Below, piece by piece: positions 1 through 64,000 of a stretch of 64,000 nucleotides of DNA (the stretch's first letter is position 1; each line of letters starts with the position of its first letter). This DNA is from Streptomyces lycii. GTDB taxonomy: Bacteria > Actinomycetota > Actinomycetes > Streptomycetales > Streptomycetaceae. The stretch covers positions 1 through 64,000 of the forward strand of contig NZ_WHPN01000416.1 of the NCBI RefSeq assembly GCF_009735685.1, written 5' to 3'. The position numbers and the translations under genes were made by a program. The notes under the pieces were generated by a model. It was not told where the DNA came from and searched no databases. It saw only the letters and a list, made by a program, of their open reading frames with translations.

Positions 1-1
1 C

Positions 2-790
2 GGGGAGCCCCTCGCCGGGACCGCCGGGCTCTCGGTCCGGCGCGGGCGTACCGAGGCGCTGCGCCGGGTGGACCTCACCGTGCGGCCCGGCGAGACGGTG
101 GCCCTGATGGGCCGCAACGGCGCGGGCAAGTCGACCCTGCTGAACACCCTGGTCGGCCTGCACGAACCGGCGGGCGGCAGCGCCCGCGTCGGCGGTCTGG
201 TCCCGCACCGCACCTCCCCGCGGGAGCTGATCCGCCGGGTCGGACTCGTACCGCAGGAGCCGCGCGACCTGCTGTACGCCGACACGGTCGCCGCCGAGTG
301 CGCGGCGGCGGACGAGGACGCGCGGGCGGCGCCCGGCAGCTGCCGGGCCCTGGTCACCGGGCTGCTGCCGGGCGTCGCGGACCACACGCATCCGCGGGAC
401 CTGTCGGAGGGCCAGCGGCTGGCGCTCGCGCTGGCCGTGGTGCTGACGGCCCGCCCCCCGCTGCTGCTGCTCGACGAGCCGACGCGGGGACTGGACTACG
501 AGGCCAAGGCCCGGCTCGTGGGCGTCCTGCGCGGGCTGGCGTCGGAGGGACACGCGGTCGTGCTGGCGACCCACGACGTGGAACTGGTGGCGGAGCTGGC
601 GGACCGGGTCGTGATCCTGGCCGACGGCGAGGTGGTCGCGGACGGCCCGACGGCCGAGGTGGTGGTCTCCTCCCCGGCGTTCGCACCGCAGGTGGCGAAG
701 ATCCTCGCGCCGGAGCGCTGGCTGACGGTGCCGCAGGTCCGGGACGCGCTGGCCGGGCCCGGCCGCGCGGCCGGGGAGGGCTCCGCATGA
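2..790 (+). CDS. ECF-type ABC importer ATP-binding subunit, 5'-truncated
   Basis: ATPase of an energy-coupling-factor importer, which hydrolyses ATP at the inner membrane to drive uptake through the substrate-binding S component encoded next. The frame is already open at the window edge, so the start, and perhaps a first ATPase domain, lies outside; the first in-frame start codon (68) would cut into the strand before the P-loop. All ABC motifs are visible: Walker A GRNGAGKST, Q-loop VPQEP, signature LSEGQ, Walker B LLLLDEPT and H-loop ATHD. The stop overlaps the next gene's ATG as ATGA, so the pair is translationally coupled. The substrate (vitamin or Co/Ni) cannot be read from this half. Confidence 0.88.
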   Translation, partial: GEPLAGTAGLSVRRGRTEALRRVDLTVRPGETVALMGRNGAGKSTLLNTLVGLHEPAGGSARVGGLVPHRTSPRELIRRVGLVPQEPRDLLYADTVAAECAAADEDARAAPGSCRALVTGLLPGVADHTHPRDLSEGQRLALALAVVLTARPPLLLLDEPTRGLDYEAKARLVGVLRGLASEGHAVVLATHDVELVAELADRVVILADGEVVADGPTAEVVVSSPAFAPQVAKILAPERWLTVPQVRDALAGPGRAAGEGSA

Positions 791-1716
791 CCGGGCCCGG
801 CGCCGCCGCCCGGCGGAAGCCTTCCGCGGACCGGCGGGCGCGGACGGACCGGCAGGCGCGGGCGGTGCGGCTCGGCCCGCGGTCCGTGGCGGCCCTGGCG
901 CTGGTCGGCGCGGTCGGCGTGATGGCGTTCGGCTGGCCGCTGCTGGCCGATTCCGCGTCCGGACTGGCGCACTCCAAGGACGCGCCGTGGCTGTTCGCGG
1001 CGCTGCTGCCGCTGCTGGTGGCCGTGGTCGTGGCGACGATCACGGAATCCGGGCTGGACGCGAAGGCGGTGGCGATGCTGGGTGTCCTGGCTGCGGTCGG
1101 CGCGGCGCTGCGGCCGCTGGGTGCCGGCACCGCGGGCCTGGAACCGATGTTCTTCCTGATGGTCCTCAGCGGCAGGGTGCTGGGGCCCGGCTTCGGCTTC
1201 GTGCTGGGCGCGGTGACCATGTTCGCCTCGGCGCTGCTGACGGGCGGGGTCGGGCCGTGGATGCCGTTCCAGATGCTGTCCATGGGCTGGGTGGCGATGG
1301 GCGCCGGTCTGCTGCCCGGGCCGGACCGGCTGCGGGGGCGCCGGGAACTGCTGCTGCTCGCGGGCTACGGGGCCGTCACCTCGGTGCTGTACGGCACGGT
1401 GATGAACCTCCAGGGCTGGCCCTACATCAGCGGCCCGGGAACGGGGATCTCCTTCGTCCCCGGCGATCCGCTGAACGAGAACCTGGTGCGCTTCGCGGCG
1501 TACTGCCTCGCCACCTCGCTGGGCTGGGATCTGCCGCGCGCCGCGCTGACCGCCGTGCTGACGCTGACGCTGGGCGGCACGGTGCTCCGGTCGCTGCGCC
1601 GGGCCACCCGGCGGGCCGCGTTCGAGGCTCCGGCCCTCTTCGCGGACGCGGCGGACACGGGCACCGGCGCCGGTCCCGGCCGCTCCGATGCCGGTGCCGG
1701 TCCCGGGCCGCTCTGA
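787..1716 (+). CDS. ECF transporter S component (substrate-binding membrane protein)
   Basis: Integral membrane S component that binds the substrate and toggles with the ECF ATPase/T module. The 309-aa protein has about six hydrophobic helices between residues 35 and 270, a basic 30-residue N-tail and a Gly/Ala/Asp-rich C-tail that runs into the downstream repeat DNA. The loop after helix 3 carries FFLMVLSGRVLGPGFGF, and the region around FASALLTGGVGPWMPFQML resembles the glycine-rich L3/TM4 region of ECF S components such as the CbrT/HtsT-like group. The ATG overlaps the upstream ATPase stop by 4 bp. The substrate is unassigned; a cobalamin-type or thiamine-type vitamin is my guess from family, not from a diagnostic residue. 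Confidence 0.8.
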   Translation: MTGPGAAARRKPSADRRARTDRQARAVRLGPRSVAALALVGAVGVMAFGWPLLADSASGLAHSKDAPWLFAALLPLLVAVVVATITESGLDAKAVAMLGVLAAVGAALRPLGAGTAGLEPMFFLMVLSGRVLGPGFGFVLGAVTMFASALLTGGVGPWMPFQMLSMGWVAMGAGLLPGPDRLRGRRELLLLAGYGAVTSVLYGTVMNLQGWPYISGPGTGISFVPGDPLNENLVRFAAYCLATSLGWDLPRAALTAVLTLTLGGTVLRSLRRATRRAAFEAPALFADAADTGTGAGPGRSDAGAGPGPL

Positions 1717-2277
1717 GGTCGGCCCCGGTCCCGGGCGCTTCGGCACCGGCGCCGGCCCCGGCCACCCCGGCGCGGGTCCCGGGCACTCCGATGCCGGTGC
1801 CGGTCCCGGGCGCTCCGGCGCCGACCTCTCCGGTCCCTGCCGCTCCGGCCCCGGTAACGCCTGCTGCCGGCCGCCCTCCGAGGGCCCGACAGGCCCTTCC
1901 AGAGGCGGCCGCTGAGCCTTCCGGAAGACCTTCGCGCGGCACCCTTGCCAAGAGTTACTGGTGAGTTTTACCCTCGGTAACGCCACTGCACTTGGCATGC
2001 ACTCTTCATTCACCCCGTGCGCACTTCTCGCGGTTTCCGCACGTCCGCAGCTCCCGTACGACCCGCACGACCCGCACCTCGTACGCCCTGCACGACCTGC
2101 ACTCCTGCACCTCAGCACGTCACGCGCACCGCGCACGTCCTGCACCTCAGCACGTCGCACGCACCGCGCACGTCCGCGTCTCCGCACGTCGCACCGCGCA
2201 GGCACCACTCCCCGGCCACGGCCCCGCGCGGTCCGGCGGCGCAGCCCGTCACGCCCATCGACCGAGGGGAAACGATC
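1717..2277. repeat. Intergenic region with degenerate GC-rich repeats, then a lower-GC leader
   Basis: From about 1660 to 1880 the DNA is a degenerate tandem array built on blocks like GCCGGTCCCGG, continuing the low-complexity end of the upstream gene past its stop codon. From 1950 the composition changes (TTACTGGTGAGTTTTACC, then several cacgtc/cgcacg words up to 2190). This AT-richer stretch is the likely promoter and leader for the gene at 2278, but I see no convincing -35/-10 pair. No gene is apparent. Confidence 0.5.
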
Positions 2278-2898
2278 ATGAAGGACGCTCAGGGCGGACA
2301 CGTCACCGGACGGGTCCGCTGGCGGAAGTTCGCCGCGCTGGCCGTCCCCGGCCTCGCCGTCACCGGGGCCCTCGCGGTCGCCCTGGCCAACGGGGCGCTC
2401 GCCGCCTCGTTCGCCGTGTCCGGCCAGCAGTTCAAGGTCTCCGCCGACAGCCTGGAGGGCGACGGGTTCGTCCAGTACGGCAGCGTCGACACCAATGTCC
2501 GCGGCGAGCTGCTGCCCGTCGCCGTCACCGGGGTGAAGAAGGCCGAGATCAGCAATCTCTGCCAGTCCGTGCTCACCACCCTGCCGGTCATCGGCGACAT
2601 CTCGCTGAAGCTCTCCGCGGGGTCCGGCGGGAAGCGGGTCGAGGCCACCGATCTGCTGCTGGACGCCACCTATCTGGCCGGTGACGCCTCGTTCAACAAC
2701 ATCGAGATCGGCCGGGACGCCTCCACCCTCGACAAGGGGCCCGCCAAGGCCCGCGGCATGCAGGACATGTTCGCGCAGCAGGCGGACGACGTCCGGATGA
2801 CCGGCATGAAGCAGACCGCCTGGGCGACGACCGCCGGCACCTTCCGGCTCTCCGGGCTCAGCATGAAGATCCACAAGGGCAGGACGGAGTGTTTCTGA
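2278..2898 (+). CDS. DUF6230 family protein (membrane-anchored/secreted)
   Basis: Streptomyces-typical protein of unknown function, once often labelled cholesterol esterase without support. The 206-aa product has a basic N-terminus (GRVRWRKF), one hydrophobic segment at about residues 17-40 that looks like an uncleaved signal anchor or signal peptide, and a polar β-rich domain ending in a lone Cys near the C-terminus (RTECF). The ATG is set by GAGGGG seven bases upstream; the longer open frame upstream is repeat-like leader. It lies one base from the GTG of the DUF6114 gene, so the two form an operon and probably a membrane complex. No catalytic motif is visible. Confidence 0.75.
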   Translation: MKDAQGGHVTGRVRWRKFAALAVPGLAVTGALAVALANGALAASFAVSGQQFKVSADSLEGDGFVQYGSVDTNVRGELLPVAVTGVKKAEISNLCQSVLTTLPVIGDISLKLSAGSGGKRVEATDLLLDATYLAGDASFNNIEIGRDASTLDKGPAKARGMQDMFAQQADDVRMTGMKQTAWATTAGTFRLSGLSMKIHKGRTECF

Positions 2899-2899
2899 G

Positions 2900-3406
2900 G
2901 TGCCGGACACCGACCGGAACACCCCCGCCCGGCCCGGTCCGGCACCGGACCGCACGGCCGGCCGCGAACGCGTCGGCCCGCGCGCCCGGTGGCGGCGCTG
3001 GCGGCGGAGCCGGCCCTTCTGGGGCGGGCTCGCCACCGTCGTCGCCGGTACGGAGATCTGCCTGATCCCGCTCGCGCCGGTCGAGGTGATGCTGCACCAG
3101 GGCATCGCGGGCCTGCCGTCCGTACTGCTCGCCCTGATCATGATCGTGCTGGGGCTGAGCGCCTGGTTCGCACCCCACTACCGCGGGCTCGCGGGCGTCG
3201 TCACCGTGCTGCTCGCCGCCGCCGCGCTGGTGATGTCCAATCTCGGCGGCTTCTTCGTCGGCACCCTGCTGGGCATCGCCGGCGGTTCCATGATCTTCGC
3301 CTGGCGGCCCGTGCCGTCCCGGGCGGAGGGGGACCCGGCCGGGGACCGGCCGGACGCACCGGGCCCCTCGTCGGGCACCGGCCCGGCCACGGCCACGGCC
3401 CCCTGA
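2900..3406 (+). CDS. DUF6114 domain membrane protein
   Basis: Small integral membrane protein of unknown function. About 168 aa: a basic N-tail of about 40 residues (RARWRRWRRSRPFWGG), four predicted transmembrane helices from residue 42 to 137, and a Pro/Gly/Ala-rich C-tail. The GTG start lies immediately after the TGA of the DUF6230 gene, which implies translational coupling. The pairing of these two DUF families is recurrent in Streptomyces. An 11-bp hairpin directly after the stop closes the unit, so the secreted protein further on is probably transcribed separately. Confidence 0.75.
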   Translation: MPDTDRNTPARPGPAPDRTAGRERVGPRARWRRWRRSRPFWGGLATVVAGTEICLIPLAPVEVMLHQGIAGLPSVLLALIMIVLGLSAWFAPHYRGLAGVVTVLLAAAALVMSNLGGFFVGTLLGIAGGSMIFAWRPVPSRAEGDPAGDRPDAPGPSSGTGPATATAP

Positions 3407-4201
<795 letters not shown>

Positions 4202-4686
4202 TCCGGCACCTGGCCGGCACCGGTCGTCCCGCACCGGCTGTCCCGGACCGGCGGGCCTGTCGCCGGCCGGACCGTCACCGGCAGGACTGACGTCTGTCCG
4301 ACCGTCACCGGCCCGACCGTCACCGGCCGGTCTCCGGCCGGCGGCGGTGCAGCACGCATCCGTACGGACCCGGCGCGCGACGGGTCCGTACGGGCGCCGG
4401 CCACCACCCCCGAACCTTGGACGCGAACGACGGACCGCGGACCACGGACCACGGACGGCCAACGGCCAACGGCCAACGGAGGACGGCGCGAAAGGAGGAC
4501 GGCGAAAGGAGGACGGAGGTACGGCACCAGCCCGGTCGCCACACCCGGCCGCCCTCGCGCCCCACCGAACCGTCCCCGCGCTCCACCGACCGCCCTCGCG
4601 CTCCACAGACCGTCCTCATGCTTCACCGACCGCCGCCGCCGTATCAGCCGCGCACGGCGCCCCGGCCCACCCGGCCGGTGTCCCGC
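4202..4686. repeat. Convergent intergenic region with short direct repeats
   Basis: Between a + gene and a convergent - gene. It contains several copies of GACCGTCACCGGC (about 4267, 4302, 4315), then GGACCACGGACC and GGCCAACGGCCAACGG runs (4430-4480), then ACCGACCGCC-type repeats to 4640. No gene is supported. Confidence 0.5.
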
Positions 4687-7113
4687 TCAGTCGTCCTGGC
4701 CCGTGGAGCTGCCGGCGAGTGCGGGCCCGGCCGGTGAGCCGGGACCCGGTCCCGCGTCACCCTCCGGCCTCGGTGCCGGGAGCGGCACGGGGCCGTCCGG
4801 CGAACGTCCGGGCCCGGACGCGCCCGGCGCGGGCTTCCGTACCGGTGCGGTCCCTGCACCCGCGGTCCCTCCCGGAGTACGCCCTGCCGGAGTACGCCCT
4901 GCCGGTGGTGTCCCGGCCCGTGGACCGGCCGTGAGCGGGCTGGCTGCCGTTGTGCCGCGCCCCGCCGAAGACGTCCCGCCCGGCCGGTGTTCCGTGCCCG
5001 GGCCGCCCGCGGCTCCGCCCTCCGCCGTACGGTCCTCCACAGCCCGGCCCTGCACAGCTGAGACCTCCACAGCCGGGGCCTCCGCAACCGGGGTCTTCGC
5101 AGTCCGGTCCGGCGTTCCGTCTCCCGCCGCCCGTTCACCCGCCGCCCGGTGGTCCCCCGGCGCCCGGTCCTCCGCCGTGCGGCCCGCGAGGACGTGGCGC
5201 AGGCCGAAACCCGCCGCCACGACCACCGCGCCACCGGCCGCGTCCAGCAGGTAGTGGTTCGCCGTACCGACGATCACCGCCGTGGTCAGCACCGGGTAGA
5301 GCACCCCGAGCAGCTTGCCCCACCAGGCGGGCGCCAGCCGCCAGACCACCACCGCACACCACAGGGACCAGCCGACGTGCAGCGACGGCATGGCCGCGTA
5401 CTGGTTCGAAATGCCCGTCAGCGCCCCGAAGTCCGGGTTGGACAGGTCCTGCGGGCCGTGGGCCGTGTCGATGAAGCCGAGGCCCGGCATCAGCCTCGGC
5501 GGCGCCAGCGGATACGCCCAGAAGCCGATCAGCGCCAGCAGGGTCGCGACGGCCAGGGAGGTGCGCGCCCAGCGGTACATCACCGGGCGGCGCAGGTACA
5601 TCCAGCCGAGCAGCGACAGCGGCACCAGGAAGTGGAACGTCGTGTAGTAGAAGTTCATGCCGGCCTCGAGCCAGCCGGTGCGCGCCACCACCTGGTTGAA
5701 CCAGTGCTCGATGTCGATGCGCAGCGCCGCCTCGATGTCGAGGATCTGCCACCCGTGCCCCTCCGCGAGCGCCCGGCCGTCGGGGGCCTGGGAGCGTATG
5801 TAGGAGTAGACCCAGTAGCCGACGCGTATGAGCAGCAGTTCCAGCACCAGGTTGGGCCGGCTCAGCGGCTGCTTCCAGAACCGCAGCAGCGGCACATGGC
5901 GGAGCCGGGACGCCGGGACCGTGGCGTAGGAAGTGGGCACGGGGCGCCGCCACTCGGGCACGTCCCGGGTGAGGAACGGCACCGCGCAGGCGGCGGCCAG
6001 CGCGGCGAACAGCGGAGCGTTGTCGCCGAGGAAGCCGACCACCTGGAGGTTCGGCATCAGGGCGTCCCGGTGCATCGTCATGACCAGGATGACGAGCACC
6101 GGCCACACCAGCCGGTCGGCGCCGCGCCGCCCGACCCGGCCCACCGCGGCGAGCAGGATCCACAACTGCTGGTGCTGCCATGCCGTCGGCGAGACGGCGA
6201 CCGCGACGCAGCCGGTGAGCGCCACGGCCAGCAGCCACTGCCCGTCGGCGGCGTAACGCGCGGCGCGGCGCAGCCCGAGCACCGCGACGGCCGCGGCGAG
6301 CGCCAGGAACAGCACGACCTCCACCGGGCCCTGGAGCCCGAGCCGGAGCAGCACCCCGTGCAGCGACTGGTTGGCGAGGTCGTCGGCGGGCGCGCCGAGT
6401 CCGGCGCCCGCGACATGGTGCAGCCAGTACGCCCAGGAGTCGTCCGGGGCCGCCGCCCAGGCCAGCGCCGAGCAGCCGGCGAAGGTGCCCGCCGCGACGG
6501 CCGCGGCCCGGCGGCGCCCGGTCAGCCACAGCAGCGGCGCGAACAGCAGCACGGTCGGTTGGAGCGCTGCCGCGGCGCCTGTGAGGAGGCCGGTGGTCCG
6601 GGCCGAGCAGCGCGGCAGGAAGGCGACGAGCACGAGCAGCACGGGGACGATGCCGGTCTGGCCGAGGGCGAAGGTGTTGCGGACCGGCACCGACAGCACG
6701 AGCAGCCCGATCACGGCCGGCACCGCGAACAGCGCGGCGCGCCGCGACGACGGCCCCGGCAGCATCCGCGCGGTGACCATTCCGAGGGCGGCGACCAGCA
6801 GCAGGGTGCCGAACGTCCACACCACGCCGAGGCTCTGCTCGGCGGCCCGGGTGAGCGGCGTGAACACCAGGCCCGCGAAGGGCGTTCCGGTGAAGGACCC
6901 CGTGTCGTAGAGCGGATCGCCGGCCCGCAGCACTCCGTTCTCGCCGATCCAGGTCGCCAGGTCCGTCAGCCGCTCCTCGGGCGGCAGCCGCAGCACCGCG
7001 GCGGCCTGCCGTACGGCCAGCAGCGCCACCAGGAGCCACAGCGCCCCCAGCGTGATGACCGTCCGGGATTCCGCGGGCTGCCACACCGGCCCGCGCCTCT
7101 GCGCATTCGCCAC
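4687..7113 (-). CDS. Fused GT87 glycosyltransferase / PAP2 phosphatase
   Basis: Two membrane enzymes in one chain. The N-terminal 400 residues are a polytopic GT87-type (GT-C fold) polyprenyl-phosphate-sugar mannosyl/arabinosyltransferase with about ten hydrophobic segments. The part from about residue 420 to 650 is a PAP2_3-type phosphatase with the motifs MPSLHVGWS and NHYLLDAAGG carrying the catalytic His residues and the second His/Asp. The pairing suggests building a glycolipid and recycling its polyprenyl-phosphate or phosphatidyl carrier at the membrane. The last 150 residues are Ala/Gly/Pro/Thr-rich disorder, probably cytoplasmic. I chose the GTG at 7113 because GGGGGAG sits nine bases upstream; an in-frame ATG at 7209 would add 32 residues but has no ribosome site. 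Confidence 0.85.
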   Translation of the reverse strand: MANAQRRGPVWQPAESRTVITLGALWLLVALLAVRQAAAVLRLPPEERLTDLATWIGENGVLRAGDPLYDTGSFTGTPFAGLVFTPLTRAAEQSLGVVWTFGTLLLVAALGMVTARMLPGPSSRRAALFAVPAVIGLLVLSVPVRNTFALGQTGIVPVLLVLVAFLPRCSARTTGLLTGAAAALQPTVLLFAPLLWLTGRRRAAAVAAGTFAGCSALAWAAAPDDSWAYWLHHVAGAGLGAPADDLANQSLHGVLLRLGLQGPVEVVLFLALAAAVAVLGLRRAARYAADGQWLLAVALTGCVAVAVSPTAWQHQQLWILLAAVGRVGRRGADRLVWPVLVILVMTMHRDALMPNLQVVGFLGDNAPLFAALAAACAVPFLTRDVPEWRRPVPTSYATVPASRLRHVPLLRFWKQPLSRPNLVLELLLIRVGYWVYSYIRSQAPDGRALAEGHGWQILDIEAALRIDIEHWFNQVVARTGWLEAGMNFYYTTFHFLVPLSLLGWMYLRRPVMYRWARTSLAVATLLALIGFWAYPLAPPRLMPGLGFIDTAHGPQDLSNPDFGALTGISNQYAAMPSLHVGWSLWCAVVVWRLAPAWWGKLLGVLYPVLTTAVIVGTANHYLLDAAGGAVVVAAGFGLRHVLAGRTAEDRAPGDHRAAGERAAGDGTPDRTAKTPVAEAPAVEVSAVQGRAVEDRTAEGGAAGGPGTEHRPGGTSSAGRGTTAASPLTAGPRAGTPPAGRTPAGRTPGGTAGAGTAPVRKPAPGASGPGRSPDGPVPLPAPRPEGDAGPGPGSPAGPALAGSSTGQDD

Positions 7114-7317
7114 GCCCCGTCGCTCCCCCTCCGCCCGCGCCGGCGCGGGCCCACTGATGCGTCCCCCGGGCAGACGCAGGAAACCCTGTGGCCACCTGAC
7201 TGCCGCCATCCTGTTGCTCGAAACCGAACATTAGATGTGCCGGGCCGGGAATCCCACCTCACCCCCGGGCACACCGCGGTGCCCGGCCGGGCCGGGGCCG
7301 TGGGGCAGGATGGGCCC

Positions 7318-7659
7318 ATGAGCATCGTCAAGATCAACGTGCTGAGCGTCTCGGAGGAGCAGCGGGAGACCCTGGAGCAGCGCTTCAGTGCCCGCGCGGG
7401 GCTGGTGGAGGACTCCGACGGCTTCGAGTGGTTCGAACTGCTGCGCCCCGTCGAGGGCACGGACCAGTATCTGGTGTACACGCGGTGGCGGGACGAGGAG
7501 TCGTTCCAGGCCTGGATGGAGGGCCCGATGAAGTCCGCCCACCAGGGCGGCGGCGCGGGCGGGGAGGGCGGCCCGTCAGGGGAGCGGCCGAAGCCGGCGG
7601 CGCGGCAGTCGGCGCTGTGGTCCTTCGAGGTCGCGCACCAGGCGTCGCCGAAGACCTGA
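7318..7659 (+). CDS. Antibiotic biosynthesis monooxygenase (ABM)-fold protein
   Basis: Small cytoplasmic dimeric α+β barrel of the ABM/HmoB type. The 113-aa sequence starts MSIVKINVLSV and has the typical hallmark block FEWFELLRPVEGTDQYLVYTRW followed by ESFQAWM, the pattern of heme-degrading or stress-related ABM proteins rather than of polyketide-tailoring oxygenases. The C-terminal 40 residues are Gly/Pro-rich and end in the family-like AxWSFEV strand. It stands alone between a - gene and repeat DNA. The in-frame extension upstream is antisense to the GT87-PAP2 gene and is not real. Confidence 0.75.
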   Translation: MSIVKINVLSVSEEQRETLEQRFSARAGLVEDSDGFEWFELLRPVEGTDQYLVYTRWRDEESFQAWMEGPMKSAHQGGGAGGEGGPSGERPKPAARQSALWSFEVAHQASPKT

Positions 7660-7670
7660 GCCGACGCGCC

Positions 7671-7740
7671 CGGCCGGGTCCGGCCGGGTCCGGCCGGGTC
7701 CGGTCCGGTCCGGTCCGGTCCGGTCCGGTCCGGTCCGGTC
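7671..7740. repeat. Tandem array: three decamers then eight pentamers
   Basis: Three perfect CGGCCGGGTC decamers pass directly into eight perfect CGGTC pentamers, starting 12 bases after the stop codon at 7659. The remaining DNA to 8150 is GC-rich with weaker repeats (CGCATGCCCGCACAGGTCC twice at about 7947-7990) and no gene. Confidence 0.9.
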
Positions 7741-8150
7741 CGCAGCGGCATACGGGCCGGCCGGGAGCACGGGCCGCGCGTCCGCGGAGTCCTCGTCCTC
7801 GTAACCGGCGGCCCGCAGCGCCGGGACGACCAGCGGCGTCGGGCCCGGCACACGGCACACGGCACGACACACGACGCCCGGCGCCCCGCATCCGCGCGCC
7901 CGCTCGCCCGCGCGCCCCTCCGTCCGCCGTGACGGCAGGTCCCGTCGCATGCCCGCACAGGTCCCGTCGCATGCCCGCACAGGTCCCGCCGCATGCCGGC
8001 ACGGGTCCCGGCGCGTACGGACAAGTGCCCCGCCCGGACCGCGGCGCCGGGCTGCCGGGCCGGGTCCACCGAGCGGTTCTGCCGCGAACGCGGAAGGGCC
8101 CGGCCGGGTGCACCGCCGCACCCCGGCCGGACCCGGCCTGTGTCGATCCG

Positions 8151-9059
8151 TCAGAGCCGCAGCAGCCGCTCCGTCAGATCGCGGTAGTCCCGCAGCGCGT
8201 TCCGCAGTTCCTCCGTCGCGGCGTTGCCGTCGCCGTTCCCGTCGTGGCCGTGCCAGGAGGCGCGGAGTGCCCGGCGCCGCTCGGTGAGCGAGTCGGCGAA
8301 CCGCGCCGCCAGGTCGGCGAACAGCGCGTCGGCCTCCTCCACGGACCGCTGCGGGCTGTCGACGAACCCGGTGACCGCCTCCTGGAGGCGCTGCGTCGCC
8401 CGGTCCGACTCGTGCTGCGGCAGCACGGGCCCCGGCGCCACGACCGGCCCCGCGCCCGGGCCGCCCTGCACGCCCGGGCCGCCCGCATTTCCGCCACCGC
8501 CCGGGCCTCCGGCAGCACCCGGGTCTCCGGCACCACCCGCGCCGGACGCACCGGCCGGCGGGTAGGGCTCGCCGCCGGGCACCGGATACGGCTGCTGCGG
8601 CACCGGCCCTCCGGCCCCGTACGGCCCGGCGGCGGGCAGGTCACCGGCCGTTCCGGGTCCGGGCGGCGGCGGCGCCGGGGGCTCGGGCGGAGCGGCCGGA
8701 GGCGGAGGCGTCCCCGGCATGTCCGGCGTACCGGGTGCCGCGGCGCCGGGGGCGGGGGCGGGTGCACCCGTGTCCCGGGTGCCGGTCCGCTGCCGGGCGC
8801 CGAGGTCCCGGTTGCCCGGTGGCCGGGTTCCGGGTTGCGGGGTGCCGATCGGTGCCGTGGCGTCCGGCCGGGGTTCCCGGGCCGCGAGTTCGCCGGGGTG
8901 GGCGCCTTCGGCCCCTTCGACGCCGGACCGGCGGTCGCCCGTCACGCCGGGCTGTCCGGTGTGTTCGGTGTGTGCGGTGTGTTCGGTGTGTGCGGTGTGT
9001 GGGGCGCGGTCAGTGCCTTGGAAGTGTTCGGTGCGTTCGGTGGGTTCGTCGCGCCGCAT
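8151..9059 (-). CDS. Disordered protein with C-terminal helical domain, paralogue of its neighbour
   Basis: Function unknown. The 302-aa product is intrinsically disordered for 200 residues: His/Thr/Glu repeats (TEHTAHTEHT) near the N-terminus, then Pro/Gly-rich segments. It ends in a helical domain of about 90 residues with the pattern QEAVTGFVDSPQRSVEEADALFADL. That domain matches in arrangement the helical part of the upstream gene (VQEQFVDSPETAVAEADRLLGRL), so the two are tandem paralogues. The ATG shares one base with the upstream TGA (TGATG), so they are translationally coupled, which settles this start over a longer open frame. Confidence 0.7.
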   Translation of the reverse strand: MRRDEPTERTEHFQGTDRAPHTAHTEHTAHTEHTGQPGVTGDRRSGVEGAEGAHPGELAAREPRPDATAPIGTPQPGTRPPGNRDLGARQRTGTRDTGAPAPAPGAAAPGTPDMPGTPPPPAAPPEPPAPPPPGPGTAGDLPAAGPYGAGGPVPQQPYPVPGGEPYPPAGASGAGGAGDPGAAGGPGGGGNAGGPGVQGGPGAGPVVAPGPVLPQHESDRATQRLQEAVTGFVDSPQRSVEEADALFADLAARFADSLTERRRALRASWHGHDGNGDGNAATEELRNALRDYRDLTERLLRL

Positions 9060-9766
9060 CAGACACCGCCCCTCGGCGAGGTGTCCCGGTCCCGGTGGCC
9101 GGACGTCCACGGGGCGTGCAGCCGGTCGGACAGCCGCTTGTTGCCGCCCGTGGCGCCGGGCCGGGCGGCGGGGCGCTCGGCGGCGCCGTTGCCCGTACGG
9201 TCGCCGGCCCGGTGCCGGACGTTGTCCTGCGGGTGGGTGCCGACCAGGTCCTCGAAGAGCGCGCGGGCGTGCACCAGGACCTCGCGCAGCTCCTCCGTCC
9301 CGGCCCGGCCGGTGCGGGCCCGGGAGGCGACGGCGTGCACCTGGCGGTAGCCGTCGACGTGGTGGGTGTGGTGCACGGACAGGGCCGCGACCTGCTCGTC
9401 GTAGTCGTCGGCCGGGTAGCCGCGGTCGCGCACCAGCCGGCCCAGCAGCCGGTCCGCCTCGGCGACGGCCGTCTCGGGCGAGTCGACGAACTGCTCCTGC
9501 ACGCCCGCCCAGAGCGCGACGTAGCTCTCGCGCGCCTCGGCCGTCAGGGGCCGGGCCCGGAGGTCGCCGTGGCGCCGCAGCCGCTCGGAGAGGTCCTTCT
9601 CCGCGGCCTGCGTGTCGCCGTCGTGCCGGGCCACGGTCCGGTCGTACTCGGGACCGAAGCGCTGCCGCAGATTCGTACCGCCGCTCTTCCTGACACGGGG
9701 GGCGAGAACGACCGCGACGATGATGACGACCGCCACGGCCAGAACGATGATGATGCCGGTGGACAT
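9059..9766 (-). CDS. Single-pass membrane protein with conserved helical domain
   Basis: Function unknown; a conserved Streptomyces membrane protein by organisation. About 235 aa: a short N-terminus MSTG, one transmembrane helix (IIIVLAVAVVIIVAVVLAP, residues 5-23), a basic stop-transfer, then a soluble α-helical cytoplasmic domain with VQEQFVDSPETAVAEADRLLGRL shared with the downstream paralogue. The start was chosen at the ATG preceded by GAAAGG; the in-frame ATG 72 bases earlier would bury the membrane segment behind a basic leader. It is first gene of a two-gene operon with a 1-base stop/start overlap. Confidence 0.75.
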   Translation of the reverse strand: MSTGIIIVLAVAVVIIVAVVLAPRVRKSGGTNLRQRFGPEYDRTVARHDGDTQAAEKDLSERLRRHGDLRARPLTAEARESYVALWAGVQEQFVDSPETAVAEADRLLGRLVRDRGYPADDYDEQVAALSVHHTHHVDGYRQVHAVASRARTGRAGTEELREVLVHARALFEDLVGTHPQDNVRHRAGDRTGNGAAERPAARPGATGGNKRLSDRLHAPWTSGHRDRDTSPRGGV

Positions 9767-9964
9767 GTCTTGCCTTTCGCAGAGGTCCTCTCGTGCGAGG
9801 CTGTCAACCCGCCGTTTAACCCGGCGACCGGACCGCAAACGCCGTCAGTTCCCCGCGGCCCGCGCACGGGACGGCGGTGCGCCGCGGCCCGCCTTCCCCG
9901 GCACGGCGGCCGCGGCCGCGAAACACGGAGGCGGCGCCCACGGAGCCGTAGCAGACTGTCCCCC

Positions 9965-10477
9965 ATGACCAGCACACCCACCGGACGCCGCACCTGGACC
10001 GTCGCCCCCGAACCCGTCGGCTCCCCCGACTCCGTGGCGCTGCTGCGCGACTACTTCGCGGAGGTTGCGGGCCGTTACTGGGGCCGGCCCGCGACGGAGG
10101 AGGAGATCGACGACGGGGTCACGGGCGAGCACCACAGCGACGATCTCGTACCGCCCGACGGCCTGTTCCTCGTCGCCCGGTACGGCAACGAGCCGACGGG
10201 CTGCGCGGGCCTGCGGCTGCTGCGGCCGGGCACGGCCGAACTGAAGCGCGTCTACGTCCGCCCCGGTGCGCGGCGCAGCGGCGGCGGCTCCGCGCTGATG
10301 GCCGCCGCCGAGTCCGCCGCCCGCTCCCTCGGCGCGACCCGGATCGTGCTGGACACGCGGCGCGACCTGACCGAGTCGCACGCCCTGTACGCGGCGCACG
10401 GCTACGCGGAGATCCCGGCGTACAACCACGGCGTCTTCGCCGACCACTGGTTCGCCAAGGACCTCGGCACGGACTGA
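9965..10477 (+). CDS. GNAT family N-acetyltransferase
   Basis: Transfers an acetyl group from acetyl-CoA to an amine substrate that cannot be named from sequence. The 170-aa chain has the GNAT core: strand β4 CAGLRLLRPGTAELKRVYVRP, pyrophosphate loop RRSGGGSALM (degenerate Q/RxxGxG/A at residues 100-106), then IVLDTRRDLTESHALYAAHGYAEI, the usual motif B. Monocistronic, with a short spacer after the divergent operon at 9766. No RBS stands out (weak AGACTGTCCCCC before the ATG). Confidence 0.85.
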   Translation: MTSTPTGRRTWTVAPEPVGSPDSVALLRDYFAEVAGRYWGRPATEEEIDDGVTGEHHSDDLVPPDGLFLVARYGNEPTGCAGLRLLRPGTAELKRVYVRPGARRSGGGSALMAAAESAARSLGATRIVLDTRRDLTESHALYAAHGYAEIPAYNHGVFADHWFAKDLGTD

Positions 10478-10952
10478 TACGCCAACGGGCCCGGCGCGGG
10501 GCCCGACCGGGGCCGCGCACCCGCTCGCGGGGGCCGTGGCGCACGCCTGGCCGGTGCCCGGACCGGGCGGGCGCCCCCGGCTCGCGCGGCCCGCCGGACT
10601 ACCGGCCCCGTCCGTCCACCGGCTCCGTCCACCGGCTCCGTCCGCCGGTCCCGACCGTCCACCGGCCCCGTCCGCCGACCCTGTCCGCCGACCCGTCCCG
10701 TCCGGCCACCGGACCGCCGCCGTCGCGACCGTGCGCGCGGCCCGCCGAAGCCTGCGCCCGCTCCCCGGGCGGAGCGCTGCGCCCGCCAGGCCACCGCTTC
10801 CGTGCGCCCGCCGGACCACCGGGTCAGCTGTGTCCGCCGGTCCGGCCGCTCAGCGCGTTCACGCACTCAGTGCCCTCAGTGCCCTCAGTGCGCTCAGCGG
10901 GCTCAGCGGGCTCAGCCGGGCTCAGGCATGGCACTCAGTGCGCTCAGCGGAC
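10478..10952. repeat. Intergenic tandem-repeat region
   Basis: Two arrays. At about 10605-10700 runs a 12-mer-like array of CCGTCCACCGGCT/CCGTCCGCC variants. At 10860-10950 a 10-bp array moves from CTCAGTGCCC to CTCAGCGGG units. The latter ends at the stop codon of the convergent transporter gene. No gene is seen. Confidence 0.75.
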
Positions 10953-13061
10953 TCAGTAGTGGTCCACCCGCGCCCCCGGGCCGTGCAGGTGCTGGTGCCC
11001 GTTGTGCGGTCGTTCGTCGTCCGAGCCGCACATCTCGGCGTTCAGCTCACGGACCAGTTCCACCAGGTCCCGGGGCCGCTCCGGCCCCCACCAGTCGCCG
11101 AGCAGCTCCGCCAGCGACTCCTCGCGGGCCTTCGCCAGATGCAGCGCGACCTCGTCCCCCTTGTCGGTCAGCACCAGCGGCAGCCCCTTCCGCACGGCCA
11201 GCCCGCGTTCCTCCACCTGCCGGGCGGCGAGCGTGATGATGCTCAGCGGCACGGTGCTGTGCTCGGCGAGCAGGGCGGGCTCGGCCGAGCCGTAGCGCCG
11301 GATGCGCAGCAGCAGCCAACTCGCCCCCGGGTGGAGGTCGTACCCGGCCCGCCGGGTGATGTCGGCGTAGACCTCGCGGCGGCCCTCCCGGCTGCCGAGG
11401 TGGGACAGGGCTCGGGCGGCCTCGTCGTGCGAGGAGCGTTCGACGGGGTTGCCGGCCAGGGTCTCGCTCATCTCGGGCGTCCGTACGGAGCCCCGCAGCG
11501 GGTCCTCCTTGAGGAACAGCGCGAGCACCAGGGCGACCAGCGCGACCGGTGTCGCGTAGAGGAAGACATCGGTGATCGCGGTCGCGTAGGCGTCGAGCAC
11601 CCGTGGCCGGAGCGCGGCGGGCAGTTCGGCGACCGTCCGCGGGTCGGCCTCCAGCGTGCCCGGGTCGGCACCGGGCGGCAGCCGCTCGCCCGCGAGCGCG
11701 GCGGACAGCTTGTCACCGAGCCGTCCGGCGAAGACGCTGCCGAAGACCGCGACGCCGAACGAGGCGCCGATCGACCGGAAGAAGGTGGCGCCGGAGGTGG
11801 CGACGCCCAGGTCCTCGTAGCCGACGGCGTTCTGCACGGCGACCACCAGGATCTGCATCACCAGCCCGAGCCCGAAACCGAAGACCGCGAAGTACAGGCC
11901 CATCTCCCACTCGCCGCTCCTCCGGTCCAACTGGTGCAGCAGGAGCAGCCCGAGGGCGGTGACGGCGGTGCCCGCGACGGGGAAGACCTTCCAGCGTCCG
12001 GTACGGGTCACCAGCCGCCCGGAGCCGGTCGAGGCGATCAGCAGCCCGGCGACCATCGGCAGCATGTGCACACCGGACATGGTGGGCGTGACCCCGCGGA
12101 CGACCTGGAGGAACGTCGGCAGGTAGGTCATCGCGCCGAACATCGCGAACCCGACGACGAAACCGATGACGGAGCAGAGCGTGAAGGTCCGGCTCCGGAA
12201 CAGTTTCAGCGGCAGCACCGGCTCGGCCGCCCGCCGTTCCACGGCCACGAACGCGGCGGTGAGGACGACGGCGAGCACCGCCAGGCCGACGATCTGCCAC
12301 GAGCCCCAGGCCCAGGTCGTGCCGCCGAGCGAGGTCGCGAGCACCAGGCAGGCGGCCACGGAGGCGATGAGGAAGGTGCCGGGATAGTCGATCCGGTGGC
12401 GCTCGCGGTACCGCGGGATGTGCAGCACCGTGGCGATCACCAGCAGCGCGACCAGCCCGACGGGCACATTGATGTAGAAGACCCAGCGCCAGCTCAGATG
12501 CTCTGTGAAGAGCCCGCCGAGCAGCGGTCCGAGCACACTGGTCGCGCCGAACACCGCGCCGAACAGCCCCTGGTACCGGCCGCGCTCGCGGGGCGGCACG
12601 ATGTCGCCGACGATCGCCATGGACAGCACCATCAGCCCGCCGCCGCCGAGCCCCTGGAGAGCGCGGAAGGCGATCAGCTGCGGCATGTCCTGCGCCACCC
12701 CGCAGAGCACGGAGCCGACGAGGAAGATCCCGATGGCCGTCAGGAACAGCTTCTTCCGGCCGTACTGGTCGCCCAGCTTGCCCCAGAGCGGGGTCGCGGC
12801 CGTCGCGGCGAGGAGATACGCGGTGACCACCCACGACAGGTGTTCCATGCCGCCGAGTTCGCTGACGATCGTCGGCAGGGCGGTCGAGACGATGGTCTGG
12901 TCGAGCGCGGCGAGCAGCAGTCCCAGCAGCAGGGCGCCGATCGCCATCAGCACCGACGCCCCGGGTTCGTCCGGGTCGTGTCCGAGCCCGGCGGCTTTCC
13001 GCTGTTCAGGGGGCACGGAGTCGCCGGACCGGTCGGCGGGTGCCGTCGCGTCCTCGGCCAT
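10953..13061 (-). CDS. DHA2-type MFS drug exporter fused to a C-terminal MarR-like domain
   Basis: A proton-driven multidrug exporter of the 14-helix DHA2 family with an added cytoplasmic domain. Residues 36-515 are the transporter: motif A GKLGDQYGRKKLF after helix 2, antiporter motif C (GPLLGGLFTEHLSWRWVFYINVP) and LDQTIVSTALPTI in helix 1. Residues 530-680 resemble a MarR-type winged helix: a dimerisation helix, LLLRIRRYG, a recognition-helix region LSIITLAARQVEERGLAV, then a wing LVLTDKGDEVALHL. At 702 aa it is about 170 residues longer than ordinary DHA2 proteins. ATG preceded by GGAGG. The added domain may sense drug and gate or tether the pump; DNA binding is unproven. Confidence 0.88.
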   Translation of the reverse strand: MAEDATAPADRSGDSVPPEQRKAAGLGHDPDEPGASVLMAIGALLLGLLLAALDQTIVSTALPTIVSELGGMEHLSWVVTAYLLAATAATPLWGKLGDQYGRKKLFLTAIGIFLVGSVLCGVAQDMPQLIAFRALQGLGGGGLMVLSMAIVGDIVPPRERGRYQGLFGAVFGATSVLGPLLGGLFTEHLSWRWVFYINVPVGLVALLVIATVLHIPRYRERHRIDYPGTFLIASVAACLVLATSLGGTTWAWGSWQIVGLAVLAVVLTAAFVAVERRAAEPVLPLKLFRSRTFTLCSVIGFVVGFAMFGAMTYLPTFLQVVRGVTPTMSGVHMLPMVAGLLIASTGSGRLVTRTGRWKVFPVAGTAVTALGLLLLHQLDRRSGEWEMGLYFAVFGFGLGLVMQILVVAVQNAVGYEDLGVATSGATFFRSIGASFGVAVFGSVFAGRLGDKLSAALAGERLPPGADPGTLEADPRTVAELPAALRPRVLDAYATAITDVFLYATPVALVALVLALFLKEDPLRGSVRTPEMSETLAGNPVERSSHDEAARALSHLGSREGRREVYADITRRAGYDLHPGASWLLLRIRRYGSAEPALLAEHSTVPLSIITLAARQVEERGLAVRKGLPLVLTDKGDEVALHLAKAREESLAELLGDWWGPERPRDLVELVRELNAEMCGSDDERPHNGHQHLHGPGARVDHY

Positions 13062-13261
13062 GACAGGCCTCCTCGGGTCGGGCTCTGCCGCTCTGGGTGC
13101 CCACGACGGCGGCTCCTATCCCACCCGGTCCGCCCCGGCGCTCCGGGACCTCCCGGACGGCGTCCGCGGAACGGGCGGAACCGCACCCTCTGGACCGGCG
13201 TTTCTGGGCTTGTCGCACTGGTGTCTGCATAATCACTTCCGTCAGAGGGAGGGGACCCACG

Positions 13262-15163
13262 GTGACGGCACATCGCTGCCCGGAGTGCGGCTCGGGGCGG
13301 ACGTCGGACGGCAGGCTCGCCTGCGACTGCGCCGAGCGCGCGTTGGCGGCGGCGGAGGACTTCGATCCGCTCCTGCGCATCCGGCCCTACGTCGACCTGC
13401 CCGAACCGGAACAGGACCGGCCGGGCGGCCCGGGCGAGCCCTCCGGCCCGGCCCGGGACGACGACGAGCGGCTGACCGGGGAGGACGGCGGGTCCGGCGC
13501 CCCGGCCCGCGACGGTGCTCCCGGGCGGCCCGTACCGGCTCCGGACCCGGCGGCGCCGCCGTTCCGGCAGCGGCTCGCGGAGGAGCGGGCGGAGGGGGCC
13601 GAAGCGGCGACCGGGACAGCCGCGTCCGGCGAGTCCTCCGGCCAGTCCTCCCCGCCGCGGCCCGAACTGCGTCCTCGGCTGCGGCCGTCCTCGGCGGAGA
13701 CCACCGGGGAGCGCGACGGGGACGGCGTACGGGACGGTGCCGACGGCGTACCGGGCGACGGCGCACGGAGCGACGCGGTACGGAGCGACGGCGCCCGGGA
13801 CGGCCTCGCCGGGCGTGGCGGCCCGGCCGGGCGGGACGGCGAACGGGCCGCCCACGGCGGTGCACCGGCCGCGGGCGGCACGGGACGGACCGGTGACGGC
13901 CCGGTGCGGAACGGCGGTGACGCGGGGCGGCCCGGGACGGACCGGGCGGCCGGGGTCGCCGGACCGGACACCGGTGCGGCTGCCCGTTCTCGGACGGCGG
14001 GCGCCGCGGCCGGCGCTGTGGGAAGCACCGCGGCCGGAAGCGGTCCGGCGGGCCGGGACACGGCGGACCGGGCCCCGGCGGGCAGCGGCGCGTGGGAGAG
14101 CGGCACGGCGGACAGCGCCCGGGCACGCTCCGGGACGGCGACCGACAGGGCGTCCATGGCGGCCGCCGCGGGCGGCCGGACCGCGGACGACGCTCCCGGA
14201 CCCGCGGAACGGCACACCGCTGAGCCGTCCGGAGCCGGATCCCCGTCGGCCGCCGACGCGGCGACGGCGCCGCTCCCTGCCGTACCGGGCTCCGGCCCCG
14301 GCTCCCGGCCGGGCACGACCGACCCGTTCGGCCCCGCGTCCCCGCACCGGGACGACGACGGGGCCCGGCCCTCCGTCGGTGACCCGGCAAGCGGCACCCC
14401 GGAGGCGACGGCTCTCCTCTCCCCCGTCCTGTCCCCGGTGGCCGGGCCGGGATCGGCCCCCGCCGGTCCCCGCGAGCAGGATCTGGGGCTGTTCAGCCAC
14501 GACGACCCGCAGGACGACGTCTGGGACGACGACCAGCCGCCCGCCCGGCAGCGGCGGCGCCGGGCAGCCGTCGTCGCCGGAGGTGCCGTCGCCGTCGCGG
14601 CGGTCTGTGTCGGCGTGCTGAGCGCCGGCCTGCTGGGAGGCGGCGACGAGGAGGACCGGGCGGTGCCGAGCGAGACGACCCGGTCCGCGTCGGCCGTACA
14701 ACCCACGGGGCAGGAACCCGAGAGCCCGTCCCCGTCCGCGTCCTCCGAGAGCGGCTCGCCGTCGGCCTCGGCGTCGGACAGTTCCTCCGCTTCCGCCAGC
14801 GCCTCGGCCGCCGTACCGACGGGCCCGGACGGGACACCGTCGGCGACCGAGGGCACGGGGGCGGTCACCGAGCCGACGGACGGCTCCGGCGGCGTGGACG
14901 AGGAGCAGCCGGACGACAGCCCGCAGGTGCTCCAGGAGGGCATGGAGGGCCCGCAGGTCAAGGAGATGCAGCAGCGGCTGAACCAGGTGGCCGGCCTGTC
15001 GGGGGTGTTCGGCAAGGATCTGCCGGAGGACGGCCGCTTCGACGAGGAGGACCGGGAGCGGGTCGAGCGGTACCAGGAGTGGAACGGCATCCGCGAGGAC
15101 CCCGAGGGCGTCTACGGCAAGGCGACCCGCCGCTCCCTGGAAAGCCGCACCGAGGAGCCGTAG
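13262..15163 (+). CDS. Zinc-ribbon / single-TM / peptidoglycan-binding protein
   Basis: A probable envelope sensor or anchor protein. Residues 1-26 form a short Cys-rich zinc-binding motif (HRCPECGSG...CDC), followed by a 400-residue disordered Gly/Ala/Thr/Pro region. One membrane helix (AVVAGGAVAVAAVCVGVLSAGLL) follows, then a Ser/Glu-rich stalk (SESGSPSASASDSSSAS) outside the cell, and a C-terminal PG_binding_1 domain (EGMEGPQVKEMQQRLNQ ... YGKATRRSLES) that would contact the cell wall. The GTG start has GAGGGAGGGG upstream. The protein seems to link a cytoplasmic zinc ribbon to peptidoglycan; its partner is unknown. Confidence 0.8.
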   Translation: MTAHRCPECGSGRTSDGRLACDCAERALAAAEDFDPLLRIRPYVDLPEPEQDRPGGPGEPSGPARDDDERLTGEDGGSGAPARDGAPGRPVPAPDPAAPPFRQRLAEERAEGAEAATGTAASGESSGQSSPPRPELRPRLRPSSAETTGERDGDGVRDGADGVPGDGARSDAVRSDGARDGLAGRGGPAGRDGERAAHGGAPAAGGTGRTGDGPVRNGGDAGRPGTDRAAGVAGPDTGAAARSRTAGAAAGAVGSTAAGSGPAGRDTADRAPAGSGAWESGTADSARARSGTATDRASMAAAAGGRTADDAPGPAERHTAEPSGAGSPSAADAATAPLPAVPGSGPGSRPGTTDPFGPASPHRDDDGARPSVGDPASGTPEATALLSPVLSPVAGPGSAPAGPREQDLGLFSHDDPQDDVWDDDQPPARQRRRRAAVVAGGAVAVAAVCVGVLSAGLLGGGDEEDRAVPSETTRSASAVQPTGQEPESPSPSASSESGSPSASASDSSSASASASAAVPTGPDGTPSATEGTGAVTEPTDGSGGVDEEQPDDSPQVLQEGMEGPQVKEMQQRLNQVAGLSGVFGKDLPEDGRFDEEDRERVERYQEWNGIREDPEGVYGKATRRSLESRTEEP

Positions 15164-15360
15164 GGAGCACACCGAGGAGGCGGGGGCGGGCGCTCCGAGG
15201 AGCCGTAGGGGGCGCACCGAAAAGCCGTGGGCGGGCGGCGGGCAGGCACGGTCCGGCATGCCTTCTCGCCGGGCTCCGCGTTCCTCCCGGCGCCGACCGG
15301 ACCTGCCGAAAGCCGGGGCCGCCGCCCGGCCGTCCGCCACCGCCGCGGCCTGCCCGCCCC

Positions 15361-15416
15361 GGCCTTCCTCACCGGCCTTCCTCACCGGCCTTCCTCACCG
15401 GCCTTCCTCACCGGCC
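15361..15416. repeat. Four perfect 13-bp tandem repeats
   Basis: Four head-to-tail copies of GGCCTTCCTCACC. The rest of 15164-15930 has weaker, longer direct repeats (CCCGGGACGCAAACCCGGGCC variants about 15815-15915). No gene is supported here. Confidence 0.9.
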
Positions 15417-15930
15417 CTTCGTCGTACGCACCCCGCGCTCACCGGGGGCCGGGGGCTCCTCGTCCCGCGGGGTGCCAACCCGTCACCCGCCGCCGTACCG
15501 GGTACGGACCCAGGGCGCCGCGGCGGGTGCCGCACCGGGCGCCGCTGCCGAGCCTCGGCCGACCGGCGCGCTCCCCGGCTCCACGGGCCCTCACTGCGTA
15601 GCCGAGTGCGCCCGGGAACCACCCACCCCAGACCCGAACCGCTCCCTCCAAGGCCCGGCACCGCTCCCTCCGAGCGCCGGAACCGCTCCCTCCGAGGCCC
15701 GGGAACCACCCACCAAGTCCGAGGCCTCCTCGCCCCGGGGACACCCCCGGACCCGGGCCCCCGGACCCGGGCCCGCAAACCCGGCCGCACCCCGGCCACA
15801 GGCCCTGGCCACGGACCCGGGACGCAAACCCGGGCCGCACCGGGGCCCCAGACCCAGGACGTACCCGGGCCGCGAACCCAAGGCCCAAACCCAAGACCCA
15901 ACCCGGGACGCAGGCCCTGGCCGGAGGCCC

Positions 15931-15954
15931 CCTGGCGTCCGGCGCCAGGTTTTT
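15931..15954 (+). terminator. Rho-independent-like terminator
   Basis: A perfect 7-bp stem CCTGGCG/CGCCAGG with a 5-nt loop is followed by five T residues, unusual in this genome. It would end + strand transcription coming from the envelope protein gene, about 770 bases upstream, and insulates the HAD gene. Confidence 0.6.
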
Positions 15955-15964
15955 GTATGGTTGA

Positions 15965-15980
15965 GGAACAAAGTGGTTCC
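15965..15980. promoter_or_regulatory. Inverted repeat GGAAC-N6-GTTCC upstream of HAD gene
   Basis: GGAAC AAAGTG GTTCC lies in an AT-rich patch just after the terminator and 64 bases before the HAD start. A TATGGT hexamer (15956-15961) next to it could be a -10 element, but no -35 is convincing. It may be an operator; no regulator is assigned. Confidence 0.3.
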
Positions 15981-16043
15981 GCCCGCATTCCCTGACCGGC
16001 GGGCGGAGCCGCTTGTCTTCTTCCGCACGTCTTGGAGCCACCG

Positions 16044-16712
16044 ATGACGGCCGACGCCTCCGCCACCGCCCTCACCGCCCGGGCCCTGCTGCTCGACATG
16101 GACGGCACCCTCGTCAATTCGGACGCCGTCGTCGAACGCTGCTGGCGCCGGTGGGCGGCCGAGCAGGGACTCGACCCGGAGTACGTCCTCGGACGCGTCC
16201 ACGGCCGGCAGGGGCACGCCACCATGGCGCTGCTGCTCCCCGACCGTCCCGCCGCCCTCAACCACGAGGACAACAAGCGGATGCTGGCCCAGGAGACCGC
16301 CGACATGGACGGCGTCGTACCGGTGCCCGGCGCGCCCGCGTTCATGGAGGCGATCGCCTCCCTGCCGCACGCGCTCGTCACCTCCGCCGACCGGGCACTG
16401 TCCACCGCCCGGATGGCCGCGGCCGGGCTCCCGATGCCGGAGCTGCGGGTCACCGCCGAGTGCGTGGGCGCGAGCAAGCCGGACCCGGAGGGCTTCCTCA
16501 AGGGCGCGGCCGAGCTGGGCTACGAGCCGGCCGACTGCGTGGTCTTCGAGGACTCCGAGGTCGGCATCGCGGCGGCCCGCGCCGCCGGCATGCGCGTGGT
16601 GGGCGTCGGCCCGCGGGCGGCCGCCCTCGACCCGACGGTGCACGTACGCGACCTGGAGCAGGTCCGCGTCGAGGCCGCACCCGGCGGACTCCGCCTCACC
16701 GTCACGGCCTGA
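16044..16712 (+). CDS. HAD-IA hydrolase (sugar-phosphatase-like)
   Basis: Cytoplasmic phosphatase of the haloacid dehalogenase superfamily, subclass IA (β-phosphoglucomutase/sugar-phosphatase-like). The 222-aa chain shows motif I LLLDMDGTLVNSD with both catalytic Asp residues, motif II LVTSADRA, motif III Lys in GASKPDPEGF and motif IV VFEDSEVGIAAARAAGM. The helical cap lies between residues 20 and 90. The ATG was chosen because GGAG precedes it by six bases; an upstream TTG in the same frame overlaps this site. The physiological substrate is not determined. Confidence 0.9.
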   Translation: MTADASATALTARALLLDMDGTLVNSDAVVERCWRRWAAEQGLDPEYVLGRVHGRQGHATMALLLPDRPAALNHEDNKRMLAQETADMDGVVPVPGAPAFMEAIASLPHALVTSADRALSTARMAAAGLPMPELRVTAECVGASKPDPEGFLKGAAELGYEPADCVVFEDSEVGIAAARAAGMRVVGVGPRAAALDPTVHVRDLEQVRVEAAPGGLRLTVTA

Positions 16713-17106
16713 GAGGCCCCGCGCCCCGCCACACCTGCACGTCAGCGGGCTGACCCGCTCCCCGCGGGCCCGCCCCCTCCCGCCCGCGGGCGGCCTCCCG
16801 TGGAAGGCGGTGGCTGCGGGCGGCTCACGGGGAACGCGGTGGCTGCGGGCTGTCTCCCGTGGAACGCGGCACGGCCCGTATCTCCTGCCGACGTGTGACG
16901 TGGACCGGCTGCCGTGACCGAGCCCGCGCGCACTCCGGGGCCACAGCCCCCACCCACCCGAATCGCTCAGGGGGGATCGCTGCCCCGAGCGAGCCCCAGC
17001 CGCGCGCACGCCCGAGCCACAGACCCCACCCGAGCCGTTCCGGGACGATCGCTACCCCGATCCCGACCCCGAGCCCGAGCCCGCGCCCGCTCCCGCGCCG
17101 CAGCCC
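16713..17106. other. Convergent intergenic region, no gene
   Basis: Between the HAD gene and the convergent phosphatase gene. It has three spaced copies of CCCGTGGAA(C/G)GCGG (about 16800, 16830, 16860) and CCCGAGCCACAG words, but no gene, RNA or clear terminator. Confidence 0.4.
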
Positions 17107-18330
17107 TCACCCCAGCCGTTCCGGGACGACCCCCTCCCCGGCCGCCGCCCCCGGGGCCTCCGGCGGCGGCCGGGAGACGGCCAGCAACGCCACGTCGTCC
17201 CGCAGCGAACCGCCGGTGTGCCGCTGGAGATCCTCCCGGATCGCGTCGAGCACACCGTCCGGTCCCGGCGGGGTGGGGCGCGACAGCCGGGGCACCGGGT
17301 CGTAGAAGGTCCCGTTCCGGTCGCGTGCCTCGGTCACCCCGTCCGTGTACAGCACCAGCGTGGCGCCCGGCGGCATCCGGTAGGCGTCGACGGGGACGCC
17401 GAAGTCCCCGACCGTCGCCAGCCCCAGCGGCAGGGACGCCGCCCCGGGGGCCAGGGTCCGCACCCGGCCGCCGGAGACCAGGAGGGGCGCGGGATGGCCG
17501 CGGTTGGCCACGCGCAGCACGTCGAGTCCGTCGTCCAGCTCGGCGACCACCGCCGTGGCGAACGACTCGGACATGGCGCCGCCGTCGTCCGCGCCGAGGC
17601 CCTCGGCCCGTTCCTCGAGCCGGCCGACCACCTCCCGCAGGTCCCGGAGGTGGGTGCTCGCCGCCTGGAAGGCGCCCAGCAGCCCGTTGACCGTCCGGAC
17701 CGCGTCCAGGCCCTTGCCGCGTACGTCGCCGATCAGGATGCGCAGGCCGTAGGGGGTGTGGTGGATCGCGTAGAAGTCGCCGCCGACGGCGGCCTCCCGG
17801 GACGCTGCCTGGTAGCGCGCGGCCACCGCCGCCCCGCCCACCCGCGGCGGGGGCTCCGGCAGCACCGCGCGCTGGACGGCCTCGGCCAGTTCGCGGGCGG
17901 TGCTCAGCTTGCGGCGGTCGCTCGCCGCCACCCGGTTGATGGCCGCGGCCACCACCGTCAGCAGCACGATGCTGGTGAACCCCACCGCGTACGCGGTTTC
18001 GAACTCCCTGCCGTGCAGCCGGAACTCGACGATCCCGATGAGCAGGGCGCAACCGCCCGTCGCCAGCGTCCCGGTGAGGGACAGCAGCGGCGCGGCGATC
18101 GCCGGCGCCGCCGCGAGCAGCGGAAAGGCGGAGATCCACGCCGGCAGCACGAAGCCGACCACCGCACCGGCCAGCAGGACGGCCGCCGGGAGCCAGCGGA
18201 ACCACTCCCACCACGGACGGTGCCACCCGGGCACGCCGCCCCCACCCGCCCGGTCCGCCCACCGTGTCGCGCCCTGGTCACGGACCCGGCGCCAGGCGTC
18301 GGCGAGCCCGGGGGAGATCAGCGGACGCAT
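17107..18330 (-). CDS. SpoIIE-type PP2C Ser/Thr phosphatase with membrane anchor
   Basis: Mn/Mg-dependent phosphatase that probably dephosphorylates an anti-anti-sigma factor. Four to five hydrophobic helices span residues 45-140. A linker helix (ASDRRKLSTARELAEAVQRAVLP) is followed by a SpoIIE phosphatase domain with the metal-binding Asp residues in GGDFYAIHHTPYGLRILIGDVRGKGLDA, LYTDGVTEARD and LRDDVALLAV. There is no PAS, GAF or HATPase domain, so signal input must come through the membrane part. ATG with GGGAG seven bases upstream. Monocistronic. Confidence 0.9.
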   Translation of the reverse strand: MRPLISPGLADAWRRVRDQGATRWADRAGGGGVPGWHRPWWEWFRWLPAAVLLAGAVVGFVLPAWISAFPLLAAAPAIAAPLLSLTGTLATGGCALLIGIVEFRLHGREFETAYAVGFTSIVLLTVVAAAINRVAASDRRKLSTARELAEAVQRAVLPEPPPRVGGAAVAARYQAASREAAVGGDFYAIHHTPYGLRILIGDVRGKGLDAVRTVNGLLGAFQAASTHLRDLREVVGRLEERAEGLGADDGGAMSESFATAVVAELDDGLDVLRVANRGHPAPLLVSGGRVRTLAPGAASLPLGLATVGDFGVPVDAYRMPPGATLVLYTDGVTEARDRNGTFYDPVPRLSRPTPPGPDGVLDAIREDLQRHTGGSLRDDVALLAVSRPPPEAPGAAAGEGVVPERLG

Positions 18331-18430
18331 GCGACATCTCCCACGTCACGAGGGTCACGGCACTCCCAGTGTCGGCCCGGTTCCGTGGTTCCGCACGTCG
18401 CCGGACGGCTCCGCCCCGCCGGCCCACCGC

Positions 18431-18556
18431 CCGGCGGCCGTACGCCCTCACGGCGAGACCACCTCATACGGGCCGGCGGCCGTACGCCCTCGTGGCGAGA
18501 CCGCCTCGTACAGGCCGGCGGCCGTACGCCCTCACGGCGAGACCGCCTCGTACAGG
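18431..18556. repeat. Three 42-bp tandem repeats spanning the gdt1-type gene's 3' end
   Basis: Three adjoining 42-bp units (starts 18431, 18473, 18515), differing at a few positions. The third unit contains the stop codon and last eight codons of the adjacent - strand transporter gene, so the array looks like repeated duplication of the gene's 3' end. Confidence 0.9.
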
Positions 18557-19113
18557 CTGAACGCCGCCAGCGCCAGCATCACCACCGCCGCCACCTTGGT
18601 GATCAGCTTCAGCGGCACGTACTTCATCAGCGTCCGCCCGCCCAGGATGCCGATGCCCGCGACCGCCCACAGGGCGAGGACCGCGCCGATGCCGACCGAG
18701 ACGGGGTCGTCGTAGCGGGCGGCCAGGTTCGCGGTCATGATCTGGGTGAGGTCGCCGAACTCGGCGACGAGGATCAGCATGAAGCCCGCTCCGGACACCT
18801 TCCAGAAGCTCTGGTCGGCGGGCTTGCGGATCTCCTCCTCGTCCTCGTCCTTCTTCAGCAGGAGCATCGCGGCTCCGGCCAGGAAGAGCACACCGACGAC
18901 GGCCTGCACGATGCGCTGCGGCAGCAGGGTGAGCACGCTGCCCGCGGCGACCGCGAGGAGGACGTGTACGACGAAGGCCGCGGCGACGCCGGCGAAGACG
19001 TAGGAGGCGCGGTAGCGGGTCCCGAGCATCAGCCCCGCGAGGGCGGTCTTGTCGGGGAGTTCGGCGAGGAAGACGACGCCGAAGACGAGTGCGATGGTGC
19101 CGATGCTGAGCAC
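18532..19113 (-). CDS. TMEM165/GDT1 (UPF0016) family Mn2+ transporter
   Basis: Membrane cation exporter of the GDT1 family, which moves Mn2+ (or Ca2+) against protons. The 193-aa chain has six helices in two repeats with the family acidic motifs: AELPDKTAL in the first and AEFGDLTQIM in the second (a variant of E-x-G-D-K/R-T/S). An Asp/Glu/Lys loop (KKDEDEEEIRK) separates the halves. I chose the GTG preceded by GAGGGA nine bases upstream; a longer frame to 19206 is riboswitch leader. Expression is very likely controlled by the Mn riboswitch at 19211-19331. The final codons are part of a 42-bp repeat array. Confidence 0.9.
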   Translation of the reverse strand: MLSIGTIALVFGVVFLAELPDKTALAGLMLGTRYRASYVFAGVAAAFVVHVLLAVAAGSVLTLLPQRIVQAVVGVLFLAGAAMLLLKKDEDEEEIRKPADQSFWKVSGAGFMLILVAEFGDLTQIMTANLAARYDDPVSVGIGAVLALWAVAGIGILGGRTLMKYVPLKLITKVAAVVMLALAAFSLYEAVSP

Positions 19114-19210
19114 AGCGGTGATTCCCTCAATCGGTCGGGCTGCCGGGCCGGACCGAGAGGACCTGGTCGATTCAGGGGTCGCTTCGGCACGGCAGCGTCT
19201 GGACACTGCG

Positions 19211-19331
19211 GCCGAAGGTCTCGCCGGCAGGTGACCTCGCGGTCCGCTGCCTCCGGGCGCCGGCTCGGTGCTCCGCTAAGTGCGGCCGAGCAGTATGTCG
19301 ACGGTCCGGCAAAGGGCTACTCCCCTTCTGC
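19211..19331 (-). promoter_or_regulatory. yybP-ykoY manganese riboswitch
   Basis: The - strand leader of the GDT1-type gene has the class hallmarks. GAAGGGGAGTAGCC opens it, and GCGAGACCTTCGGC closes it, so that GAAGG and CCTTC pair as P1. Between them are GACCGTCGACATACTG and internal hairpins (CTCGGCCGCACTTAGCGGAGCACCGAG). Members of this family bind Mn2+ and turn on Mn exporters. About 98 bases later TCGGTC/GACCGA can pair just before the GAGGGA ribosome site, a plausible expression platform. The leader begins right after the upstream permease gene; TAGGCT at about 19341-19346 (- strand) could be the -10. Confidence 0.85.
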
Positions 19332-19341
19332 TGCGTTCAGC

Positions 19342-20145
19342 CTACGCGACCTCCCCGGCCGGACGGCCGGGCCCCCCGCCGCGGTGCAGCCGCCCGCGGG
19401 CGACCAGTTCCAGCACCAGGGCGACCGCGACGGCCTGCACCGCCATGAGCGCGACCAGCACGAACAGCTGGACCGCCCCGGCCATCACCGGCGAGGCCCC
19501 GCCCAGCAGCATCCCGACGAACGCCCCCGGCAGTGTGACCAGCCCCACAGTCCGGGTCTGGTCCAGGCCGGGCAGCAGCGCGTCCGAGGCGGCCGGGCGG
19601 GCGATCTCCAGCCGCGCCTCGCGGTCGAGGAGCCCGAGCGCCATGCCCGCCTCCACCTCGCCGTGCCGCGAAGCCAGCTCGTCCAGGGCCCGCCGTCCCG
19701 CCAGCACGGTGGCCGACAGCGCGCCGCCGATCAGGATGCCGGTGACGGGGATCAGCGCGATGCCCCTGACCGGTACGAGGCCGGTGAGCAGCAGCGCGGC
19801 GACGACGGGCAGCACCCCGGCGCCGATCGGGAGGGCCGCCCACCACCAGGTCCGGTTCCCGGTCACCCGGCGCCCCGCGGTCCACACGGCCACCGCGTAC
19901 ATCAGCAGCAGAAAGCCGAGCAGCAGCGGCACGGCCCGGACCACCCAGCCGATGACGTACGAGACGGCCGCGAGCTGAACGGCGGCGCGCAGTCCCGCCG
20001 TGCCCACGGCCCGTGCGTGGCTGCGGCCACCGGGCCCGGTGAGCCGGGCGACGGCGGCGACCCCGGCGGCGGCGACGAGCAGCGCGGCGAGCACGGCACC
20101 GAGCACGGAGTTGACCGGCAACAGGGCATCGGCGGCGCGTGACAC
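19342..20145 (-). CDS. UPF0014/FetB-type ABC permease
   Basis: Integral membrane permease of the FetB/YbbM family, reported in Escherichia coli to export iron with an ABC ATPase (FetA). The 267-aa chain has seven hydrophobic segments; the loop LDQTRTVGLVTLPGAFVGMLLGGASPV near residue 195 is the family signature. No partner ATPase lies nearby. GTG start; the ATG five bases upstream is out of frame. Its end abuts the Mn riboswitch of the next gene, so two metal transporters are neighbours, although the second has its own regulation. Confidence 0.85.
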   Translation of the reverse strand: MSRAADALLPVNSVLGAVLAALLVAAAGVAAVARLTGPGGRSHARAVGTAGLRAAVQLAAVSYVIGWVVRAVPLLLGFLLLMYAVAVWTAGRRVTGNRTWWWAALPIGAGVLPVVAALLLTGLVPVRGIALIPVTGILIGGALSATVLAGRRALDELASRHGEVEAGMALGLLDREARLEIARPAASDALLPGLDQTRTVGLVTLPGAFVGMLLGGASPVMAGAVQLFVLVALMAVQAVAVALVLELVARGRLHRGGGPGRPAGEVA

Positions 20146-20348
20146 CCCATCACCCTACGGCCGGTGGCTTGCTCGTACTGGTGTGCGTACCGCGCGGTTC
20201 GGCCGGTCGGGTGGCGGGACGTCCGGCCCCTTGATCTGACGTGACCATGTCGTCAATGTGTTACCTGACGCCCCACCGGAGGACACCCGGCGGCGCCACC
20301 ATGACCGGGTCACACCGGCCGACATCCCCCCACACGCAGGGAGTTCAC
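20146..20348 (+). promoter_or_regulatory. Divergent intergenic region, possible promoter for HNH gene
   Basis: TTGATC (20231-20236), 17-nt spacer and CAATGT (20254-20259) could be a weak promoter about 90 bases before the secreted nuclease gene. The match to the -10 consensus is poor. No further element is seen. Confidence 0.3.
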
Positions 20349-21017
20349 ATGTCCCGTACGCGCTCCACCACCTCTCCGCGCACTATCTACGCGCGTCGAA
20401 TAGGGCTGGCCGGCGGCCTCGCCGCGCTCGCCGGCACCGTCCTGCTGTCCGGCCCCGCGGCGCAGGCCGAGCCTCCGACCCCGCCGAGCGCATCGACGGC
20501 CCTCACCCAGCTCAACGGTCTGACCGTGGAGACCGAGGGCTCCGGCGACGGCTACAGCCGCGACCGGTTCCCGCACTGGAGCTCGCAGGGCGACAGCTGC
20601 AACACCCGGGAGGTCGTGCTGAAGCGCGACGGGGAGAACGTCGAGCAGGACGGCTCCTGCGCCGCGACCGGCGGCACCTGGCGCTCCGCCTACGACGACG
20701 GGGTGTGGACCCAGGCCTCGGACGTCGACATCGACCACGTCGTGCCGCTCTCCGAGGCGTGGAAGTCCGGGGCCGACGCCTGGACGGACACGGAGCGGGA
20801 AGGTTTCGCCAACGACCTCACCCACGCGCAGCTGATCGCCGTCACCGACAACGTCAACCAGTCCAAGGGCGACCAGGACCCCGCCGAGTGGATGCCGCCG
20901 AACACCGGCTACCACTGCATGTACGCGCGGATGTGGGTCTCCGTGAAGGACGCCTACGACCTGTCGGTCGACTCCGCGGAGAAGTCCACCCTCGGGGACG
21001 TCCTGAGCGGCTGCTGA
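20349..21017 (+). CDS. Secreted HNH endonuclease (DUF1524-like)
   Basis: Exported nuclease that probably degrades extracellular DNA. It has an N-terminal signal peptide with a twin-Arg-like stretch (YARRIGLAGGL), a hydrophobic core to about residue 33 and a likely cleavage after AQA. The mature protein carries RDRFPHWSSQGDSCNTREVVLKRD, the HNH His-His pair in DVDIDHVVPLSEAWKSG and the later Asn (TDNVNQSKGDQDP), the His-Me finger pattern of the Streptomyces HNH/DUF1524 secreted family. Four cysteines fit two disulfides. ATG with CAGGGAG upstream. 222 aa is the usual length. Confidence 0.9.
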   Translation: MSRTRSTTSPRTIYARRIGLAGGLAALAGTVLLSGPAAQAEPPTPPSASTALTQLNGLTVETEGSGDGYSRDRFPHWSSQGDSCNTREVVLKRDGENVEQDGSCAATGGTWRSAYDDGVWTQASDVDIDHVVPLSEAWKSGADAWTDTEREGFANDLTHAQLIAVTDNVNQSKGDQDPAEWMPPNTGYHCMYARMWVSVKDAYDLSVDSAEKSTLGDVLSGC

Positions 21018-21110
21018 TCCCCGCCGCCGGGCCGCCCCGGCGCCAGGCCGCCCCGCCGCAGGGCCGCCCCGGCGCCGCCGCGGGCCCCGTCCGCGGCGGA
21101 ATCTCGCCCT

Positions 21111-21149
21111 CGCCCCCGTCGTTCCGTACGGTACGGAGCGACGGGGGCG
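21111..21149. terminator. Near-perfect 39-bp palindrome
   Basis: CGCCCCCGTCG-T-TCCGTAC-G-GTACGGA-G-CGACGGGGGCG: 19 paired positions per arm, with one T/G wobble and a single central base. It lies 93 bases after the nuclease stop and 21 bases before the PhoD-type start. It is likely a terminator for the nuclease gene; as DNA it could also be a dyad operator. Confidence 0.6.
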
Positions 21150-21169
21150 GACGGAGGGAGGCGGTCACC

Positions 21170-22825
21170 ATGGCCGGACTGCGGCTGGGACCGCTGCTGC
21201 GGTACACGGACGAGCACAGCGCCACGGTCTGGGTCGAGACGGACGGCCCCTGCGAGGCCGAGGTGCGCTGCGCGGACGGCGCGGGCGGCAGCGCCCGCAG
21301 CTGGCTGATCGCCGGGCACCACTACGCCCTGGTGACCGTCACCGGGCTGTCCCCGGGCAGCAGCACCCCGTACCGGGTGCTGCTCGACGGCCGGGAGGTC
21401 TGGCCGCCGCCCGGCGGTGCCGCGCCGCCGGGTGTCATCCGTACGCTCCCCGCGCCCGGCGACGACACCCCGGTCCGGGTCTCCTTCGGTTCCTGCCGGT
21501 GGAGCGCGCCGCCGGCCGCGGGCGCGGGCAGCCGCCTCGGCCCGGACGCCCTCGACACCCTCTCGTCGCGGATGGCCGCCGATCCCGGCACCGAACGCCC
21601 GGACGTGCTGCTCCTGCTGGGCGACCAGGTGTACGCCGACGAGACCTCGGCGGCGACCCGGCGCTGGCTGGCCGCCCGCCGGGACCTCGGCGAACCGCCG
21701 GGCGACCAGGTCGCGGACTACGAGGAGTACACCCGGCTCTACGACGAGTCCTGGAGCGACCCCGAGCTGCGGCAGCTCCTCGCCACCGTCCCCAGCTGCA
21801 TGATCTTCGACGATCACGACGTCATCGACGACTGGAACACCAGCGCGGCCTGGCTCGCGGAGATGGAGGCCACCGGCTGGTGGCGCGAACGCCTGCTGTC
21901 CGGCCTGATGTCGTACTGGGTGTACCAGCACCTCGGCAACCTCTCCCCCGCGGAGCTGGCGGCCGACCCGCTCTTCACCGCCGTCGCCGGGGCGGACGAC
22001 GGCACGGCGCTGCTGCGGGAGTTCGCCGCGGCCGCCGCGGACGACCCGGACCACACCCGCTGGAGCTACCGCCGCGATTTCGGCCGCACCCGGCTGCTCA
22101 TGGTCGACACGCGCGCCGCCCGTGTGCTGCCGGAGCGGCAGCGGGCCATGCTCGGCAAGGGCACGGCCGACTGGCTGCGCGAGCAGGCGCTCGACGACCC
22201 GGGCGGCCGCGACCATCTGCTGATCGGCACCTCGCTGCCGTGGCTGCTGCCGCCCGCCGTGCACGCCGCCGAGCAGTGGGACGCCGCCCTGTGCGCCGGG
22301 GAGCGCGGCGCGCGCTGGTCGCGCCTCGGCGAGCGGCTGCGGCAGGCCGCCGACCTGGAGCACTGGGCGGCGTTCCCGGAGTCCTTCGACGCCCTCACCG
22401 ACCTGGTCGCCCGCGCGGGCGGCGGCCCGGAGGCCCCGGCCACGGTCTGCGTGCTCTCCGGGGACGTCCACCACGCGTACGTCGCCGAACCGCGGTGGAC
22501 ACCGGCACGGCAGCCGGCGGCGGGCGTGTTCCAGCTCACCTGCTCGCCGCTGCACAACAGCGTCCCGGCGTCGATCAAGCTCGGCTTCCGCTTCGGCTGG
22601 AGCGGCCCGGGCCGGCTGCTGGGCCGCGTGCTGGCCCGGCACGGGCGGGTCCGGCGCCCGGCGATCGGCTGGGACCGCACCGGCGGCCCGTGGTTCGGCA
22701 ACCAGCTGATGACCCTCACACTGCGCGGCCGCACGGCACGGCTGAAGCTGTACGGGACCCGCCGCGACGCGGACGGCGAGGCCCGGCTGACGACCGTGCT
22801 GGACCGGGCGCTGACCCGGGACTGA
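21170..22825 (+). CDS. PhoD-like alkaline phosphatase D family protein
   Basis: Metallophosphoesterase of the alkaline phosphatase D superfamily. A short N-terminal Fn3-like part (residues 5-95, with TVWVETDGPCEAEV and HHYALVTVTGLSPGSSTPY) precedes the metal-binding domain. Its motifs are SFGSCRW, LLLLGDQVYADE, the DDHD block FDDHDVIDDWN, LIGTSLPWLLPP and LSGDVHHAYVAE. The 551-aa chain has no signal peptide, unlike secreted PhoD, which suggests a cytoplasmic role or leaderless export. ATG at the end of an RBS region GGAGGGAGGCGG. Confidence 0.9.
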   Translation: MAGLRLGPLLRYTDEHSATVWVETDGPCEAEVRCADGAGGSARSWLIAGHHYALVTVTGLSPGSSTPYRVLLDGREVWPPPGGAAPPGVIRTLPAPGDDTPVRVSFGSCRWSAPPAAGAGSRLGPDALDTLSSRMAADPGTERPDVLLLLGDQVYADETSAATRRWLAARRDLGEPPGDQVADYEEYTRLYDESWSDPELRQLLATVPSCMIFDDHDVIDDWNTSAAWLAEMEATGWWRERLLSGLMSYWVYQHLGNLSPAELAADPLFTAVAGADDGTALLREFAAAAADDPDHTRWSYRRDFGRTRLLMVDTRAARVLPERQRAMLGKGTADWLREQALDDPGGRDHLLIGTSLPWLLPPAVHAAEQWDAALCAGERGARWSRLGERLRQAADLEHWAAFPESFDALTDLVARAGGGPEAPATVCVLSGDVHHAYVAEPRWTPARQPAAGVFQLTCSPLHNSVPASIKLGFRFGWSGPGRLLGRVLARHGRVRRPAIGWDRTGGPWFGNQLMTLTLRGRTARLKLYGTRRDADGEARLTTVLDRALTRD

Positions 22826-23133
22826 CCCGGGGCCGGGCCGGGATCGGACCGGGATCGGACCGGGATCGGACCGGGATCGGGCCGGGATCGGACCGGGGCC
22901 GGGCCGCCCGGCTGCGGACGCATGCCTGTCGTACGGGTGCCGGGTCGTACGGGTGACGGGTCGTACGGGTGACGGGCGGGGAAACACCGGCCGGCGCCCC
23001 GGCGGACCGCCCGTGCCGTCACAGGCGTACGCTGTACCGCCGTAAAGCTGTACCGCCGCGAAGGCGTGAAGGCCGCTCCTGCCGCTCCCTGTGACGCGAC
23101 GACGCGGTCCGGGGGAACGAACGGGGAGTCACG
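22826..23133. repeat. Intergenic tandem arrays
   Basis: At 22848-22900 there are about five 12-bp units of GGGATCGGACCG, ending in a variant with GGGCCG. At 22927-22977 there are three 16-bp units like GTCGTACGGGTGACGG. Downstream GTACGCTGTACCGCCGTAAAGCTGTACCGCCG forms another short direct repeat before the DedA gene. No gene is present. Confidence 0.85.
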
Positions 23134-23787
23134 TTGCTGGAAGACCTGGGGTCGTGGACCGGAACCCCGTGGATCTACGCCGTCATCGGGCTCTCCGTGC
23201 TCCTCGACGTGTTCCTGCCCGTGCTGCCCAGCGGGGTCCTGGTGATCGCGGCGGCCGCGGCCGCCACCGGCACTCAGGGGGCCGTCGACGCCGCGGGGGT
23301 GGCGGGGGCCGCCGAGGCCGCGGCGAGCGCCGCCGCGACGCCCGACGTGGTGCTGCTGGTGCTCTCCGCCGCCACCGCCTCCTTCCTCGGTGATCTCGTC
23401 GCGTACCGGCTGGCGTGGCGCGGCGGGGTCCGTTTCGACCGGGCCATCGCCCGCTCCCGGCGGCTGACGGCGGCCCAGGCCCGGTTCGGCTCGGCCCTGG
23501 TGCGGGGCGGCGGCGCCCTGGTGCTGCTCGCCCGCTTCGCGCCCGCCGGACGCTCCGTGGTGAGCCTCGGCGCGGGTGCCACGCACCGCCGGGGCCAGGA
23601 GTTCCTGCCCTGGTCGGCGCTCGCCGGGCTGACCTGGGCGGCGTACAGCGTGGGCCTCGGCTACTTCGGCGGCCACTGGCTCGGCGCGGGCTGGCCCGGC
23701 ACGGCCGTCTCGGTGCTGGTGCTCTTCGCGGGCGGCGCGGGTGCCGCGTACCTGGTCCGCCGCCCGGCCGCTCCCACGGAGGCGTGA
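23134..23787 (+). CDS. DedA (SNARE-associated/VTT) family membrane protein
   Basis: Polytopic DedA-family protein; relatives act in membrane homeostasis and undecaprenyl-phosphate/phospholipid flipping. The 217-aa chain begins LEDLGSWTGTPWIYAVIGLSVLLDVFLPVLPSGVLV. It has the proline-containing re-entrant signature FLGDLVAYRLAWRGGVRFDR and the second re-entrant motif LLARFAPAGRSVVSLGAGATHRR, then two C-terminal helices. The inserted Ala/Gly stretch near residue 60 is longer than in typical relatives. The TTG start is preceded by GGGGAG at the right distance. Confidence 0.88.
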   Translation: MLEDLGSWTGTPWIYAVIGLSVLLDVFLPVLPSGVLVIAAAAAATGTQGAVDAAGVAGAAEAAASAAATPDVVLLVLSAATASFLGDLVAYRLAWRGGVRFDRAIARSRRLTAAQARFGSALVRGGGALVLLARFAPAGRSVVSLGAGATHRRGQEFLPWSALAGLTWAAYSVGLGYFGGHWLGAGWPGTAVSVLVLFAGGAGAAYLVRRPAAPTEA

Positions 23788-23794
23788 ACCGGCC

Positions 23795-23823
23795 CCGGGG
23801 AGCGTGAACGGGGCTCTCCCCGG
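23795..23823 (+). terminator. GC hairpin after DedA gene
   Basis: CCGGGGAG and CTCCCCGG form a perfect 8-bp inverted repeat with a 13-nt loop, starting 7 bases after the stop. Confidence 0.5.
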
Positions 23824-24173
23824 AAGACGTGAACCGCACTCCGCCGACCCGGCCGCTCCCACGGAGGCGGCGTGAACCGGGTCCCGGGACCGGCGCGTGC
23901 CTCGGACCCGCGGCCGGGGCGGTGCCCCGAACCCGTGGCCCGGGGGCGTGACCCGGGTCCTCATCGCGGTACGTGAACCACGCTCCGCCGCCCGGCCGTT
24001 CGCCCGGGGCCGGGTTTCCGCCGGTCCGGTGGGCCGCCGCCCGGCGCACCCACCCGTTCGCCCTGGCCGGGTCGCCGTATCCCGCGGCCGCTTCTAGCGT
24101 TCCTCTCACAGAACGTGCCCGCTCCGTCACCCGGACGTGACGGAGGCGCCGACTGCGATGGAGGAGTACGACG
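23824..24173 (+). promoter_or_regulatory. Leader of surface-protein gene with degenerate repeats
   Basis: To about 24000 the DNA is GC-rich and repeats GTGAACC and CCCACGGAGGC words. After 24090 an AT-richer patch has TTCTAGCGTTCC; TAGCGT (24096-24101) could be the -10 for the gene at 24174, without a recognisable -35. Confidence 0.3.
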
Positions 24174-24782
24174 ATGCCGAAGCCCGTACGACCGATGCGC
24201 GGAACCCGCAGCACCCGGGCCGTGACGCTCGCAGCCCTGGGGGCCGCGGCGTCGGTGTCCGTCGCGGTCATCGGCGCCCCGCCCGCCCTCGCCGCCCCGG
24301 TCCCGGCACAGCCGGCCGCCGCCCTGTCCCCGGTGGCGGCCCCCGGCGCCGCGGCGGACGCCCCGCCCGGCCCCGCGGCCGTGGCGGAACCGTCCGCCGT
24401 GGCGCCGGGCGGCACCGTGGCGCTGGAGATCAAGGGCTGCGGAACCCGCACCGGCACGGCGGCGTCGAAGGCCTTCGGCGAGATCCGGCTCCAGCCGGCG
24501 GACCTCCGGGCGAGCCGGCTGTTCGGCAGCGCCACGGTGCGCACGTACGCCGAGCCGGGCAGCCATCAGGTGCGGTTCCGCTGCGGCACCGACGGCCGGG
24601 TGGCGACGACGCCCCTCGTCGTGTCGGCCGACGGGGTGGAGGCCGCCGGGAACGACACGTTCGCCGGACTGACCGCGACCACCGGCACGGCCGCCGGCGG
24701 AGTGCTGCTCGCGGCGGCCGCGGGCGCCGGGGTCTACGTGTTCCGGCGCCGGGCGAGGGCGGCGGGCACACCGGCGGAGTGA
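24174..24782 (+). CDS. Exported, C-terminally membrane-anchored protein
   Basis: Predicted cell-surface protein of unknown function. Basic N-terminus (MPKPVRPMRGTRSTR), signal peptide to about residue 39 (APPALAAP), Pro/Ala stretch, then a single β-rich domain of about 90 residues with two cysteines (KGCGTRT, RFRCGTDG). A C-terminal helix (AAGGVLLAAAAGAGVYVF) is followed by RRRARA, the layout of a sorting-like or tail anchor without LPxTG. ATG with GGAGG nine bases upstream. Confidence 0.75.
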   Translation: MPKPVRPMRGTRSTRAVTLAALGAAASVSVAVIGAPPALAAPVPAQPAAALSPVAAPGAAADAPPGPAAVAEPSAVAPGGTVALEIKGCGTRTGTAASKAFGEIRLQPADLRASRLFGSATVRTYAEPGSHQVRFRCGTDGRVATTPLVVSADGVEAAGNDTFAGLTATTGTAAGGVLLAAAAGAGVYVFRRRARAAGTPAE

Positions 24783-25322
24783 CGGGCCGGCGGGACGACG
24801 GGGCGGAGTGACGGTCCGACGGGGCGGAGTGACGGTCCGACGGGCAACGGGGCGAGGGACGGGCCGACGCAACAGCGGGGTCGAGGGACGGCCGACGCAA
24901 CAGCGGGGGCCGAGTGACAAACCGAGGGCGGCGGGCCGAGGGACGGCCGACGCAACGGCGGGAGTCGAGTGACAGGCCGACGGGCCGCGGGTGCCGGGGA
25001 CGGAACGGCAGGGTGACGGGGCAGGGTGACCGAAGAAGGGACCGCTGCTGGGACGGGGTGACGCCGGGATCGTCCGGCGGACGCACCGGCCGAGTGGCGG
25101 ACCGGCGAGGATGACGGGGCGGGGTGACGGAGCCGGGTGACCGGCCGGACGGGCCCCGGGGCGGGATGACGGGGCGGGTGCGGGGCCCGACCTGGAACGC
25201 CGCGGCGGCGGCCCGGCCCGGGTCGTCCGGCGCACCCCCGCGCCCCCGACATCCGGCGTGCCCCGTGCCCCGGACATCCGGCGCGCCCCGTTCCCCGACA
25301 TCCGGCGCGCCCCGTTCCCGGG
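24783..25322. repeat. Mosaic of direct repeats, no gene
   Basis: Immediately after the stop, two perfect copies of GGGCGGAGTGACGGTCCGAC (24806 and 24826). Then several about 60-bp degenerate units built on GAGGGACGGCCGACGCAACAG (24850-25000). At 25251-25318 are three about 25-bp units with GACATCCGGCGCGCCCCG. No coding potential beyond GC-driven open frames. Confidence 0.8.
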
Positions 25323-26546
25323 TCATCCCGCGCGTGCCCGCTTCCGGGGGGCCGCCTTCTCCGCCTCGGCCTTCTTCGCGGTGCTCTTCCGGCTCCCGGC
25401 CCGGCCCCCGCTCTCGCCTCCGGCCTTGCTCCCGGCCTTGCTCCCCGTCCGGCCGCCGGCCTTCTCGCCGGTGGTCTTCTTCGCCGAGGTCTTCTTGGCG
25501 GCTGTCCTCCCCCCGCCCGAAGTCCCGCCCGCCGCGGCCTGTTTGCCCTCCGCGGCCCCCTTGCTCCCGGCTGACCCCTTCCCGGCCGGCGAGGCGGCCT
25601 TCTTCGCCGCCCGCCCCCCGGTCCCGGAGCCCTTGGCCCCGGCCTTCCCGCCGCCGGACTTCTTCGCGGCGGCCCCGCGCAGCTCCTTCACCTCTCCGCC
25701 GCTCCCCTCCCCGGTCTCCCCGGTCTCGTCTCCGGCCTCCTCGCCGCCCCGCGCGCCGGTGTCGCCGCCGCGGCTCTCCTGAGCGGCCCGGACGCTGTTC
25801 TCCAGTGCGGCCATCAGGTCGATCACCTTGCCGCCGGCCTCGGGCGGCCCGCCGGCCTCCGCGGGCTCGACACCCTCCAGCTTGGCGGCGACCAGCGCCT
25901 CGACGGCCTCCCGGTACTCGTCGTGCAGCGAGTCGAGGTCGATGTCGCCCAGGGTGTCCATGAGGGTGTCGGCGAGGTCGAGTTCGGCGTCGCGCACGGC
26001 CACGTCGGTCTCCGGCGCGACACCGGCGGAGGAGCGGATCTCGTCCGGCCACAGCATGGTGTGCAGGGCGAGGGCGTCGTCGACGACACGGAGCATGCCG
26101 AGCGTCTCGCGGCCGCGCAGGGCCAGCTTGACGACGGCGACCTTCTCGCTGCGGGTCAGCGCCTCGCGCAGCAGGACGTACGGCTTCGCGGCGCCGCCGC
26201 CGTCGGCGCCCAGATAGTACGACCGGTCCAGCTGGAGAGGGTCGATGGTGTCGGCCGGGACGAAGGCCAGGATCTCGATGGTCCGGGCCGTGGGCAGCGG
26301 GAGCGAGGACAGGTCCTCGTCGGTGAGCGGGACGGTCGTGCCGTCGGCCGCCTCGAACGCCTTGGTGATCTCGGAGGTCGACACCTCCTCGTCCTCCAGC
26401 TCGCACACCTTGCGATAGCGGATGCGTCCGCCGTCGGCGGCGTGGACCTGGCGGAAGGAGACGGAGTGGTTCTCGGTCGCCCCGAACACCCGGACCGGAA
26501 TGCTGACCAGGCCGAACGAGATGGCTCCCTTCCAGATGGACCGCAC
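25323..26546 (-). CDS. ku: Ku DNA end-binding protein (NHEJ)
   Basis: Bacterial Ku, a homodimeric ring that loads on double-strand break ends and recruits LigD-type enzymes. Residues 1-255 are the Ku core, starting RSIWKGAISFGLVSIPVRVF with YRKVCELEDEEV and the strand ALTRSEKVAVVKLALRGRETL. The last 150 residues are a Lys/Ala/Gly tail with repeated AKKA/AKKT blocks, which in Streptomyces and mycobacterial Ku is known to add DNA binding. 407 aa is longer than the about 270-aa minimal Ku. GTG start with AAAGGGG upstream; divergent from the polymerase gene with only 40 bases between. Confidence 0.93.
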   Translation of the reverse strand: MRSIWKGAISFGLVSIPVRVFGATENHSVSFRQVHAADGGRIRYRKVCELEDEEVSTSEITKAFEAADGTTVPLTDEDLSSLPLPTARTIEILAFVPADTIDPLQLDRSYYLGADGGGAAKPYVLLREALTRSEKVAVVKLALRGRETLGMLRVVDDALALHTMLWPDEIRSSAGVAPETDVAVRDAELDLADTLMDTLGDIDLDSLHDEYREAVEALVAAKLEGVEPAEAGGPPEAGGKVIDLMAALENSVRAAQESRGGDTGARGGEEAGDETGETGEGSGGEVKELRGAAAKKSGGGKAGAKGSGTGGRAAKKAASPAGKGSAGSKGAAEGKQAAAGGTSGGGRTAAKKTSAKKTTGEKAGGRTGSKAGSKAGGESGGRAGSRKSTAKKAEAEKAAPRKRARAG

Positions 26547-26586
26547 GGTTCACCCCTTTCGCCCCTTTTATGGGATTCTCCATGGT
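26547..26586. promoter_or_regulatory. 40-bp divergent promoter region between ku and polymerase gene
   Basis: The divergent starts are so close that both promoters must overlap each other or the coding ends. Between them lie CCCTTTTATGGGATTCTCCATGG, with an ATGG-N6-CCAT inverted repeat (26570-26583). TGGGAT at 26571-26576 could be the -10 of the polymerase gene, giving an almost leaderless mRNA. Confidence 0.4.
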
Positions 26587-27486
26587 ATGTCGCCGATCAC
26601 CGAGGTGGAGGGGCGGCGCCTGGCGCTGAGCAACCTCGACAAGGTTCTCTATCCGAGCGGTTTCACCAAGGCGGAGGTCCTGCACTACTACGCCACCGTC
26701 GCCGACGCCCTCCTCCCCCACCTGCACGACCGCCCGCTGTCGCTGCTGCGCTATCCGGACGGCGTGGCCGGTGAGCACTTCTTCGCCAAGAACGTGCCGC
26801 CCGGTGCCCCCGCCTGGGTGAAGACCGCCGACGTACCGCGTTCCGAGGAGAAGACGGCACGGCAGGTGCTCGTCGACGACCTGCCGACGCTGATGTGGGT
26901 CGCGAACCTCGTCACCGAGCTGCACACACCGCAGTGGCGGGCCTCCGCGCCCGCCCTCGCCGACCGGCTGGTGTTCGACCTCGATCCGGGCGCACCCGCG
27001 GACATCGTCCAGTGCTGCGCGGTCGCGGGCTGGCTGCGCGAGCGGCTGGCGGAGGACGGCCTGACGGCGTACGGCAAGACCAGCGGTTCCAAAGGGCTGC
27101 ACCTGTACGTCCCGATCGGCCCGCCGGCGCCCTCCCGGGAGGTGACCTCGTACGCGAAGGCGCTCGCGGTCGAGGCCTCACGGGCCCTGCCGGACCTGGT
27201 GCTGCACCGGATGACGCGCTCACTGCGGCCGGGCAAGGTCTTCGTCGACTTCAGCCAGAACGCGGCGGCCAAGACGACCGCCGCGCCGTACACCCTGCGC
27301 GCCCGGGACACCCCGGCCGTCTCCGCGCCCGTCACCTGGGACGAGATCGGCGCCTGCGACGACCCCGAACAACTGGCCGTACGGGCCCCCGACATGCCGG
27401 AGCGGCTGGCGGCCCACGGCGACCTGCTGGCCGACCTGCTGGACCCCGGTTCCGGCCGGCCGCTGCCGGAACTGCGCGCCGACTGA
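26587..27486 (+). CDS. NHEJ polymerase (LigD primase/polymerase domain)
   Basis: Archaeo-eukaryotic primase-type polymerase, the stand-alone version of the LigD PolDom, which fills or extends ends held by Ku. The 299-aa chain carries the family blocks KVLYPSGFTKAEVLHYY, FFAKNVP, catalytic FDLDPG (the DxD metal motif at about residue 137), the TSGSKGLHLYVPI loop with its His, and the late LRPGKVFVDFSQN strand with the third acidic residue. Length and motifs look complete. The ribosome site is weak and the divergent ku gene starts 40 bases away. Together with Ku and the ligase at 28127 it forms a split LigD system. Confidence 0.92.
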   Translation: MSPITEVEGRRLALSNLDKVLYPSGFTKAEVLHYYATVADALLPHLHDRPLSLLRYPDGVAGEHFFAKNVPPGAPAWVKTADVPRSEEKTARQVLVDDLPTLMWVANLVTELHTPQWRASAPALADRLVFDLDPGAPADIVQCCAVAGWLRERLAEDGLTAYGKTSGSKGLHLYVPIGPPAPSREVTSYAKALAVEASRALPDLVLHRMTRSLRPGKVFVDFSQNAAAKTTAAPYTLRARDTPAVSAPVTWDEIGACDDPEQLAVRAPDMPERLAAHGDLLADLLDPGSGRPLPELRAD

Positions 27487-28126
27487 ACCGGAGTGCCGCG
27501 GATCCGTCCCTGGGAAGCCGGCCCGTTTCCGGTCCCGGTCCCGATGCCGATGCCGGTCCCGATGCCGATGCCGGTCCCGGTCCCGATGCCGGTCCCGGTG
27601 CCCGGACGGGCGGACTCCGGCATGCCGGCGGGGCTCTCCCCGGCGGACGGAGAGGCAGACCCGGCGCCCGGACGATCAGCCCCCGGGCACCCGGACCAGC
27701 GGTCTCCGCCGCCCGGGCCGGAGCCTCCGGCACCAGGACGGGGACCGGGACCGGGAGCCCGCCGGCGCCCGGACGAACACCGTCCCGGCGCCCCCGAGCA
27801 GCCCGCCGGCGCCCGGACGAGCGGTGCCCGGGACTGGGAGGAGAGGTATCCGGGACCGGGAGGAGCGGTGCCCGGGACCCGGAGGAGCGGTGCCCGGCGC
27901 CCGGCGCCCGGCGGAGCGGTGCCCGGGACCCGGAGGAGCGGTGCCCGGCGCCCGGCGCCCGGAGGAGCGGTGCCCGGGACTGGGAGGAGCGGTGTCCGGG
28001 ACCGGCAGGAGCGGTGCCCGGGACCCGGAGGAGCGGTGCCCGGCGCCCGGCGCCCGGCGGAGCGGTGCCCGGGACCCGGACGAGCACCCTCCGGCGCCCG
28101 GACCGGCGAGCCCCCGGTCGGCCCGG
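27487..28126. repeat. Large GC-rich repeat block between polymerase and ligase genes
   Basis: Hexamer array of CCGATG/CCGGTC words at 27530-27600. Then at 27820-28090 come about a dozen units built on GAGGAGCGGTGCCCGGGACC and GCCCGGCGCCCGGCG, arranged in higher-order units of about 60 bp. It lies convergent between two NHEJ genes. Open frames through it on both strands reflect composition only. Confidence 0.85.
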
Positions 28127-29044
28127 TCAGCCGGGGGCGCCCTCCTCGTCCTCCCGGACCCGGACGAAGCGCACCGCCCCGTGCCGCCCCGACTCCTCCC
28201 GCACCTCGATCAGCAGGTCGCGGCCGACCGGGTGCCACAGCACCTCGCCGAGCATCCGCGCCTCGCTTCCCACATCGCCCGCCACATGGCCGCCGACGAC
28301 CCGCGCGTCGGCGGAGCCGAGGCGCGGCGACGTCACCGCGCGGCGGCCGTCCGGCAGGTCCACGACCACGGCCTCCGGCCGGGCGGTGCCGCCCACGACC
28401 CCGACCAGCTTCGCGTCGGCCGTCTCGCTGTGCCGGACCTTGACCCACCCGGCCCGCCGGGGCTCGTACACGGAGCCGAGCGGCTTGGCGACGATGCCCT
28501 CGCTGCCCACGGCGCCCATCTCCCGGAACCACACCTCCGCGACCGCCTTCTCGGCCGTGCCGAACAGCAGTTGCACCGGCGGCTCCGATCCCTCCAGCAG
28601 TGTCCTCAGCTCTTCCTGCCGCTTCCGCAGCGGCAGCGCGCGCAGGTCCCGTCCCGGCACGGCGAGCACGTCGAAGACGGCGTACGAGACGGCCGGCCAC
28701 CGGGAGCGGTCCCGGCTCCGGCGGCGGGCCAGCGCGCCGAACTCCATCCGCCCGCCGACGACCGCGCACAGCTCCCCGTCGAGCACGGCACCCACCGGCA
28801 GCCGCTCCAGGGCCCCGGCGACCTCAGGAACCATCGCGGTCAGGTCGAGCCCGGCGCGCGAGTGCAGCCGTACACCGCCCGGCAGGCACCAGGCGACGGC
28901 CCGGTAGCCGTCGAGCTTCGGTTCGTACCAGGCACCGCCCCGTATCCCGGTCTCCTCCGGGATGGCGGCCACCCGCTTGGGCCGGACCAGGGACACCGGG
29001 GGCCGCAGCACCACGTGTTCGTTCACGCCGCCAGCGTCGGGCAT
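28127..29044 (-). CDS. ATP-dependent DNA ligase (NHEJ LigD/LigC-type)
   Basis: Seals breaks by adenylating its active-site Lys. Motif I is EPKLDGYRA (Lys at about residue 42). Motif III-like FDVLAVPGRDL, motif IV EGIVAKPL and motif V AGWVKVRHSET follow, then an OB-fold of about 90 residues. At 305 aa it is the size of minimal LigC/LigD ligase domains. The best start is the ATG 18 bases before a GTG alternative; neither has a strong ribosome site. The huge frame upstream (to 31207) is a compositional artefact. It is convergent with the polymerase gene across the repeat block. Confidence 0.88.
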   Translation of the reverse strand: MPDAGGVNEHVVLRPPVSLVRPKRVAAIPEETGIRGGAWYEPKLDGYRAVAWCLPGGVRLHSRAGLDLTAMVPEVAGALERLPVGAVLDGELCAVVGGRMEFGALARRRSRDRSRWPAVSYAVFDVLAVPGRDLRALPLRKRQEELRTLLEGSEPPVQLLFGTAEKAVAEVWFREMGAVGSEGIVAKPLGSVYEPRRAGWVKVRHSETADAKLVGVVGGTARPEAVVVDLPDGRRAVTSPRLGSADARVVGGHVAGDVGSEARMLGEVLWHPVGRDLLIEVREESGRHGAVRFVRVREDEEGAPG

Positions 29045-29590
29045 GACGGCTTCAAGCCCGCCCCGACACGCCTGCCCCGGACGGGCGCGGCACCCGGCGG
29101 GCGGGCAGGCCCGTCGGGCGGGCGCGGGCTGCCTGCCCGGGACGGTGCGTCCGGCCCCGCCGGCCCGGCGGATCCCGGCCGCCCGGGCACCGCCTCCACC
29201 CGGTCCGGACCGGCGGCCGGACCGGACGGCGGCCGCGGCCCGGGTACGCTCCGATCCCCGTGCCGTACGGCGTTTCCGCCACACCGCCCGAGGGGCATCA
29301 ACTGAGCACACCGGGTAGCCGGATGGAGTTCGCCGGGCCCGGGGCGGGGCCGGAATCCGCCGCTCCAGGCCGGAACGGCGCGTTCCCGCCCCGCCCGCCC
29401 GGAGATCCCCGCCACCCGGCTGTCCTGCCCTCCTTGCCCTTCTCCCTCCGTCCTTGTCCTTCTCCCCTCGCCTCCTTCTCCCCTCTGTCCGCCTCTTCCG
29501 TCCTCCGTCCGCCTCTTCCCGGCCTCCTACGGCTCCTCCGACACCCGCGACCCGGCCACCCCATCCCTCTCCCACCCCGAAGGGTCCCGT
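29045..29590. other. Divergent intergenic region, no gene seen
   Basis: Contains CCCGGGC-rich DNA to 29250 and a pyrimidine-rich run (CCTTCTCCC/CTTCCTCCG units) at 29425-29520. The latter directly precedes the amidase leader. No RNA or promoter match is firm. Confidence 0.4.
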
Positions 29591-30622
29591 ATGGCCACAC
29601 CCCTGTCCGCCGCGCGACAGCTCGCCGCACTCAAGGCCGAAGGCTGCAAGGTCGTCGAGTACAAGAGCTGGCGCTCCAACAACCGCAACCACAAAGGGTC
29701 CTGGGGCCCGGTGCACGGCGTGATGATCCACCACACCGTCACCAGCGGCACCGACTCCTCGGTGGCCCTCTGCTACAACGGCCACTCGTCCCTGCCCGGT
29801 CCGCTGTGCCACACCGTGGGCGCCAAGGACGGCACGCTCTACATGGTCGGCAACGGCCGGGCCAACCACGCGGGCCTGGGCGACGACGACGTACTCCGCG
29901 CGGTGATCGCCGAACGCTCGCTGCCCGCCGACAACGAGGCCAACACCGACGGCAACCGGCACTTCTACGGCATCGAACTCATCAACCTCGGCAACGGCCG
30001 CGACCCGTGGCCCGCGGCCCAGGTCGACGCGGCCGCCCGGTGGGCCGCCGCCCTCTGCCGTGCGCACGGCTGGAACGAGCGGTCCGTCATCGGGCACCTC
30101 GAATGGCAGCCCGGGAAGATCGACCCCCGCGGCTTCACCATGAGCAGTTTCCGCACCCGTGTGAAGAATCTCCTCGCCAACCCGCCCGGCACCGGTTCCT
30201 CGGAGGACGACATGCCGCAGTACATCAATCTCGGCCGCACCGCGGGCATGCAGCTGTCCCCGGACGTGTGGGACGCGATCGAGTGGGACACCGAGTGGAC
30301 GGACCAGCCCGGTGACCATGCGACGGGCGGCTCGCAGTTCCTGCACGGCCCGGCCCTCTACACCGGTGAGATCGACATCCGGGTCAGCGGCCTGCCGGTG
30401 GGCGAGCAGTTCCAGGTGCGGCTGTCGGAGGTGAACGACGGGGAGTACACCACGAACCACCCGATCGGCGAGCTGATCGGCACCGCGGGCGACACCTTCG
30501 CGAAGATTCCCATCACCGGGCGCCTCCCCTCGGGCCGCGGAGCCAGGATCCGGGTCAAGCACTGGCACAGCGAGCCGGTCACCGTGACCGGGGTACTGAA
30601 GGTCCTGGTCTGGGCCACCTGA
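29591..30622 (+). CDS. N-acetylmuramoyl-L-alanine amidase (phage-endolysin-like)
   Basis: Zn-dependent amidase that cleaves the MurNAc-L-Ala bond of peptidoglycan. The amidase_2 domain occupies residues 20-200 with the metal His in VMIHHTVTSG, catalytic/ligand positions in HFYGIELINLG and the late ligand in IGHLEWQPGKIDPRGF. The remaining 130 residues form a β-rich domain of unknown role, possibly wall binding. No signal peptide is present, as in phage endolysins, so release would need a holin or lysis; no other phage gene is adjacent. ATG with AAGGG upstream. Confidence 0.9.
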   Translation: MATPLSAARQLAALKAEGCKVVEYKSWRSNNRNHKGSWGPVHGVMIHHTVTSGTDSSVALCYNGHSSLPGPLCHTVGAKDGTLYMVGNGRANHAGLGDDDVLRAVIAERSLPADNEANTDGNRHFYGIELINLGNGRDPWPAAQVDAAARWAAALCRAHGWNERSVIGHLEWQPGKIDPRGFTMSSFRTRVKNLLANPPGTGSSEDDMPQYINLGRTAGMQLSPDVWDAIEWDTEWTDQPGDHATGGSQFLHGPALYTGEIDIRVSGLPVGEQFQVRLSEVNDGEYTTNHPIGELIGTAGDTFAKIPITGRLPSGRGARIRVKHWHSEPVTVTGVLKVLVWAT

Positions 30623-31380
30623 CCGCACGTACGGACCCGGATCGCCTGCCCCGCACGGTGCCGGGCCGGGTCCGTACGGGGCCGGGCCCGGTTCGTACGG
30701 GGCCGGGCCCGGTTCGTACGGGGCCGGGCCCGGTTCGTACGGGGCCGGGCCCGGTTCTCCGGCCGCGTACGGGAGCCCGGCCGGGCCTCCGACCGCTGCG
30801 GGGCGGGTCCTGCCCTGCCTTCCGACCCCGTACGGGTCCTGCCCTGCCTTCCGACCCCGTACGGGGCCCGGCCCGGCCTTCCGACGCCGTACGGAGCCGA
30901 GGCCCGGTTCCCCGCCGCGGACCGCAGGAACCGGTTCCCGACCACCGACGGCCGGGCCCGCCCCTCCCCGGGCCCAGCCGCCCCGTACTGCCGTCCCGCC
31001 GCCCTGCCACCTCTGTGCAGCCGTCGCACCGCCCCACCACCCCGTACAACTGTCGAACCGTCGCGCCGCCCCGCCGCCTCGTACAACTGTCGAACCGTCG
31101 TGCCGCCCCGCCGTCCCGTACAGCGGTCCCCGCGTCCCCGGCCGCGGAATCGCCCTCGCGTCACTCCTTCGGAGGACCGGCGGTCGCCGTGTACAACCGG
31201 CCCGCACGCCGCCGGGTCACAGTTCTCGCACCGGGCGAACACCCCGGGTCCGCGACGCTCCGCACCGCCCCGGGACGGCTGTGATCCGAACGTGACCCAT
31301 TTTCCTTGAACAGCGAACAACCCTCCCGGGCGTTGCGTGTCCAACTAAGTACACACGTCATATACGCAAGGACACCGCTC
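30623..31380. repeat. Repeat-rich intergenic region, then promoter of next gene
   Basis: Four to five 21-bp units built on GTACGGGGCCGGGCCCGGTTC (30668-30762). Then come about 30-bp units around CCTGCCTTCCGACCCCGTACGG (30800-30890), then two to three 42-bp units around GTACAACTGTCGAACCGTC (31018-31125). An AT-richer segment after 31290 ends in AAGGA before the ATG at 31381 and must hold its promoter; TTGCGT at 31333 is a possible -35. Confidence 0.8.
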
Positions 31381-31959
31381 ATGACTTATCCTCACCAGCA
31401 GCCGCAGCCCGGTCCGTACGCCCCGCTTCCCCAGCCGCCGAAGCGCACCGGCACGGGCAAGAAGATCCTCATCGGGATCGGCGCCTTCTTCGCCCTGGTC
31501 GTCGTGATGGGCGTCGTCACGAGCGGTGGCGAGGAGACCGGGAACGACACCACGGCCACGAGCCCGGCCGGCCGGGACGGCGAACCGGCCGGCGACAAGG
31601 CGGCCGACGGCCGGGCGAACGAGAAGAAGGCCGACGCGGAGGCCGAGCCGGAGGCCGCGAAGGACGAACCGGCCGAGAAGAGCCAGGCCGAGCAGTTCAA
31701 GGACTTCGTGACGAAGAACGGCACCCCGCAGGAGAAGGAGGCCGCCCGGCACGTCACCAAGGTGCAGGGCGCCGACGAGCAGAACGACTTCCTCGACTCG
31801 GCCGAGGTCTACACCGACTACACCGGCGGCCTCATGGGTCCGCACCAGGCCGACGGCAAGCTGCTGGCCTCCGCCTTCGCGGACTGGAAGGACTCCGAGA
31901 ACGGCCTGGTCACGATCTACGACGCCGACGGCGAGATCCTGTCGAACGGGAACTTCTGA
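31381..31959 (+). CDS. Single-pass membrane protein, unknown function
   Basis: 192 aa: a Pro/Gln-rich cytoplasmic N-terminus (YPHQQPQPGPYAPLPQPP), one helix (ILIGIGAFFALVVVMGVV), an acidic Lys/Glu/Ala low-complexity stalk and a conserved-looking extracellular domain from residue 105. That domain has FKDFVTKNGTPQEKEAARHVTKVQ and ends in LVTIYDADGEILSNGNF. The layout is that of a Streptomyces envelope protein; I do not recognise a named family. RBS AAGGA eleven bases before the ATG; a strong hairpin follows the stop. Confidence 0.75.
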   Translation: MTYPHQQPQPGPYAPLPQPPKRTGTGKKILIGIGAFFALVVVMGVVTSGGEETGNDTTATSPAGRDGEPAGDKAADGRANEKKADAEAEPEAAKDEPAEKSQAEQFKDFVTKNGTPQEKEAARHVTKVQGADEQNDFLDSAEVYTDYTGGLMGPHQADGKLLASAFADWKDSENGLVTIYDADGEILSNGNF

Positions 31960-31974
31960 GCGAAAGCTTCCCGA

Positions 31975-32016
31975 GAGCCGAGCCCCGCTGTGCCCCCAGC
32001 ACGGCGGGGCTCTCGG
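31975..32016 (+). terminator. Hairpin terminator
   Basis: GAGCCCCGC (31980-31988) and GCGGGGCTC (32004-32012) form a perfect 9-bp core with a 15-nt loop. Outer bases GCC/GGC extend it past a 2-nt bulge, followed by a short T pair. It begins about 20 bases after the stop. Confidence 0.75.
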
Positions 32017-32149
32017 CTTGCCGAGGGCCCGGGCACCCGGACACCCGGGCACCGCCGCACCGCCGCACCGGTCCGACGGCATCACCGCCGCACGACCGAT
32101 GCCCAGAGGACCCCCGCCCGGAGGACCCCGGGCCCTACCCGACGTAACG

Positions 32150-32250
32150 TCACATCCGCACCCCGGACGCTCCGCACCCCGGACGCTCCGCACCCCGGAC
32201 GCTCCGCACCACGGACGCTCCGCACCACGGACCCTCCGCACCTCCCGCCG
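32150..32250. repeat. Six 15-bp tandem repeats
   Basis: Array of CGCACCCCGGACGCTC units with later variants (CACCACGGACGCTC and CACCACGGACCCTC). Confidence 0.85.
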
Positions 32251-32315
32251 GACACGCGACCGAAGCAGCCGCGCCCCCCACGGGCACACCCGGTCTCCCG
32301 TCGGCACCCCGCTCT

Positions 32316-32330
32316 CCGGAAGTTTTCCGG
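32316..32330. promoter_or_regulatory. Operator-like dyad CCGGAA-N3-TTCCGG, copy 1
   Basis: CCGGAA GTT TTCCGG, followed by TAA. The same dyad with the same TAA flank occurs 147 bp downstream, both in an AT-richer gene-free stretch before the polyphosphate operon. Regulator unknown. Confidence 0.5.
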
Positions 32331-32462
32331 TAATTCTCGGCAGATCAACACCTCCCGGCCCGCCGCTTCACACCCGCCGCCCGGGCCGCCCGCACCGGCG
32401 ATGCGCGGGCTGAGCTGTATCGAACAACAGCGGCCGGGGGAGGTGAACGGAACGGTTCCGTA

Positions 32463-32477
32463 CCGGAAACCTTCCGG
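32463..32477. promoter_or_regulatory. Operator-like dyad CCGGAA-N3-TTCCGG, copy 2
   Basis: CCGGAA ACC TTCCGG followed by TAA. It is identical in arms and spacing to the upstream copy, with a different central triplet, which argues for protein binding rather than chance. It lies about 290 bp upstream of the DUF4956 start. The rest of 31960-32770 has no gene. Confidence 0.5.
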
Positions 32478-32770
32478 TAACCCTGCCGACAGGCGCCAGT
32501 TCCGGTCAGTACACCGTGGGAGCGGTTCCATCACCCGGCCGGGCCGCCAAGTCGTGGCCTGAACTGCCCTGATACACGCTGCCGAACCGTCCCTCCGCCC
32601 GCTCGCCATTTCGAACGGCCGCGCCTGACCAGCGGTTTCGCGGAGGAGGTGATCGGCGGGAAGTGAGTGGCGGTGACCGAGACGGCATCTTTACCGTCAT
32701 GTTCATGTAACTGTCGCGCCGTTCGTCATTCATCGCACGGACACCCCCCACCCCCACCGGAGGACTCGTC

Positions 32771-33409
32771 ATGGCGCAACTCGCCTTGTTCCTCAGCGAT
32801 ATCGCCGCCGTGAGCCTCTTGGTGTTCGGCCTGTACTTCCGGCGACACCGCCGCCGGGACCTGGTCGTCGCCTACCTCGGCGTCAATGTCGGCGTACTCG
32901 CGGTGGCCAGCTCGCTGAGCTCCGGAGGTTCCAGCACCGGACTCGGGCTCGGTATGGCCCTCTTCGGTGTGCTCTCCATCATCCGGCTGCGCTCCACGGA
33001 ACTCGACCAGCACGAGGTCGCGTACTACTTCTCGGCGCTGGCGCTGGGCATCCTCGGCGCACTGGACACCGGCAACATATGGCGTTCGACCGGGCTGATG
33101 GCGCTGATCCTGGTGGTGCTGTTCATCGGTGACCACCCGCGCATGCTGAGCAGCTACCACCGGCAGATCATGGTGCTCGACGCGGCTCTGCCCGAACAGA
33201 CGGCACTCGTCGCGCACCTGGAACACACCCTCGGCGCCCGGGTCCACGCGGCCGTCGTCCAGCGGGTCGACATGGTCAACGACACCACCGTCGTGGACGT
33301 GCGCTACCGCGTCACCCCCGGCTTCCAGGCCAAGGGCGGCACGACCGCCCACGCCGAGAAGACAGCCGGCCCGGCCAACACCGCCACCGCGGTGGCGGTG
33401 CGCCCGTGA
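32771..33409 (+). CDS. DUF4956 membrane protein
   Basis: Membrane protein of unknown activity that recurs beside VTC-type polyphosphate polymerases. The 212-aa chain has four predicted helices in the first 125 residues, with the family block ALFGVLSIIRLRSTELDQHEVAYYFSALALGIL, then a cytoplasmic domain (HTLGARVHAAVVQRVDMVNDTTVVDVRYRV) resembling a small ferredoxin-like fold. GGAGG precedes the ATG. The final GTGA overlaps the polymerase start, so the two are co-translated; a role in anchoring or channeling the polymer is an inference. Confidence 0.85.
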   Translation: MAQLALFLSDIAAVSLLVFGLYFRRHRRRDLVVAYLGVNVGVLAVASSLSSGGSSTGLGLGMALFGVLSIIRLRSTELDQHEVAYYFSALALGILGALDTGNIWRSTGLMALILVVLFIGDHPRMLSSYHRQIMVLDAALPEQTALVAHLEHTLGARVHAAVVQRVDMVNDTTVVDVRYRVTPGFQAKGGTTAHAEKTAGPANTATAVAVRP

Positions 33410-34359
33410 CCGCCGCGCGCCTCGGCCCCGCCCTCGACGCCCTGCCGCCGATCAGCCTGGACGAGTTGATCGAGCGCGCGTCGCTGCAGACCCGCTTCGA
33501 CCGCAAGTACGTCCTGCCGGTCGACACCGTCGGCGCCCTGCTGGAGCAGCTGCCCGCCGGGACCCGGGTGCTGGAGATCGGCGAGTCCCGCAGCTTCTCC
33601 TACCGGTCCCTCTACTTCGACACCCCCGACCTCGTCAGCTATCTGCTGGCCGCGCAGCGCAGGCGCAGGCGCTTCAAGATCCGTACCCGGGTCTACGAGG
33701 AGTCGGCCCAGTGCTGGCTGGAGGTGAAGACCCAGGGAGGCCGCGGCGACACCGTCAAGGAGCGGCTGCCGTACGAGCTGGACGACCACGCGACGCTCGG
33801 ACCCGGCCGCGAGTTCGTCGACACCACCCTGTCGACGCACCGCATCACCGGCAGTCACGCGTTCCACTTCGTCCCGGTCCTGACGACGCGTTACCAGCGC
33901 ACCACGCTTCATCTGCCGGACACGGACAGCCGGGTGACGATCGACACCGGGCTGGTCTGGGCGGACGGGGAACGCGAGATCCGGCTGTCCGACACGGCGG
34001 TCGTGGAGACCAAGACGGGCTCAACGGCCTCCGGATTCGACCGGCTGCTCTGGAGCAACCACTGGCGGCCCGCGCGGATCTCGAAGTTCGCGACGGGTCT
34101 GGCCGCGCTGCGCCCAGAGCTGCCCTCGGCACCCTGGCGGCGCACCCTGCGCCGCAACTTCCCGCCGGACAGCGGCCGTCCGGCACCGGCCGACCGTACG
34201 GCGGACCGGGAGCCCGGGCCCGGCGGGGAGCGGGGCGGTCCGGCCGGCCGGACAGCGGAGCCGGACCGGGAACGCCGCCGGGACCTGGACCGGGACCCCG
34301 ACCGGTCGCGGGAACGCCAGGAGGCGCAGAACTGTCTCGACGCGGTGATGACGAGCTAG
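33406..34359 (+). CDS. VTC-domain polyphosphate polymerase
   Basis: Triphosphate-tunnel-fold enzyme related to yeast Vtc4, which makes polyphosphate from ATP. The tunnel's basic and acidic residues are visible in LQTRFDRKYVLPV, SFSYRSLYFDTPD, RRRRFKIRTRVYEES, CWLEVKTQ, KERLPYEL, VLTTRYQRTTLH, RVTIDTGLVW and VVETKTG. The C-terminal 80 residues are Arg/Asp/Glu-rich disorder. 317 aa; GTG start overlapping the DUF4956 stop (GTGA). No SPX domain is present, so regulation differs from yeast. Confidence 0.88.
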   Translation: MTAARLGPALDALPPISLDELIERASLQTRFDRKYVLPVDTVGALLEQLPAGTRVLEIGESRSFSYRSLYFDTPDLVSYLLAAQRRRRRFKIRTRVYEESAQCWLEVKTQGGRGDTVKERLPYELDDHATLGPGREFVDTTLSTHRITGSHAFHFVPVLTTRYQRTTLHLPDTDSRVTIDTGLVWADGEREIRLSDTAVVETKTGSTASGFDRLLWSNHWRPARISKFATGLAALRPELPSAPWRRTLRRNFPPDSGRPAPADRTADREPGPGGERGGPAGRTAEPDRERRRDLDRDPDRSRERQEAQNCLDAVMTS

Positions 34360-34992
34360 TCCTCGGGGCCACGGGGCCGCCCTGCCGGCGCGGACGCGGC
34401 CCCGTCCCGGCCTGGGACACCACCCCGGCGCGGGGCCCCATTCCCGGCGCGGGGGCCCGTCCCGGCCCGGGGGTCCGCCCCGGCCGGGGGGACTGCCCGG
34501 ACCGGGCGCGCGGTCCGTGCGCCCAGCAGCACCGGGCCGTACGGACGGGGCGTCGCGAGACGGTGCGGGTCCCGCGAGACGGTGCGGATCCCGGGAGACA
34601 ACCCGGGCTCCCGGGACACCCCGGTCCTCGCGAGACAACCCAGTCCTCGGGAGGCCCCGAGTCGTCGCGAGAAGCACGGGTCGCCGGGAGACGGTGCGGG
34701 TCTCGCCGGACGATGCGAGGTCCGGGCCGGGCCGGGCCGGGCAATCCCCGCTGGACCGGGCGGGGTCTCCGCCGGGGCCGCGCGGGTCTCCGCGGGACGG
34801 TGCGAGCCCTCGCCGCACCGCACCGGGGTCTCCGCCGGACCGCACCGGGGTCTCCGCCGCACCGCACCGGGGTCCTCGCCGGACCGCCGCGCGGAAGCAC
34901 AGATTCAGGCGGAGCACCCGAGCATGTGTGCTCCGGACCGGGGTGGCCGAGCACGGCTGCCCTCACTCGTTCACGAACCGAGGTAAAGCGCT
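34360..34992. repeat. Repeat-rich spacer inside the polyphosphate/CotH cluster
   Basis: Many GCGAGAC and CCCGGGAGAC words with variable spacing (34550-34760) and about 20-bp units of CCGCACCGGGGTCTCCGCCG (34815-34885). The last 60 bases return to ordinary leader sequence. Despite lying between functionally linked genes it looks non-coding; CotH may have its own promoter here. Confidence 0.75.
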
Positions 34993-36702
34993 GTGCGAAC
35001 GAAACGACGCGGCCTGCTGACTCTGCTCGCCGCCCTTGCCATCGTGATGACCGGAGTGACGAGCGCGGACGGCAGTCCCGCTCCACCACCGGGTGACACC
35101 GCCGCGCACCCTGCCGCGCACCGCACCGCAGCCGCCGACTCCGCCGCCCGGCAGCAGAAGCAGCAGGCGCGGGCGGAGGCGGACCTGACCGGGGACATCA
35201 CGTTCTCCGTACCGAGCGGCACCTTCCGGGACCAGGTCTCCGTCGCGCTGAGCAGCACGGTGAGCGGCGCCGAGATCCGCTACACGACGGACGGCGAGCT
35301 GCCCACGGCGGACTCCGCCCGCTACTCCGCGCCACTGGAGTTCACGGCCACCACGCAGTTGCGCGCCCAGGCGTTCGTCGACGGGGCGGCGAGCGGCGAG
35401 CCGGGCACGGCGCTCTACACCGCCCGCTCGTTCGACGCCGAGCACGATCTGCCCGTGCTGGCGATGGACGCGTACGGAGCCGGGAAGCCGGGCCGCGAGT
35501 ACGCCGACGTGTCCGCCCTGCTGATGGAGCCCGAGGGCGGTACGACCTCGCTGGCGTCGGCGCCGTCGGTCGCCACCCGGGCCGGATTCCATCTGCGCGG
35601 CCAGTCCTCGGCGATGTTCGAGAAGGCCCCGTACCGGCTGGAGCTGTGGGACAACCAGGACGACGACGCCGACCACCCGGTGCTCGGCATGCCCGCGGAC
35701 TCCGACTGGGTGCTGCGCGGACCGTTCTCGGACAAGACGCTGATCCACGACGCCTTCGCCTACGGCCTGGGCCGGGACATGGGCATGCAGGCCCCGCGCT
35801 TCGCGTTCGTCGAGCTGTATCTGAACACCGACGGCGAGCCGATGGCCGAGGACGACTACCAGGGCGTCTACATGATCACCGAGACGATCAAGACCTCACC
35901 GGACCGGCTGGACATCCAGGAGCTGAAGAAGACGGACGTGTCGTTGCCGGCGGTCTCCGGCGGCTACGTGTTCAAGTTCGAGTGGTTCGCGTCCGAGGAG
36001 CCCACGCTGGAGTGCCCGCGGACCGTGACGAACTGCTGGCAGGACCTGGAGGTGGCGGAGCCGGGCTCGCCGGCACCCGAGCAGGAGGCCTGGCTGACCC
36101 AGCACCTGGCCGACTTCCACACGTCGCTGCGGAGCGAGAACCCGTCCGATCCGGAGACCGGCTATCCCGCGTACATCGACACCGCGTCGTTCATCGACCA
36201 GATCATCGTGAACGAACTGACCCGCGAACTCGACGCGTACATCCGCAGCACGTACTTCTACAAGGACCGCGGTGAGAAGATCGTCGCCGGGCCGCTGTGG
36301 GACTACGACCTGACCTTCGGCACCGGCGGCTACTTCAACAACGAGAAGACGGCGGGCTGGCAGTTCGAGCAGGTGCGGCAGCCGGTGGCCAACGACTGGT
36401 TCGTGAAGCTGATGGGCGACCCGGCGTTCGCGGAGCAGGTCGACGCGCGCTGGAAGGAGCTGCGCCGGGGCATCCTGTCCGACGAGCAGCTGAACGCGCG
36501 CATCACGGAACTGGCCGCGCCACTGGCGGGCGCCGCCGAACGCAACTTCGCGAAGTGGCCCAATCTCACCGACGCCATGGTCGGACCCTTCAACACCCCG
36601 ACGGCGGCGACCTGGCAGGGGCATGTGGACCTGATGCGTACGTGGATGACCGAGCGGACGGCCTGGCTGGACACCTCCGGCTGGAGCCCGGACGCGGGCT
36701 GA
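34993..36702 (+). CDS. Exported CotH-family protein kinase with CHB_HEX_C domain
   Basis: Secreted atypical kinase-fold protein; CotH of Bacillus phosphorylates spore-coat proteins. It has a signal peptide (RTKRRGLLTLLAALAIVMTGV), a Ser/Thr/Ala linker, then a chitobiase C-terminal-like β domain at about residues 65-135 (EIRYTTDGELPT). The CotH domain follows from residue 150 with GFHLRGQSS, KAPYRLELWD, WVLRGPFSDKTLIHDAFAY and the metal motif GPLWDYDLTFGTGGYF. 569 aa. GTG start with GAGG upstream. DUF4956, VTC and CotH genes together are a recurrent bacterial cluster; the joint function is not established. Confidence 0.9.
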   Translation: MRTKRRGLLTLLAALAIVMTGVTSADGSPAPPPGDTAAHPAAHRTAAADSAARQQKQQARAEADLTGDITFSVPSGTFRDQVSVALSSTVSGAEIRYTTDGELPTADSARYSAPLEFTATTQLRAQAFVDGAASGEPGTALYTARSFDAEHDLPVLAMDAYGAGKPGREYADVSALLMEPEGGTTSLASAPSVATRAGFHLRGQSSAMFEKAPYRLELWDNQDDDADHPVLGMPADSDWVLRGPFSDKTLIHDAFAYGLGRDMGMQAPRFAFVELYLNTDGEPMAEDDYQGVYMITETIKTSPDRLDIQELKKTDVSLPAVSGGYVFKFEWFASEEPTLECPRTVTNCWQDLEVAEPGSPAPEQEAWLTQHLADFHTSLRSENPSDPETGYPAYIDTASFIDQIIVNELTRELDAYIRSTYFYKDRGEKIVAGPLWDYDLTFGTGGYFNNEKTAGWQFEQVRQPVANDWFVKLMGDPAFAEQVDARWKELRRGILSDEQLNARITELAAPLAGAAERNFAKWPNLTDAMVGPFNTPTAATWQGHVDLMRTWMTERTAWLDTSGWSPDAG

Positions 36703-36730
36703 CGGCGCGGGCGGCCGCGCGCCGGAGCAG

Positions 36731-36773
36731 GACGGCCCGGACACCCGGCTCCCCCCGGGGTGCCCGGGCCGTC
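36731..36773 (+). terminator. Long hairpin after CotH gene
   Basis: GACGGCCCGGACACCCGG pairs with CCGGGGTGCCCGGGCCGTC over about 17 bp with one mismatch, 28 bases after the stop. Confidence 0.7.
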
Positions 36774-37165
36774 CCTTGCCCCGGGCCGTCCCCTGCCCCG
36801 GGACCTCTCCCGCCCCGGGCCCTCTCCCCCCGCGGGCCGTGACGTGCCGCAGGCGTTCCCTGCCACGGGACGTCCCCCCTTGCCGCGGGCCGTTCCCTGC
36901 CGAGGATCCTCCCCGCCGAGGGCGCCCCGCCCCGTCTCCTGCCACGGCCATGACGTGCGACGGGCCGTGCACGTACCGCAGGCGTGACGTGCGACGGACG
37001 TGAACGTGCCGCAGGCCATGCCGTGCGACGGACCGTGAACAGCGCAGGCCGTGACGCGCGGCGGACCGTGAACGTGCCGCAGGCCGTGACGTGGGGCCCG
37101 GGGTGCCCGCGGCAGCGCCCCGCGCCCCCGTTACCTTGGGTTGCCACTGACCGAGGAGAAGCACC
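36774..37165. repeat. Intergenic direct repeats
   Basis: CCGGGCCGTCCC(C/T)TGCC units at 36765-36840. After 36945 come about 40-bp units around GCGGACCGTGAACGTGCCGCAGGCCGTGACG (three copies to 37090). The last 60 bases include GAGGAG before the ATP-grasp GTG. Confidence 0.7.
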
Positions 37166-37996
37166 GTGCCGGCCCGCCCCAGCCTTCTGTACGTGACCGA
37201 CCTGACCTACCGTGCCCGCGGCCGGCGCTACTGCGACGAGGACATCTTCCTGTCCTCCCGGCTGCGCGAGGACTTCGACATCGCCCTGTGCCATCCCCTG
37301 GACGCCGCGGCGCTGATGGACGGCTTCCGGGCCGTCGTGGTGCGGAACAGCGGGCCGGTCCTCCACTACCAGGAGCAGTACGAAGCCTTCCGCGCACGGG
37401 CCGCGGCGCGCGGCACCCGGGTCTACAACCCGCTGACGGGCCGGGCCGACATGCGGGGCAAGCAGTATCTGGTCGACCTGACCGAGGCCGGGTACCCGGT
37501 GATCCCCACCGTCGACCGCCCCGAGGACCTGCCCCTCCTGCCCGGGGCCGGTACGTACGCGGTCAAACCGAAGGCCGGAGCGGACTCCGTCGGCCTCCGC
37601 TTCGTCACCGCGGACCAACTCGAAGACGTGACCTGGGACGGCGTGCTGGTCCAGCCCCAGATCGACTTCCGCTACGAGGTGTCGTTCCACTTCGTGGACG
37701 ACGACTTCCAGTACGCGCTGCACGCGCCCGACCCGGACCGGCGCTGGGCTCTGGAGCCCTACGAGCCCACGGAGGCGGACCTCGCCTTCGCGCGGCGCTT
37801 CATCAACTGGAACACCGTCGGGCACGGCATCCAGCGCGTGGACGCGTGCCGCACCCGCGACGGGGACCTCCTGCTGGTCGAACTGGAAGACCTCAATCCC
37901 TATCTGTCCCTGGCCCGCGCCCCGGAAGCCACCCGGGAAGCGTTCGTGAGAAGCATGACGGCCTCACTCCACCGATTCCTGAGCGCCGATTCCTGA
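37166..37996 (+). CDS. ATP-grasp fold protein, orphan
   Basis: Probably an ATP-dependent carboxylate-amine ligase; substrate unknown. The 276-aa chain follows ATP-grasp order: an N-terminal Rossmann-like part (SLLYVTDLTYRARGRRYCDED), the ATP-binding Lys block TYAVKPKAGADSVGLRFV, VLVQPQIDFRYEVSFHFV and the metal-binding tail VELEDLNPYLSL with Glu and Asn. It is monocistronic with AGGAG before the GTG. Its 3' end runs into short CGATTCC repeats, and a metallopeptidase remnant follows. It stands far from the ter genes that elsewhere use ATP-grasp enzymes. Confidence 0.75.
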   Translation: MPARPSLLYVTDLTYRARGRRYCDEDIFLSSRLREDFDIALCHPLDAAALMDGFRAVVVRNSGPVLHYQEQYEAFRARAAARGTRVYNPLTGRADMRGKQYLVDLTEAGYPVIPTVDRPEDLPLLPGAGTYAVKPKAGADSVGLRFVTADQLEDVTWDGVLVQPQIDFRYEVSFHFVDDDFQYALHAPDPDRRWALEPYEPTEADLAFARRFINWNTVGHGIQRVDACRTRDGDLLLVELEDLNPYLSLARAPEATREAFVRSMTASLHRFLSADS

Positions 37997-38050
37997 GAGG
38001 CGATTCCCGGGCGTCGATTCCGGATCTCCGATTTCTGGGCGTCGAGGGCC
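37970..38050. repeat. Degenerate about 15-bp repeats over a gene end
   Basis: Five imperfect units around GCGCCGATTCCTGAG, beginning within the last codons of the ATP-grasp gene (two copies include its end) and continuing past the stop. Confidence 0.75.
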
Positions 38051-38059
38051 ACCGCGCCT

Positions 38060-38227
38060 GACGGCACACCGCCGCACGGTAAGACCGTCCGCGAATGGAG
38101 CCACGCCAAGAGCCCCACCGAGGACTACGCGTACGGTCAGAACGCGTGCACCAGCCTGGCTGCCAACGATCCCCGGAAGGCAGTCTTCAACGCCGACAAC
38201 CACAAATACTTCGTGGAGTTCGTCTAG
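38060..38227 (+). pseudogene. Remnant of an M35-type (peptidyl-Lys) metallopeptidase
   Basis: Reading the + strand in the frame ending at TAG gives a 55-residue tail containing GKTVREWSHAKSPTEDYAYG, QNACTSLAANDPRKAVFNAD and NHKYFVEFV. This matches the C-terminal pattern of deuterolysin/peptidyl-Lys metalloendopeptidases (YG-x-C-x-LA...P-x-KA-x-NADN-x-x-YF-x-E-x). There is no start codon, no HExxH zinc motif and no domain upstream, so it is a broken 3' end. Codon use is less GC-biased than neighbours, as expected of foreign or decaying DNA. Confidence 0.7.
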
Positions 38228-38339
38228 CGCGCCGGCGCCCCCGGGCGGCGGCGCGCAGGAAGAGCACTCACGCGCTGTCCGGGCCGCCGCACCACTGTCT
38301 GCGGCAGCACCGGCTCCCCACCCCAGCACCGTTTCCGCC

Positions 38340-38432
38340 ACCGGAACCGCTTTCCGTCTCGGCACCGCTTTCCGCCGGAGCACCGCTTTCCGCCCCTGCA
38401 CCGCTTTCCGCCCCTGCACCGCTTTTTCTGCC
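38340..38432. repeat. Five about 18-bp tandem repeats
   Basis: Units built on GCACCGCTTTCCGCCCCT, degenerate at the ends. They occupy part of the gap 38228-38504, which holds no gene; two TGACGGATTCA copies follow at 38483-38505. Confidence 0.8.
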
Positions 38433-38504
38433 GCTGCCCCGGACGTTGCCTGCCGGGCGCACGGCGACTGACCGAGCCCCTTTGACGGATTCAGGTTGAC
38501 GGAT

Positions 38505-39083
38505 TCATGCGTGCAGGGCGGGCCGGTAGACGAGTTCTTGGATGCTGCTGTCGAGCGTCCGGCTCTCGATCAGCTCGAGGTCGAAGTCGGCCGCACCCCG
38601 GAAGACCGGGTCCAGCCCGGTCCGGCCGGTGATCACGGGGAAGAGCGTCACCTGGACACGGTCGACCAGACCGGCGGCCATCAGCGCCCGGTTCATCGAC
38701 AGGCTGCCGTGCGAGCGCAGCGGCACCTCGGACTCCTCCTTGAGCCGAGCGACGACATCGACGGCATCGCCGCTCACGACCTCCCCGTCCGGCCAGTCGA
38801 GGGGCCCTTCCAGGGTGGTCGAGACCACCGTCGTCGGCAGGTTCCTCATCCGGGTGACCCAGGGGTCCCGTACGTCGGAATCCTCGGTGCTCGACGCCAG
38901 CATCTGCGCGAAGACCCGGTAGGTGTTGGCGCCGAAGACCATCCGCTGCTCCCCGCCGTAGAGGGCGAGGCGGCGGTCGAGGAGTTCGGGGCCCTGCTTG
39001 CCCCAGTAGCCGGTCCAGTCCCCGCCGGCGGCGCCGTAGCCGTCGAGGCTGGAGAAGACGTCGAAGGTGTAGGTCGCAGCCAT
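38505..39083 (-). CDS. Dihydrofolate reductase-fold (RibD C-terminal) family protein
   Basis: NADPH-binding DHFR-like protein related to the RibD C-terminal reductase. The 192-aa chain has the N-terminal FSSLDGYGA motif, RRLALYGGEQRMVFGANTYRVF, the LRSHGSLSMNRALM nucleotide-binding loop (GS for the usual GG) and VTLFPVITGRTGLDPVFRG. Substrate unknown; these proteins are often stand-alone. ATG with GAGGAGAG upstream. Monocistronic next to accessory DNA. Confidence 0.85.
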   Translation of the reverse strand: MAATYTFDVFSSLDGYGAAGGDWTGYWGKQGPELLDRRLALYGGEQRMVFGANTYRVFAQMLASSTEDSDVRDPWVTRMRNLPTTVVSTTLEGPLDWPDGEVVSGDAVDVVARLKEESEVPLRSHGSLSMNRALMAAGLVDRVQVTLFPVITGRTGLDPVFRGAADFDLELIESRTLDSSIQELVYRPALHA

Positions 39084-39380
39084 GATGCTCTCCTCGGGTG
39101 CGGTGACCGGTTCCGTGTATACAGACCCGGAGCCGCGGCGAAACTCATCGCAGCAGGGCTCATGGAGTCCGGTTCACCCGAATGCGGCTTCCCCGGACCA
39201 TGGCCGAACGGCGGCCCCCGGCCCCGGCGCGGCCGGCGACACGGCCCGCGGGAGGAAGAGCGCGCGGCACGCCCGTCCACGAAGCCCGGCCCATTCCCGC
39301 CGCCGCCGGCACCGGCACCGGCGAGTGTCGAGTGCGTCGTGCGGCGCGGATCGGCACGACGTCGCTTCCGTGGCCGAACG

Positions 39381-39470
39381 GCGGCACGAGCAAGGCCCAG
39401 GTCACCGGCTGTGCGCCGGATAACCTGGGCCTGTGTCGTGGCGAGTGGCCGATGCGGAACTCGTCCGGCT
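39381..39470. repeat. Diverged third copy of the tRNA-Val attachment repeat
   Basis: GCGGCAC(G)AGCAAGGCCCAGG is shared with 40801-40825 apart from a 4-base insertion. It is followed by the same hairpin plan (GGCCCAGG ... CCGG ... CCGG ... CCTGGGCC), and then TCGTGGCGAGTGGCCGATGCGG aligns loosely with the tRNA 3'-end region TCGTGCCGGGTGGCTGGTGGGC. It looks like a decayed copy of the repeats at 40812 and 42467. Confidence 0.45.
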
Positions 39471-39528
39471 CGGTGCCGGGCTCACCGGCACCGAGCTGGA
39501 TGGCGATGCCGGGTGCGCTGCTACCGGC

Positions 39529-40203
39529 TCAGCCGAAGTTCACGTCGCTGCACATCAGGTAGGCCTGGTCGAGGTGCGAGGCCTGCCAGATCGTGAAGAC
39601 GATGTGGTGTCCGGAGTAGCCGGACGTCTGGACCGGGAACGTGATGTCGGTCGCCGGGGCGAAGCTGCCGGTCTCCGTGATGAAGTCGAGGTCGTCCCAC
39701 CCGAGGCTCTGGGTCTTGGGGTCGAACCCCTGCTTGCTCACGTAGACGCGGAAGAAGTCAGCGCCGTGGGACGCCTGGTCGTGCAGGTGGACCGAGAAGT
39801 TGTCGCCGACGTCAGTCGTCTTCCACGCGCCCGGCTTGTTCAGGCTCTCGAAGTTGCTCAGGTTGTTGCTGCAGAGCTTGCCGCTCGGGATCCGCGACTC
39901 GAACTGGCCGCCGAGCCCGTCCTGGAGCATGCTCATCCAGTTCCACATGGTGTTGGGGTTGGCCTGGAAGGCCTGCCAGCACATGGGGTCCTCTTGCTGC
40001 ATGGCCGGGTTCATGTGGTCGTCGCCCCACTCCTCCCAGCAGTGGTAGGCGCGGGAGGCCGGGCCGACGACGGAGCCGTGAGCCTGGGCGGTGCCCGACC
40101 AGGTCAGCGAGCTGACCAGCACGGCCGCCAGCACGGCGAGCACTTGGAGAGGCCGACGGACAGCCGACCAGGAACGCCTGCCCGATGGGCTTGGCTTACG
40201 CAT
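39529..40203 (-). CDS. AA10 lytic polysaccharide monooxygenase (LPMO)
   Basis: Secreted copper enzyme that oxidatively cleaves crystalline cellulose or chitin. A signal peptide of 41 residues with a twin-Arg-like start (GRRSWSAVRRPLQVLAVLAAVL) ends in GTAQA, leaving His42 as the mature N-terminus (HGSVVGPASRAYHCW), one arm of the copper-binding histidine brace. The second His is in LHDQASHGADFFRVYV, and the axial Phe is in SDVNFG at the end. Six cysteines are present. There is no carbohydrate-binding module. The sequence resembles cellulose-active Streptomyces AA10 enzymes more than chitin-active ones. Controlled by a CebR operator. Confidence 0.93.
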   Translation of the reverse strand: MRKPSPSGRRSWSAVRRPLQVLAVLAAVLVSSLTWSGTAQAHGSVVGPASRAYHCWEEWGDDHMNPAMQQEDPMCWQAFQANPNTMWNWMSMLQDGLGGQFESRIPSGKLCSNNLSNFESLNKPGAWKTTDVGDNFSVHLHDQASHGADFFRVYVSKQGFDPKTQSLGWDDLDFITETGSFAPATDITFPVQTSGYSGHHIVFTIWQASHLDQAYLMCSDVNFG

Positions 40204-40233
40204 GGGGGGTCTCCATTCCGGTTGAAAAACAGG

Positions 40234-40274
40234 TGGGAGCGCTCCCACTGTACGTCGCCTGCGTGAAATATCAA
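40234..40274 (-). promoter_or_regulatory. LPMO promoter with CebR operator
   Basis: On the - strand, TTGATA (-35, 40274-40269) and TACAGT (-10, 40252-40247) are 16 bases apart. The perfect 14-bp palindrome TGGGAGCGCTCCCA (40234-40247) overlaps the expected start of transcription. This is the known Streptomyces CebR binding site; CebR represses cellulose genes until cellobiose/cellotriose is present. The operator lies 30 bases upstream of the start codon. Confidence 0.9.
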
Positions 40275-40811
40275 CGAAACAAGCAAAGTTCCTTGGGACT
40301 TGGGAGCCAGTGTGTGCTAAAGGGTCCGTTTTGAGTCGAGGCCACGGGAGCGGCCGGCCGCGCCCCACCCGTGATCGTGGACGTGACCGTGGACGCCAGG
40401 CCGCTGTGGGACGGACGAAAAACGACCAAAACTCGTGCCGACCACGGCGCGTGCCGACCACCTCTGCGGCTGCCGACCCGGGCAGCTCGGCCACCCCCCG
40501 CCCGGGGGGTCGGCGCGGCAGCGGTGAGGCGGCGTGAGGCCACTGACCCCGCCGCCGCGTCCGGCCGGCTCCCGGGCGGCCCGATCGACGGGGCCGCGCG
40601 GTGCCGCCGCCGGCCCACGGCAACACGGCAACACGGCAACACGGCAACACGGCAACACGGCAACAGGATCCAGAAGGCGGCTCAGGATCCCCGGAGTCGG
40701 CGCGACGTCTCCGGCGAGCTGTCGATGCGTCGAGTGCGTGGATGTGCGTGGAGCGCGCCGTGCGGCCCGAGTGTCACGGCACCGCTCCCGGCCTGACCGT
40801 GCGGCACCCAC
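40275..40811. repeat. Intergenic region with six 8-bp tandem repeats
   Basis: CAACACGG repeated six times at 40620-40667, ending in CAACAGG. The rest shows no gene; 40720-40800 resembles 39315-39380 (GTCGAGTGCGT and GCGGCAC words), in line with a shared origin of the two flanks. Confidence 0.8.
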
Positions 40812-40908
40812 GAGCAAGGCCCAGGGCGCCGGTTACGTGCCGGACGGCCTGGGCTTTGCCGTGCCGGGTGGCTGGTGGGCGCAGACGGGTTCGAACCATC
40901 GACGTCTG
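40812..40908. repeat. Left attachment repeat (tRNA-Val 3' fragment + terminator), 97 bp
   Basis: Direct repeat of 42467-42563, identical at 95 of 97 positions. It contains the last 36 bases of tRNA-Val(UAC) including the T-loop GGTTCGAACC and CCA (here TGG on the + strand), and the hairpin that follows the tRNA. There is no 5' half of a tRNA next to it, so this is a displaced tRNA end, the signature of an integration site. Confidence 0.85.
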
Positions 40909-40949
40909 TCATCGCCCGGCACCTCCGCACGGCCCAGAGACGGCCCCGC

Positions 40950-41216
40950 CTACTGTCGCGATGCGTCCTCATCCTCGAACTCGAAGTCGTCCTCGAACTT
41001 GGCGTCGGTGTCTAGTGCCGTGGCTTCAGCCCAGCGGTAGTCCCAGGTCATGCGGCTGCTCACCGTAGATACGCTGCCGTCCAGCAGTTCCGCCTTGGCT
41101 GCCTTGATCGCCGCGCTTACAGCCGACTCATAGGCGGCTTTCACTCGCGGGCCGTAGATCTTACGGTCCCCCATGTCGAACTCAAGCGTGACCGTCAAAA
41201 CCTTCCGAGTGCTCAT
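40950..41216 (-). CDS. Small acidic protein, unknown function
   Basis: 88 aa, starting MSTRKVLTVTLEFDMGDRKI. A β-strand, a central Ala/Lys helix (AAYESAVSAAIKAAKAELL) and a strongly acidic C-terminus (FEDDFEFEDEDA). ATG with GAGAGGGG upstream. Base composition is lower in GC than the surroundings and its third codon positions are less biased, which supports foreign origin. It lies inside the att-flanked segment. No family recognised; a DNA-mimic or antitoxin-like role would be speculation. Confidence 0.6.
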   Translation of the reverse strand: MSTRKVLTVTLEFDMGDRKIYGPRVKAAYESAVSAAIKAAKAELLDGSVSTVSSRMTWDYRWAEATALDTDAKFEDDFEFEDEDASRQ

Positions 41217-41284
41217 CGGTACCCCTCTCCCCGCGCCCGCTTGAGGAGCACGTTGCAGAGGAGACCCGTCAGCGACAGTGATGG

Positions 41285-41503
41285 TTGCGCGTGAGATCGG
41301 CGGAGCGACTCTGGCCGGTGGCCTGCCCGGTCTGGGGCCAGCAGGTCCAGGTCGGCATGGTGTATGCCCGCACCGTGGTCACCGACACCACCCTGCACGT
41401 CTTCGACCACGACGGACACCGCCTGCGGACGGTGCCCCGCACCACCAGCAAGGAGGTGACCCGCTTCAAGGCGTACGGCACGAAGAACCGCACGACAGGC
41501 TAG
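41285..41503 (+). pseudogene. Transposase/integrase C-terminal fragment
   Basis: 72-codon fragment from the stop at 41279-41281 to TAG. Its sequence (GQQVQVGMVYARTVVTVT-like strand, TTLHVFDHDGHRLRTVPRTT, SKEVTRFKAYGTK) resembles the β-rich C-terminal tail of DDE transposases, IS481-like. No catalytic domain, terminal repeats or start codon are present, so it is a remnant. Confidence 0.5.
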
Positions 41504-41614
41504 GAACCGGAAAGCATCAACCGACATACATCCGTCAAGCCTCATCTGAAGCTAGACACATGCCGAGGTCGCCCGATCGTGGGCTCTCGGCGCCTCTCGG
41601 CTACCGTGCAATCC

Positions 41615-42175
41615 ATGCCCTCCACACTGGACACGCCCCAGGGAGCGGCCGACCTCGCCGAGTCTCTGTTGCCCCCGCTCGGGAACCGCTGGCTGCACAC
41701 GCAGGCCGTGGCAGCTCGGGCCCAAGAGGCGACCGCGGCTGTGTCCGAGGACGATCGGGATCTCCTCGTCGCCGCGGCCTGGCTGCACGACATCGGGTAC
41801 GCCCCCGAGCTGCGCGAGACCGGGTTCCACCCCCTCGACGGCGCCCGGCACCTGGAATCTCTCGGGGCGCCTTCCCGGCTCGTGCGCCTGGTCGCCCACC
41901 ACTCCGGCGCGGTCTACGAAGCCGAACAGCGTGGGCTCTCGGCAGAGCTGGCCGTCTACGAGCGGGAAGACTCCGCCGTCCTGGACGCGCTCATCTTCGC
42001 CGATATGACGACGGGGCCGGCCGGACAGTCCTTCGACTTCGACCGACGCGTTGACGAGATTCTGGTCCGCTACGCCCCGGGCAGCGAAGTGCACAACGCG
42101 ATCAGCAAGGCTCGGCCGTACCTCGGGGCCGCTGTCGAGCGCACGCAGGCCCGGATGACTCGTCAGCCGACGTAG
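41615..42175 (+). CDS. HD-domain phosphohydrolase
   Basis: Small metal-dependent hydrolase of the HD superfamily. The 186-aa chain has the first His in NRWLHTQAVAARA, the HD pair in AAAWLHDIGYAPEL, HHSGAVYEAEQRG and the late Asp in LIFADMTTGP. Relatives cleave nucleotide or phosphate esters; the substrate here is unknown. The start is uncertain: ATG at 41615 has no ribosome site and a GTG at 41579 would add 12 residues. It lies in the att-flanked segment; its end overlaps the Nudix remnant on the other strand by 13 bases. Confidence 0.8.
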   Translation: MPSTLDTPQGAADLAESLLPPLGNRWLHTQAVAARAQEATAAVSEDDRDLLVAAAWLHDIGYAPELRETGFHPLDGARHLESLGAPSRLVRLVAHHSGAVYEAEQRGLSAELAVYEREDSAVLDALIFADMTTGPAGQSFDFDRRVDEILVRYAPGSEVHNAISKARPYLGAAVERTQARMTRQPT

Positions 42176-42425
42176 GGCGCCGCTCGCTCGGCCAGGCCCT
42201 GGTCGATCCGCATCCGCACCGACGGGTGGATGTTCGGCTCGCCCAGCTTGTCCGAATCCGCGAAGGCGACTTCCTTGCTCCTGCTGCTCGTCCGCAGCCG
42301 GCCGCCGATGATGCGGGCGTGAAAGCAGAACACGAACTGCTCGCGGACCTCACCCTCGGCGTACGCCGTGACGTGGGCCGGGTTAGAGGCCAACCAGCTC
42401 GGTCACCTCGAGATCTCCGCCCGTC
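42163..42425 (-). pseudogene. Broken Nudix hydrolase
   Basis: The - strand encodes the C-terminal half of a Nudix hydrolase (NPAHVTAYAEGEVREQF, CFHARIIGGRLRTSSRSKEVAFAD, IHPSVRMRIDQGL). Just upstream, the residues EVTELVGL continue in another frame and hit TAA, so a small deletion breaks the gene around 42393. The Nudix box and N-terminus are missing; similarity stops shortly before the right att repeat. Confidence 0.75.
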
Positions 42426-42466
42426 CGTGACACGGCACCTCTTCCGGCCCGGTTCGGCGCAGGAAT

Positions 42467-42563
42467 GAGCAAGGCCCAGGGCGCCGGTTACGTGCCGGAC
42501 GGCCTGGGCTTTGTCGTGCCGGGTGGCTGGTGGGCGCAGACGGGTTCGAACCATCGACATCTG
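42467..42563. repeat. Right attachment repeat (overlaps tRNA-Val), 97 bp
   Basis: Direct repeat of 40812-40908; differences only at 42516 (T for C) and 42559 (A for G). Its right part is the 3' half of the intact tRNA-Val. The pair delimits a 1.65-kb insert. Confidence 0.88.
42472..42515 (-). terminator. Terminator of tRNA-Val
   Basis: On the - strand AAAGCCCAGGC pairs with GCCCTGGGCCTT over nine to ten bases with an inner CCGG stem, 13 bases beyond the tRNA end, followed by CTTGCTC. An identical hairpin sits in the left att repeat. Confidence 0.7.
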
Positions 42564-42602
42564 CTTTGTAAGAGCAGCGCTCTACCACTGAGCTATGCGC
42601 CC
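42528..42602 (-). tRNA. tRNA-Val(UAC)
   Basis: Acceptor stem GGGCGCA/TGCGCCC, D arm AGCTCAGTGGTAGAGC and anticodon stem CTGCT/AGCAG with loop CTTACAA, giving anticodon UAC (valine, GUA/GUG). T arm with GGTTCGAACC and an encoded CCA end complete the cloverleaf. All stems pair. The 3' part is duplicated in the att repeat 1.66 kb away. TACGCT at 42618-42613 on the - strand may be the -10. Confidence 0.95.
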
Positions 42603-43310
42603 CCGATGAGCTGACAGCGTACATGGCCCGCACCGTGTGGCCATAAATCGGGCCGTGGGCGGGTGACGGCGTTCCCCCTCGGCGCGGTACCGGGTGCACG
42701 GTCGATGTCTCGGGGCGGGAGGTGCGCCGGGGAAGCGGGGTCGGTGAGCCCGTGCCCGAGCGGGTCGCGAGCCGTGCCGGAGCCCGGGCCCGGTCCGGTT
42801 CCGGCGGACGCTCGACCGGAGCCGGGCCGGGGACCCACGCCCCCATGGCGGAGGCGGCCGAGGGCCCCACGTCCCCATGAGGGAGCCGGCCGAGGACCCA
42901 CGCCCCCATGACGGTGCCGGCCCCGAGCCGGAACCCGCACCCCGGGGCGGACCGGTCGACCCGCGCGGCCCGATCGGCGACGAGAAGCCGGAACCCGCAC
43001 CCCGGTCCTGTCCCGGTCCGGCGCAGAGCCCCGGACCGGGACAGGACCCAGAACCGGGACAGAAATGGGGACAGGAGCCGGGCCCGGAACAGGAACAGGA
43101 ACAGGGCCAGAAAGGGGAACAGGTGCCGGAACCGGAACAGGGCCCCAGGAACAGGCCCCGGAACAAGCCCAAGGTCCCGCCCCCGCCCCGTGGCGGGGGT
43201 TAGCCCCACCACCGATCCGGTGGGCGGCCGGATCCCCTGGGGCGGCGGCGCTCCGTACGGTCGTTCCAGAGTCCTTCCCGTACGTCATCCGAGTTCAGCA
43301 GGAGATCATC
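42603..43310. other. Gene-free region with low-complexity repeats
   Basis: Three about 30-bp units with CCACG(C/T)CCCCATG (42832-42915). Then long runs of CCGGAACAGGAACAGG-like units to 43150, which give Pro/Glu/Gln-rich open frames without a start or ribosome site. The last 60 bases hold the leader of the lipoprotein gene. Confidence 0.6.
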
Positions 43311-44114
43311 GTGGCCCCTCAGCAGCCCGTCCGGTGTGCCGGTCGTTCCGCCCGTGCGCGCGCCCGTGCCCGTGCTCTGGCCGTCGCCTCCGGTGTGCTC
43401 GTCACCGCCTTCGCCCTGAGCGGGTGCGGGACCGCGGCGGCGGACGACGACGAGCCCGAGCACCGCGCGTTTCCGTACAGCGGGAAGACGCTGAGGATCG
43501 ACGCCGACAACACCTCCCTCGATCTCGTCCCGGCGGATGTGGACGAGATCGAGGTGACCCGGTGGTTCGACGGGTGGACCGCGATCGGCGGGGACGTGAA
43601 GAAGGTCTGGGAGGTCGAGGGGGACACGCTCCGGCTCGGCATCGACTGCCAGGGGCTGATCGACAACTGTGACTCGCGGCACCGGGTGAAGGTGCCCCGC
43701 GATCTCGCGCTGACCGTGGACAACGACAACGGCGCGGTCGTCGCCAACGGTTTCACCGCCGACCTGGACATCACCTCCGGCAACGGATCCGTGCGGGTCG
43801 GTGACCCGACCGGCCGGCTCGACCTGAAGAGCGACAACGGCCGGGTCGAGGCCACCGGTGTCGCCTCCCGCGACGTGGCCGCCAGCTCCGACAACGGGCG
43901 GGTCGAGCTGGCCTTCGCCGAGGTCCCCGACCGCGTCGACGCCAAGAGCGACAACGGCCGCGTGGGCATCCGCCTGCCCGACGGCGCCTACCGGGTCGAG
44001 GCCGAGGCGGACAACGGTGACGTCGACATCACCGTGCCCCGCGACGACCGCAGCGAGCATCACGTCACCGCGCGCAGCGACAACGGCGGGATCTCGGTGC
44101 GAACCGCGAACTAA
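43311..44114 (+). CDS. DUF4097 β-repeat lipoprotein
   Basis: Exported lipoprotein of the DUF4097 (putative adhesin) family. The signal peptide ends in a lipobox (FALSGCG), so Cys39-40 would carry lipid on the outer face. The mature part is a β-helix-like repeat: SDNGRVE, KSDNGRVG, ADNGDVDI and GNGSVRV recur about every 20 residues. 267 aa. GTG start with AGGAG eight bases upstream, so the long open frame before it is not coding. Monocistronic. Ligand unknown. Confidence 0.88.
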   Translation: MAPQQPVRCAGRSARARARARALAVASGVLVTAFALSGCGTAAADDDEPEHRAFPYSGKTLRIDADNTSLDLVPADVDEIEVTRWFDGWTAIGGDVKKVWEVEGDTLRLGIDCQGLIDNCDSRHRVKVPRDLALTVDNDNGAVVANGFTADLDITSGNGSVRVGDPTGRLDLKSDNGRVEATGVASRDVAASSDNGRVELAFAEVPDRVDAKSDNGRVGIRLPDGAYRVEAEADNGDVDITVPRDDRSEHHVTARSDNGGISVRTAN

Positions 44115-44191
44115 CCGGCCCGTGTGTTCGTTCCTCCCAGGTGGGACAATGTTCCCAGCCGGGTCGGGGCGGACCAGCACGGGAGAGGGAT

Positions 44192-45760
44192 GTGACGGCG
44201 AGACATACGCGGCCGTACGCGCAGCGAGCACGCCGTCGATTCCCCACGGCCGGTGAGCCGGAGCCCCCGGCCGCCGCCGCACGACCTGCCGCCCCGCGGC
44301 CCGTCGCCCCGCGCCTGGTCGTGCCGCCGGGCGCCGCACCGCCCCCCGCGATACCACCACCCGCTGGTCCGGCAACCGGTCCGCCGCGGCGCGGCAGCAG
44401 CTCCCGCGGACCCGCGCCGGTGCCGGTGCCGCGGACGCCGGTGCCCCCGCCGGCCCTGCTGCTGCCCCTCGCCCTGCTGCCCGTGCTCCTCGCCGCCCTG
44501 CCCGCCGCCTTCACCGGCGGCGGTACGCGCCGCTGGTTCGGCGGGCGCGGCGACAGCCAGCGGGCCGGGGCGCAGGCCGCGAAGGACGACGCCGCGGCCG
44601 CCTTCTACGAGCTCGACTCCGCCCAGCGCGACCTGCGGATCTCCATGGAGACGATCACCGCCGTCGACAGTTCGCCCGCCGCCCGCAAGGCCGCCGAGGA
44701 CTTCCGCGTCCTCGGGCAGCGCATCGACGAGGTCAGCCACCACTACATCACCGCCGTCGACTCCCACGACCTCGACCGCGACGACCTGGAGGCCTCCGCC
44801 GCGTCCCGCGCCCGCGCCGACCTCGTACGGGCCAAGGACGACCTGCGGCGGGTCAAGGCCGATCTCGACCGGTTCGCCCAGGGGCTGGGACCGCTGCTGG
44901 ACAAGGCCGAGACGCAGCTGGCCCGGCTGGCGCCCGCCGTCGAGCGCGCCCGGCAGTCGCTGCTCGCCGCCACCCGGGCCCTCGACGCCGTGCGCGCCTC
45001 CGGGCTGCGCGCCGACGACCTCGCCGCGCGGCTCGCCGCCCTCTCCCCCGAGCTGACGAAGCTCAACGAGGGCGCCGGGCGGCACGGCGTGCCGGAGACC
45101 CTGCACCGCGCCGACGACGTGCTGCGCAAGGCCGAGGCGGTGCGCAGCGAGGCCGAGCAGCTGCCCGCCCGGGCCGCCGAGATCGACCGGCGGCTGGTGT
45201 CGCTGCGCACCCGCGCCCAGGCGATCACCACGCGTTCGGCGGGGGTCGAGCCGATCCTCAGCGAGCTGCGCCGCCGCTACAGCGCGGCCTGCTGGCAGGA
45301 CCTCCAGCCGGTGCCGGACGAGGCGGCCCGTACGGTCGCCCGCGCCGAGCAGAAGCTCAAGGAGGCGCAGGCGGCGCGTGACGAGCAGCGCTGGCCGGAC
45401 GCGACGGCCCTGCTGAGCACGGTGCGGGCGCTTCTGAACGACACCGACGAGGCCGTGTCCGCGGCCGGTGACCGGCTGCGGCGGCTGGACGAGGTCTCCT
45501 TCGACCGGTCCAAGGAGGTCGAGCGGACCCGTTTCGCGATCCGGGACGCGCAGCGGCTGGCGATGGCGGGCCGCAGCACCCCCGACCCCCGGCACGCCCG
45601 GCCGCTGGACGACGCGGTCGCCCGGCTGGAGCGGGCGGAGGCGGGGCTGGAGGGGCGGCACCCGGACTGGTGGCACTTCCTGACGGAGACGGAAGCGGTG
45701 CGGCGTACGGTCGCGCGGGTGGTGAGCGAGATCCGCGAGGAGCGGGGCGCGGGGGCGTAG
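44192..45760 (+). CDS. Membrane-anchored coiled-coil protein
   Basis: Structural-looking protein of unknown function. After a Pro/Ala-rich N-tail comes one membrane helix (ALLLPLALLPVLLAALPAAF, about residues 90-110), a short basic patch, and then 400 residues of heptad-rich α-helix (AKDDLRRVKADLDRF, EAVRSEAEQLPARAAEIDRR) with a conserved terminal WWHFLTETEAVRRTVA. Probably cytoplasmic coiled coil tethered to the membrane. GTG start with GGGAGAGGGA. A TGGGA-N6-TCCCA dyad lies 40 bases upstream. Confidence 0.75.
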   Translation: MTARHTRPYAQRARRRFPTAGEPEPPAAAARPAAPRPVAPRLVVPPGAAPPPAIPPPAGPATGPPRRGSSSRGPAPVPVPRTPVPPPALLLPLALLPVLLAALPAAFTGGGTRRWFGGRGDSQRAGAQAAKDDAAAAFYELDSAQRDLRISMETITAVDSSPAARKAAEDFRVLGQRIDEVSHHYITAVDSHDLDRDDLEASAASRARADLVRAKDDLRRVKADLDRFAQGLGPLLDKAETQLARLAPAVERARQSLLAATRALDAVRASGLRADDLAARLAALSPELTKLNEGAGRHGVPETLHRADDVLRKAEAVRSEAEQLPARAAEIDRRLVSLRTRAQAITTRSAGVEPILSELRRRYSAACWQDLQPVPDEAARTVARAEQKLKEAQAARDEQRWPDATALLSTVRALLNDTDEAVSAAGDRLRRLDEVSFDRSKEVERTRFAIRDAQRLAMAGRSTPDPRHARPLDDAVARLERAEAGLEGRHPDWWHFLTETEAVRRTVARVVSEIREERGAGA

Positions 45761-45930
45761 GAGTACGCCGGGGCGGGTTCGGCTCGGCTCCGGGCCGCCC
45801 GGGCGGCCCCGGGACGGCCGTGGCGCTCCGGCTCGGTCCCGTACGCCGGGCGGTTCCTGCCCCCCCGCCCGGCTTGCCACGGGCGGGTCCGCCGTGCAGG
45901 AGTCCCCCGAGGGCGACCGCCGCGGCTCGG

Positions 45931-48357
45931 TCACCCGGCGTTGGATTGTTCCTGCCCCGCGGGGCTGCCGGGGTTGCCGGGCAGCCCCGCGGCGGGGCCG
46001 GCCAGGTACCGCAGCAGTCGCCCGTACGCCTCCGGGCGGACCGGCGGCAGCTCCGCGCGCGTGTCCGTCCGGCTCGCCGCGGCGGCCCGGGCCCTGTGCT
46101 CCCGGTCGGTGTACTCGCGCAGCAACCGCCGGTATTCGGATTCCCGCGCACGGTACGCGTCGTCCCGGTCACGCAGCCGCGGGGCCCATTGCAGCGCGGC
46201 GACGAAGACGCCCAGACAGAGCACCACGAAGCCCAGCGCCGCGAAAAGCTCCGAGAAGTCGAACTCCTCCGGCCGTTCCGGGCCGCCCCGCCACTCGCCG
46301 TCCTCCAGGCGGACCGGTCCGTCGTCCGGAGGGGCGGCCTCGCCGGCCAGCCACGCCTGCATCAGCAGTACGCACCCGAGGCCGGCCAGGCGGCCCGCCC
46401 CCTTCACCATGTCCTCGAAACCGCCCGGCGGCAGCCAGTCCCGGGGCCGCAGGAAGGGCGGCTGGTACGCCAGGCCGAGCGGCCCGGCCCGGCGGCTGCC
46501 GAGATACGACCACACCGCGCTGACCGTGGCGATCTGCAGGCACACCATCCCCACGGCCCGGGGCGAGTCACCGCGGCCGAGCCACAGCCAGTACCCGGCA
46601 GCGGTGAGCAGCCCCCACATGCCGTACCAGCCGATCGCCCGCCGGACCGCGCGGGAGCGGGTGCCGGGCCCTGTTCTCGCCGTCTCCGCCGCGGCCCACG
46701 CGCTCTCCAGCCGGAGCCGTTCCGTGCGGGCCGCCTCCGCCTCGCGGGTGAGTTCGTCGTGTGCCGCCCGGCGGCGCCGCTCGACGGCCGCCTGCTGTTC
46801 CTGCTGCCGCTTCCGCTCCCGCTCGGCGCGGCGCCGGTCGGTCTCCTTCTGCCGTTCGGCGCGTTGCCGCTCCGCGTCCTGCTGTCGCCACCGCCGGCTG
46901 AGTTGCTCCGCGGCCCGGTGGTCACGGAGCGCCGCTTCGGCACACATCCAGCGGGTGAACAGTCCCAGCGGTGTGTCCGGGCCGCCCGACGCCGCCAGGA
47001 GATCGTCGTACCAGAGCCAGGGTCCGGGCGGCGGGGTGCGGCTCTCGGCCTGCGCACGCAGGGCGGCCTCGGCGGCCGGATGGTCCAGGACGGTCAGCAG
47101 GGCCGGCAGCCGGGCACCGGCCGGCGCGTGATCGCCGGCCGCCTGCCGCCACCGGCTCCACGCCTTGTCCCATCGGCCCTGGACACCCTTCAGCCGGTTC
47201 AGCTCGCGGAAGTCCGCGAGGACACCGAGCAGCCCGTGGTTCTCGAGCGCGTCGGCGACGAGGCGGTCGTCACGGCTTCCCCGCCCCGGGCCGCTCAGAC
47301 AGGCGGCCACCAGACGCTCGACGGTGACGCGTCGGCCGAGGTGAACGGCTTCCCCGTCCGGGTCCAGCCAGCGCAGGAGATGCAGGAGCTTCATCGAGGG
47401 CGGCAGGCTGTCGTTGGTGAGCCTCCGGTCGATCAGCTCGGCCCTGCCGTCGGCCCGGTCCTGCGCGCGGAGCCAGTTCCGCAGCTCCAGCCAGCCCTCG
47501 GACGGGACCTGTGGCGTGCCCATGCGATGGAAGAACTGCCGCTGGGCCTTGTCCCCGTGTGCGCGAATGGTGGCCGCCAGCTCGTGCGGGGTCTCATGGC
47601 GGACCCCCGCCAGCTCCAGCGCGGCGCGGGCTGGTGCTGTGGCGGGAGCCGACAGGCGCCCCCGGGCGGCCGGTGTCCCGGTGCGGGGTGTCCTGCCGGT
47701 CAGGCCGGTGAGGGTGGCGGCGAACTCGGGGTCGTGCAGGAGTCTCGCGCCGGGCACGGCTTCGAGGCGGCCGTGCTGCCAGGCGCTCTGGTCCCCGACC
47801 ACCACTCCGACGAGCAGCCCGTCGGCGAACACGGCCGCTCCGGACATGCCCGACCAGGGGGACGCCCCGGCAGGCGGGGTCGTGGTGAGGTCCAGGGCGT
47901 ACCGGTCGCGGACCATCGAGGAACCGGGTTTGAGTACGCACACGGCCTGGTCGGTGTCGAGCCGCCCGTCGTCGGTCACCTGAACGGTGGGGAAACCGAT
48001 CATCTGGCAGCCTTCGACCGGCTCCAGACCGGACAGTTCCGCCCAGGTCACGGGCTCCATACGGGCCGCGGTGCCCGGCGGGACCAGCGGGGCCCCGGCC
48101 AGCAGCAGTGCCGCGTCACAGTCCGAGGTGCCGCTCCCCCAGACGAGCCGGCAGTCCTTCCAGCCGGTGCCGTTGATCGCGACAGCGCGGCCGCCGGGGC
48201 TGTCGCCCACGACGTGGCGTGCGGTGAGGACCAGGTTCGGTGCCAGCAGATAGCCGCTGCCCCGGCGGCCGGCCCGGACGGCGACGATGCGCGCCGGTTC
48301 GGGCCCCCGGCCGCCGCTCGGCCTCGGGCCGGCCGGGCTGCCGGGGAGGACGGTCAC
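45931..48357 (-). CDS. Trypsin-like protease with coiled coil and C-terminal membrane helices
   Basis: Serine protease effector of a predicted conflict/stress module. Residues 20-225 form a trypsin-like domain with the triad in LTARHVVG, SDCDAALLL and SGMSGAAVF. Residues 260-480 are a helical region without a family I recognise. Residues 540-600 are an Arg/Glu coiled coil (RQKETDRRRAERERKRQQEQ). Four helices follow (GMWGLLTAAGYWLWL, AVGMVCLQIATVSAVWSYL, LGCVLLMQAWLAG, LGFVVLCLGVFVAALQW), then another charged helix. 808 aa. Its GTG overlaps the Trypco2 stop by 4 bp, so the two are co-made. Confidence 0.85.
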   Translation of the reverse strand: MTVLPGSPAGPRPSGGRGPEPARIVAVRAGRRGSGYLLAPNLVLTARHVVGDSPGGRAVAINGTGWKDCRLVWGSGTSDCDAALLLAGAPLVPPGTAARMEPVTWAELSGLEPVEGCQMIGFPTVQVTDDGRLDTDQAVCVLKPGSSMVRDRYALDLTTTPPAGASPWSGMSGAAVFADGLLVGVVVGDQSAWQHGRLEAVPGARLLHDPEFAATLTGLTGRTPRTGTPAARGRLSAPATAPARAALELAGVRHETPHELAATIRAHGDKAQRQFFHRMGTPQVPSEGWLELRNWLRAQDRADGRAELIDRRLTNDSLPPSMKLLHLLRWLDPDGEAVHLGRRVTVERLVAACLSGPGRGSRDDRLVADALENHGLLGVLADFRELNRLKGVQGRWDKAWSRWRQAAGDHAPAGARLPALLTVLDHPAAEAALRAQAESRTPPPGPWLWYDDLLAASGGPDTPLGLFTRWMCAEAALRDHRAAEQLSRRWRQQDAERQRAERQKETDRRRAERERKRQQEQQAAVERRRRAAHDELTREAEAARTERLRLESAWAAAETARTGPGTRSRAVRRAIGWYGMWGLLTAAGYWLWLGRGDSPRAVGMVCLQIATVSAVWSYLGSRRAGPLGLAYQPPFLRPRDWLPPGGFEDMVKGAGRLAGLGCVLLMQAWLAGEAAPPDDGPVRLEDGEWRGGPERPEEFDFSELFAALGFVVLCLGVFVAALQWAPRLRDRDDAYRARESEYRRLLREYTDREHRARAAAASRTDTRAELPPVRPEAYGRLLRYLAGPAAGLPGNPGSPAGQEQSNAG

Positions 48358-48692
48358 CGGCGCCGCACCGCGGTCAGACCGGAGGCGTCGGCGTCATCGG
48401 CCGACGAGATGTGCAGATTGCCGCCGGTGGGGTCTTTGGCGGTGAGCGTCAGACAGACCCGGTGCGTTCTCGTTCGCCCGGCCGCCGCCTCGCCCTCGGC
48501 GGAGGCGACGAACGCCCGTACTCCGCCCCGGAGTTTCGCGTCCCGTCGCAACTCGACGAGGAACTCCATCTCGATGGGCCCCACTTCGAACAAGATCTGC
48601 TGGTCCCCCGCTTGGGCGGCGGCCCGCAACAGCTGATCGCGCAGCGCCCGGACGGCTGTCTCCAGATCGATCTCGTCGCCCTTGAAACTCAA
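48354..48692 (-). CDS. Trypco2 (trypsin-co-occurring domain 2) protein
   Basis: Small partner of the protease downstream. The 112-aa chain has an N-terminal helix IDLETAVRALRDQLLRAAAQAG, strand ILFEVGPIEMEFLVELRRDAK, GVRAFVASAEGEA and HRVCLTLTAKD, the layout of the Trypco2 domain described from genome analysis as a companion of trypsin effectors. The start is probably TTG, with GGAAGGGG eight bases upstream; no in-frame ATG fits. It ends in GTGA overlap with the protease gene. A regulator, sensor or adaptor role is inferred. Confidence 0.7.
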   Translation of the reverse strand: MSFKGDEIDLETAVRALRDQLLRAAAQAGDQQILFEVGPIEMEFLVELRRDAKLRGGVRAFVASAEGEAAAGRTRTHRVCLTLTAKDPTGGNLHISSADDADASGLTAVRRR

Positions 48693-48809
48693 GATTGCCC
48701 CTTCCCCCAGGTGTTGGCAGCCCGAGCGTTGGCAGCCCTGAGCGGCAGGGTAGTGCTCCGGCACTCCGTCGTCCGCACACATGGCGGTTTCGGACGGACC
48801 GGCCCCGGC

Positions 48810-49075
48810 CGGTCGTGCAGGCGGCCCGGGCAGCACCCCGCTCGGTGGTGCAGGCGGACCGGGCAGCACCGCCGGTCGTGCAGGCCGTCCCGGCAGCACC
48901 CCGCTCGGTGGTACAGGCGGTCCCGGCAGCACCATCGGTGGTGCAGGCGCCGCCCGTACATGCCGCCCCGGCAGCACTCCGCACGGTGGTGCAGGCGGTC
49001 CCGGCAGCACCGCCGGTGGTGCAGGCGCCGCCCGTACATGCCGCCCCGGCAGCACTCCGCACGGTGGTGAGCGCA
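48810..49075. repeat. Nested tandem repeats
   Basis: Units built on GGTGCAGGC, GGTCCCGGCAGCACC and a 78-bp higher-order unit present twice (around 48945 and 49018). They lie upstream of the Trypco2 gene on its strand; both strands show open frames (VVQA/AAP repeats, Ala/Cys/Gly repeats) without translation signals. Confidence 0.85.
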
Positions 49076-49134
49076 CCCAACGGTCACCGGTGCGGCGGGT
49101 GGGCAGACGCCCGGGAGAGCCGTGGCCGAACCTC

Positions 49135-49164
49135 TGGACCACAGCTCTCCGGCGCCGCTATACC
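49135..49164 (+). promoter_or_regulatory. Promoter for a probably leaderless FmdB gene
   Basis: TGGACC (-35), 18-base spacer and TATACC (-10, 49159-49164). The expected transcription start at about 49171 is at the ATG (49173), and there is no Shine-Dalgarno sequence, both pointing to a leaderless mRNA. Confidence 0.55.
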
Positions 49165-49172
49165 CTGGCGGC

Positions 49173-49397
49173 ATGCCTCGCTACGAGTATCGCTGCCGGT
49201 CCTGTGGTGACACCTTCGAGCTGAGCCGGCCCATGGCCGAGTCCGCCGATCCCGCCGTCTGCCCGGACGGGCACGCGGACACCGTCAAGCTGCTGTCGAC
49301 CGTCGCTGTCGGCGGTACGGCCGCCAGGGGCGCCGCCGCTCCCGCCGCGCCCTCCGGTGGCGGCGGCGGGTGCTGCGGGGGCGGCTGCTGCGGCTGA
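49173..49397 (+). CDS. FmdB-family zinc-ribbon protein
   Basis: Putative regulatory zinc ribbon. The first 45 residues are the FmdB motif (YEYRCRSCGDTFEL ... CPDGHADTVKLLSTV), but the second zinc pair is incomplete (CPDGH instead of CPxC, with His a possible ligand). The C-terminus is an unusual Gly/Cys run GGGGGCCGGGCCG that could bind metal. 74 aa. Start at ATG without ribosome site. Confidence 0.85.
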   Translation: MPRYEYRCRSCGDTFELSRPMAESADPAVCPDGHADTVKLLSTVAVGGTAARGAAAPAAPSGGGGGCCGGGCCG

Positions 49398-49570
49398 GCT
49401 GCCGCCGCCCGGATCGCGTCCTTCCCGCCGGGCACCGACATCCTGCCCGCCCGCACCCGGCTTCGGCCCGCCGGGCACCGATGTCCGGCGCGCCGGCCCC
49501 GCAGCCGGGCCCGCCGAGGGCCGGGCCCGGGCGGAGACCGCGGTCCAAGGCCGGCGGCCGCCCGGACCGG

Positions 49571-49640
49571 GTCCGGGGTCCGGGGTCCGGGGTCCGGGGT
49601 CCGGGGTCCGGGGTCCGGGGTCCGGGGTCCGGGGTCCGGG
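49571..49640. repeat. Ten perfect 7-bp tandem repeats
   Basis: GTCCGGG repeated ten times without error, ending five bases from the stop codon of the - strand methyltransferase gene. Confidence 0.95.
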
Positions 49641-49645
49641 GTCCG

Positions 49646-50362
49646 TCAGATCTTGCGGGCCAAGGTCAAGCCGTCGGCGATCGTCAGCATCACCGACTCC
49701 ACCCGCGCGTCGTCACGTACGTGCTCGTTGAACGCCCGCGTCGCCCTCCCCGATGCCGTCCTCGCCTCGGGGCCGGTGACCTCGCCGTGGAAGAAGACGT
49801 TGTCGACCACGATCAGCCCGCCGGGCCGGACCCTGGGCACCAGTTCGTCCCAGTAGGCGATCTGGCTCTCCTTGTCCGCGTCGATGAAGACGAGGTCGAT
49901 CTCCGGTTCGGCGGGCAGCGCGCGCAGCGTGTCCAGGGCCGGGGCGACGCGCAGGTCGACACGGTCCGCCACGCCCGCCTTCTGCCAGGCCGTGCGGCCG
50001 TGCGCCGTCCACTCCTCCGACACGTCGCAAGTGATCAGCCTGCCGTCCGGGGGCAGGGCCTGCGCCATGCACAGCGCGGAGAGGCCCGTGAACGTGCCGA
50101 CCTCGACCACCAGCCCGGCCCCCGTCAGCTTCACGAGGAACGCCAGCAGCGGGCCCTGGTCCTCGGAGACCTGCATCTGGGCACGCTCGGGAAGCAGTTC
50201 CCGGGTGGTGGTCACCAGTTCCCGCTGCACCGTGTCGAGCGGCGGATTGTTGGCCAGTACGTAGTCGTAGAGCTCCGGGGTGAGCGGGGTGACCTGGTTC
50301 GGGTCCAGCGCGCCGCGCCCGCCCGTCCCGGTCCGTCCCGTGCTGTCCTGCGCGTCAGTCAT
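49646..50362 (-). CDS. SAM-dependent O-methyltransferase (class I, COMT-like)
   Basis: Catechol-O-methyltransferase-like enzyme. The 238-aa chain has motif I VVEVGTFTGLSALCMA, LITCDVSEEW, the metal-binding Asp region LVFIDADKESQIAYWDELVPRVRPGGLIVVDNVFFHG and RAFNEHVRDDARVESVMLTIADGL, as in Mg-dependent caffeoyl-CoA-type OMTs. ATGA overlap with the HAD gene upstream, RBS GAGGA. Last gene of the ter operon; its substrate may be the product of the upstream enzymes. Confidence 0.92.
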   Translation of the reverse strand: MTDAQDSTGRTGTGGRGALDPNQVTPLTPELYDYVLANNPPLDTVQRELVTTTRELLPERAQMQVSEDQGPLLAFLVKLTGAGLVVEVGTFTGLSALCMAQALPPDGRLITCDVSEEWTAHGRTAWQKAGVADRVDLRVAPALDTLRALPAEPEIDLVFIDADKESQIAYWDELVPRVRPGGLIVVDNVFFHGEVTGPEARTASGRATRAFNEHVRDDARVESVMLTIADGLTLARKI

Positions 50363-51663
50363 GCGGTCATCCTCACCCACGCCCGGGCCTCGCGCAGCAG
50401 GGATTCCACGATCGCCTCGCCGGCCGCCGCGCCCCGCTCCGACAACGCCGTGACGTGCGGCGCCGACCAGCCGGTGTCGGCCAGTTCGCCGTGGCCCGGG
50501 CGCCAGCCGGCGTCGCCCGCGAGCAGCAGATCGGCGTCCAGGAGCGAATCGCCCGCCGTGAGGACCCGGGAGGCGCCGGCGCGCCGGGCGGCCTCGGCGA
50601 CGGCGGCGCTCTTGGTGAGCGGCTTCGGCACGGCGTAGATCTTCCGGCCCTGGAGGGACACCGTCCAGCCCTGTCCGTCGGCCCAGTCCGCGAGGTCCTT
50701 GACCCAGGTGTCGGGCAGCAGGTCGCGCTCGACGACCAGATAGGCGAACAGGTCCTCGGCCACCCGTTCCTTGAGCAGCCAGCCCGGATCGGCGGCGCGC
50801 AGCATGTGCTCGCGTACGGCGGCGAGCGGCGCGCAGCCGGCGTCGAGCGAGTCGCGCACCCGCCGCTGCCAGTCCGGGTCGGACTCGCCGTCGACCAGGA
50901 GGTGCCCGCCGTTGGCGCAGATCGCGTACGGGGGCGGCGGGCCGGGCAGCCGGATACGGCCGTACTGCTCGCGGGTGCGGGTGGTGGTCGGCACGAAGAC
51001 GGCGGTGCGGGCGAGGTCGGCCAGAAGTCCGGCGGCCCGCTCGGTCAGATACGACAGCGGCTTGTGCTGGTACACCTCGACGCACAGCAGGCGCGGCGCG
51101 AGCGCGTCGGGCATGTCCAGGGCGAGGGCGGCGGCGGAGTAGACGAGGGTGCGGTCGAGATCGCTGGCGACCATGACCGGGCCGGAGCCGGACCCGGCCT
51201 CGGAAACGGGGCTCCCGCCGGACCCGGGACCGGACCCGGAAACGGGGCTCCCGCCGGACCCGGGACCGGACCCGGAAGCAGGGCTCCCGCCGGACCCGGG
51301 ACCGGACCCGGGGCCCGGGCCGGGTCCACGGCCCGGGGGCGTAGCTGCACTCATGCCGGTGCGGGAGCCGGAGCCGGAGCCGGAACCGGAGTCGGAACCG
51401 GGGCCCGCGCCGGTGCACGTTCCCGTGCTCGTACTGCCGCTCGCTCCCGTGCTCCGGCTGCCGCTGCCGCTCGTGCCCGCTCCCGCTCCCGCGCCCGTGC
51501 TGCCACTGGTGCCCGTGCCCGCACTGCTGCCGCTCGTACGAGTGCCCGTGCTCGGACTCGTACTGCCGCTCGGACGAGTGCCCGGGCTCGTACTGCCGCC
51601 CGTACCCGTGCCCGTGCCCGTATTCGTGCCGGTCCCGGTCGCCGGTCCGCCCGTGTCGGTCAT
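50359..51663 (-). CDS. HAD hydrolase with Gly/Ser/Thr repeat N-terminus (ter-associated)
   Basis: Phosphatase of the HAD superfamily found in ter biosynthetic operons. The catalytic part starts at about residue 165 (VASDLDRTLVYS), with cap region LPGPPPPYAICANGGHLLVDG, Lys block VPKPLTKSAAVAEAARR and final LTAGDSLLDADLL. The first 165 residues are low complexity: TGTGTNTGTG, then three 11-12-residue repeats PGSGGSPVSGSG coded by an approximately 36-bp DNA repeat. The ATG overlaps the upstream stop (ATGA), which supports the long form, although translation from a later start would give an ordinary HAD protein. Confidence 0.82.
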   Translation of the reverse strand: MTDTGGPATGTGTNTGTGTGTGGSTSPGTRPSGSTSPSTGTRTSGSSAGTGTSGSTGAGAGAGTSGSGSRSTGASGSTSTGTCTGAGPGSDSGSGSGSGSRTGMSAATPPGRGPGPGPGSGPGSGGSPASGSGPGSGGSPVSGSGPGSGGSPVSEAGSGSGPVMVASDLDRTLVYSAAALALDMPDALAPRLLCVEVYQHKPLSYLTERAAGLLADLARTAVFVPTTTRTREQYGRIRLPGPPPPYAICANGGHLLVDGESDPDWQRRVRDSLDAGCAPLAAVREHMLRAADPGWLLKERVAEDLFAYLVVERDLLPDTWVKDLADWADGQGWTVSLQGRKIYAVPKPLTKSAAVAEAARRAGASRVLTAGDSLLDADLLLAGDAGWRPGHGELADTGWSAPHVTALSERGAAAGEAIVESLLREARAWVRMTA

Positions 51664-54600
51664 GCGGAGGTGACCGCCTTGCCGTCCGCGCCCGTCGCGC
51701 CGCGCGTGTAGCGGGGGTGGATCAGACCGACGCAGCTGTACGGCAGTTCGTCGGCCTCCTCCACGGGCACCCCGCGCTCCTCGGCGAGCAGCCGTACGTG
51801 GTCGAGGTCGGCGCCCGCGCCGCGCCGGGCCAGGATCCGCCAGGGGACGCGGCGCAGCAGGACGCGGGTGGTCTCGCCGACGCCGGGTTTGACGAGGTTC
51901 ACGTCGTGGATGCCGTACTCCTCGCTGATCCGTTCGACGGCGGCCCAGCCCTCCCAGGTCGGCGCGCGGTCTCCGGAGAGGAGTTCCTTCGCGGCGAGGG
52001 CGGCGGACTCGGCGACCTCGGCGAAGCGGGCGGTGACGGTGTCGAGGAAGTGTCCTGAGAGGTCGGCGCCGGCGAGTTCGCGGTAGAACTTGCCGCCGTG
52101 GAAGTCGCCCGGGCCGACGAGGTCCGCGCGCAGCACGGTGCGCGATATGAGCCCGGAGACGGTCGAGTTGAGGCAGGCGGAGGGGATGAGGAAGTCCTCG
52201 CGGGTGCCGTAGGTGCGGACGCAGCCGCCGGGGTCGGCGAGTACGGCGATCTCCGGGTCGAAGCCCGTGATACCGGTCTCGCGCGAGAAGTCCTCGATCG
52301 CGGCGGAGAGTTCCCGGGTGATGGCGCCCTTGCCGGTCCAGCCGTCGACGAACACGACGTCGGCCGGGTCGTGGTGGGCGGCGAGCCAGCGCAGCGCGGT
52401 GGTGTCGATGCCGCGGCCCCGGACGATGGAGACGGCGTAGTGCGGCAGTTCGGTGCCGTGCGCGTGGTGCGCCCAGCGGCGCATCAGGATGCCCACGGGG
52501 GTGCCGGCGCGGGCGAGTGACACCAGCACGGGCCGGCCGGTGCCGCGCGCCGCGCCCTCGGCGAGCACGGTCCCGGTGACGGTGCCGACGGCATGGGCGA
52601 TACGGGCGGCCGAGGCGTCGAGCGCCGAGTGGAACAGCCGCTGGTAGCGCTCGCCCGGCTGGTACTCGACGGGCAGCGACTCGGCGTAGTGCGCGCCGCC
52701 CCGTTGGACGGCCTCCTCGCGCTCCTCGGTGGGCGCTTCCAGCGCGACACCGGAGAGGTCCTGGAGCAGCCAGCCGACCTCTTCCGGCGCGTATGAGGAG
52801 AAGGCGGGGCCGCGGAGGGGTTCGGGCAGCATGCGGGGTACGACCTGTCGGTGCGGGGCGGGTGTTGCGCGGCGCGGGGCCGCGGGCCCGGCGGACCGGG
52901 CCTCGGTGAGGTCCGAGGGGGCGTACGGAGAAGCGTTCGCGGGGGCGTGCGCCCGGGCGTGCGCGGGAACGTACGAGGGCACGACCGCGAGCAGCACGCG
53001 GCCGGTGTGGGCGGCGAGCGCGGCGGCGAGGCCGTCCGGGGCGTGCAGCGCCGGGGTGTCGGCGGCGGAGTCGACCACGGCGACGACCGCGTCGAAACGG
53101 CGGGCGGGATCGCGGCCGGGGGCGACGTTGTAGGCGTACCGCTCGCCGGGTCCGTCGGCGGGGTCGTCGTGCGCGGGGAAAGTGATCCGGGTGCGGACGG
53201 CGTAGCCGGGGTCGTCCACGGCGAGGACGGGCGAGCGGGTGGTGGTCGAGGAGCGCACCTCGGTGCCGTCGCCCAGCGCGTCCTGAAGGGCCTCGGCGAT
53301 CCGCAGCGGTGCGTACATCAGCTCCTCGCAGCCCAGTACGAGTACGCGCCGGGGGCGCTGCTCCGTCCCGCCGGGCGCGGCCGCGTGCGCGGGGGCCGTG
53401 CCGGGCGGGACCTCGCCGGGCGGCCCGTCGCCGGGCGGTGTGCCCAGGGCGGCGGCGATCCGGGCGGCCATGCCGGGCAGCGCGGCTTCCAGGGTGGCCC
53501 GGTGGGCCGGGGTGAAGCCGTGCCGGCCGCCGTCGGGCAGCCCGGCCGGCCAGCCGAGGTCGACACGGCGCACGGCCGGATGCCGGTCACCGGGCGCGTC
53601 CGGTGTGCCGGGAGCCGGGCGCGGGACCGGAACCGCCCCGGACGGAACCCCGGGCCTGCCGCCGCCCGGCTCTCCGCCATGCTCTCCGCCCGGCTCTTTG
53701 CCCAGCTCTTTGCCAGGCCTTCCGCCCGGTTCTCGGCCCGGAGGCACGGCCCCGGCCGCGGGCTCGCGCCCGGGAGCCGTTGCGGGCGCCTGTCCGCAGG
53801 CCGACTCGGGAGCTGTTGCGGGCGCCTGTCCGCAGGCCGACTCGGGGGCCGCTGCGGGCGCCCGTCCACGGGCCGCATCGGGCGCCTGTCCGCGGACCGA
53901 TTCGGGAGTCGTTTCGGGCGCCTGTCCGCAGGCCGACTCGGGGGCCGCTGCGGGCGCCGCTTCGTGGGCCGCCACCAGTGCCTGGCCGCGCTTCAGCACG
54001 TCCTCCGGGAGCCGCACCGTGCCGGAGGCCAGGGCGACCAGGTCGACCCGGGCGCCCAGCTCCGCGGCGAACTCCGTGAGCGCGTCGCGGTGTTCGGCGC
54101 CGCGCATGTCGACCAGGGCGACGACGACGTACCGCTCGCGCGGGAAGCGCTCGTGCAGCGCCCTGATCGTGTTGAGCACCGTCCGGCCGGTCGAGAACTC
54201 GTCGTCCACGAGCACCAGCGGCCCGTCCCCCGCGAGCAGCTCCGGGTCCTCGGGCAGCAGCAGGTGCGAGGTGGCGTGGCTGTGCTCCTCCTCGAAGCCG
54301 CCGACCGGGGCGACGCCGGGCACCGGCCGCCGGGTCGAGTGGAGGTACGGAGCGAGTTCCAGCCCGTCCGCGACGCTGTGCCCGAGCCCGGTCGCCGTCT
54401 CGGCGTAGCCCAGGACGACGGCACGCGCGGCGTCCCCGTCGCCGAGCAGCGCCCGCACTTGGCGGCCCAGGCCCACCCCGGCCCCGTGGACCACGGCCGG
54501 GCGCTGCGGCACGTGCTTGCCGAGGACGTTGGAGACCAGCAGGTGAGCACGCTTGGGATTGCGCCGCAGCGCGAGGCCGAGCAGGTCCCGCAGGCCGGGC

Positions 54601-54683
54601 CCGGCCGGGTCGGGGGCCGTTTCGGTCAGGCCGACGCCGAGCCGCCCGGCGACCCACTCGCCGGACCATGTGTGCCGTTCCAT
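51660..54683 (-). CDS. Fused PRTase-TRSP-StiP protein (ter module)
   Basis: One frame joins enzymes usually separate in ter operons. Residues 1-230 are a phosphoribosyltransferase with PRPP loop VDDEFSTGRT (159-168). Residues 237-375 are a linker with PESACGQAPA repeats. Residues 375-570 are a TRSP domain (RVDLGWPAGLPDGGRHGF, VLVLGCEELMYAPLRIAEAL). Residues 618-1007 match the cysteine protease StiP family (SSYAPEEVGWLLQDL, GERYQRLFHSALD), with a C-terminal PELOTA RNA-binding domain by family. Established reviews propose a nucleoside-like metabolite. The ATG at 54683 was chosen because codons back to the coupled ATG at 54890 lose GC3 bias; the latter would add 69 residues. Confidence 0.85.
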   Translation of the reverse strand: MERHTWSGEWVAGRLGVGLTETAPDPAGPGLRDLLGLALRRNPKRAHLLVSNVLGKHVPQRPAVVHGAGVGLGRQVRALLGDGDAARAVVLGYAETATGLGHSVADGLELAPYLHSTRRPVPGVAPVGGFEEEHSHATSHLLLPEDPELLAGDGPLVLVDDEFSTGRTVLNTIRALHERFPRERYVVVALVDMRGAEHRDALTEFAAELGARVDLVALASGTVRLPEDVLKRGQALVAAHEAAPAAAPESACGQAPETTPESVRGQAPDAARGRAPAAAPESACGQAPATAPESACGQAPATAPGREPAAGAVPPGREPGGRPGKELGKEPGGEHGGEPGGGRPGVPSGAVPVPRPAPGTPDAPGDRHPAVRRVDLGWPAGLPDGGRHGFTPAHRATLEAALPGMAARIAAALGTPPGDGPPGEVPPGTAPAHAAAPGGTEQRPRRVLVLGCEELMYAPLRIAEALQDALGDGTEVRSSTTTRSPVLAVDDPGYAVRTRITFPAHDDPADGPGERYAYNVAPGRDPARRFDAVVAVVDSAADTPALHAPDGLAAALAAHTGRVLLAVVPSYVPAHARAHAPANASPYAPSDLTEARSAGPAAPRRATPAPHRQVVPRMLPEPLRGPAFSSYAPEEVGWLLQDLSGVALEAPTEEREEAVQRGGAHYAESLPVEYQPGERYQRLFHSALDASAARIAHAVGTVTGTVLAEGAARGTGRPVLVSLARAGTPVGILMRRWAHHAHGTELPHYAVSIVRGRGIDTTALRWLAAHHDPADVVFVDGWTGKGAITRELSAAIEDFSRETGITGFDPEIAVLADPGGCVRTYGTREDFLIPSACLNSTVSGLISRTVLRADLVGPGDFHGGKFYRELAGADLSGHFLDTVTARFAEVAESAALAAKELLSGDRAPTWEGWAAVERISEEYGIHDVNLVKPGVGETTRVLLRRVPWRILARRGAGADLDHVRLLAEERGVPVEEADELPYSCVGLIHPRYTRGATGADGKAVTSA

Positions 54684-54886
54684 GCCCTGGATGCCCCGTT
54701 CCTCTTCCCAGCTCCGTCGTGCGCCGTGCGCGCCGTTCCTCCGCGCCCCGGCCGCGCCGTCCCGCCGTGCGCCAAGTCTCCCAGCCCGGTGCGGGCCGCT
54801 CTCCGCCGGTCCTCCGGCCGGTCCTTTCTCCGGTTCCCCCGCCGGCCCGTCCCCCGGTCCTCCCGCCGCCCCTTCCCCCGGTCGCG

Positions 54887-56050
54887 TCATCCGAGCGCCG
54901 CGGCCGCCGCGAGCAGTTCCACGAAGCTCACGTCCTCCCGGGCCACTCCGAAGATCTCCGCGCGCAGCAGCGTCCGTTCGGCCCAGGCGCGGTGCGGCTT
55001 CACCTCGTTCATCTTGTTGGTGTACGCCGACCGCAGCACTCCGCCGCCGTTCGGCCCGGGGCGCAGGATGTCCTGCGCGTCGCTGTACTCCTCGTGGCTC
55101 ACGACGGACAGCGCGTGCACGGGCGCGACATGCGAGGGATGTATGCAGGTCTTGCCCTGGAGGCCGTTGGCGCGGTCGAGTTCGATCTCGCGGAGCAGGC
55201 CGTCCATGTCGTGCTCGATGAGGGAGCTGCGAAGTTCCTCGGCGCGCCCGGAGAACGGGCTGTGCCGCAGCTGCGGTTTGAACATCCGCTCCTGGAGCCG
55301 GAAATACTCCCAGACCGGCCCGGTGACGGTGAAGCCGGTGCCGTCGGCCCGTCCGAGGGTGTTGACGACGTCCGCGATGACGGAGGCGACGAGCTGGACG
55401 TCGTACGCCGTCATGTCGGGTGACCTGCGCAGCCCGTACGCCGAGCAGAAGTCCGTCACGCCGAGGCGCAGCGCCAGCACCCGTTCGCGGTACTTGTCGA
55501 CGGACCGCCGGATTCCGGCGAGGGTCTCGGCACGGCTCTCCAGATGCAGCAGCTCCGGGGACTCCAGGACGGGCATGGCGAAAAGCCGCCGTCCGGACAG
55601 GGTCTCCGCCTCGGTCAGCGCCTCCAGGAACGGAACGCCCCGTTCCTCGGTGAACTTGGGGAGTACGAATCCGGACAGCAGCCGCACCGCCGGGCCCAGC
55701 CGCTTCACCAGGTCCGCGATCTGCTCCGGTTCGCGCACCCGGACGAACAGCAGCGGCAGCTCGTCGCCGCGTTCCTCCAGGTCGGTGAAGCTCTGGACGA
55801 GGTTCTCCTCGGCCCCGCCGACCTCGGAGTCGTCGATGGAGTCCTCCAGGCACAGCACCATGGAGACCAGACCGCGGCCGGTCTGCTTGAGCACGTCCTC
55901 CGCCAGCCGGGGGCGGGTCGCCGGGCTGTAGAGCGTCGCTCCGAGCGCGAGCGCCAGGGTGCGAGCCGGGGAATCCTGCGTGAACGCGGCCGGTTCCCGG
56001 TGGAACAGAGCCTCCCTGGTGCCCGCCGGCACGTGCCCGAAGTGGCGCAT
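54887..56050 (-). CDS. HpcH/HpaI aldolase/citrate-lyase-like enzyme (ter-associated)
   Basis: Metal-dependent C-C lyase of the HpcH/citE superfamily. The 387-aa chain has LGATLYSPATRP near the start, LCLEDSIDD, LLFVRVREPE, LPKF, the metal-binding Glu region AMPVLESPELL and LRLGVTDFCSAYGL, then GKTCIHPSHVAPVHAL. In ter operons this family sits beside PRTase, StiP and HAD genes, as here. ATG with GGGAG upstream. The first gene of the - operon, divergent from the TerD gene at 56262. Confidence 0.9.
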   Translation of the reverse strand: MRHFGHVPAGTREALFHREPAAFTQDSPARTLALALGATLYSPATRPRLAEDVLKQTGRGLVSMVLCLEDSIDDSEVGGAEENLVQSFTDLEERGDELPLLFVRVREPEQIADLVKRLGPAVRLLSGFVLPKFTEERGVPFLEALTEAETLSGRRLFAMPVLESPELLHLESRAETLAGIRRSVDKYRERVLALRLGVTDFCSAYGLRRSPDMTAYDVQLVASVIADVVNTLGRADGTGFTVTGPVWEYFRLQERMFKPQLRHSPFSGRAEELRSSLIEHDMDGLLREIELDRANGLQGKTCIHPSHVAPVHALSVVSHEEYSDAQDILRPGPNGGGVLRSAYTNKMNEVKPHRAWAERTLLRAEIFGVAREDVSFVELLAAAAALG

Positions 56051-56261
56051 TGGACTCCCTGCGATCTTGTGACGTTGTGACGCGATCTGGCCGGTAATCG
56101 TACGTTGGTCCGACGGTCAAGAGTTTCCCAAGGGCATGAAAATCTCGTAACCCGCGCGCGTCCGGGCCGTGTCGGGCTCCGCGCCAACCCGTCTTTCCCG
56201 TCGGGTCCCGGCCACTCCCGGCAGGCACCCGCGTTGTCCCGGAGGTGCCCGGGAGGGCAGG

Positions 56262-57170
56262 ATGACGGCCATGACGCACGCGATGTTGAAGGGGTCGAAC
56301 ATCCCGCTGGACGCGACCGCCGTGCGGACGGTGCTCCGCTGGAATCCCGGCCCCCGGGTGCCCGATGTCGACGCCTCCGCCCTGCTGCTCGGCGGGGAGG
56401 GCCGCGTGCGGACCGACGAGGACTTCGTCTTCTACAACCAGCCCCGGCACCCCTCCGGCCTGGTCCGCCATCTGCCCAAGAAGCGGCTCGCGGAGGGGAT
56501 GACGGACACCGTCGAGGCGGACCTGTCCGCGCTGGAGGCGTCGGTGGACCGGGTGGTGCTGGCCGCCTCGTCGGACGGCGGGACCTTCGGCGACGTACCG
56601 GACCTGCGGGTGCTGCTGTACGACGCGTCGCCGGGCACCCCGGCGGACGCCGACCCGATCGCGGTCTTCGACGTGCGGCCGGAGACGGGTGACGAGTCGG
56701 CGCTGATCTGCGGCGAGTTCTACCGGCGCGGCGACGCCTGGAAGTTCCGCGCCCTCGGCCAGGGGTACGACACGGGGCTGATCGGCCTCGCCACGGAGTT
56801 CGGCATCTCGGTGGACGAGAGCGACGTGGCGGAGGGCACCGTGCCGTCCGGCGGTCCCGGCCCGATGCCCGCGTCCGGGCCCGCGCCGTCCGGCCCGCCG
56901 CCCGCGCCCGGCACGCCCCCGGAGGCCGTCACCCAGCCGCACCCGGCGTCGTACGGCTGTCCGCCGCCCCCGCCGCCCGCGCACCCTCCGGCGCCCGCGG
57001 TGCCCCCGGCCGCGGCCGCCCAGGCCCCGCCGGCCGGCGGTCCCGCGTACGGCTACCCGCAGCACCCGGCGCCCGCCTACGGCTATCCGCAGCACGCCGC
57101 CCGGGTGCCGCCGCCGGACCCGGCGTTCACGCTGCCGCCGCAGGGGCCGCAGTTCCAGCCCGGCCGCTGA
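56262..57170 (+). CDS. TerD-domain protein with Pro-rich C-tail
   Basis: Ca2+-binding TerD-fold stress protein. Residues 1-185 are the TerD domain ([79 protein letters not shown]). Residues 190-302 are Pro/Ala/Tyr-rich ([15 protein letters not shown]), a likely scaffold tail. Divergent from the metabolic ter operon, sharing a roughly 210-bp promoter region. ATG with GGGAGG six bases upstream; an alternative in-frame ATG nine bases later is less well placed. Confidence 0.9.
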
Positions 57171-57218
57171 GCCGCGCCCGGGCCCGCCCGGAAGCGGCGG
57201 AGGCGGCCCGGGCGGCGG

Positions 57219-57950
57219 TCAGACCTTCTCCTTGTAGCCCCTGCCCCACTGGAGCCCCCAGCCGTAGAGCCGGTCCAGCTCGGCCTGGAAGCCGTAGACG
57301 TACTTGACCTCGCGGCGGACGATCAGCTCGTCCTTGACGTTCTCGATCAGCAGCACGGCACAGGAGCGGGCCTGTGGTGCGCGCTCGTCGAGGCTGATCT
57401 CCAGCCGTGGCCCGTTGCTGGGGTAGAGGGTGACGACCGCCTGGGTGCGGTCGAAGGCGGGGGTGCCGTCGTAGATGTAGACGAAGACCAGCAGCCGCTT
57501 GATCTCGTCCTTGTGGTCCAGATTGACGTAGATCGTCTCGCCGGAGGAGCCGCCGAACCGGTCGTCGCCGCTGAGCTTGACGTACGGCGGTGCGTTGACG
57601 TCGCCGAGGAAGTTGCCGAGCGGCTGTACGACGCCCTTGGTGCCGTCCTTCAGCTCGTACATGCACGCCAGGTCGAGGTCGATCTGGACGACGGCGGGGC
57701 CCTGCGCCTGCACCACCTCGGGCTTGAACATCTGGAACGGATGGCGCAGCAGCCCGCCGCTCACCCGGGAACGGCCGCCGATGTCGGAACTGCGCATCCG
57801 CCAGGAGAGGTTGACGCGGAGATTGCCGGTCGCGGCGTTCTGCTTGGTCAGGGACACCGTGGAGCGGCGTTTGGTGAGTTCTATCGCGTTCGAGGCGGCG
57901 CTGCCGCTGTCGAACTCCGTCCCCCGTCGCCAGTTGTTCCAGAAGGACAC
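57219..57950 (-). CDS. TerA-like tellurium resistance family protein
   Basis: Cytoplasmic member of the TerA/TerD superfamily without the classical TerD metal sites. The 243-aa chain opens MSFWNNWRRGTEFDSG, then strands SLTKQNAATGNLRVNLSWRM, VVQIDLDLACMYELKDGTKGVV, APPYVKLSGDDRFGGSSGETIYVNL and a C-terminal helix region (KYVYGFQAELDRLYGWGLQWGRGYKEKV). GTG start with a poor ribosome site. Follows the convergent TerD gene and precedes the DUF475 gene in reading order. Confidence 0.85.
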   Translation of the reverse strand: MSFWNNWRRGTEFDSGSAASNAIELTKRRSTVSLTKQNAATGNLRVNLSWRMRSSDIGGRSRVSGGLLRHPFQMFKPEVVQAQGPAVVQIDLDLACMYELKDGTKGVVQPLGNFLGDVNAPPYVKLSGDDRFGGSSGETIYVNLDHKDEIKRLLVFVYIYDGTPAFDRTQAVVTLYPSNGPRLEISLDERAPQARSCAVLLIENVKDELIVRREVKYVYGFQAELDRLYGWGLQWGRGYKEKV

Positions 57951-58159
57951 TGAGGAAACACCCCCACTGCTCGTCTCGTCATCCTGCTGCCACCCGCGCG
58001 TTGAGCGGACACGAACGCGGCGGGGCGGCCGCGAGGCCGGGGCGCCGGTCGTCGCCGGGAGTCCGCTGCCTCGTGGCCGCCCCGCACAGAGCGTTCCTCG
58101 TTCGGGGCGTGGTCACACACCCGGCCGGTACCCGGCCCGGTGATCACCCCTGGCGCAGG
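57951..58159. other. Intergenic, no feature recognised
   Basis: About 210 bases between two - strand genes. GC-rich with no repeat, hairpin or promoter that I can support. Confidence 0.3.
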
Positions 58160-59305
58160 TCAGACGCCGGAGGTCACCTCGGTCTTCTTCTCGGCGTCGC
58201 CGCCGCCGTTCCCGGCCGCCAGGGCCTTGTTGCGGCGCAGCGACGACCAGAAGGACGCGGCGATCAGGCCGACCCCGATGAGGCCGGTGATGACCTCGGA
58301 GACGTGCCACTTGATGGTGATGAGCAGCAGTGCGGCGAGGGCGCCGATGGCGTAGTGGGCGCCGTGCTCGAGGTAGACGTAGTCGTCGAGGGTGCCCTCG
58401 CGGACCAGGTAGACCGTGAGCGAACGGACGTACATCGCGCCGATGCCGAGGCCGAGCGCCATCCAGAAGATGTGGTTCGTGATGGCGAAGGCGCCGATGA
58501 CCCCGTCGAAGGAGAAGGACGCGTCCAGCACCTCGAGGTAGAGGAACATGAAGAACGCGGCCTTGCCGGCGAGCCCGACCATCGTCGGGTCCTTGCCCTC
58601 CTTGCGGGCCTCCTCCTCGGCCGCCTCCTCGCGCTCCTCCTCTTCCTCGAGCTTGTTCTCGAAGTGCCCGGACAGACCGCCGACGACCAGATAGGTGATC
58701 AGACCGGCGATGCCGGACAGCATCACTGTGCCTGATTTGTCCACATAGCTTCCGCCGTGCTGAGCCGCCTGGGTGGCGATGGTGATGGCGGAGACCAGCA
58801 GGACGACGAGGGCGACACAGACGGCGAGGCCGTCGACCCTCCCGAGCCGGGCGAGCGGGCGCTCCAGCCAGGAGATCCAGTGGTGCTCCTTCTGGTCGAA
58901 GAGGAAGTTCAGGAAGATCATCAGCAGGAACATCCCGCCGAAGGCGGCGATCGCCGGGTGGGCGTCGGTGACCAGCATCTCGTACTGGTCCGGATCGTCC
59001 ATGGCCAGCTCGACGGCCTCGATGGGGCCGACCTTGGCGGTGATGGCCACGATCACGACCGGGAAGATCAGCCGCATACCGAAGACGGCGATCAGAATGC
59101 CGATGGTCAGGAAGATCTTCTGCCAGAAGGCGTTCATCTTCTTCAGCACGCCGGCGTTGACGACCGCGTTGTCGAAGGACAACGAGATCTCCAGGATCGA
59201 GAGGATCGCCACCACGGCGAAACCCTCCCAGCCCCAGAAGAAGGCTGCGGCGACCAGTCCGACGGCGGTGACGCCGAAGGACCAGCCGAAGGTTTTCAGG
59301 AGCAC
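58160..59305 (-). CDS. DUF475/TerC-like integral membrane protein
   Basis: Membrane protein of the TerC-related DUF475 family, linked to metal-ion export and tellurite response. The 381-aa chain has about nine helices, with the conserved acidic motifs ILEISLSFDNAVVNAGVL in the first half and YLEVLDASFSFDGVIGAFAI in the second (paired E-x-x-x-S-F/x-D-N/G). A Glu-rich loop (NKLEEEEEREEAAEEEARKEGK) joins the halves. GTG chosen (VLLKTFGWSFGV); a 43-residue upward extension is repeat-like leader. It lies between TerA-like and TerD genes on the same strand. Confidence 0.9.
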   Translation of the reverse strand: MLLKTFGWSFGVTAVGLVAAAFFWGWEGFAVVAILSILEISLSFDNAVVNAGVLKKMNAFWQKIFLTIGILIAVFGMRLIFPVVIVAITAKVGPIEAVELAMDDPDQYEMLVTDAHPAIAAFGGMFLLMIFLNFLFDQKEHHWISWLERPLARLGRVDGLAVCVALVVLLVSAITIATQAAQHGGSYVDKSGTVMLSGIAGLITYLVVGGLSGHFENKLEEEEEREEAAEEEARKEGKDPTMVGLAGKAAFFMFLYLEVLDASFSFDGVIGAFAITNHIFWMALGLGIGAMYVRSLTVYLVREGTLDDYVYLEHGAHYAIGALAALLLITIKWHVSEVITGLIGVGLIAASFWSSLRRNKALAAGNGGGDAEKKTEVTSGV

Positions 59306-59352
59306 TGGCCACCCAATCGTGAGTACGGGTCCCCCGCGCGCAGTGCGCGGCT

Positions 59353-59928
59353 TTACGAAACGTTGACCCCGAAGTCTAGAGCGATGCCTCGCAGTCCCGA
59401 CGCGTACCCCTGTCCGACGGCGCGGAACTTCCACTCTCCGCCGTACCGGTACACCTCTCCGAAGATCATCGCAGTCTCGCCGGAGGCGTCCTCACTGAGG
59501 TCGTAACGAGCGAGTTCGGAGCCGTCGGCCTGGTTCACGACCCGGATGAAGGCGTTGCTGACCTGGCCGAAGGTCTGGCCGCGCACATCGGCGTCATGGA
59601 TCGACACGGGGAAGACGATCTTGTCGACATGCTCCGGGACCTTGCTCAGGTCGAGGATCAGCGACTCGTCGTCGCCGTCGCCCTCGCCGGTGAGGTTGTC
59701 ACCGGTGTGCTCCACGGAACCCTCGGGGCTCTTGAGGTTGTTGTAGAAGACGAAGTATTCGTCGCCCAGCACCCGCCCCGACTGGCAGAGCAGGGCGCTG
59801 GCATCGAGGTCGAACGGCGCGCCCGTGGTCGAGCGGGCGTCCCAGCCCAGGCCGACCAGCACCTGTGTGAGGTTCGGCGCGGCCTTGGAGAGGGAGACAT
59901 TGCCTCCCTTGGCGAGCGTCACACCCAT
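59353..59928 (-). CDS. terD: TerD family stress protein
   Basis: 191-aa TerD-fold Ca2+-binding protein. Hallmarks: [26 protein letters not shown], acidic loops [20 protein letters not shown] (Ca site), [24 protein letters not shown], and [25 protein letters not shown]. Over 80% similar by eye to the adjacent paralogue at 60038, so a tandem duplication. ATG with GGGGAGGAAC upstream. Confidence 0.95.
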
Positions 59929-59980
59929 GATCTGTTCCTCCCCGTCGTGGTGATTGCCTTGAGCGGTGGCCCCGTCGCGG

Positions 59981-60023
59981 CCGGCGCCGCACCTCGCCGT
60001 CGTGCCGGGAGGTGCGGCGCCGG
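59981..60023 (-). terminator. 15-bp perfect hairpin between the two terD genes
   Basis: CCGGCGCCGCACCTC/GAGGTGCGGCGCCGG with a 13-base loop, 15 bases after the stop of the upstream terD. It would stop or dampen transcription between the paralogues. Confidence 0.8.
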
Positions 60024-60037
60024 GCGCTGCGGAGCGG

Positions 60038-60613
60038 TCAGACGTTGACGCCGAAGTCCTGCGCGATGCCGCGCAGGCCGGAGGCGTAGCCCTGGCCGAT
60101 GGCGCGGAACTTCCACTCGGCGCCGTGCCGGTACAGCTCGCCGAAGACCATGGCGGTCTCCGTCGAGGCGTCCTCGGTCAGGTCGTAACGGGCCAGCTCG
60201 TTGTTGTCGGCCTGGTTCACCACGCGGATGAAGGCGTTGCGCACCTGGCCGAAGCTCTGCTGGCGGCTCTCGGCCTCGTAGATGGAGACCGGGAACACGA
60301 TCTTGGCGACATCGGCGGGCACCCCGGCGAGGTTGACCTTGATCTGCTCGTCGTCGCCCTCCCCCTCACCGGTGAGGTTGTCACCGGTGTGCTCCACGGA
60401 GCCGTCGGGGCTCTTGAGGTTGTTGAAGAAGACGAAGTGCTGGTCGGAGGCGACCTTGCCCTCCGCGTTCGTCAGCAGCGCGCTCGCGTCGAGGTCGAAG
60501 TCGGTACCGGTCGTCGTGCGGACGTCCCAGCCGAGGCCGACGGTGACGGCGGTCAGGCCCGGCGCCTCCTTGCTCAGCGAGACGTTGCCACCCTTGCTGA
60601 GGCTGACTCCCAC
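60038..60613 (-). CDS. terD: TerD family stress protein (paralogue)
   Basis: 191-aa TerD paralogue. Same motifs as the neighbour: [96 protein letters not shown] start with GGAGGACGC just upstream; a longer frame to 60841 is spacer. Its own hairpin follows. Together with DUF475 it forms the metal-stress half of the ter locus. Confidence 0.95.
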
Positions 60614-60866
60614 GCGTCCTCCCATGGATATGGGGGCACGGGCGTGACCTGCCCCCGTCGTGCGATGACATCGGTTCAACGGGATTGATCCTAGTGAGCG
60701 GCACCTCCGCGGGACAGGCTCTTCGGTCCGGCTTTCGCCGTCCCGGCGGGAGCCCGCCCCGCCGCCGCGCGACCGGCCCCGCTTCCCGCCCGACCGGCCG
60801 GCGCTCCCCCGTGACCGTGCCGCGCTCCCGTGGCCGGCCACCGTCCCGGATCCGCCGGGCCGGTCA

Positions 60867-60903
60867 CCGCCGGTGCCCCGCCGGCCCCGCGGGGCACCGG
60901 CGG
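60867..60903 (-). terminator. 15-bp perfect hairpin after peroxiredoxin gene
   Basis: CCGCCGGTGCCCCGC/GCGGGGCACCGGCGG with a 7-base loop, 21 bases after the stop of the - strand peroxiredoxin gene. The rest of 60614-60866 has no gene. Confidence 0.8.
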
Positions 60904-60923
60904 GCGTCCGGGCGTCCGCCCGC

Positions 60924-61382
60924 TCAGAGCTGGGCGAGCGCCTTGGCGTAGTCGTTCAGGTCCCGGGCCTCGGGGATGGCGTTGACGACGGTCCAGCGGA
61001 CCACGCCCTCCTTGTCGATGACGAAGGTGCCGCGCACGGCGCAGCCCTTGTCCTCGTCGAAGACGCCGTACGCCCGCGAGGTCTCGCCGTGCGGCCAGAA
61101 GTCCGACAGCAGGGGGTACTCCAGGCCCTCCTGCTCGGAGAAGACGCGCAGCGAGAACGGGGAGTCGTTGGAGACCGCGAGCAGCTGCACGTCGTCGCCC
61201 GAGAACTTCGGCAGCTCGTCGCGCAGGGCGCACAGCTCACCGGTGCAGACCCCGGTGAAGGCGAAGGGGTAGAAGACGAGGACGACGTTCTTCTCGCCGC
61301 GGAAGTCCGAGAGCTTCACGAGCTCGCCGTGCTGGTTCTTCAGCTCGAAGTCAGGGGCCTTCGTACCGACGTCGATCACCAT
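60924..61382 (-). CDS. AhpE-like peroxiredoxin
   Basis: Thiol peroxidase that reduces hydroperoxides. The 152-aa chain has the peroxidatic Cys in [17 protein letters not shown] (T-x-x-C), the second Cys six residues later, the Arg of [15 protein letters not shown], and [16 protein letters not shown]. No C-terminal resolving Cys domain is present, so it is a 1-Cys or AhpE-type enzyme needing an external reductant. ATG with GAAGGA eleven bases upstream. Confidence 0.93.
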
Positions 61383-61494
61383 GCGCGCGCATCCTTCTCG
61401 TCCGTAGCGTGCCGGCCCCGGGTCCGTCCGCTTGGCTCGCACCCGGCCGCCGGCGATTCCGCCCCAGTCTGTCACCCGTCCGGCGGCAGTCGGC

Positions 61495-61533
61495 ACCGTG
61501 CCCCCCGTGGTCGGGGACCACGGGGGGCACGGT
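61495..61533 (-). terminator. 18-bp perfect hairpin after DUF3052 gene
   Basis: ACCGTGCCCCCCGTGGTC and its exact complement with a 3-base GGG loop, 37 bases after the stop of the DUF3052 gene: the strongest hairpin in the window. Confidence 0.85.
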
Positions 61534-61569
61534 TGCGGTGCGGCTCGGCGGGCCGTTGCCCGGCGGGGG

Positions 61570-62010
61570 TCAGCGCTTGCCGGAACGCGCGGCCTTCGGG
61601 GTGACCAGGCGGCTGCCGGTCCAGTCCTTGCCCGCGTTCACACTGCTGGTCTGGGCCAGCCCGGCGGTGCTGGCGGCTTCGCCGATGTCACTCGCCTCGA
61701 CATACCCGTCGCGGCCGGTCTTCGGCGTCATCAGCCAGATCGGGGCTCCCGCGTCGATCATGGTGGTGGCGTCCACCAGCGCGTCCGTCAGGTCGCCGTC
61801 GTCCTCTCGGAACCACAGCACCACGGCATCGGCCACGTCGTCGTACTCCTCGTCGACGAGCTCCGTGCCGGTCAGTTCCTCGATGGCGTCACGCAGCTCC
61901 TGCTCGGTGTCCTCGTCGTAACCGAGCTCCTGGACCACCTGTCCGGGCTGGAAACCCAGCCTGGCGGCCGGGTTGGTCCGCTCCTCCGCGTGGTCCGCGG
62001 TCGCGCTCAC
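61570..62010 (-). CDS. DUF3052 domain protein
   Basis: 146-aa actinobacterial protein of unknown function, usually next to aceE. Motifs: [71 protein letters not shown], and a basic C-tail ending [18 protein letters not shown] start with GGAGGC six bases upstream. Divergent from aceE over a roughly 480-base gap. Confidence 0.9.
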
Positions 62011-62428
62011 GGATTGCCTCCTGTCATGTTCCGGGAAAATGCCTGTCACAAGCACCCCGCGCGTACGCGAGGTATTGGCCGTAGTCCACACGGGCCGAGC
62101 GGATCGCGCAAGTACCCGGCCGCCGATCCCGCCCAAACGTTGACTTCTCGCCGCAAGCCGCACGCGGCGCAGTGATTCGCGCCACAGACCCGCCGCGGCC
62201 CGCCGCCGGGTTGGGCGGCCGTGGGAGGCACTGGGCCGAACGGCCAGATACGGCCGTCGGCCGGGCCCTGCCGCCATGGGCGTATGGTTGCGATTTGGCC
62301 GACTTACCAGCCTCGGCCGAAAGACGACCGGTGTCTCACAGAGTGGCAGTTACCGCCCAGTAGAGATGACGTTTTCGCCTCTGCGGTCCACGATGGAGGC
62401 GGCGCGACACCAGCAGAGCACGAATCCA

Positions 62429-62474
62429 CTGCGTGCACAGCACGAACGAAACTGCGTGCACAGCACGAACGAAA
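62429..62474 (+). promoter_or_regulatory. Two perfect 23-bp tandem repeats upstream of aceE
   Basis: Two adjoining copies (62429-62451 and 62452-62474). Each holds the dyad CGTGC-ACA-GCACG and ends in AACGAAA; a partial third copy (GAGCACGAAT) precedes at 62416. They end 15 bases before the aceE start. Spacing of 23 bp puts two dyads on one DNA face, the layout of a cooperative operator, perhaps for a pyruvate or acetyl-CoA regulator. The rest of 62011-62489 has no gene; I see no certain promoter. Confidence 0.6.
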
Positions 62475-62489
62475 CAGCGAAGGAACAGC

Positions 62490-64000
62490 GTGGCTTCCGG
62501 ATCCGATCGCAACCCGATCATCATTGGCGGCCTTCCCAGCCAGGTCCCGGACTTCGATCCAGAAGAGACCCGGGAATGGCTCGACTCGCTCGACGCAGCC
62601 GTCGATGAGCGAGGCCGGGAACGTGCCCGCTACCTCATGCTCCGCCTCATCGAGCGGGCGCGCGAGAAGCGCGTGGCCGTGCCCGAGATGCGCAGCACGG
62701 ACTACGTCAACACCATCGCGACCAAGGACGAGCCGTTCTTCCCCGGCAACGAGGAGATCGAACGCAAGATCCTGAACGCGACCCGCTGGAACGCGGCCGT
62801 CATGGTCTCGCGCGCCCAGCGCCCCGGGATCGGCGTGGGCGGGCACATCGCCACCTTCGCCTCCTCGGCCTCGCTCTACGACGTGGGCTTCAACCACTTC
62901 TTCCGCGGCAAGGACCGCGGCGACGGCGGTGACCAGGTCTTCTTCCAGGGCCACGCCTCGCCGGGCGTCTACGCCCGTGCCTTCCTGCTCGACCGCCTCT
63001 CCGAGTCCCAGCTGGACGGCTTCCGCCAGGAGAAGTCCCGGTACCCGGACGGGCTGTCCAGCTACCCGCACCCGCGGTCGATGCCGGACTTCTGGGAGTT
63101 CCCGACCGTCTCCATGGGCCTCGGCCCGATCGGCGCGATCTTCCAGGCCCGGATGAACCGCTACATGGAGGCCCGCGGCATCGCCGACACCTCCAAGTCG
63201 CACGTCTGGGCCTACCTCGGCGACGGCGAGATGGACGAGCCCGAGTCGCTCGGCCAGCTGTCCATCGCCGCCCGCGAGGGCCTGGACAACCTGACCTTCG
63301 TCGTGAACTGCAACCTCCAGCGCCTCGACGGCCCGGTGCGCGGCAACGGCAAGATCATGCAGGAGCTGGAGTCGCAGTTCCGCGGCGCCGGCTGGAACGT
63401 GATCAAGCTGGTCTGGGACCGCAGCTGGGACCCGCTGCTGGCCCAGGACCGCGACGGCGTGCTGGTCAACAAGCTGAACACGACCCCCGACGGCCAGTTC
63501 CAGACGTACGCCACCGAGACCGGCGCGTACATCCGCGAGCACTTCTTCGGCGGCGACCACCGGCTGCGGAAGATGGTCGAGGGCATGACCGACGACCAGA
63601 TCCTGCATCTGGGCCGCGGCGGCCACGACCACAAGAAGATCTACGCGGCGTACAAGGCGGCCAAGGAGCACAAGGGCCAGCCCACCGTGATCCTGGCGCA
63701 GACCGTCAAGGGCTGGACGCTCGGCCCGAGCTTCGAGGGCCGCAACGCGACCCACCAGATGAAGAAGCTGACGGTCGACGACCTCAAGCACTTCCGCGAC
63801 CGGCTGCACCTGCCGATCCCGGACAAGGAGCTGGAGTCGGGCCTGCCGCCGTACTACCACCCGGGACGGGACTCCGAGGAGATCCAGTACATGCACGACC
63901 GGCGCCAGGGCCTGGACGGCTACGTCCCGACCCGCGTGGTGCGGTCGAAGCCGCTGACGCTCCCCGGCGACAAGACCTACGCGACGGTCAAGAAGGGCTC
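62490..64000 (+). CDS. aceE: Pyruvate dehydrogenase E1 (homodimeric, AceE), 3'-truncated
   Basis: Thiamine-diphosphate-dependent E1 of the pyruvate dehydrogenase complex, making the acetyl group for lipoyl-E2. The first 503 codons are in the window; the full protein is about 900 residues. Visible: [61 protein letters not shown] and [21 protein letters not shown] (the ThDP GDG...NCN motif), and [15 protein letters not shown] start with GAAGGA eight bases upstream; it lies in no frame overlap. Regulated probably through the 23-bp repeats just upstream. Confidence 0.97.

Follow-up and report, generated by a model that had tools for sequence, protein, structure and literature searches.

The biosynthetic operons associated with ter genes were set out in a founding analysis (Anantharaman et al. 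2012), which is followed here through passages of PMC7824862 and PMC4633105. The E. coli IncHI2A plasmid pTZ41_1P (L123 in our numbering of loci) carries beside its ter genes the same set of enzymes as the Streptomyces operon described below. A phosphoribosyltransferase (PRTase), StiP and an HpcH/HpaI lyase are annotated there, a tblastn search identified TRSP (31%, E 2e-6), and there is also a hypothetical protein of HAD type with a weak S6PP match. The E. coli operon differs from ours in that the genes are not fused and stand in a different order; it opens with ATPgrasp_Ter (128.6 bits to PF15632), and no O-methyltransferase is annotated in this stretch. ATPgrasp_Ter counts as a feature of the ter biosynthetic module and is seen in E. 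coli. The ter operon of a Mycolicibacterium alvei plasmid (L124) has the gene order HpcH, PRTase, StiP and HAD-like, as in Streptomyces, and its StiP is 63% identical to our StiP half; the gene before HpcH has no Pfam match, hence no ATP-grasp was seen. Here, unlike in our operon, PRTase is encoded apart from StiP, and the two genes overlap at an ATGA. Neither in this locus nor in L125 is an ATP-grasp annotated, which suggests that ATPgrasp_Ter may not be universal in ter modules. Among the papers listed in searches of the open-access literature, none describes a PRTase-StiP fusion or an internal start in it in its title or abstract opening. In-frame internal translation has been reported from experiment for Cas11b of an archaeal type I-B system (PMC11899642). 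The likeness to the site described below, where a product would likewise arise from a start codon within a longer gene and in its frame, is drawn by us and concerns a different system.

We analysed a window of 64,000 nucleotides from Streptomyces lycii (contig NZ_WHPN01000416.1, positions 1 to 64,000). Its minus strand carries the standard Streptomyces ter biosynthetic operon, consisting of a C-C lyase, PRTase_2-TRSP-StiP-PELOTA, a HAD-like protein and an O-methyltransferase. The initial annotation had recognized this operon, and Pfam confirms its identity through the lyase, the fused gene and the methyltransferase. The HpcH/CitE-like C-C bond lyase (54887-56050; C-C_Bond_Lyase, PF15617) matches with E 5e-123, and the SAM-dependent O-methyltransferase (49646-50362; Methyltransf_3) with E 3.3e-56. 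Between them lies the fused open reading frame of 1007 residues (51660-54683, with a start supported by homology). The single open frame ending at 51660 contains PRTase_2 (E 1.4e-68), TRSP (1.3e-34), StiP (3.4e-101) and PELOTA_1 (4.8e-35), and the proposed fusion in one protein is thus borne out at the level of sequence. The next frame (50359-51663) overlaps the stop of the fusion at an ATGA and has no Pfam match at E 0.01. It is called a HAD-like phosphatase because it carries ASDLDRTL, which we take to be HAD motif I, and because homologues occupy the same place of the operon in relatives. Its N-terminal region of about 160 residues is repetitive and of low complexity, so its start is uncertain. 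The O-methyltransferase, directly beside HAD in 13 of 93 relative loci, is an accessory gene of the operon. The operon is adjoined by TerD and TerC genes (56169-60841): TerD on the plus strand (56169-57170) and, on the minus strand, a weak TerD below the cut-off (57219-57950), TerC/DUF475 (58160-59434) and two further TerD genes (59353-59928 and 60038-60841). A scan of the operon region found no promoter or terminator, and such a scan covers Streptomyces-type promoters poorly.

The initial annotation described three junctions coupled by ATGA, together with a fusion of 1007 residues. All three junctions do have an ATGA, but the two statements are incompatible at the first of them. The ATGA between HpcH and the fusion (54890-54887) is in frame, and a start there gives 1076 residues; the start of the 1007-residue form (54683) lies 203 nt beyond the HpcH stop and matches the N-termini of split homologues better. 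The PESACGQAPA-type peptide repeat (about 53771-53990, minus strand, with periods of 36 and 96) had been described as a repeat linker of the fused protein. It is located between PRTase and TRSP, away from the TRSP/StiP joint, and this position rules it out as the fusion joint.

The survey of relatives proposed in the initial annotation was carried out. StiP is present in 60 of 61 Streptomyces genomes, and the 60 loci comprise 56 fused, one probably fused and three split. The PRTase-TRSP/StiP fusion is therefore the norm for Streptomyces and is not special to the window. The linker from TRSP to StiP has 30 distinct lengths as judged by hit boundaries, the gap between hits ranges from 67 to 406 nt in 88 fused loci, and the composition of the linker is coding-like (GC by codon position 0.83/0.54/0.92). 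In the three split Streptomyces lineages (L023/L024, L025 and L050) a stop stands beside a retained ATG and StiP is intact. Of 20 actinobacterial loci outside Streptomyces, chosen by us from 41 matched genomes, 13 are split and seven are fused, the latter in three family codes; in ten of the split loci the PRTase stop overlaps a start codon. A further count gave 88 fused and eight split loci, excluding L026, L029, L058, L070, L071, L073 and L106, where no PRTase was in view. The set of 60 loci overlaps with the 80 named relatives, as contigs of identical length in both show (L153 and L066, for example), and the two were not summed as independent. One apparent split, L092, was rejected as a junction split: in this draft genome a frameshift, perhaps an assembly error, separates PRTase from TRSP.

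The absence of an ATP-grasp gene from the operon, stated in the initial annotation, holds, as no PF15632 frame was found there. The whole genome gave no strong match to this family. Its best scores are 28.7 bits (29.4 with neighbours) for a frame of 1107 residues, which would be the size of a carbamoyl-phosphate synthase, and 25.3 bits for one of 446 residues. A tblastn search of the genome with the E. coli ter ATP-grasp, run without a positive control, gave no match. The same query found none in loci L023-L122 and L124-L125, and the missing ATP-grasp is thus not special to the window. The frame at 37166, regarded initially as an orphan ATP-grasp, has no Pfam match and only a weak match to DcsG (32.4 bits against a cut-off of 360). 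Strong ATPgrasp_Ter matches occur in 19 of the 61 Streptomyces genomes (20 matches, 112-129 bits), one of which, G032, is the genome without StiP; the genome of the window is not among the 19, and the idea that the enzyme is supplied from elsewhere in the genome was rejected. Three such places (L175-L177) are each near a carbohydrate-binding/fn3 gene, one with a GH18 match. Among the ten frames scanned there, which left out the ATP-grasp frame of L177 itself, no ter family was found besides ATP-grasp.

Against its own reading the initial annotation had set an internal start that would separate the two halves. A candidate is present at the TRSP/StiP joint of the window: an in-frame ATG (52830-52832, minus strand; MLPEPLRGP) from which a StiP-PELOTA form of 390 residues (51660-52832), with a PRTase-fold core and an L7Ae-like RNA-binding domain, could be made. 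Its Shine-Dalgarno (SD) match is weak, only 4 nt at a spacing of 10. Of the 57 unsplit loci among the 60, 48 have an in-frame ATG or GTG before StiP and nine have none at the joint. The SD match is at least 5 nt in 32 of the 48 and shorter in 16, the window included. The strong type of site at the joint is GAAAGGAGCTCCATG. For the SD statistics all sets were pooled, giving 83 upstream sequences that differ from one another but are still related by descent. The mean match is 5.17 nt, and synonymous recoding lowers it to 3.76 (sd 0.07). A match of 5 nt is reached by 56 of the 83, a number that never exceeded 25 in 500 recodings. Control in-frame ATGs elsewhere have such a 5-nt match in 37 of 302 cases, and the HpcH start, with 2 of 84 distinct upstreams, is matched less well than the joint.

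The codons point in the same direction. In 27 of 43 loci the rare codon AGG encodes the arginine nearest the junction, whereas its share is at most 11% in 31 other Arg columns; among the named relatives it does so in 56 of 67, with no more than 15% in any of 28 columns. Each set is quoted separately as the two overlap. The GAA signal is weaker than that of AGG, with another Glu column reaching 80% GAA. Predicted structure weakens around the joint ATG, a dip that is not unique, position +180 being equally weak. A test by duplex energy did not cleanly separate the joint from control ATGs and was dropped for the exact-match test; energies of -5 or lower were obtained for 294 of 734 control ATGs and, at the joint, for the most favourable of several candidates in 129 of 144 cases. 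These sequence comparisons indicate that the internal start and its SD are under selection at the nucleotide level across the genus, with an ATG and a weak SD in the window, although part of the conservation may reflect common descent. L045, the nearest relative of the window in the tree, has no ATG at the joint, and the other Streptomyces rows nearest the tree base (L033, L172, L143, L150 and L154) also lack the start. None of the eight fused loci outside Streptomyces (the seven above and L028) has an ATG with an SD match of at least 5 nt, so the fusion works without the internal site; closest is L198, where a GTG with a match of 5 nt stands 30 nt ahead of the StiP hit.

The StiP half was modelled with moderate confidence (pLDDT 73, pTM 0.78). 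Residues of about 60-264 match PyrR and HPRT (1ufr_C, Z 10.5; by Foldseek 1ufr_A, E 1.5e-3, probability 1.00), with Foldseek probabilities of 0.9-1.0 and Z of 9-10.5 overall, and unrelated PLP enzymes appear at probabilities of 0.2-0.5. Residues 295-376 match the L7Ae-like YlxQ (3v7q_A, Z 9.5). The identity to the matched structures is 7-21% in the listed rows, and Foldseek gave no match at E ≤0.001 for the model. The StiP core is predicted to have the type I phosphoribosyltransferase fold, sharing it with PyrR and HPRT, so two domains of PRTase fold are apparently combined in the fused chain. The segment VDGWTGKG resembles a PRPP loop, with a sequence unlike that of the type I enzymes. A comparison of StiP and PRTase_2 by three-sequence profiles found no similarity, and a sequence search of solved structures with StiP found no PRTase. 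The predicted fold makes the name "cysteine protease" doubtful for StiP. No cysteine is invariant in 27 sequences (25 from Streptomyces and two viral rows that may be misaligned); C222 is conserved in 26, and C206 and C369 in 25 each. C206 is common to the StiP of the window, E. coli and Mycolicibacterium.

We propose that Streptomyces carries a version of the ter operon in which a PRTase_2-TRSP gene became joined in frame to a StiP-PELOTA gene and which would work without the ATP-grasp ligase of the enterobacterial operons. Ribosomes that start at PRTase would read through StiP and produce the long chain because no stop codon separates the halves. In the majority of the Streptomyces loci examined, the ribosome-binding site and in-frame ATG or GTG at the joint would very likely also give free StiP-PELOTA, so that the RNA-binding PRTase-fold half would be in excess. 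Since the joint site is held at the nucleotide level, many Streptomyces probably make both products. In the window, where the ATG is retained but the SD is weak, mainly the fusion is probably made. PRTase_2 may add phosphoribose from PRPP to an acceptor, HAD may remove phosphate, and the StiP half may act on an RNA-bound or related product. As a whole, a fused gene with dual translation in most of the Streptomyces loci examined, mainly fusion in the window, and an operon without ATP-grasp is a reading that we consider likely. With somewhat less assurance we favor the further view that in much of the genus one frame encodes a four-domain chain and, through an internal ribosome-binding site kept by selection, surplus free StiP-PELOTA; the site was perhaps gained after the fusion and lost again in some lineages, partly in the window.

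It could be argued that the long chain is the sole product and that the joint ATG and SD are a relic of a once separate StiP gene. The short SD match of the window, the missing start in L045 and in nine of the 57 unsplit loci, and the fused loci outside Streptomyces that lack an ATG with a good SD would agree with this. A relic should decay, yet rare codons keep the SD across changing linker peptides, and we regard this explanation as unlikely. The siteless Streptomyces rows near the tree base may also mean a later gain, and the tree does not separate gain from loss. The opposite explanation, in which two separate proteins are made, the long frame being little translated or its chain cleaved within the linker, and the joint amounts to a lost stop codon, draws on the split loci of other actinobacteria, most with overlapping start and stop, and on the three split Streptomyces lineages. 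It is highly improbable in view of the frame, which 56 or 57 of the 60 loci have kept open despite 30 linker lengths, of the coding composition of these linkers, and of the missing stop, which makes readthrough unavoidable unless the chain is cleaved. As the initial annotation proposed, the fusion might also serve channelling, with PRTase/TRSP handing a ribosylated intermediate on to StiP/PELOTA; the single open frame and the fusions in three other family codes would allow this. The variable linkers, the conserved separate start and the tolerated fission with StiP intact speak against the need for a fixed link; channelling, which is compatible with dual translation, is therefore a possible but rather doubtful role.

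Dual translation in many Streptomyces, our preferred reading, concerns ter operons, which are widespread, with StiP relatives in 2567 plasmid records. We know of no identified metabolite of the ter operons. The protease name is borne by 24 of the 25 plasmid records listed with a StiP relative, and the predicted PRTase fold calls this name into question. The natural split and fused strains are ready comparisons. If Streptomyces keeps both the fused enzyme and free StiP-PELOTA, the free half would serve a distinct function, which may involve RNA.

The operon is located on the minus strand (49646-56050) of a Streptomyces genome of 7.65 Mb that is 99.99% complete; the genus is taken from its named relatives, all 80 of which belong to Streptomyces. 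It consists, in this order, of a C-C bond lyase gene (HpcH, PF15617), a single open frame PRTase_2-TRSP-StiP-PELOTA_1 (51660-54683), a HAD-like ORF with a long, low-complexity N-terminus, and an O-methyltransferase; TerD and TerC genes adjoin it. The initial annotation gave these coordinates, the gene order and the domain reading correctly. The fusion had been described there as 1007 aa long with ATGA-coupled junctions; a start at the ATGA of the HpcH junction would give 1076 aa instead. The repeat linker is found between PRTase and TRSP, not between the two fused halves. The operon can do without the neighbouring methyltransferase gene, an accessory that directly adjoins HAD in 13 of the 93 relative loci where enough sequence was available to judge. 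Immediately past the methyltransferase stop codon are eleven perfect copies of the 7-bp unit GGGTCCG (49569-49645), and imperfect 63/78-bp tandem repeats lie past the operon end (48808-49069).

The fusion does exist in one frame, but it is not special. StiP was found in 60 of 61 Streptomyces genomes (60 drawn evenly and that of the window). The 60-locus Streptomyces set, window included, contains 56 fused loci, one at the end of a contig that is probably fused, and three split loci; in 80 loci of named Streptomyces relatives the numbers are 73 fused, three probably fused, two split and two callable as neither. The 20 non-Streptomyces loci, chosen from 41 matched genomes, comprise seven fused and 13 split. 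Outside the genus, locus L028 is also fused, and the examples from E. coli, Mycolicibacterium and phage ME3 belong to the split type. The joining or separation of PRTase and StiP has probably occurred repeatedly. A second, stand-alone StiP-PELOTA of 57-60% identity is present in locus L026 (G023:C2, a 555-kb contig, approximately 9329-10396), with no PRTase match in the 18.7-kb locus; the same genome also carries a fused copy. StiP-PELOTA relatives at 44% and 38% identity occur on two IMG/VR contigs labelled viral (L178, L179).

The part worth following is the linker between TRSP and StiP, where a putative internal ribosome-binding site is conserved within the fusion. In most Streptomyces loci this linker contains an in-frame ATG, or in a few a GTG, preceded by GAAAGG or a CAGGA-like sequence. 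A start codon is present at the joint in 51 loci of the 60-locus set (49 ATG). Unsplit frames account for 48 of these (48/57), and 32 of the 48 have a Shine-Dalgarno (SD) match of at least 5 nt, counted as an exact match to the consensus within positions -18 to -4. Over all sets, which overlap, 103 loci have a match of at least 5 nt, with a spacing of 6 nt in 74. The mean match in 83 distinct upstream sequences is 5.17 nt, against a maximum of 3.95 over 500 synonymous recodings; for comparison, the HpcH start has a match of at least 5 nt in 2 of 84 distinct upstreams. The nearest Arg codon at the joint is AGG in 27 of 43 cases, while the 31 other StiP-PELOTA Arg columns have at most 11% AGG; GAA is less decisive, another Glu column also being at 80% GAA. 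At the ATG the mRNA is predicted to fold weakly, averaging -8.2 kcal/mol per 41 nt, and the value 30 nt upstream of it is -6.8; the other flanking segments, more than 30 nt away, range from -9.5 to -15.9, except +180, which is likewise weak (-8.3). As judged from these sequences, many Streptomyces species very likely make the StiP half on its own, besides the fused chain.

The window provides only a weak example of this site. Its ATG (52832-52830, minus strand) has an SD match of only 4 nt at a spacing of 10, and therefore little internal initiation would be expected there. In the StiP-region tree the window forms a pair (support 91) with L045, a locus without ATG at the joint. This quick tree, with 22 of 65 inner branches open and L050 left out, requires two changes for the fused/split label and eight for the presence of the start, and cannot tell gain from loss; several rows near its base have no internal start. 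The split loci L023/L024 and L025 have a stop codon only a few bases away from the ATG of StiP. L050, compared with relatives such as L062, has four additional bases that place a stop after a strong SD and before the ATG; as this is one draft sequence, they may reflect a sequencing error. StiP is intact in all of these despite the stop, as would be the case if it was already translated from a start of its own.

The ATP-grasp enzyme noted as missing is indeed absent from the operon, and the PF15632 profile (ATPgrasp_Ter) gave no strong match in the whole genome, but this is ordinary for the genus. The best score in the genome is 28.7 bits, compared with 128.6 bits for the ATP-grasp of E. coli ter. 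A search with that E. coli protein gave no match to the genome, in a run without positive control, and none in the relative ter loci L023-L122. A strong copy is present in 19 of 61 Streptomyces genomes, and in the three cases fetched (L175, L176, L177) it is found near carbohydrate-binding/fn3 genes (one GH18-like), away from ter. The Streptomyces ter operon thus appears to work without ATP-grasp. An orphan ATP-grasp-like ORF in the window (37166-37996, plus strand) gave no ATPgrasp_Ter match and only a weak match to the D-cycloserine synthetase DcsG model.

The StiP-PELOTA half of the window was modelled from a 27-sequence alignment with moderate confidence (pLDDT 73, pTM 0.78). Residues of approximately 60-264 of StiP match PyrR and HPRT enzymes (Z about 10), and the C-terminus of the model matches the L7Ae-like YlxQ (Z 9.5). 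The StiP homologue of phage ME3 is annotated as a phosphoribosyl transferase. No cysteine is invariant among the 27 sequences; C206 is common to the window, E. coli and Mycolicibacterium. Two domains of PRTase fold, TRSP and an RNA-binding domain thus seem to be combined in the fused chain. Because the model confidence is moderate and Foldseek gave no match reaching E 0.001, PRTase is suggested for StiP as a fold, not as an activity.

In the published view quoted by a passage of PMC7824862, the products of PRTases and HAD phosphatases are nucleoside or nucleotide derivatives that serve as a signal, with TerB/TerD as possible sensors. By analogy with that passage, the PRTases and HAD of Streptomyces ter could produce a nucleoside- or nucleotide-derived signal. 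Both the fusion and the absence of ATP-grasp are ordinary for Streptomyces; one chain would carry both PRTase_2 and the StiP half, the latter very likely being produced alone as well in many species.
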